This document shows positions 1-26,236 of a DNA stretch of 26,236 bases, one piece after another (position 1 is the stretch's first letter; each line of letters opens with the position of its first letter). The DNA comes from a virus. The notes below the pieces were generated by a model that worked only from the letters and a program-made list of their open reading frames with translations, searched no databases and was not told the DNA's origin. The stretch lies in IMG/VR virus record IMGVR_UViG_3300021138_000146, positions 1 through 26,236 of that record, one strand, 5' to 3'. The position numbers were made by a program, and so were the translations under genes.

Positions 1-7
1 ATACTCC

Positions 8-1057
8 TTACCGCTTAGCGCCAACACGATGCATACAAGTACTCTCAGCCAGCATCTTCCAATTGTCAGGACTGATCTTGATCAAGTCCGCAATCTTGAG
101 TGCCATACGCAAGGACACTTCGCGCAAACGCTTGATATTGGAGAACATGAAGTCGAGGGCCTGTTCACCTTCGCCGTTCTCAAACTCGTACTCCTTGAAC
201 AGGCCACCGTCGGCGTCACGATGAACCTGCTTGATACGCAGAATCTTGTCACGCTCGGTGTCGATAGTCAAATCCAGATAGTGACAGCGAGACTGAAGTG
301 CTTCCAAGTGAGCCTTGATCTTATTGGAGCGACGGTCATTGAAGTCGAGGTTGGTGATAAAGATGATCGACCCATTGAAGTCAAACTGATGGGGAACATC
401 CTCGAGGCGAAGCAAACGAGAGTCCTTGTTCCAAGAAATGCGACGGCGCTTGCCCGAATCCAGTGCGCCCTTCAGAATGTTAAGAGCGTCCTGATCTTCC
501 CAAACGTCGCAGTCATCGAACACCAACACATTCTTCCTGTCGGAGTACTTGTACAGAGTAGCAAACAGACCAATGCCCGAAATTGCACCCTTGACAATAT
601 TGAACCTCGGACGCTTGCCCGCACACTTGTCGTAGGCATTCACTGCCTCCAACTGCTGCTCGACACCGTGTGACTTGCCAACGCCCGGAGGACCAGTCAC
701 GATCATAGCGCGAATGTCACTCCTGATGCAAGCCTTAGACATTTCATCCAAGACTGCGAACCGAGTAGCAATGCGATTCATTGCTTCCTCGTCTGAGACC
801 TCGGGGGCATCGTTTGCAACTTCAACATTGAAATCGCTCAATGAGTGGTCAGCCCCACCCTCCACAAACGTATAGTCATGCCTGGATTCGACCTTGATCT
901 TGATATCCTCGATATCAAGGTGCGGGAACAAGCTGTTCTTAACAGTAATGTAAGAACCCTTCTTGCCGGTCTGAAAATCCTTGACCAACTTAAGCTTAGC
1001 ATTCACAATGCGGTTGCCACGATAGGACCCGCGCTTAACACAAACAACTGACGACAT
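8..1057 (-). CDS. AAA+ family ATPase, phage, unknown target
   Basis: A 349-residue P-loop ATPase. The Walker A motif GPPGVGKS is at residues 122-129, Walker B NVLVFDDCD at 176-184, and a sensor-1-like strand IIFITNLDF at 231-239. The N-terminal ~100 residues match no domain I know and may bind a partner or substrate. The ATG is preceded by GGAG with a 6-base spacer and by a strong sigma70-like promoter at 1089-1117, so it is probably expressed early and as a single gene. Third codon positions are visibly richer in C and G than in the structural genes, as in the MoxR/VWA pair at 19123-21591. It could be a DNA-remodelling or chaperone-type ATPase. It does not look like a replicative helicase or clamp loader. 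Confidence 0.8.
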   Translation of the reverse strand: MSSVVCVKRGSYRGNRIVNAKLKLVKDFQTGKKGSYITVKNSLFPHLDIEDIKIKVESRHDYTFVEGGADHSLSDFNVEVANDAPEVSDEEAMNRIATRFAVLDEMSKACIRSDIRAMIVTGPPGVGKSHGVEQQLEAVNAYDKCAGKRPRFNIVKGAISGIGLFATLYKYSDRKNVLVFDDCDVWEDQDALNILKGALDSGKRRRISWNKDSRLLRLEDVPHQFDFNGSIIFITNLDFNDRRSNKIKAHLEALQSRCHYLDLTIDTERDKILRIKQVHRDADGGLFKEYEFENGEGEQALDFMFSNIKRLREVSLRMALKIADLIKISPDNWKMLAESTCMHRVGAKR

Positions 1058-1088
1058 TTTCGACTCCGTTAATCAATTTGATAAAGAC

Positions 1089-1117
1089 ATTATACAGAAA
1101 GTTTGGGCAGAATGCAA
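1089..1117 (-). promoter_or_regulatory. sigma70-like early promoter for the AAA+ gene
   Basis: The minus strand has TTGCAT (1117-1112), a 17-base spacer and a perfect TATAAT (1094-1089), 32 bases before the ATG at 1057. The AAGGC just upstream of the -35 box recurs at the next two promoters to the right. Confidence 0.75.
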
Positions 1118-1120
1118 GCC

Positions 1121-1555
1121 TTAGGCAGCCTTATTAGGGGATGATTCTTTTTTGTAATCATCAATCAGGACCATACTGCCGTCGCCGAGAATACAAAACC
1201 TCTCGTTCACTCCAGATCCCAAAATACGACGGTCATGAAAATAAACAATGTCGCCGGAATAATCTGGAGCCATAACTTTTTTAACAGTGATGTACCGTCG
1301 AGATACCCAGTTGCCGTTTTCATATGAGAGAACATGCGGAGGAACCATGGTACTAACGTTAGTAACATCCTCGTTATCCTCAACCAAACTGTAATCAAGC
1401 GGCATGATAAAGTGCCGTTCGGCTTGAAACAATTTAGTCAAAGTCGGGATCCCATTCTTCTGAATCCGATTGACCTGTGCTTCTGTAAGATTCTCGACCA
1501 CGTATACATCACGGATGTTGAAAATGCGATCTGTAGCCCGAATAACAAGTTTCAT
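1121..1555 (-). CDS. hypothetical early protein, 144 aa
   Basis: A 144-residue protein that I do not recognise. It is mixed alpha/beta, has no membrane segment or signal peptide, and is rich in short hydrophobic strands (MKLVIRATDRIF at the start, DIVYFHDRRILG near residue 105). The ATG follows GGAG with a 6-base spacer, and its own sigma70-like promoter is at 1585-1613. Its position beside the AAA+ gene, with the same promoter and Shine-Dalgarno style, suggests an early accessory gene. No function is assigned. Confidence 0.7.
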   Translation of the reverse strand: MKLVIRATDRIFNIRDVYVVENLTEAQVNRIQKNGIPTLTKLFQAERHFIMPLDYSLVEDNEDVTNVSTMVPPHVLSYENGNWVSRRYITVKKVMAPDYSGDIVYFHDRRILGSGVNERFCILGDGSMVLIDDYKKESSPNKAA

Positions 1556-1584
1556 GTCAATCTCCGTTCGTTCAGTATGTTTAT

Positions 1585-1613
1585 ATTATGAACCCAAACT
1601 ACCCAAAAGTCAA
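1585..1613 (-). promoter_or_regulatory. sigma70-like early promoter for the 144-aa gene
   Basis: TTGACT (1613-1608), a 17-base spacer and CATAAT (1590-1585) on the minus strand, preceded by AAAAGGC. The same arrangement is found at 1879-1907. The start codon at 1555 lies 29 bases beyond the -10 box. Confidence 0.7.
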
Positions 1614-1644
1614 GCCTTTTTTACTAGGAAAATTCCTAGTAAAA

Positions 1645-1848
1645 TCAACGACTTACGATATCAAAGATTTGCTGCTTGAGGAACGCAACTTCTTGATTAT
1701 CAACGTAAAAGTCAGTAGTTGGGTCCCAGTACTGGCCCGCGCGGGGATCGTAGTAGAGAACCGCGCCCGAGGGGTAAAAGTACGGACCCTCGAGGCCCTT
1801 GCGGGGCTTCCACTTGCTCTCACGATCCGAAAGTACACGATATCCCAT
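1645..1848 (-). CDS. small hypothetical early protein, 67 aa
   Basis: A 67-residue protein rich in aromatic, proline and charged residues (PYFYPSGAVLYYDPRAGQYW near the middle). I do not recognise it. The minus-strand frame is preferred over overlapping open frames on both strands because its ATG follows GGAG with an 8-base spacer and lies 30 bases beyond a sigma70-like -10 box at 1879-1884. Codon use is C/G-rich at third positions, like the neighbouring early genes. Confidence 0.65.
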   Translation of the reverse strand: MGYRVLSDRESKWKPRKGLEGPYFYPSGAVLYYDPRAGQYWDPTTDFYVDNQEVAFLKQQIFDIVSR

Positions 1849-1878
1849 TTGTCTCGCTCCGTCAACTTGTTAGAATGT

Positions 1879-1907
1879 ATTCTAGACTAGTTATGGGTTA
1901 AAGTCAA
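1879..1907 (-). promoter_or_regulatory. sigma70-like early promoter for the 67-aa gene
   Basis: TTGACT (1907-1902), a 17-base spacer and TAGAAT (1884-1879), with AAAAGGC immediately upstream. The promoter lies across the last codons of the preceding 87-aa gene, so this early unit starts inside the end of the recombination operon. Confidence 0.7.
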
Positions 1908-2147
1908 GCCTTTTAGTTCTTCGACAACTTGAGACACAGAATCATAAATCTTGTATAAGTCATTGTTTGTATTGACTTTTATGAATTCGGGGTTGAAAAA
2001 CTTTATGATTCCGGGTATTTTATCATGAGTGAAAGTTATTTGTGTATACCCAGTACCGCGGTGATTTGGGTAATTGGCGACAAGTACGTTGGTAAAAAGG
2101 CTTTCAAGCTGGTAGACCAAATAGTTGATACTAGTCTGCTTATCCAT
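1887..2147 (-). CDS. hypothetical protein, 86 aa
   Basis: A protein of 86 residues if started at ATG 2147. A TTG lies directly before it at 2150. The ATG is preferred because GAGG sits 9 bases upstream. There is no recognised domain; it is a compact alpha/beta protein with no membrane segment. It is the last gene of the gp32-UvsX-UvsY direction of transcription, 24 bases after the uvsY-like stop, with a TAAATA late-type motif in between. A role linked to recombination is only suggested by position. Confidence 0.65.
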   Translation of the reverse strand: MDKQTSINYLVYQLESLFTNVLVANYPNHRGTGYTQITFTHDKIPGIIKFFNPEFIKVNTNNDLYKIYDSVSQVVEELKGLTLTHN

Positions 2148-2165
2148 CAATTAGCACCTCTCAAG

Positions 2166-2171
2166 TATTTA
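2166..2171 (-). promoter_or_regulatory. late-promoter-like TAAATA, 18 bases before an ATG
   Basis: AATAAATAC on the minus strand overlaps the uvsY stop codon. Unlike the leaderless examples elsewhere in the window, it leaves room for a Shine-Dalgarno (GAGG) before the ATG at 2147. This is a resemblance to the T4 late promoter only. Confidence 0.4.
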
Positions 2172-2627
2172 TTAAAGCGAAACATCTTCCATGCCGGCTG
2201 TTCTTAAACGAACTACGTGGCCCAACATGAAATTCTTACTTTCTATTCCTTTAAGTACACCTAACCATTTATTTCGCAGTAGTGCTACATCATTGATCAC
2301 CGTTTCAAAATCGATAACTTCATCTTCACCGTCAACATATTTTTCTGCATCACGGCTAGACAATGCTCGGTTGTATGCTTCTAAGTATTTTTGAAAGTGT
2401 TTGCGTCTGATCTTACGCAATTGAATATTGAGATAGTTTAACACAGCCTCAATTTCTTGAAGTTGATTAAATCGAAATTCTGTGATGCCGGGTAAATCGG
2501 CAAGGTTTTTTTCAACCTTGCCTTTTATACTTACATCATACTTAGCCTTTAGTAACTCTGCCTCATAGTGTGATATGAAGTCAGGTATTGCTGCTAAATC
2601 AACTGTGACCTTTGAATACCAATTCAC
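2172..2627 (-). CDS. uvsY: UvsY-like recombination mediator
   Basis: A 151-residue helical protein resembling the T4 UvsY family, which loads UvsX onto gp32-covered single-stranded DNA. The C-terminal part, with LRNKWLGVLKGIESKN at about 117-132 and the ending VVRLRTAGMEDVSL, matches the conserved UvsY layout of a tryptophan-containing helix followed by a short basic/hydrophobic end. The start is GTG at 2627, overlapping the upstream TGA (GTGA), which implies translational coupling. No strong Shine-Dalgarno is visible. Its place in the same operon as UvsX and a gp32-type protein supports the call. Primary sequence similarity across UvsY proteins is weak, so the assignment is moderate. Confidence 0.65.
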   Translation of the reverse strand: MNWYSKVTVDLAAIPDFISHYEAELLKAKYDVSIKGKVEKNLADLPGITEFRFNQLQEIEAVLNYLNIQLRKIRRKHFQKYLEAYNRALSSRDAEKYVDGEDEVIDFETVINDVALLRNKWLGVLKGIESKNFMLGHVVRLRTAGMEDVSL

Positions 2628-3271
2628 AATGTGCCTGCTAATTCTCTCATTCGCCTAGTATTAAAAAATGCTCTAGTTTCTACATATGCTGCTGTTTCGG
2701 ATAATACATATTGCCAACGCCTGAAATCTGTATCATCGTGTTTAAAAAACTTTAATAAATCATCTTCGTCTTTTATCTGAACAAAAGATGACCCGGGATT
2801 AGAAGAATCATATACAGAAATTTTATGTCCAAGTTTCAACAACTTTTTCCATATCTCTAACCCAGAGTCGCTCATTGTTTTATCACTTAGTAAGCGTATA
2901 TTATTGAGTGAGCCAGTGATATTTTTTCGGTCATCTAGTACTTTGTTGTATAAATCTGTGGCATAGGGAGGAACTTTCTTGTGCAACTTGCCAATAGCGT
3001 TGACTACAAGTGCTTGTGGTTTTACGCTAAATTCAGCCGCTAGTTGTATTTCTCCCTGTGATTCATACCAGTAATATAGCGTTTGAGATCCTTCTATTTT
3101 GTAATATTTGTCACCCAAGTCTATCTTTTCAAGTCCATGCTTAAGATGATCGTTGATATTATAATATAACATATCAATCATCTCGGTATTGCTGAATCCT
3201 TCAGGGGATTCGGCTAACCAAGTTGATTCAAAGTCCTTTCTGCTGTCTAGCATATCACCAATTGTCTTCAT
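2624..3271 (-). CDS. conserved phage protein of unknown function, 215 aa
   Basis: A 215-residue protein if started at ATG 3271 (MKTIGDMLDSRK...), which overlaps the end of the previous gene by 17 bases. The same frame is open further upstream, but that part is antisense-like lysine/threonine repeat sequence over the acidic tail of the neighbour. A second ATG at 3253 is possible. I see no known motif. The middle has alternating strands (YYKIEGSQTLYYWYE, AAEFSVKPQALVVNAIGK) and the end is helical and basic. It sits between the acidic small protein and the UvsY-like gene and is probably co-translated with both. The function is unknown. Confidence 0.65.
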   Translation of the reverse strand: MKTIGDMLDSRKDFESTWLAESPEGFSNTEMIDMLYYNINDHLKHGLEKIDLGDKYYKIEGSQTLYYWYESQGEIQLAAEFSVKPQALVVNAIGKLHKKVPPYATDLYNKVLDDRKNITGSLNNIRLLSDKTMSDSGLEIWKKLLKLGHKISVYDSSNPGSSFVQIKDEDDLLKFFKHDDTDFRRWQYVLSETAAYVETRAFFNTRRMRELAGTL

Positions 3272-3515
3272 CTTCGTCTTCGTCTTCGTACTCTTCCTCG
3301 TCTTCGTACTCTTCATTATCTTGGTGCAACTCGTTGTAGTCTTTAAGTGCAGCCAAAATTTCAGGATCGCGTCTAAACGCTTCCTTAACTTCAGCAGGAC
3401 TAAAGTCATGATCAATCAGCAAATTGATAAGATCATCTGCTGATGAGCGACGAGTTCCGTAATCGATATTTTCTTTAAGTAATGCCCATACATCGGCTAT
3501 GAGTTCAATGCTCAT
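3255..3515 (-). CDS. small acidic-tailed protein, 86 aa
   Basis: An 86-residue protein with a helical first 60 residues and a strongly acidic C-terminal tail (about residues 67-85, almost all Glu/Asp with three Tyr). The ATG is preceded by GAGGAGG at good spacing and lies 2 bases after the UvsX stop, so it is translated with UvsX. Acidic tails of this kind can mimic DNA or bind basic recombination or replication proteins, but that is inference. The tail is encoded by a run of CTTCGT-type hexamers (plus strand, about 3268-3320), a potentially slippage-prone stretch. Confidence 0.65.
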   Translation of the reverse strand: MSIELIADVWALLKENIDYGTRRSSADDLINLLIDHDFSPAEVKEAFRRDPEILAALKDYNELHQDNEEYEDEEEYEDEDEDEDNW

Positions 3516-3517
3516 TC

Positions 3518-4588
3518 TTATACCTCCTCAGAATTTACATTACTTATCTTTTTCTGATTAGAATTCTGGAATTCGGCCATCACAGTATTTAAGCAGCCAT
3601 CATCGTTACGTTCCCAACCCTTACGAAACTTCTTGATAATAGTGCCATCATCAGCAGTATAAACAAGACTGTTTCCTTCTTTCTTTAATAGTTCATTGTT
3701 TTCAAACAAGTCTACAAGACCCGAGTGTGGATTCATACCAGTTTCATATGGAATCTTGATTTGCACAGATTCAAACGGCTTAGCATAGCGAGTTTTCATT
3801 ACCTTACATGCTGCGCGAATACCTAATACTTCGCTAACTTTATTTCCGTCTTCATCTTCTTTAAGTTTCAGTTTCTTCATTGCAACTACAATGCTTGACG
3901 CATAGATAAAGCCTTGACCGCCAGAAATCTTATCGTCTGGGTCAAACATATCTTGTGATGCGTATGTGTGATTAGTGGCAACTAATCCTACGTTCCAACT
4001 ACCAAACATGTTTACACAGTTACGAACAAGTGAAGTAAGTGCTTTGGGCTTGCGTCCCATATCACCTTTCATTTCACCCGCTTCAAACTGATTAACGTCT
4101 GTAGGAGTTAGCAACATACCTAGACTGTCAATAATGAACAAAACTTTGGGCCTTTCTTCGGGCTCAGTCTTCTCATATGTAGACTTGTAATCTTTCATAA
4201 AGTCGCTAATAGTTTTAGCAACGTCATCAATCATTGCCATATTCAGTTTTAGCATTTTTTCTTCTGAAGTATCGACGCCTAGTGCTAGCAACCAGTTTTC
4301 ATCTAGTGCGTTTTCCGAATCAACAAGCACCACAAAGATGCCCTGTTCTTGTGCGTGTCTAATCAAGTTGCCCGAGCAGATATAACTCTTGCCCGCACCT
4401 GATTCACCTGCAAATACAGTTACCTTACCAAGTGGTACACCTTTCTTAAAGTCTCCACTGATAAGATAGTTCAATGCGTAATTTCCGGTAGAGATCCAAT
4501 CTGTTGGATCGTTGAACCCAATACTAAGACCGTCAATAGCCTTAGTAATGTCCTTTCTAAATTTACTTGGATCAAATGGTTTAGTCAA
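3518..4588 (-). CDS. uvsX: UvsX/RecA-like recombinase
   Basis: A 356-residue RecA/UvsX-family strand-exchange ATPase. Walker A GESGAGKS is at residues 61-68, Walker B VLFIIDS at 149-155, and a DNA-binding L2-like segment (NHTYASQDMFDPDDKISGGQ) is at about 205-224. The length is close to the T4 UvsX family. The most likely start is TTG at 4588, because GAGGAG lies 6 bases upstream and no ATG in frame is near; the reading MTKPFDPSKF from this codon is typical of the family N-terminus. It acts with the gp32-type protein and the UvsY-like mediator of the same operon in recombination-dependent replication and repair. Confidence 0.93.
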   Translation of the reverse strand: MTKPFDPSKFRKDITKAIDGLSIGFNDPTDWISTGNYALNYLISGDFKKGVPLGKVTVFAGESGAGKSYICSGNLIRHAQEQGIFVVLVDSENALDENWLLALGVDTSEEKMLKLNMAMIDDVAKTISDFMKDYKSTYEKTEPEERPKVLFIIDSLGMLLTPTDVNQFEAGEMKGDMGRKPKALTSLVRNCVNMFGSWNVGLVATNHTYASQDMFDPDDKISGGQGFIYASSIVVAMKKLKLKEDEDGNKVSEVLGIRAACKVMKTRYAKPFESVQIKIPYETGMNPHSGLVDLFENNELLKKEGNSLVYTADDGTIIKKFRKGWERNDDGCLNTVMAEFQNSNQKKISNVNSEEV

Positions 4589-4599
4589 AGCATTCTCCT

Positions 4600-4827
4600 C
4601 TATCTTGCTTTCTTTATTTTAACAGAAAAAGGTTCCCTGTCAAGAAGTTCAGGACAGTTCTCTGCAATCTGTTCAAGTTCATAATCACTAGGGTAATGCC
4701 TTAAAGCACCACGGGCACGATCTCTGACCAATGAAGGTACGCGAGGTGTCTTGCCTGGATCACACAGTTCTTCTAGTAACTTTTTGCCTTGTTTAATGGC
4801 TCTATATCTTTCATCTGGTAGTGTCAT
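4600..4827 (-). CDS. BPSL0761-family small protein
   Basis: A 75-residue protein if started at ATG 4827 (MTLPDERYRAIKQ...), which has GAGGG 8 bases upstream. An in-frame ATG at 4842 would add five residues but has no ribosome-binding site. The opening PDERYR, the central DPGKTPRVPSLVRDRARGALRHYPS-type block (split here by length: CDPGKTPRVPSLVRDRA, then LRHYPSDYELEQIAE) match the BPSL0761 family of unknown function that I know from Burkholderia, Pseudomonas and their phages. It lies between the gp32-type gene and UvsX, 12 bases before UvsX. Confidence 0.7.
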   Translation of the reverse strand: MTLPDERYRAIKQGKKLLEELCDPGKTPRVPSLVRDRARGALRHYPSDYELEQIAENCPELLDREPFSVKIKKAR

Positions 4828-4841
4828 GGTAGGTTCCCTCA

Positions 4842-4872
4842 TTAAAGAAGGGAGAGGTTTTATCCTCTCCCC
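4842..4872 (-). terminator. attenuating hairpin terminator after the gp32-type gene
   Basis: A perfect 8-bp inverted repeat (GGGAGAGG 4850-4857 with CCTCTCCC 4864-4871, 6-base loop) lies directly after the gp32-type stop. On the minus strand it is followed by TTCTTTAAT. The T-tract is broken, so partial termination is likely. This would give more gp32-type protein than UvsX from the shared promoter. Confidence 0.6.
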
Positions 4873-4878
4873 AAGACC

Positions 4879-5841
4879 TTAGACTGTTTTCTGTCTAGCA
4901 CGAATTTGCGCTAGAATGTCTTGAGCCTTATCGCTTGAGGTAGCCTTTGGTGGAACAACTACCGGAGCCACTACTGGGGCAGGGGCTTCTTCTTCGTCAT
5001 CAGTTACCTGAGCAGCAGGTGTATGATTAGATGCGCTTGAGGGAGCATCTACTCCGAATGGACGATAATATACGCCCCACTTGTCGGGATCATATGGACG
5101 ACCATCAACACTAGCCTCGAACATTTCCTTAATGATGCGCTGCTCTGCTTCGCTGGGCTTCTTGGGCAAGAAATCCTTAAGATTGAACAAGCCATGCGCT
5201 TGAATAGCAGCCTGCTCTGCTTCAGTCAATGGAGACTCTTTGCGTGCCCAACTAGAAGTTGTGTACTCAGAGAATCCACCCTTACCTGGAGTCTTACGAA
5301 TATTGAAATCAAGCCCATGAACTTCATGAGTTGGAATATTATCAATTTCGGGATCCATTAGAGATGCGCGAATAATAGTCTGAATCTGGGAAGTGATTGC
5401 AAAGCGACGAATTGGATTCGCTGGAGTCTTATCGTTACCAAGTGGATTACCGCGAACAAAACCCTGATAGATATAAGTGCGCTTCTTCCAATACTTGTTA
5501 GCCATATCCTTGAGTGATTCATCCTTATACCAAGGACGAACTTCTGCAAGAATAGGGCAGTTCTCGCCATACATTTCCATGCACGGAACTTGAACTGTGA
5601 TCTGCTTTGCTGAAGGATTTCCCTTGACACCATTGAAGGGAAGTTTGATTACTTGACGTTCTACCCAAAAGAAGTCATTAGTTGAATCAGCGTCTGCAAG
5701 GAATCGAATAGTTGCTGTAGCACCTTCATCGATATTCCAGTGTGGATAGATTGCATTATCTGATTGTGAGTTAGACCCTCTGTTCTGGGACTTACTATCT
5801 TGTGCCGCGATACGGGCGCGTAGTTCTGCTAAATTTGCCAT
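4879..5841 (-). CDS. gp32: gp32-type single-stranded DNA-binding protein
   Basis: A 320-residue ssDNA-binding protein of the T4 gp32 type, which coats single strands during replication and recombination. The N-terminus (MANLAELRARIAAQDSKSQ) is basic/helical as in the cooperative-binding LAST region. The core has the conserved aromatic and glycine pattern (IYPHWNIDEGATATIRFLAD at 31-50, WKKRTYIYQGFVRG at 118-131). C87 and C95 stand where gp32 has its zinc site, but the remaining ligands are not obvious. The C-terminal ~50 residues are a Pro/Ala linker with an acidic patch (DDEEE about 276-280) and end in DILAQIRARQ, which resembles the N-terminal helix. ATG with AAGGAG. It leads the recombination operon from the promoter at 5925-5952. 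Confidence 0.85.
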   Translation of the reverse strand: MANLAELRARIAAQDSKSQNRGSNSQSDNAIYPHWNIDEGATATIRFLADADSTNDFFWVERQVIKLPFNGVKGNPSAKQITVQVPCMEMYGENCPILAEVRPWYKDESLKDMANKYWKKRTYIYQGFVRGNPLGNDKTPANPIRRFAITSQIQTIIRASLMDPEIDNIPTHEVHGLDFNIRKTPGKGGFSEYTTSSWARKESPLTEAEQAAIQAHGLFNLKDFLPKKPSEAEQRIIKEMFEASVDGRPYDPDKWGVYYRPFGVDAPSSASNHTPAAQVTDDEEEAPAPVVAPVVVPPKATSSDKAQDILAQIRARQKTV

Positions 5842-5924
5842 TTGTTTTTCTCCTTAAATGTGTAAATGTTGAGCTTTATACTGTGCTTTATGTTTTGCTG
5901 TCGGAGACAACTAACACATCAATG

Positions 5925-5952
5925 ATTATACGCTAATCAATTGATCTGTCAA
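5925..5952 (-). promoter_or_regulatory. strong sigma70-like promoter of the gp32-uvsX-uvsY operon
   Basis: A perfect TTGACA (5952-5947), 16-base spacer and a perfect TATAAT (5930-5925) on the minus strand, 84 bases before the gp32-type ATG. A late-type motif (GATAAATACT, TAAATA at 5961-5956) lies just upstream, so the operon may be read both early and late. Confidence 0.8.
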
Positions 5953-5985
5953 TAGTATTTATCGCCTTTAAGGGAAAACAGATTT

Positions 5986-6783
5986 TTAATCTTTGTTTTT
6001 TTCTAACTTAGCCAATGTATTGGTAAGTGCTTTAATTTGTTCTGCAAGTGATTCGTATACATCATCGTTAGCAGGTCCTATTCCTGGAGGCTTAGCCTTT
6101 TTGTCCTTGAAATCGGGTTCATCTAGAGCTTTTATATCTCGCTCTAAATCTCTGTTAATTTGCTTTACTTTTTGATCGGCATCTTGTCCTGATTTTTTCA
6201 TCATATCAACAACTTCATCCGAACTGATACCGGGACGATATAGCGATTTAGTATCAGGTTCTGGTTCAGGTAGAGAAGTGCGCTCAAGTGTTCCTGCTTT
6301 GTCCCAACTTGATCCTTGATAGTAATGCTGACTTTCATCTTTGGGTGCTGCTACTAATGGCGGAGGGAATTTACCCTTGTTGAACAGCGGAATAAAATTC
6401 TGTGCGCTACCATGCCAATTAATATTTTGTTCATCGTCTGTATACTTTACTTCTACCCCGTCTAGTGGTATTAGTGTAGAAAGATCAGGTTTTTTAGTTT
6501 TGGCGCCGGCCTTAGCTCGGTCAATATTCTTCTGGGGCACCTTAATCCAAATTTGTCCTAAACCACTATCAGCAAAAACAATTATACCATTTTCACCTTC
6601 TTTATGCTGATTAATCAAGCCAAATTTAGATCCCCAACCCTGGGTTCCTTTATAAGTATGATCTCTTCCTCGAACAATATTGACTAAATCGGCCAATGTT
6701 CCATGCATCGGAGAAACGCTATCACCTTCTTCAATATGTGATAGCGTTTCAGCAAGTTTTTTTATTTCTTCAGATATAGACAT
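5986..6783 (-). CDS. late protein of unknown function, 265 aa
   Basis: 265 residues from ATG 6783, which follows the stop of the 925-aa gene by one base (TAAAATG); the frame is open upstream but overlaps that gene. It starts MSISEEIKKLAETLSHIEEG. A folded-looking middle (about residues 25-150, with GIIVFADSGLGQIWIKVPQ) is followed by a proline-rich linker and a long charged helix ending in a coiled-coil-like segment (SLAEQIKALTNTLAKLEKNK). The phrase LYRPGIS is shared with the upstream 925-aa protein (FYRPGIS at 628-633). Its position suggests a virion-associated or co-packaged protein. I do not recognise the family. Confidence 0.65.
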   Translation of the reverse strand: MSISEEIKKLAETLSHIEEGDSVSPMHGTLADLVNIVRGRDHTYKGTQGWGSKFGLINQHKEGENGIIVFADSGLGQIWIKVPQKNIDRAKAGAKTKKPDLSTLIPLDGVEVKYTDDEQNINWHGSAQNFIPLFNKGKFPPPLVAAPKDESQHYYQGSSWDKAGTLERTSLPEPEPDTKSLYRPGISSDEVVDMMKKSGQDADQKVKQINRDLERDIKALDEPDFKDKKAKPPGIGPANDDVYESLAEQIKALTNTLAKLEKNKD

Positions 6784-6784
6784 T

Positions 6785-9562
6785 TTACAATCCCGATAGT
6801 TTTTTGATTCTTTGTAACTCTTCTGGAACGACTTCTTTTGGATCGCCGTACTTATCACGAACTGGGCCCTTACCTGCATCTAAACGTGCTTTTTGATCTT
6901 CAATTCTTCGTTTGTATTCTTCCATTTTCTTTTCGTCATGAGCTTTCTCTGCTTTAGCATATAATTGAACCAATTGTTGAAGTTGTGGATCGTGCTTGTA
7001 TGTTGAATTACTAGCAAAGTAGTTTAATAGCCCTGATGCCCCATAAAGTGCTAAAGCAGCACCAAGCCATTTCTTACCTGTACGTGACATTTCTTCTCGT
7101 AACAATTCTTCGTCAAATTCTCTACTTTCGTTACCAACTAGTTTGCCGCGCAATTTCTTTTCATTCTTGCCTACTTTGTCAGTTGGACCTAATTGTCCTG
7201 CGCGTCTTTGGTTACGGTCTAATCCTTCTTCAAGATCATTGTCATAGTCACGATCATCCATATGCTCAATGTCACCATACTCTGGTGTCATACCTGGATC
7301 TTTGTTTGGATCTCTGGCACATCTCTCGCATTGATTTACGCTTCCGTCATATGCAGTACTACCACATGGTCTTGTAACTTCTTTGTAGCCGTATCCTTTA
7401 GGAACAAATACTGTTATTTTTTTCCCGCAGCCATAAGTCCATCTACTTTCTTCTATCTGGGTGTCTCGGCCATACTGTTGACTAAGTTCATCTATAAAGT
7501 CATCGATGCCCCTGTAATCATGTTCTCTAGCCAGATCATCTAAGGCTTGATAAGACATTTTGTGCTTCTTCATAACTGGCTTTAAACTGTCAGTAGGATC
7601 TAAGTCTGGAAATCCTGCTGCTAATGCACTGACAACTTCTTGCCAAATACCTTCTTTACCTTCTGAAATGCCGGGCCTATAAAAAGATAAAGCCTGCTTG
7701 TATGCTTGTTCGAACTTTTGTTCATCAAATTTACTATCATCAATATGGACAATTTGATTTCTAACTATATTTTTAACACGTTCTTTGCGGCTTGGCTTCA
7801 GGTATTCGTTACTTTTATCAAATAACTCATCAATGATACTCATATACCATTTAACGCTTTCAGGTGAGTAGTCATCTTCATCAAAGAAATCCATATCATC
7901 CATGTTATTCATATTATCTGCCTCATTTACTTCGTTTAATTTATTAGGGAATATCCAAGATGTTTCAGCATCATCTTTTGTCATTCCATATGTTTTAAGA
8001 AATTCTTTAGGTTTCAAACCAAAGTGCTTTTTGCAAAATTCTCTATGTTCGTCATTATCTAAATCGGCTGGATCAAATTCATCGCCGTACAAATCTGTAA
8101 ATCTTTCGCTCATTGCACCTTCTGAAATCTCGGTAGTTTCGTGCAATTCGTTGCTATCACTGACACCTAATAACAATTGCGCTTTTTCTACTAAATCCAT
8201 TAATAATTTTCGTGGCACACCTATCACTTCCAAAGCCGCTAACAATCGTGGATCATCTGTTAGTTTATCTAAAATCATCATAGACTGAGCAACTTTCCCT
8301 TCATCTTCCTGACGCATTGGATTAGTTTTAAATTGGTCTAGATAATCTTTTATATCCTGCAATGCATTTTTAGAAAGCATGACGGATCTTAATTCAGGTT
8401 CTTCATTCTCATCTTCTGATTCGGTAACTTTACCGTGCAAACGCTTGTTTATCTTAGATAGAACAAAATCAACCATTTTTCTCAATGAATCAACATCTGC
8501 ATTACTTGATTCGGGAATAGACTTTAAATCAGAGGCTTCGTCAACTAGTGTATTTGCCCATTCTTCTAATTCTTTTACTTCTGTGACTTCTTTGATATTC
8601 TTGCTCAACTTTCTAAGAATAGGCATTGCACTTTCAATGCGAGGATCTAGTGTTTCTTTTACAAATAGTTCATTGATGTTAGTCTCGTCGCCCTCTGTTT
8701 CCATAAGGGTAGGAGTCCAACTTTCAAAGTAAGTATTGTATCCACGTTGGCCAATCATCTTGCTTAGAGTTTCGCGCAATGATCTATAGTGATTGACACC
8801 TTCATTGACTAGTCTTTGTGCAGATTCATTGAATTGTTTACCCTTAGTAGCGCGAACAAATCCAGCCATCTTAGTGTATTCTTCTACTAACGCAGTAATG
8901 TGCTTGCCGCGCTCATCGTAAGGTGTGCCACCTTCTGCTACATGTCTGGCATATACTTTAGCAATACCAGGGCGGCGAGTTGGAAGTGCAAATCTTTCAC
9001 CATTGATGTTTTCAACAAAAATTCTTTCAACGTTATAGTAACGCTTTTCGCCTTCTTGTATTTGACGAGTATGTTGAATGACAATTTTTACTTCAGGAAC
9101 TGAATCATTGTAACTTGATTTCTTACCCATCGAGTGATATCCTTCACCCAATGCTTCTTTCTTTTTTACTCGTTCACGTTGTGCCATGTCACTTCCTAAG
9201 TGGTCTCTGTTTTTTAATTCAAAACCCAATTGTCTTCGCATAGCCCATCTTTTTAAAACTTTTAAGAGGCTGGGCCAACTGTCGCTGAATTGTGTGCCTG
9301 AAGTATTCTCAGTACCGCTATCTGCAATATCGTCATCGTAGTAAAGAATTAAGTTAGATGCGTTGTCAATAGTAGCCCAAACAGGACCGTAATCTTTGTC
9401 ATTACCGTTGTTTGTACCTTTCTTAAAGTCAAACTTAAAAACATCAGCATCTTGCGGTACGGGGATGTTTTGACCTTTTGAGTCGATAGGAGTAGGGTCA
9501 TAGCCTCTAGTTTTCAAGAGGTCATAAAGTCCAGCGTTGAAGGATTCTTGATTGATTGCCAT
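6785..9562 (-). CDS. large modular late protein, 925 aa, probably virion-associated
   Basis: A 925-residue protein directly downstream of the terminase gene. Residues 1-~470 are mostly alpha/beta then helical and match no family I can name. From ~475 the protein becomes a chain of short, charged modules separated by [ILV]-x-E sequences: ISE481-G, LNE544-V, VNE547-A, ISE634-G, IEE705-S, LEE779-G, LRE823-E. One module (706-779) has four cysteines, C712, C733, C745 and C748, in a zinc-ribbon-like spacing. The last module has a hydrophobic stretch (WLGAALALYGASGLLNYF at 832-849) followed by a basic coiled coil. The ATG has no Shine-Dalgarno and is preceded 5 bases away by TAAATA. The sites resemble T4 prohead-protease cuts, so packaging and processing in the head is plausible but unproven. 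Confidence 0.75.
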   Translation of the reverse strand: MAINQESFNAGLYDLLKTRGYDPTPIDSKGQNIPVPQDADVFKFDFKKGTNNGNDKDYGPVWATIDNASNLILYYDDDIADSGTENTSGTQFSDSWPSLLKVLKRWAMRRQLGFELKNRDHLGSDMAQRERVKKKEALGEGYHSMGKKSSYNDSVPEVKIVIQHTRQIQEGEKRYYNVERIFVENINGERFALPTRRPGIAKVYARHVAEGGTPYDERGKHITALVEEYTKMAGFVRATKGKQFNESAQRLVNEGVNHYRSLRETLSKMIGQRGYNTYFESWTPTLMETEGDETNINELFVKETLDPRIESAMPILRKLSKNIKEVTEVKELEEWANTLVDEASDLKSIPESSNADVDSLRKMVDFVLSKINKRLHGKVTESEDENEEPELRSVMLSKNALQDIKDYLDQFKTNPMRQEDEGKVAQSMMILDKLTDDPRLLAALEVIGVPRKLLMDLVEKAQLLLGVSDSNELHETTEISEGAMSERFTDLYGDEFDPADLDNDEHREFCKKHFGLKPKEFLKTYGMTKDDAETSWIFPNKLNEVNEADNMNNMDDMDFFDEDDYSPESVKWYMSIIDELFDKSNEYLKPSRKERVKNIVRNQIVHIDDSKFDEQKFEQAYKQALSFYRPGISEGKEGIWQEVVSALAAGFPDLDPTDSLKPVMKKHKMSYQALDDLAREHDYRGIDDFIDELSQQYGRDTQIEESRWTYGCGKKITVFVPKGYGYKEVTRPCGSTAYDGSVNQCERCARDPNKDPGMTPEYGDIEHMDDRDYDNDLEEGLDRNQRRAGQLGPTDKVGKNEKKLRGKLVGNESREFDEELLREEMSRTGKKWLGAALALYGASGLLNYFASNSTYKHDPQLQQLVQLYAKAEKAHDEKKMEEYKRRIEDQKARLDAGKGPVRDKYGDPKEVVPEELQRIKKLSGL

Positions 9563-9567
9563 AGTAA

Positions 9568-9573
9568 TATTTA
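9568..9573 (-). promoter_or_regulatory. late-promoter-like TAAATA five bases before ATG (925-aa gene)
   Basis: The minus strand reads ACTAAATATTACT followed by ATG at 9562. No Shine-Dalgarno is present. A T4-type start site at this distance would coincide with the A of the start codon. Confidence 0.55.
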
Positions 9574-9583
9574 GTCCAATTTG

Positions 9584-12403
9584 TTAACCTAGCACGGCAA
9601 AGAAGGGCATGGGTGCCACGAACTCGTCGTGGTCTCGCATTTGAGTTTCCAAATCTACGTGATAATCGCCCAACTGCTGTAAAATTCTAACGACTAGGAG
9701 TGTAGCCATAATAAGATCGTCTGTGTCGCCTACTTTAGCGGCATAACTGCCACCTGAAGCCACAAAAGTCTTTAATTCAGATATCAGACTGCGACTATAA
9801 ACTTTTAACTTCTTGCTTTCTAGCAGAGTTTTAAACTTAGCGCATGCGGCTAATTTGTTCTTGTGTGTGGTGTTAAAACCCCTGCGCTTTTTGCCCGGTT
9901 CGCTAATGAATATCCCGGGAATATTGGCTTCACCGTACTCGTTCAGAGAAACTATCGCAGCTTCACCTATAGAGTTGTTTTCTAGTGAATAATATAGATT
10001 GTTTGGTTCGTTAGTCTTTTCTACAATATATCTGTTTATTTCTGCTAGCAACTTAACTTGACTGGGAATGTTAGTCTTGTTATGCTTCCATTCACCAATT
10101 TGCGTCGTAGTGTTTGCTTCAAAAATCTCTATAGCAGCAGGATCTCCACCTGTACCTAAACTTGGGTCTAGCCCTACTACATATAAATTTCCTTTGGTTG
10201 GCTCTTTATACCATCTAACTTGACCCATTCTATTAGAAGGTTCTGTTCCCTCTAGCATAATTAGAGTGTTTGGATTGATCAGTGTTTCATCGGCGATGAT
10301 AAATTCGCATTCCATTTCACGGTTGAAGCGATCTTGTCCCAATTGTGATCTAATTTCTTCAGCCCATTTTTCGTCTCTGCCGGGCTGTTCAGACCAGTGT
10401 GAACGGTATGCTTTGAAGCCGTTTACGCCAACTTCTGTTACGTTACCATATTCGTCTTCTGTTTTATTAGCACCCTTCCAAATAAGAGCAAATTGATCTT
10501 CATCGCTATTTGGTGTAGAAGTAATGATTGCTTTACCACCAGTTGATAGTGTAGGTGTAATAGAAGTCCAGAATTGTTCAGCAATAGTAGGTCTTACGAA
10601 TGCGAACTCGTCTAAGTAAAGAAGCGTAATAGACATACCACGACCTGTGTTTTCGGTAGTTGTTGCCGAAACAATACGACTACCGTTTTCAAAGTCTAAA
10701 CTGCCTTTGTTATAAGTTGTCACCCCTGCTTTAATGTGGTTAGGGCAGTTTTCATAAGCATATCTAATACGCTGCATGATTTCCTGAGCGCCAGTGTACT
10801 TGTGCGCTGCTATCAGAATTGTAGAGTCCGGGTTGAACATAGCGTACCACAACAAGTATCCGGCAGCACTTGTAGAATTATGACTTAAAATACCATTTGA
10901 ATAAAATCTGTGATTTTCATCTCTAATAGTTAAATCGAACATATTTTCAATATTATTTGTTTCTCTAATATGTTTAATTTTTTCTATTCCGTTAACAGTA
11001 TGAATATGCGAACCAATAGTTAAGTCTTTTGCAAAAACTTGATTCATTGAGCCATCAAACAAAATATGAGTGTCGGCGCATTGCAAAATTAATCCTGTTA
11101 CAGTTTTAATTTCCCAAACATTGTACGGAATAGTACGATGGAGGTGTGTTATTGGTTTCCATCCTGTGTCAGTGGTTATTTCATAATCGGTTATTTCGTA
11201 TGACTCTATAAATTTTCTTTCTACTGATTCAGAAAGTTCAGACATTCTTGAAGCACTTGTTGAGGATCTTTCTTGTATCTTTCCTCGGCAACTCTTAGTA
11301 ACTGGTATCCACTTTGAATAATCTGCTGTTCTCTTTCTAGTTCCCGTTGCGGGTTCGCCATATGTTGCCCATGCCAATAAATCCCGTCGAATTCTATAAT
11401 TTTTCTCGTTGCTATATTGATGAAATCCGGTAGAACAGTCTTGCCTGAATCCAATAAAAGCCGATATTCCTTGTTTTGGTAGTCTAACATATCCGACCGT
11501 TCCAAGGTCGCAAAATATACTTGATCTGACGCATAATGTTCCATTATTAAATGGAATAGTTTTTGTGAGACATTTGAATAGTTTTGTTTTTTGAAATTCT
11601 TTGACCACTTTTGCTGCCGTTCTTGCCATCTTAACAACCCATTGGCTTTCCCGTATTTTTCTAAGCATTTCTTCAAAGAAAAAGTAGTTTGCCGATCTGT
11701 CAGCATACGAATCGCTTGTTCTTCGTCTTGATTCGTAACTTTCATCCAATATGCAAGAGTAGTAGTATGTGATTGATTTTCTTTTCGGGACTGTTCGGCT
11801 TTGATTTGAGTTCGCTCCGATATATCCCCGTGAATAAATTTTGGAGAAAACGGAGAAAGTTTCCCTCCATGTTGGTATGCAGGATTTCCAGAACCCGATA
11901 CCCTTTTTGATTGTGCTTCCAGTAACTGCTGGCACCGAGTTGGTGCATTCGGATAGACTTCTTTGTATTTGGTCACTGTCATATTGTGTTTTCTGAATAG
12001 ATGAGAGTGCAATTCCTTCATCTCTGTTGAGCAAATTAGACAAGTTACTAAATCGTTCATAAAATTTTCCTATAGTTATTTCTTCAACCTTACCGGTGTG
12101 AATATTTTTTATTTTAACTGTAGTATTTATTCCAAAACACTTACCAGACTGTCTGGGCATGAGCGATATACTATATCTGTAATTGTGATATGTGTGTATT
12201 AAACGTTTTTGATAATCCCATGGATGATAGTTCATACCACCCTTAGTAGGATGTTGTATGAAGAAAAAATTGTCCATGAAATAAAGATAACCGGTATCAG
12301 GGTCGCAGCACTTTACAAACTCATCTAGTTGTTGAGGTGTTTCAAAGTGTGTTTTTTCGTAGGGGCTTTTGATTAGTGCCCCTTGCCCTGACTTGTTACT
12401 CAT
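9584..12403 (-). CDS. terL: terminase large subunit with an inserted intein
   Basis: An open frame of 939 residues encoding the DNA-packaging motor (T4 gp17 type) interrupted by an intein. The N-extein is residues 1-88, ending in the Walker A sequence LMPRQSGK. The intein is C89 to N509. The C-extein starts STSAAG at 510. Spliced, the protein would be 518 residues, normal for a TerL. Walker B is LLYLDE at 594-599 and the nuclease domain begins with VVGLDPSLGTGGD around 742-754, with a second acidic pair in DTDDLIMATL near the C-terminus. The intein sits exactly between the catalytic lysine and the following serine, so unspliced protein must be inactive. The ATG has no Shine-Dalgarno; TAAATA lies 5 bases upstream. 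Confidence 0.92.
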   Translation of the reverse strand: MSNKSGQGALIKSPYEKTHFETPQQLDEFVKCCDPDTGYLYFMDNFFFIQHPTKGGMNYHPWDYQKRLIHTYHNYRYSISLMPRQSGKCFGINTTVKIKNIHTGKVEEITIGKFYERFSNLSNLLNRDEGIALSSIQKTQYDSDQIQRSLSECTNSVPAVTGSTIKKGIGFWKSCIPTWRETFSVFSKIYSRGYIGANSNQSRTVPKRKSITYYYSCILDESYESRRRTSDSYADRSANYFFFEEMLRKIRESQWVVKMARTAAKVVKEFQKTKLFKCLTKTIPFNNGTLCVRSSIFCDLGTVGYVRLPKQGISAFIGFRQDCSTGFHQYSNEKNYRIRRDLLAWATYGEPATGTRKRTADYSKWIPVTKSCRGKIQERSSTSASRMSELSESVERKFIESYEITDYEITTDTGWKPITHLHRTIPYNVWEIKTVTGLILQCADTHILFDGSMNQVFAKDLTIGSHIHTVNGIEKIKHIRETNNIENMFDLTIRDENHRFYSNGILSHNSTSAAGYLLWYAMFNPDSTILIAAHKYTGAQEIMQRIRYAYENCPNHIKAGVTTYNKGSLDFENGSRIVSATTTENTGRGMSITLLYLDEFAFVRPTIAEQFWTSITPTLSTGGKAIITSTPNSDEDQFALIWKGANKTEDEYGNVTEVGVNGFKAYRSHWSEQPGRDEKWAEEIRSQLGQDRFNREMECEFIIADETLINPNTLIMLEGTEPSNRMGQVRWYKEPTKGNLYVVGLDPSLGTGGDPAAIEIFEANTTTQIGEWKHNKTNIPSQVKLLAEINRYIVEKTNEPNNLYYSLENNSIGEAAIVSLNEYGEANIPGIFISEPGKKRRGFNTTHKNKLAACAKFKTLLESKKLKVYSRSLISELKTFVASGGSYAAKVGDTDDLIMATLLVVRILQQLGDYHVDLETQMRDHDEFVAPMPFFAVLG
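11221..12060 (-). CDS. homing endonuclease, Vsr/EDxHD-like, nested in the intein out of frame
   Basis: 279 residues, read one base out of phase with the terminase. The N-terminus has a C2H2 finger of the ROS/MucR kind (C7, C10, H20, H25, followed by MTVTKYKEVYP). The middle has SGNPAYQHGGKLSPFSPKF and a LEKYGKANGLLRWQERQ block, both typical of phage homing endonucleases. The C-terminal nuclease has PDF (D212), IIEFDGIYWHG (E223, D225, H230) and QSGYQLLRVAEE, a Vsr/DUF559-type fold like that of endonucleases found in fractured genes with split inteins (the EDxHD group). The ATG has AGGA with a 7-base spacer, so it can be translated on its own. Its stop lies just beyond the ATG at 11245 that could start the C-intein. 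Confidence 0.85.
   Translation of the reverse strand: MNDLVTCLICSTEMKELHSHLFRKHNMTVTKYKEVYPNAPTRCQQLLEAQSKRVSGSGNPAYQHGGKLSPFSPKFIHGDISERTQIKAEQSRKENQSHTTTLAYWMKVTNQDEEQAIRMLTDRQTTFSLKKCLEKYGKANGLLRWQERQQKWSKNFKKQNYSNVSQKLFHLIMEHYASDQVYFATLERSDMLDYQNKEYRLLLDSGKTVLPDFINIATRKIIEFDGIYWHGQHMANPQRELEREQQIIQSGYQLLRVAEERYKKDPQQVLQECLNFLNQ
12124..12129 (-). promoter_or_regulatory. late-type motif inside the intein, upstream of the endonuclease gene
   Basis: GGAATAAATACT occurs 64 bases before the endonuclease ATG, inside intein codons for G-I-N-T. It could drive a separate late transcript of the endonuclease, as the internal late promoter of I-TevI does, but the bases are also constrained by the conserved intein N-block, so it may be chance. 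Confidence 0.25.
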
Positions 12404-12408
12404 ATAAG

Positions 12409-12414
12409 TATTTA
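12409..12414 (-). promoter_or_regulatory. late-promoter-like TAAATA five bases before ATG (terL)
   Basis: The minus strand reads CTAAATACTTAT directly before the terminase ATG at 12403. No Shine-Dalgarno lies in the usual window. Confidence 0.55.
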
Positions 12415-12460
12415 GTAACTGAGATGCTACTTCTTAGAAACTAAATCTTTAGTAGGTCAA

Positions 12461-13006
12461 TTATGCGATTGCCGGTGGAGGTAATACTCCAGTTGTACCA
12501 GTGTTTGGATGATTTGCGCCCAATTCAGTGATTGAGAAAGGTGCTGCTGTCGCACCAGAAACATTTAAATAAGATATAATGTTTCCTTGTCCTACGATAA
12601 AACTATTATTGACTGAGTTTGCAGGAATGATTGTGCTATTTGCGGTTGCTACTAGATACGGAACACCAAATGGATTGATTGTATATCCAGCACCTGTAAT
12701 GGCTACTGCTGCATTAGCAGTAAGTGTGACACTTGTATTGTTCGCTACACTTTGTACGATACCTACTGTTGCGCCAGTAGCGTTACCAATCCAGTAACCT
12801 GTATTCAATTGCGTAGTAAAAGTGGTGCTTGAACCAGTTATTGTGTGAGAAGTGGTCGCGCAAGTAACCGTGCCTGTACCTGCAACATTTGGGTAACTTG
12901 CAACAAGCTGGATCGGGGAACTAGTTGTTGCAATTCTTACCTTGTCTGTTTGAATATTAGCAGATGCGTTTGGTGACGAATTCGCTGTGTACACATATGA
13001 TGCCAT
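12461..13006 (-). CDS. beta-rich virion structural protein, 181 aa
   Basis: A 181-residue Thr/Ser/Asn/Val/Ala-rich protein with short alternating strands and almost no charge. The central block (about residues 44-110: GTGTVTCATTSHTITGSS, then TTQLNTGYWIGN and VTLTANAAVAITGAGYTI) matches a module I know from phage tail and virion surface proteins. It ends in a proline/alanine tail. The ATG has AGGA with an 8-base spacer, and a late-type motif lies about 30 bases upstream. A decoration, neck or tail-associated role is likely; the exact position in the virion cannot be told. Confidence 0.7.
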   Translation of the reverse strand: MASYVYTANSSPNASANIQTDKVRIATTSSPIQLVASYPNVAGTGTVTCATTSHTITGSSTTFTTQLNTGYWIGNATGATVGIVQSVANNTSVTLTANAAVAITGAGYTINPFGVPYLVATANSTIIPANSVNNSFIVGQGNIISYLNVSGATAAPFSITELGANHPNTGTTGVLPPPAIA

Positions 13007-13033
13007 CTTAGTATTCCTATAATATAGTAATAC

Positions 13034-13039
13034 TATTTA
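13034..13039 (-). promoter_or_regulatory. late-promoter-like TAAATA with a leader (181-aa structural gene)
   Basis: GACTAAATAGTATTAC on the minus strand lies 27 bases before the ATG at 13006, leaving room for the AGGA ribosome-binding site. This is the leadered variant of the motif. Confidence 0.45.
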
Positions 13040-13051
13040 GTCATCTAGGCA

Positions 13052-13762
13052 TCATTTAATGTCTAACGGGCGAGCCTTAGTAACAACTATGCAAAAATAC
13101 TTTTCGATAACTTCTAACTTTTCCCCTTCCGGATTTTTGATATCTTTGGGTAAAAAAGCAGTAAACTGAAAGTCAAGAAAACGATCTACGTTGAAGCCAG
13201 TACGTGTTAGAAGAGCACTTAATTGCTTAGCACCCAAAATGCTATAATGATTGATGTTAAGTTCATGGTTTCGTTCACAGTCAGGTTGTGGAACTTCAAT
13301 GTACATCTTAGATCCCTGTTTCAACACACGATTGTATTCCATAAGAGTAAAAATAGGATATGGACTATGTTCTAAGCAATGACGAAGAAATATAAAATCT
13401 ACGCTCTCGTCATAATATCCATCTTTCTGAGGTAAGAATGACATGTCATATTCTTTAATCTTGTGTCCTTTGTCTCTGCATATCTTGTTATCACCGGGAC
13501 TCAACCCTATGCCAGTCAAGTTTGTATATCCCCGTTCTTTCATTTCATCTAAAAAGTATCCAGGACCTGCTCCTATATCTAGTATCGTAGCATCTTTAGG
13601 TAAATTCAAAGGATCTATGTACTTATTAACCACCTCTTTAGTGATTGATTGATGAAGTTGCCCATCACCTTCATCATAGATGTGAGCAGTGTACAGCCAT
13701 TCGTTGTAAAATTTTAATTTTACCAAGTCTAGAGTTTGGTTAATATCAATCATGTTTTGCAT
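13052..13762 (-). CDS. class I SAM-dependent methyltransferase
   Basis: A 236-residue Rossmann-fold methyltransferase. Motif I is LDIGAGPGYF at 61-70, followed by a second strand region (LTGIGLSPGDNKIC), and VDFIFLRHCLEHSPYP with a post-motif EH. This is the pattern of the small-molecule/Ubi-like methyltransferases (Methyltransf_11/23 type). The substrate is unknown; phage copies in structural regions can modify glycans or virion proteins. The chosen ATG at 13762 has AGGA five bases upstream; a second ATG at 13753 is less well placed. A perfect 7-bp hairpin lies right before the ribosome-binding site. Confidence 0.85.
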   Translation of the reverse strand: MQNMIDINQTLDLVKLKFYNEWLYTAHIYDEGDGQLHQSITKEVVNKYIDPLNLPKDATILDIGAGPGYFLDEMKERGYTNLTGIGLSPGDNKICRDKGHKIKEYDMSFLPQKDGYYDESVDFIFLRHCLEHSPYPIFTLMEYNRVLKQGSKMYIEVPQPDCERNHELNINHYSILGAKQLSALLTRTGFNVDRFLDFQFTAFLPKDIKNPEGEKLEVIEKYFCIVVTKARPLDIK

Positions 13763-13771
13763 AAAAATCCT

Positions 13772-13789
13772 GTAGTTGTATGCAACTAC
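13772..13789 (-). promoter_or_regulatory. leader hairpin next to the methyltransferase ribosome-binding site
   Basis: GTAGTTG (13772-13778) and CAACTAC (13783-13789) form a perfect 7-bp stem with a 4-base loop immediately upstream of AGGA. A TAAATA late-type motif is at 13809-13814, so the hairpin would be close to the 5' end of the late mRNA. It may stabilise the message or keep the ribosome-binding site open. It lacks a T-tract, so it is not a terminator. Confidence 0.45.
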
Positions 13790-13808
13790 TTATTCTTAAA
13801 AATGATGA

Positions 13809-13814
13809 TATTTA
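13809..13814 (-). promoter_or_regulatory. late-promoter-like TAAATA with a leader (methyltransferase)
   Basis: AAAATAAATATCATC on the minus strand, 46 bases before the methyltransferase ATG. It lies just past the stop of the 127-aa gene. Confidence 0.45.
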
Positions 13815-13818
13815 TTTT

Positions 13819-14202
13819 TTAATAACCTTTGAATCCCTTTATAGGACTTACTTTATGTACACTCTTAATTTCGTGACTGGTTTGACGATTTAGTTTGTTT
13901 ATTCTACCCGCACCAATATAGTCTCTAGCGGATTGAATGATTTCCATGTCCACATCTGTATAACAAGTTAGTAGAGGATCACCCGCCATTGGTCCAACCG
14001 GGGGAGTCGGGAAATGCGGAGCACCAGCCATTGCAATACCAAATCGCCAACCTTTATATGGGCTGCCGGAAGATTTATTATCACTGATATCAGGCATACT
14101 GATTGCACCCGGGCTTGCTGCCATATGCTCTTCTGCAAAATCATCACCATTTGCAGGTGCATCCCCTTTCGTACCTTCGCTGATGAATTCTCTTGCTCTC
14201 AT
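13819..14202 (-). CDS. putative internal head protein, 127 aa
   Basis: 127 residues beginning MRAREFISEG. This resembles the T4 capsid-targeting sequence of internal head proteins (MKTYQEFIAE followed by a cut) in length, in the D/E-F-I-x-E core and in having a small residue after the Glu. The rest is Gly/Pro/Ser-rich to about residue 75, then a short helical part and a basic C-terminus (KSVHKVSPIKGFKGY). If the N-terminal nine residues are removed by a prohead protease, a 118-residue basic-ended protein would remain with the DNA. The ATG has no Shine-Dalgarno; TAAATA is 5 bases upstream. The function after packaging is unknown. Confidence 0.65.
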   Translation of the reverse strand: MRAREFISEGTKGDAPANGDDFAEEHMAASPGAISMPDISDNKSSGSPYKGWRFGIAMAGAPHFPTPPVGPMAGDPLLTCYTDVDMEIIQSARDYIGAGRINKLNRQTSHEIKSVHKVSPIKGFKGY

Positions 14203-14207
14203 AGTAT

Positions 14208-14213
14208 TATTTA
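14208..14213 (-). promoter_or_regulatory. late-promoter-like TAAATA five bases before ATG (127-aa gene)
   Basis: The minus strand reads AGATAAATAATACT directly before the ATG at 14202, with no Shine-Dalgarno. It overlaps the end of the lysozyme gene. Confidence 0.55.
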
Positions 14214-14215
14214 TC

Positions 14216-20490: not shown

Positions 20491-21591
20491 TTACTTGTCA
20501 CTCTCAACGATGTACTTGCCGTAAGTCTTGTGGAACTGATCAAAGTTCTTGAGTTGGGTCGGCTCAATCGGCAACTGATAAGTCTTGAGTGCGATCTTAG
20601 CACCCATGATCACCAACTCAGTCTCAAAGTTCGCCATGATGTAAGTAAAGAAGTTCGACGCCATGACATGGAACTCCTTCATGTCCACCCGCTTGTTCTG
20701 AACAGCATCACGCAACTCGTAGCACATAGAAACGGTCAGCGAGTACATTGCCGAGATTTCCTTGACTGCAAGATCCTTCACCTTGCCCTTGAGAATATCC
20801 TCGGGGTTGGGCATCTTGCCCGAAAACTGACGATGCTTCATGAACTTGAGAGCAAGACCGTCACCGATAGCACCCGCAATCAGATTGTGCAGAGTATCGG
20901 CATCGGTGTCCTCATCATTGAGCAAGTCACTCACAAAGCACCAAGTACGCGGGGTAGCGAACGCACGATTTGCCGACTTAGCATCGAAGTCGTGCAGGTC
21001 CTGCTTAGCGAACGACAGATAACCAACCACGTCCTTGTGAATGCCCTTAGTGACAGCCCATGCCTGCCAAGCATTGAAGTCAGCCCGCATTTCAAGATGC
21101 AAGAACCGATTAGCAAGCGGCATCGGCATGCGATAAGTAACGCCCTTGTCGGTGTCACGATTACCAGCAGCAACGATCACCACGTTATCGGGCAACTTGT
21201 ACTTGCCAACGCGACGGTTGAGAATCAACTGATAGCCCGCTGCCTGAACAGCAGGGGGAGCCGAATTCATCTCATCCAAGAACAAGACAACAATCGGGTA
21301 CTGAGAAGCCAGTTCCTCAGTCGGGAGATCGACAGGGGCAGCCCAGTCCATCTTGTTGATATCCTTGTTATAGAACGGGATACCACGAATGTCAGTGGGT
21401 TCCATCTGCGCCATACGCAAATCGATCATAAGACCGCCAAGTTCATCAGTAATCTGCTCGACTACCTCAGACTTGCCGATACCCATCGTACCCCAAAGAA
21501 ACACGGGTCGCTTTGCCTTGAACGCCTTCAAAAGAGCCTTACGGGCTTGAACGCTCGTAATGGTGTTGTTATCAGAAATCGCAGTCGCCAT
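20491..21591 (-). CDS. MoxR-type AAA+ ATPase
   Basis: 366 residues. Walker A GTMGIGKS is at 34-41, Walker B VVLFLDEMN at 101-109 and sensor-1 VVIVAAGNRDTD at 137-148, with the MoxR-style insert between (RGIPFYNKDINKMDWAAP). The C-terminal ~150 residues are the helical lid. It probably remodels or activates a protein partner together with the metallopeptidase/VWA protein encoded next. The ATG has a weak AAAGG ten bases upstream and a strong promoter at 21644-21671. Codon use is C/G-rich at third positions. Confidence 0.88.
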   Translation of the reverse strand: MATAISDNNTITSVQARKALLKAFKAKRPVFLWGTMGIGKSEVVEQITDELGGLMIDLRMAQMEPTDIRGIPFYNKDINKMDWAAPVDLPTEELASQYPIVVLFLDEMNSAPPAVQAAGYQLILNRRVGKYKLPDNVVIVAAGNRDTDKGVTYRMPMPLANRFLHLEMRADFNAWQAWAVTKGIHKDVVGYLSFAKQDLHDFDAKSANRAFATPRTWCFVSDLLNDEDTDADTLHNLIAGAIGDGLALKFMKHRQFSGKMPNPEDILKGKVKDLAVKEISAMYSLTVSMCYELRDAVQNKRVDMKEFHVMASNFFTYIMANFETELVIMGAKIALKTYQLPIEPTQLKNFDQFHKTYGKYIVESDK

Positions 21592-21643
21592 ATAAGTATG
21601 TACCTTTAGTAAGAGTGAATCAACAACATCAACTTATGAATCT

Positions 21644-21671
21644 ATTATACAGAAGTCGCAGGGAAATGCAA
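21644..21671 (-). promoter_or_regulatory. sigma70-like early promoter of the MoxR gene
   Basis: TTGCAT (21671-21666), 16-base spacer, perfect TATAAT (21649-21644). The block TTCTGTATAAT is the same as at the promoter of the other AAA+ gene (1089-1117), pointing to a shared early class. Confidence 0.75.
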
Positions 21672-21700
21672 GAACTTTTTGGCTCTGTAAGTCATTGATT

Positions 21701-21973
21701 CTATTGCATTAAAATTTGGATCAAAATAAGTTTGTCCAAATATACCATCGCATCCTGGATTTTCTTGCGCTGGTCTGGGATTTTTCGGGGATTTTTGGTC
21801 TGTCGGGCCTTGACTTCGAGGCTAGCCAATTCACTGATCATACCGGAAATGTTTTCATACAGCGTCCAAAGATCCCGTTTGAAACGGGTACATTCAGATT
21901 TGTACATTCGGTCGCCCATTGCGCCCAAAACTTTTCGGGCTTCTATCGCAGTCTCAAACTCAAACTCGTCCAT
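21701..21973 (-). CDS. small helical protein, 90 aa
   Basis: 90 residues, almost entirely helical, starting acidic (MDEFEFETAIEARKVLGAMG) with a basic middle (KARQTKNPRKIPDQRKK). The ATG overlaps the stop of the 958-aa gene by one base (TAATG), so it is coupled to it. I do not recognise it; it could be a partner or packaging adaptor of the large protein, by position only. Confidence 0.6.
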   Translation of the reverse strand: MDEFEFETAIEARKVLGAMGDRMYKSECTRFKRDLWTLYENISGMISELASLEVKARQTKNPRKIPDQRKKIQDAMVYLDKLILIQILMQ

Positions 21974-24849
21974 TATACTTTCCCGTCTGGTCTCGCTGTT
22001 GGGGGAATTCCTGCTCTACTGATTTTGTTTCCAAATCGTTTAGCATTCTTACGCATTGTATCAGGATGGACATCCAATGTCAAGGCGGTTTTGTATCTGG
22101 GGTCGTTTCTTTGGGCATAACTGGGAATGTAGCCTGAGGCTTCTTCAAGTGATATGTTGACTTTCTTTATCCTATTAGGTTCAATAATAGTGTCAATTAT
22201 CAATTCATATCCTGCACCTTTGGAAATGTGATCTTCCAATCCAGAGGTATCTATCTTTAGCATCGTGAGTGGTTCATCTTCGAATTCATCACCTAACCAA
22301 TTCATCACTGCATCTTCTGCTGCCAGCCTACTAGGAAATACATAGATTCCAGATTTTTCTCTCATTATTTTATTTGATCTGTCTCCTATGCCGGGTTTTA
22401 AACCTTCTTTGGCGATCGATTTTATATTTTTAGTGGGAGTTACATGATATACAATTTTTGGAATATCTTCCGAGGCTTCTGTCACGTTCTGTGTATTACC
22501 AGACACACTAAACAGTGGTCCAGGTACTACTACACGACTCTTTTCAGCATACAAACCTTTGTTCCAGTTATCGATAATTTCAGAAGTTAAGTGTCTGCTT
22601 CTGTAACCGCTCATAGGGAACAAGTGAACTTCTACAGGATCGTCACCTTCATGCTTTAAGATAGTTTTCATGCGGTGTCTGCCTTCATGACCACCAATTC
22701 TAGCCGCCATGCTATAATCACCTTTCTCCCAGTCTTCGGGCATCAGAACATAAAGAAAAGGTGCACCAATCGCACCACCAGACTTTATATGATTTGTCAT
22801 TTCTTCATCAGGTTCAGTATGGGTAGGTGCTGCTAATTTCAAGAATATACTTGGTCGCATTTTAACTCGCAACCCAAAATAGTCTACATCTTGATTATGA
22901 GGTACTGCTCCCCATCCTTTAACATTGTCTATAGTAACTTCATCTAACGGCTCTGATGAATCATCTAACGGGTCTGATAAGTCTACATACTTGATAGGTA
23001 CATTTCTAACTGCGGCTGCTAGCGCACGATGTTGTCCATCGATGATTTTATTATCATCGATTACAATTACTTCATCTGATAAATCAGGATCACTAACATA
23101 GTGAGTAAAGGTATCCATCTGTTCATCGTCTAAACGGTCTACTAAATCATCAATATGTTCAACACGGTATTGACCAAGCAAATGTATCTTTACTTTATGC
23201 TTAGGCATAGTTTTGATGACTAATGGCTTTTTTAAATCTCTAGTAGAAACATAATTCCAAAATATTTCATCACGTTCAGGCAACTTATTACCGTACATTT
23301 TTTGTAAGGTAGTTCGTTCTTCTGTTATAGTATTAGATGAGGTTAATTTTCTAAGTGCATCAGAAGTCAAAGGTACTGCATCTATTATATTCTCTGGCTT
23401 AACTCTGCCATGTCTCTTTAACGCATTGCCTTTATAAGCAACCATTGGCGCAGTATCTTTTTCCCAATCGTTATCATCAGTGAACTTAACGATTGATATT
23501 TTGCCGGTGCCCAGTTTCTTGTGTAATTCCCAATCCATTTTACCCGCCCAACTTTGAGCGTCGGGAAGATTGTCAAACGCAAATATTTCACCACCGCCGT
23601 AACGTTCCCCTGTGCCTGCTTGCACCCAGTTACTAGGCTGTAATGGTAAAATACCTTTCTTCTTTATTCGAGGAACATTATCTGTAGTCGTAACATGATA
23701 GAACACTTTTTCTTTAGGAGCAGTCTCTTCTGAAATATCAGTTTTATATCCAACGTGTTTTAAAAAGTGTTGGATATCTGCTTCACTGTAACCTAGCAAT
23801 CTGCCTAATTGAACATGATATGATGCCGGAGCCTCATCGGGACTTCCTAAAGTAGCAAGCATCAGTCGTTTTATACTTTTAGCCACATTAGGGTCTTTAC
23901 TAACTATAATCATTGGAGCAGTGCTAGCCCAAATACTACCTTTTCGTGGAGGTATTTTGCTCATGTCTATAGTTTCTACTGTCCAATTATTTTTCTGTAT
24001 GGCGTTCTGCCATACTTTTTCATTTAAATCGGTATAATCTATGATAGCAGCAGGCTTATCCCCATGTAACATTAATTTTAATTCTTTTTTTTCATGCGGG
24101 CCTATTGTTTCTTTGATAGTTTCAGGATTCTGATACATGTTTTCAAAACTTAGTTTTGCACTATGCAACTTGTCTCGCAAGTCATATAACTTTTGCAAGT
24201 ATCCTTGATTCTTTACCATCTTGTATGCTAAGTTTTCAGGCCCGAATTCACCAAAGTTAGCCAAACCTGCTTTACGATATTGCTTTATCTTTTTTAGTAC
24301 CTTGCTGACTCTTTTAAGGTCTCGTTCTTTTAGTGCAAGTTCACAAAAACTTTTTAGTTGTTGATACTTGGCTCTAGTATTGTTTTGATCAAAGTTTGCC
24401 CTGCGCTTTAGTGGGAATTTTATCCAGTGATCATTCATTATACTGTATTCGCCCAATGACACATGCGGATCACTTGCCGGCTGAACATACAATTCTACTG
24501 GAATGTCTTTTATTGTTATGTCGTGCTTATCATTATAGACTGTCTTTTTAGCATTGAATAGTTCTTGATAAACCTCATCATTGTTAAATTGATCCATGTC
24601 TACGATAACGTGCAAGTCGATATCACTATGCGGGGTGTAAGAATATGCAGCATTAGACCCTGACATGGTAACATCTTTGACTTTAAATGGACTGACTCCT
24701 AAATTGTTCAAAAAGTCTTCTGCTATTGCTAACAGTTTTTTTCTAATTACAGGGTTTAAGTGCTGCCCGTGAAAAAGAGATGGATTTAGCTGGTCGTGAA
24801 ACTTGACCGCATCTGACATTTTGAAGGAATGGAGTTCTTTGAGATTCAT
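21973..24849 (-). CDS. multi-domain putative effector polyprotein (NTase, ART-like, ParB-like modules)
   Basis: 958 residues. Modules: (1) 1-~245 nucleotidyltransferase, with GSN at 64-66, the acid pair in SDIDLHVIVD (75-84) and E119; (2) ~250-370 unknown; (3) ~378-505 ADP-ribosyltransferase-like, FYHVT at 383-387 and GEIFAFDN; (4) ~511-632 ParB/sulfiredoxin-like, IIDGQHRALAAA at 602-613; (5) ~640-785 a second DGxHR-like module, GGHEGRHRMK at 719-728; (6) ~796-896 a second ART-like module, VYHVTP at 800-805 and SGIYVFPS; (7) 904-958 a basic end (EASGYIPSYAQRNDPRYKTA...). Between successive modules stand IKE247, ISE374, ITE510, LDE637, VTE791 and LEE903. The start has no Shine-Dalgarno and TAAATA 4 bases upstream. 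Packaged, proteolysed effectors (compare T4 Alt) are inferred. Confidence 0.75.
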   Translation of the reverse strand: MNLKELHSFKMSDAVKFHDQLNPSLFHGQHLNPVIRKKLLAIAEDFLNNLGVSPFKVKDVTMSGSNAAYSYTPHSDIDLHVIVDMDQFNNDEVYQELFNAKKTVYNDKHDITIKDIPVELYVQPASDPHVSLGEYSIMNDHWIKFPLKRRANFDQNNTRAKYQQLKSFCELALKERDLKRVSKVLKKIKQYRKAGLANFGEFGPENLAYKMVKNQGYLQKLYDLRDKLHSAKLSFENMYQNPETIKETIGPHEKKELKLMLHGDKPAAIIDYTDLNEKVWQNAIQKNNWTVETIDMSKIPPRKGSIWASTAPMIIVSKDPNVAKSIKRLMLATLGSPDEAPASYHVQLGRLLGYSEADIQHFLKHVGYKTDISEETAPKEKVFYHVTTTDNVPRIKKKGILPLQPSNWVQAGTGERYGGGEIFAFDNLPDAQSWAGKMDWELHKKLGTGKISIVKFTDDNDWEKDTAPMVAYKGNALKRHGRVKPENIIDAVPLTSDALRKLTSSNTITEERTTLQKMYGNKLPERDEIFWNYVSTRDLKKPLVIKTMPKHKVKIHLLGQYRVEHIDDLVDRLDDEQMDTFTHYVSDPDLSDEVIVIDDNKIIDGQHRALAAAVRNVPIKYVDLSDPLDDSSEPLDEVTIDNVKGWGAVPHNQDVDYFGLRVKMRPSIFLKLAAPTHTEPDEEMTNHIKSGGAIGAPFLYVLMPEDWEKGDYSMAARIGGHEGRHRMKTILKHEGDDPVEVHLFPMSGYRSRHLTSEIIDNWNKGLYAEKSRVVVPGPLFSVSGNTQNVTEASEDIPKIVYHVTPTKNIKSIAKEGLKPGIGDRSNKIMREKSGIYVFPSRLAAEDAVMNWLGDEFEDEPLTMLKIDTSGLEDHISKGAGYELIIDTIIEPNRIKKVNISLEEASGYIPSYAQRNDPRYKTALTLDVHPDTMRKNAKRFGNKISRAGIPPTARPDGKV

Positions 24850-24853
24850 CTAC

Positions 24854-24859
24854 TATTTA
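24854..24859 (-). promoter_or_regulatory. late-promoter-like TAAATA four bases before ATG (958-aa gene)
   Basis: The minus strand reads AGAATAAATAGTAG directly before the ATG at 24849. It overlaps the stop of the preceding gene; no Shine-Dalgarno is present. Confidence 0.5.
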
Positions 24860-25297
24860 TTCTAACGTCAAATGCACTCTGGGTTCTAGCCCCGCGTTGA
24901 TAAAGCTGTGTCCTTTGCCTTTGTTTACAGTATAGATTGTCCCGTCGGCGGGCAGATGAAACGTATTATTCTCGTATACAGTCCAGCAACCCCCGTTAGT
25001 CACAAGTGGAATGTGATGACTGTACTTGTCAGATGTTAGTGACCACGGTAGTGCAGTATTAGGTCGCAGCACTTCGTAAGTTATGATGTTGAACAAAACC
25101 GACTTTCTGATATATTCTATAATATTGACTGTGTATTCCAACAAATCAGCTTCTTTAGCATACTGATTGTCTTTCATTAAGTAAAATTTGTTGTCTTGAA
25201 TTCGGTCTTTGATAACTTCGTAGTCAAACGTCATTTTATTAAGGTTGACTGACACACCTTGAAGTTTAGCTACGTAAGAGACATATAAGGGAATCAT
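24857..25297 (-). CDS. aspartyl/asparaginyl hydroxylase-like protein (2OG-Fe(II) type)
   Basis: 146 residues from ATG 25297. The frame is open further upstream but runs into the tmRNA terminator. The C-terminal half has the look of the aspartyl/asparaginyl beta-hydroxylase family: SHHIPLVTN (93-101), then GTIYTVNKGKGHSFINAG (119-136) and RVHL (140-143). H94/H95 and H130 would be metal ligands and R140 the 2-oxoglutarate-binding residue. The acidic metal ligand is not obvious. T4-like phages of aquatic bacteria often carry 2OG-Fe(II) oxygenases. Substrate unknown. No Shine-Dalgarno; a full TATAAATA lies just upstream. Confidence 0.6.
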   Translation of the reverse strand: MIPLYVSYVAKLQGVSVNLNKMTFDYEVIKDRIQDNKFYLMKDNQYAKEADLLEYTVNIIEYIRKSVLFNIITYEVLRPNTALPWSLTSDKYSHHIPLVTNGGCWTVYENNTFHLPADGTIYTVNKGKGHSFINAGLEPRVHLTLE

Positions 25298-25302
25298 ACC
25301 AA

Positions 25303-25310
25303 TATTTATA
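25303..25310 (-). promoter_or_regulatory. full T4-type late promoter TATAAATA five bases before ATG
   Basis: TATAAATA (25310-25303) then TTGGT then ATG at 25297. It directly follows the T-rich end of the tmRNA terminator. This is the best match to the T4 late consensus in the window. Confidence 0.6.
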
Positions 25311-25338
25311 AAAGAAAAGGCTCTTGCGAGCCTTTTCT
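25311..25338 (-). terminator. Rho-independent terminator of the tmRNA transcript
   Basis: A perfect 11-bp stem AGAAAAGGCTC / GAGCCTTTTCT (25328-25338 with 25313-25323) has a GCAA tetraloop on the minus strand and is followed by TTTATA. The A-rich/T-rich arms make it work best for minus-strand transcription. Confidence 0.8.
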
Positions 25339-25565
25339 GGTTATTATTTGACAAGGTTACCAACCCCGGCTTAGCAAGTTTTTTAGGCCGCTAAAGCGTA
25401 AACGCTATCGTTAGCATTTATATGTTTTGCTATATTAACGACATTCGCCTGTCGAGCGCATTTTGACTATTACTTACCTTGTCGAAACCGATATGCCCCA
25501 TAGTTGGTGGAGCATCGGGGAATCGAACCCCGGTCCAAGACACCTTTACTTAAATGTTTACGCTG
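25339..25565 (-). ncRNA. ssrA: permuted (two-piece) tmRNA
   Basis: Order on the minus strand: acceptor piece, 5 bases (ACTAT, 25504-25500), coding piece. The acceptor piece has T-stem CGGGG/CCCCG with loop TTCGATT (25532-25516), ATGCTCC (25515-25509), A, and an encoded CCA (25507-25505). The coding piece starts GGGGCAT (25499-25493), which pairs with ATGCTCC over 7 bp with a G-U at pair 3, the alanine identity signal. The conserved GGTTTCGACA follows. CAAGGTA (25481-25475) pairs with TGTCTTG (25542-25536), giving the P2 helix across the two pieces. A PK1-like structure (CGACA...TGTCG) precedes the tag frame GCT AAC GAT AGC GTT TAC GCT TTA GCG GCC TAA (25415-25383), reading ANDSVYALAA; an in-frame GCA at 25430 would add AKHIN. 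The 5' end of the acceptor piece is not certain. Confidence 0.9.
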
Positions 25566-25568
25566 TTT

Positions 25569-26030
25569 TTAATCCCATACTCTTTTACCAGTAACGGGAT
25601 CTTTGTGCCACGATTTTCCTTTAAAGAATTTACCATAATCATTTCCTAACTTTTGATTAGAAACATTTTGTTTAAATTCCTCTGATCTGGTTTTACCTTT
25701 AGACTTAGATGGTTTTCCTTTCAAACTTTTGCTAATTTTTAGTTTAGATTCTTCACTATGTTTTCTTCCTTTTTGAAAGACAGAAATTTTTGATTTACTT
25801 TCTTCAGTATGTTTCCTACCACGCCAACTTCTTATTAATTCGTTAATTCTTTCTTCGTCTTTTATAATCCCAGATAAACTTAACCATGCTACACGATCTT
25901 GCCATCTACCGTATTGTTCAAATAATAACCTATGAGCTTCGGCATGTTCTGCCACAGTAAGTTCAACTAGATTAGAAGGATCATCTGTTCCTCCTGCATG
26001 TCTAGGTATTATGTGGTGTTTGTGCAGCAT
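25569..26030 (-). CDS. HNH homing endonuclease with NUMOD3 repeats, inserted at the tmRNA gene
   Basis: 153 residues. The HNH domain is at the N-terminus (LHKHHIIPRHAGGTDDPSNL at 2-21 and AEHAEAHRLL at 27-36), followed by a helical linker and three NUMOD3-type DNA-binding repeats (GRKHTEESKSKIS 71-83, GRKHSEESKLKIS 88-100, GKTRSEEFKQNVS 112-124). It ends 4 bases before the tmRNA acceptor piece and is flanked by two copies of a 30-bp piece of the tmRNA. The ATG has no Shine-Dalgarno and TAAATA 4 bases upstream. Confidence 0.85.
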   Translation of the reverse strand: MLHKHHIIPRHAGGTDDPSNLVELTVAEHAEAHRLLFEQYGRWQDRVAWLSLSGIIKDEERINELIRSWRGRKHTEESKSKISVFQKGRKHSEESKLKISKSLKGKPSKSKGKTRSEEFKQNVSNQKLGNDYGKFFKGKSWHKDPVTGKRVWD

Positions 26031-26034
26031 AAAG

Positions 26035-26040
26035 TATTTA
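26035..26040 (-). promoter_or_regulatory. late-promoter-like TAAATA four bases before ATG (HNH/NUMOD3 gene)
   Basis: The minus strand reads GCATAAATACTTT directly before the ATG at 26030; no Shine-Dalgarno. Confidence 0.5.
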
Positions 26041-26052
26041 TGCTATACGGTA

Positions 26053-26082
26053 GGTCCAAGACGCCTTTACTTAAGAGTTTAC
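26053..26082 (-). repeat. 30-bp direct repeat of the tmRNA acceptor piece (partner at 25532-25561)
   Basis: The plus-strand copies at 26053-26082 and 25532-25561 (both beginning GGTCCAAGAC and ending GTTTAC) agree at 27 of 30 bases. They flank the HNH/NUMOD3 gene. The copy at 25532-25561 contains the P2 strand and the first T-stem base of the functional tmRNA; the copy at 26053 continues instead into TACCG. Confidence 0.8.
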
Positions 26083-26220
26083 TACCATTAAAATTACTTA
26101 TCTATCGTACCACTGTATACTTGGGTTTGGAGACCGACCCAAGACGCCTTTACTTAAGAGTTTACTACCATTAAAATTACTTATCTATCGTACCACTGTA
26201 TACTTGGGTTTGGAGACCGA
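26056..26220. repeat. 83-bp tandem repeat, two copies
   Basis: The unit starting CCAAGACGCC at 26056 repeats at 26139 with apparently complete identity to 26220. On the minus strand each unit ends in the tmRNA-like block AAGTAAAGGCGTCTTGG. A hairpin CTTGGGT/ACCCAAG with a 10-base loop forms across the junction. The unit may be the ancestral 5' part of the tmRNA acceptor piece, duplicated. The array reaches close to the window end, so more copies may lie outside. Confidence 0.8.
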
Positions 26221-26236
26221 CTTGCCTTCTTGTTTG

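Follow-up and report, generated by a model that had tools for sequence, protein, structure and literature searches.

A candidate capsid-packaged polyprotein beside the terminase gene of giant T4-related phages, with cassettes that may be exchanged at protease-site-like junctions

In phage T4, a short N-terminal peptide targets the internal proteins and gp21 cuts after L/I-x-E; Alt undergoes a further cut, at its C-terminus (PMC9026906). The genes analyzed here share several traits with the IPI–IPIII/Alt system, including membership of the same large phage group, a gp21-type protease in relatives, the L/I-x-E motif, and N-terminal targeting peptides on other genes, but the T4 proteins are encoded by separate single genes and cut at their ends, whereas here many modules are present per chain, the sites are internal, and modules are swapped between genes. 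Polyvalent proteins are likewise long, multi-domain, probably packaged, and thought to be processed into functional units, though PMC5512222 presents them as arrays of enzyme domains whose cutting is attributed to zincin-like peptidases within the proteins themselves, while the present modules are short, mostly without a Pfam or PHROG match, and bear candidate sites for a protease acting in trans. The HExxH motif was found in 0 of 55 relatives; it occurs in about 36% of polyvalent proteins (PMC5512222), a frequency that makes it common in that group and not strictly required. None of 10 tails scanned by Pfam and 10 by PHROG held the two or more known effector domains by which polyvalent proteins are recognized. 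The head proteins of SPN3US (protease gp245) and phiKZ resemble the present case in a short motif cut after Glu and in several cuts within propeptides, but those propeptides are fixed, without swappable cassettes, and the sole C-terminal propeptide reported in the cited part of PMC10052503 is the protease's own. The arrangement was not found described in the open-access literature, a scope that lies mostly outside subscription papers, and the string 'QGVAEG' had no match there.

The window, a 26,236-nucleotide stretch of viral DNA (IMG/VR record IMGVR_UViG_3300021138_000146), encodes a 925-aa protein that we read as a capsid-packaged polyprotein, cut by the prohead protease and with cassettes swapped via short homology, at a probability of roughly 0.6. 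The reading draws on constant cores with variable tails, [ILVM]xE motifs at module borders, a genome-wide ranking, a gp21-type protease in relatives, a database record for PA5oct, a scaffold-like tag, and junction DNA with its break points. Counting against it are a window and a 72-kb contig without a protease gene, a site count in the tail at the level of chance, a linker test with P = 0.12, the lack of the QGVAE DNA repeat from the window, and a frame bias of the junction 16-mer that is not special. The gene product would be a polyprotein of a giant T4-related phage whose N-terminal core is a virion protein, and the 925-aa protein is probably cut-up cargo inside the phage head. A scaffold-like C-terminal tag probably recruits it to the prohead core, a gp21-type prohead protease would cut after the Glu of [ILVM]-x-E during head maturation, and the freed small peptides, including a possibly zinc-binding four-cysteine module, would stay in the head and be delivered with the DNA. 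In relatives, cassettes may be swapped by recombination at the commonest junction, a repeat of ~18 bp encoding QGVAE/ (a slash marks the candidate cut), probably via the phage UvsX/UvsY; because the repeat encodes the cut motif, recombination there would always yield an in-frame, cuttable fusion. Short stretches of homology suffice for recombination in T4-type phages, and the tail-fibre genes of T-even phages exchange segments at conserved motifs.

The 925-aa open reading frame was confirmed at 6785–9562 on the minus strand and, as originally predicted, beside the terminase (Table 1). It lies downstream of an intein-bearing terL across a gap of 21 bases; next come a small gene, an SSB-like gene (named by matching gene order in Pectobacterium phage CBB and Vibrio phage 2.275.O), UvsX, and UvsY, all within the window. 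The order terL–core gene–SSB–RecA-like gene is kept in the same two cultured phages. A 279-aa open reading frame in another frame inside terL (11221–12060) resembles a homing-endonuclease gene, and an intein-free terL (about 513–519 aa) occurs in several relatives.

Table 1. Positions of the 925-aa gene's parts and of other features in the window.
Feature	Positions	Strand	Remark
Downstream gene	5986..6783	(-)	Likely start MSISEEIKKLAE..., one base past the 925-aa stop
C-terminal tag, ELQRIKKLSGL + stop	6785..6820	(-)	Tag type found in most relatives
Module H, residues 824–914, hydrophobic helix and coiled coil, ends VPE/	6821..7093	(-)	Predicted helices
Module G, residues 780–823 (GLDRNQRRAGQLGPT...)	7094..7225	(-)	Same gene in many relatives, 43–70% identity
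Module F, four-cysteine, residues 706–779, ends LEE/G	7226..7447	(-)	Predicted beta hairpin; copies in L112/L113, L114
Module E, residues 635–705, helical, ends IEE/S	7448..7660	(-)	Homologue in L004/L005
Module D, residues 545–634, ends ISE/G	7661..7930	(-)	Site in linker 625–635
Module C, residues 482–544, ends LNE/	7931..8119	(-)	Site in low-confidence linker 533–564
Stretch B, residues 352–481, ends ISE/G	8120..8509	(-)	Site 481 in low-confidence linker 468–493
Core, residues 1–351, homology mainly 1–341	8510..9562	(-)	Virion structural protein by phrog_13484
terL with intein, upstream neighbour	9584..12403	(-)	Terminase_6N E 7e-14, Intein_splicing E 5e-4
127-aa protein, N-terminus MRAREFISE/G	13819..14202	(-)	Same N-terminal type in G002, G003, G004 genes
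GH19 lysozyme, capsid-targeting-like N-terminus MRSSDFIYE/S	14216..15025	(-)	PF00182 E 1e-8
958-aa polyprotein candidate, conserved NTase-like N-terminus, last module after LEE/ASGYIPS	21973..24849	(-)	Family alignment

The core had been regarded as unknown, a description that holds only in part, as residues 128–279 match phrog_13484 ('virion structural protein', head and packaging; E 1.5e-8). In a tblastn search of 50,697 cultured-phage records, 55 matched, giant phages for the most part, and no match extended beyond residues 1–373; the record for the PA5oct orthologue (EST35_0206) carries the note ESI-MS/MS, i.e. it is annotated as detected by mass spectrometry. Judged by this homology, residues 1–341 are a conserved virion protein. 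Cultured orthologues measure only 429, 445, and 496 aa, so most of the tail of the window protein is without a counterpart there. Inspection of the N-terminus of the 925-aa protein revealed no capsid-targeting motif, and PADLOC returned no match to the protein. A Pfam match to T7SS_signal (residues 820–903; 23.5 bits against a cut-off of 27) was judged to be a coiled-coil match and set aside.

A scan of IMG/VR retained 80 loci from 95 relatives which, with the window's own, gave 81 loci, 64 of them with a complete open reading frame and 55 distinct. Among the 55 distinct complete relatives, the core was common to all while total length ranged from 404 to 1061 aa. The relative L113 has a core 82% identical to that of the window, with tail similarity limited to residues 700–822 (modules F and G); in L004 (core 75% identical) it was limited to residues 631–822, with gaps. 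Even between pairs with cores >90% identical, tail length still differed about two-fold (10–90% range). The comparison of homologues was thus clearly positive for module gain and loss, and uniform conservation with the sites within one continuous fold, the pattern contrary to the original prediction, was not what was found. At the level of sequence, cassettes are shown to have been gained, lost, and moved among several carrier genes. Some tails, those of L071 and L080, include extended hydrophobic modules that resemble glycine zippers (for L080, Gly-zipper_Omp at E 1e-4) and are possibly membrane-active.

Modules of the window tail differ in how widely they are distributed. Stretch B has no relative of its own, its single match at E ≤ 0.01 being a weak one to the core of L036 (21%, E 0.006), and searches for sequence relatives of modules C and D found none. 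The homologue of module E in L004/L005 begins after a VAE/G site (42% identity, E 8e-16), and most of this module is confidently folded in the predicted structure (pLDDT blocks 78–91 over residues 641–690). The predicted cysteines of module F (C712, C733, C745, and C748) are present, with a fifth at residue 510. Copies of module F, each preceded by LDE/S, are found in the same gene in L112/L113 and in a different, 394-aa gene in L114, with the four cysteines invariant in the three aligned copies; further search added no copies to these. As a zinc ribbon, module F had no convincing solved relative in a PDB sequence search (best E 0.03). In relatives, module G is usually preceded by [ILV]xE. The terminal hydrophobic, coiled-coil module was borne out as a helical region (~815–895) with a hydrophobic first helix, the predicted helices around module H spanning 815–851, 859–873, and 877–895.

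The proposed link to the 958-aa protein also holds. Members of its family (518 aa, in a cut member, to 1385 aa) align over the N-terminal 241 residues and, in uncut members, over the last module, with a differing middle, and all eight, including that of the window, join the last module through [ILV]xE/ASGYIPS. Six tripeptides occur at the junctions of this family (VAE, LNE, ISE, INE, VNE, and LEE), and the 958-aa protein has weak NTase and KptA-like matches. Modules were also found to move between genes. A module of ~120 aa, bounded on either side by [ILV]xE in the copies displayed, occurs in tails of the 925-aa family and in two other genes (contigs G003 and G004) with unrelated flanks, and one module of the 925-aa family tails occurs in a carrier that bears a cytidylyltransferase-like domain. 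Neighbouring genes within 6 kb contained no convincing modules, which were found elsewhere in larger contigs. Further polyprotein-like carriers are L094 (about 183–193 kb in G003), L284, and L285 (503, 714, and 1004 aa). Of 50,697 cultured phage records, 365, nearly all of cyanophages, contain modules of the 1004-aa carrier, mostly as hypothetical proteins, which makes the polyprotein reading testable in culture. Synechococcus phage Bellamy and Prochlorococcus phage P-TIM68 are two cultured examples with such modules. The architecture on which the original prediction based a general strategy of packaging small peptides as polyproteins recurs in many more genes of relatives, while protease cutting, peptide packaging, and delivery are steps that we infer. 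One polyprotein segment occurs twice in the 525-kb contig G004, inside it (175624–179142) and at its end (523177–524565), and this contig may be redundant or misassembled.

Genes of three large related contigs were ranked by the excess of [ILVM]xE[GSADEN] over their own shuffles. A gp22-like scaffold ranked first in all three (G002, G003, and G004), the homologue of the 925-aa gene ranked 2nd of 351 (G003), 4th of 220 (G002), and 9th of 507 (G004), and two more carrier families fell within the top four in each. In a 72-kb contig with an identical 925-aa gene, that gene ranked 3rd of 46. A gp21-type protease (Peptidase_S77, PF03420; E 2e-27 or better) was present in three of nine related contigs, the largest (again G002, G003, and G004), as was a gp23-type capsid gene. 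A search of the remaining six contigs, all of smaller size and possibly fragmentary, found neither, and the protease gene is absent from the window and from the 72-kb contig, itself a fragment. The N-terminus of the G003 capsid protein contains LLE, ILE, and LAE sites. The C-terminal ending of the 925-aa protein (ELQRIKKLSGL) resembles those of the scaffold (NVIDIKRLAGL) and of one other carrier (KKLAGLK), a pattern that matched nine of 1363 genes in four contigs (three scaffolds, three members of one carrier family, the 925-aa protein, and two others). An [ILVM]xE was located within the last 26 residues of 40 of 49 tails, compared to 46% of random 26-mers. Other genes, including those of the window's lysozyme and 127-aa protein, begin with MR..[DE]F[IVL].E, which we take to resemble the T4 capsid-targeting peptide. 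Small proteins with MRA.EF[IV].E (G003 102342–103105, the window's 13819–14202, and their G002 and G004 equivalents) have an FKGY-type C-terminal ending in common.

The tail could instead be scaffold-like filler, cut by the prohead protease into fragments that are expelled with no role after assembly, like most fragments of T4 gp22/gp67. We consider this unlikely, as the module sequences are specific (the four cysteines are invariant across two different genes), some modules are predicted to fold, and one is common to the carrier with a cytidylyltransferase-like domain, although tail length does vary widely at a constant core and the C-terminal tag is scaffold-like. In T4, most core fragments exit the head (PMC9026906), which agrees with filler and counts against packaged cargo.

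Whether motifs mark module borders was assessed in a motif-blind manner, with the ends of local alignments among 49 nonredundant tails (of 56) taken as borders. Of 176 ends, 69 had an [ILVM]xE at a distance of ≤3 residues, with 29.4 expected; of 201 starts, 112 were followed by one within 9 residues, with 42.9 expected. Neither value was reached in any of 1000 circular shifts. The control motifs [ILVM]xD, [ILVM]xK, [ILVM]x[QN], and [FYW]xE showed no enrichment at ends and slight enrichment at most at starts ([ILVM]xD, 48 vs 37; 27 of 1000 shifts); other xxE motifs were mildly enriched at starts, with [KRDE]xE also enriched at ends (42 vs 29.7). The test was repeated with 87 nonredundant carriers from other families, most of them picked by the DNA repeat, and gave 122 of 358 ends (52.7 expected) and 182 of 362 starts (72 expected); with GVAE-type sites left out, 66 ends (41.2 expected) and 124 starts (56.7 expected) remained. 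On these alignments, module borders coincide with [ILVM]-x-E. An [LI]-x-E motif at functional borders, a mark of gp21-matured proteins, is likewise present, as a motif only.

The commonest border peptide among the relatives, QGVAE, is conserved at the level of DNA as CAAGGTGTGGCGGAAG, while the codons of LDE, VDE, and VEE site peptides are varied. The window has no match to this repeat at up to 3 mismatches. Among 47 of the 49 tails (the two without plus-strand locus DNA were left out), the 16 QGVAE used GTG for Val in 13 cases (13% background) and GCG for Ala in 11 (5% background). Across G002–G004, Val-Ala was encoded by the rarely used GTGGCG in 15 of 19 GVAE, compared to 10 of the 1876 Val-Ala pairs elsewhere (Fisher P about 1e-27), the 19 being partly dependent in that one G004 stretch occurs twice and one GVAE is in a non-carrier gene. 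All 26 near-matches of CAAGGTGTGGCGGAAG (≤2 mismatches) in these three contigs were in frame and in carrier genes, with none in G001, and conservation of the DNA dropped sharply at about 18–20 bp (the inner 16 being fixed by the search). This codon bias and DNA-conserved junction are new and unexpected. When DNA similarity was compared among 142 carrier genes, 63 of 516 starts of similarity coincided with the junction (null mean, 11.7; maximum, 23), as did 59 of 523 ends (null, 14.6; maximum, 28). Among the matches listed, the exact junction 16-mer was in frame in 110 of 112 and a synonymous control 16-mer in 76 of 80; the frame bias alone therefore proves nothing, and the in-frame fraction was dropped as strong evidence. 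At the loci listed, at least two copies were present at 24 of 80 for the junction 16-mer and at 0 of 80 for the control. This difference in copy number and the codon bias continue to set the junction 16-mer apart. A junction 19-mer matched bacterial and archaeal genome contigs seven times (about two expected by simple arithmetic), three of the seven in frame.

A QGVAE junction conserved as DNA, with DNA break points at it, would also be expected if the junctions were recombination sites and flexible linkers within one uncut chain, as in other mosaic virion proteins. Uncut modules appear quite improbable to us, however, given that non-GVAE borders also carry [ILVM]xE in varied codons, that the 958-aa family holds [ILV]xE/A through six tripeptides, and that the motif conforms to the L/I-x-E rule of gp21 (PMC9026906), with near-miss motifs not comparably enriched. 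Within the polyprotein reading, we tentatively suggest, with rather less confidence than in the reading as a whole, that the ~18-bp repeat may serve as both recombination junction and cut-site code, such that, through in-frame swaps of cassettes among packaged polyprotein genes and phages, each virion would deliver a set of peptides open to change.

The single protein provides less. Seven [ILV]xE sites had been counted after residue ~475, where ten are present, not above the 6.8 expected by composition shuffle (P = 0.12), and residues 1–474 hold 19. The stricter [ILVM]xE[GSA] was enriched in the tail (5 vs 1.5, P = 0.01) and likewise in residues 1–474 (7 vs 1.9). With the raw count at chance and the strict motif enriched in both parts, the sequence of one protein is no proof, which is supplied by the comparison with relatives. 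An AlphaFold2 model (40 sequences; mean pLDDT 68.8) was confident for the core and helical module E and fair for beta module F, with low-confidence stretches between. These stretches, 36% of the tail, contained 10 of 14 tail [ILV]xE (binomial P = 0.008; 15 of 584 circular shifts) compared to 1 of 16 in the core. Other tail Glu residues were placed similarly (22 of 45), the sites not being significantly commoner there (P = 0.12), so the linker placement is suggestive only. Two of the ten tail sites, IDE579 and IDE692, are probably not real sites, since the model assigns both to helices and not to its low-confidence segments (the blocks around IDE692 have pLDDT 68–90). Sites arising by chance in a structural protein that is acidic, in part disordered, and undergoing ordinary divergence would match this tail's site count and a linker placement no better than that of other Glu, but are very improbable and already disfavoured by the border tests in both tail sets, the genome-wide ranking in three contigs, and the modules within non-homologous genes.

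A fold search with the full model gave no PDB match at E ≤ 0.001 and only uncharacterised phage proteins in BFVD, and no function could be deduced from the fold. The second model, of the L029 tail, had a mean pLDDT of 47.6. The Pfam matches to the 10 tails scanned were weak and below cut-off, and PHROG gave none for its 10. A ryanodine-receptor-like module suspected by eye was unsupported (nothing in Pfam; PDB sequence search, E 0.43).

If the polyprotein reading is true, giant T4-related phages of lakes and seas would be equipped with a stock of peptides for injection, produced as polyproteins and open to exchange, with the point of exchange and the point of cutting encoded by one short sequence. 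This would explain many of the 'hypothetical' genes of such phages, provide a rule for splitting these genes into real units before roles such as anti-defence or host take-over are assigned, and represent a natural device for in-frame domain swapping.

Elsewhere in the window (19123–21591), a VWA/metallopeptidase-like protein (DUF2201) is located beside an open reading frame that resembles a MoxR-type AAA ATPase. Genes for ribosomal protein bS21 are present in two of eight related contigs (G003 251015; G004 63744 and 471943), and PMC9723584 describes this protein from some freshwater phages.
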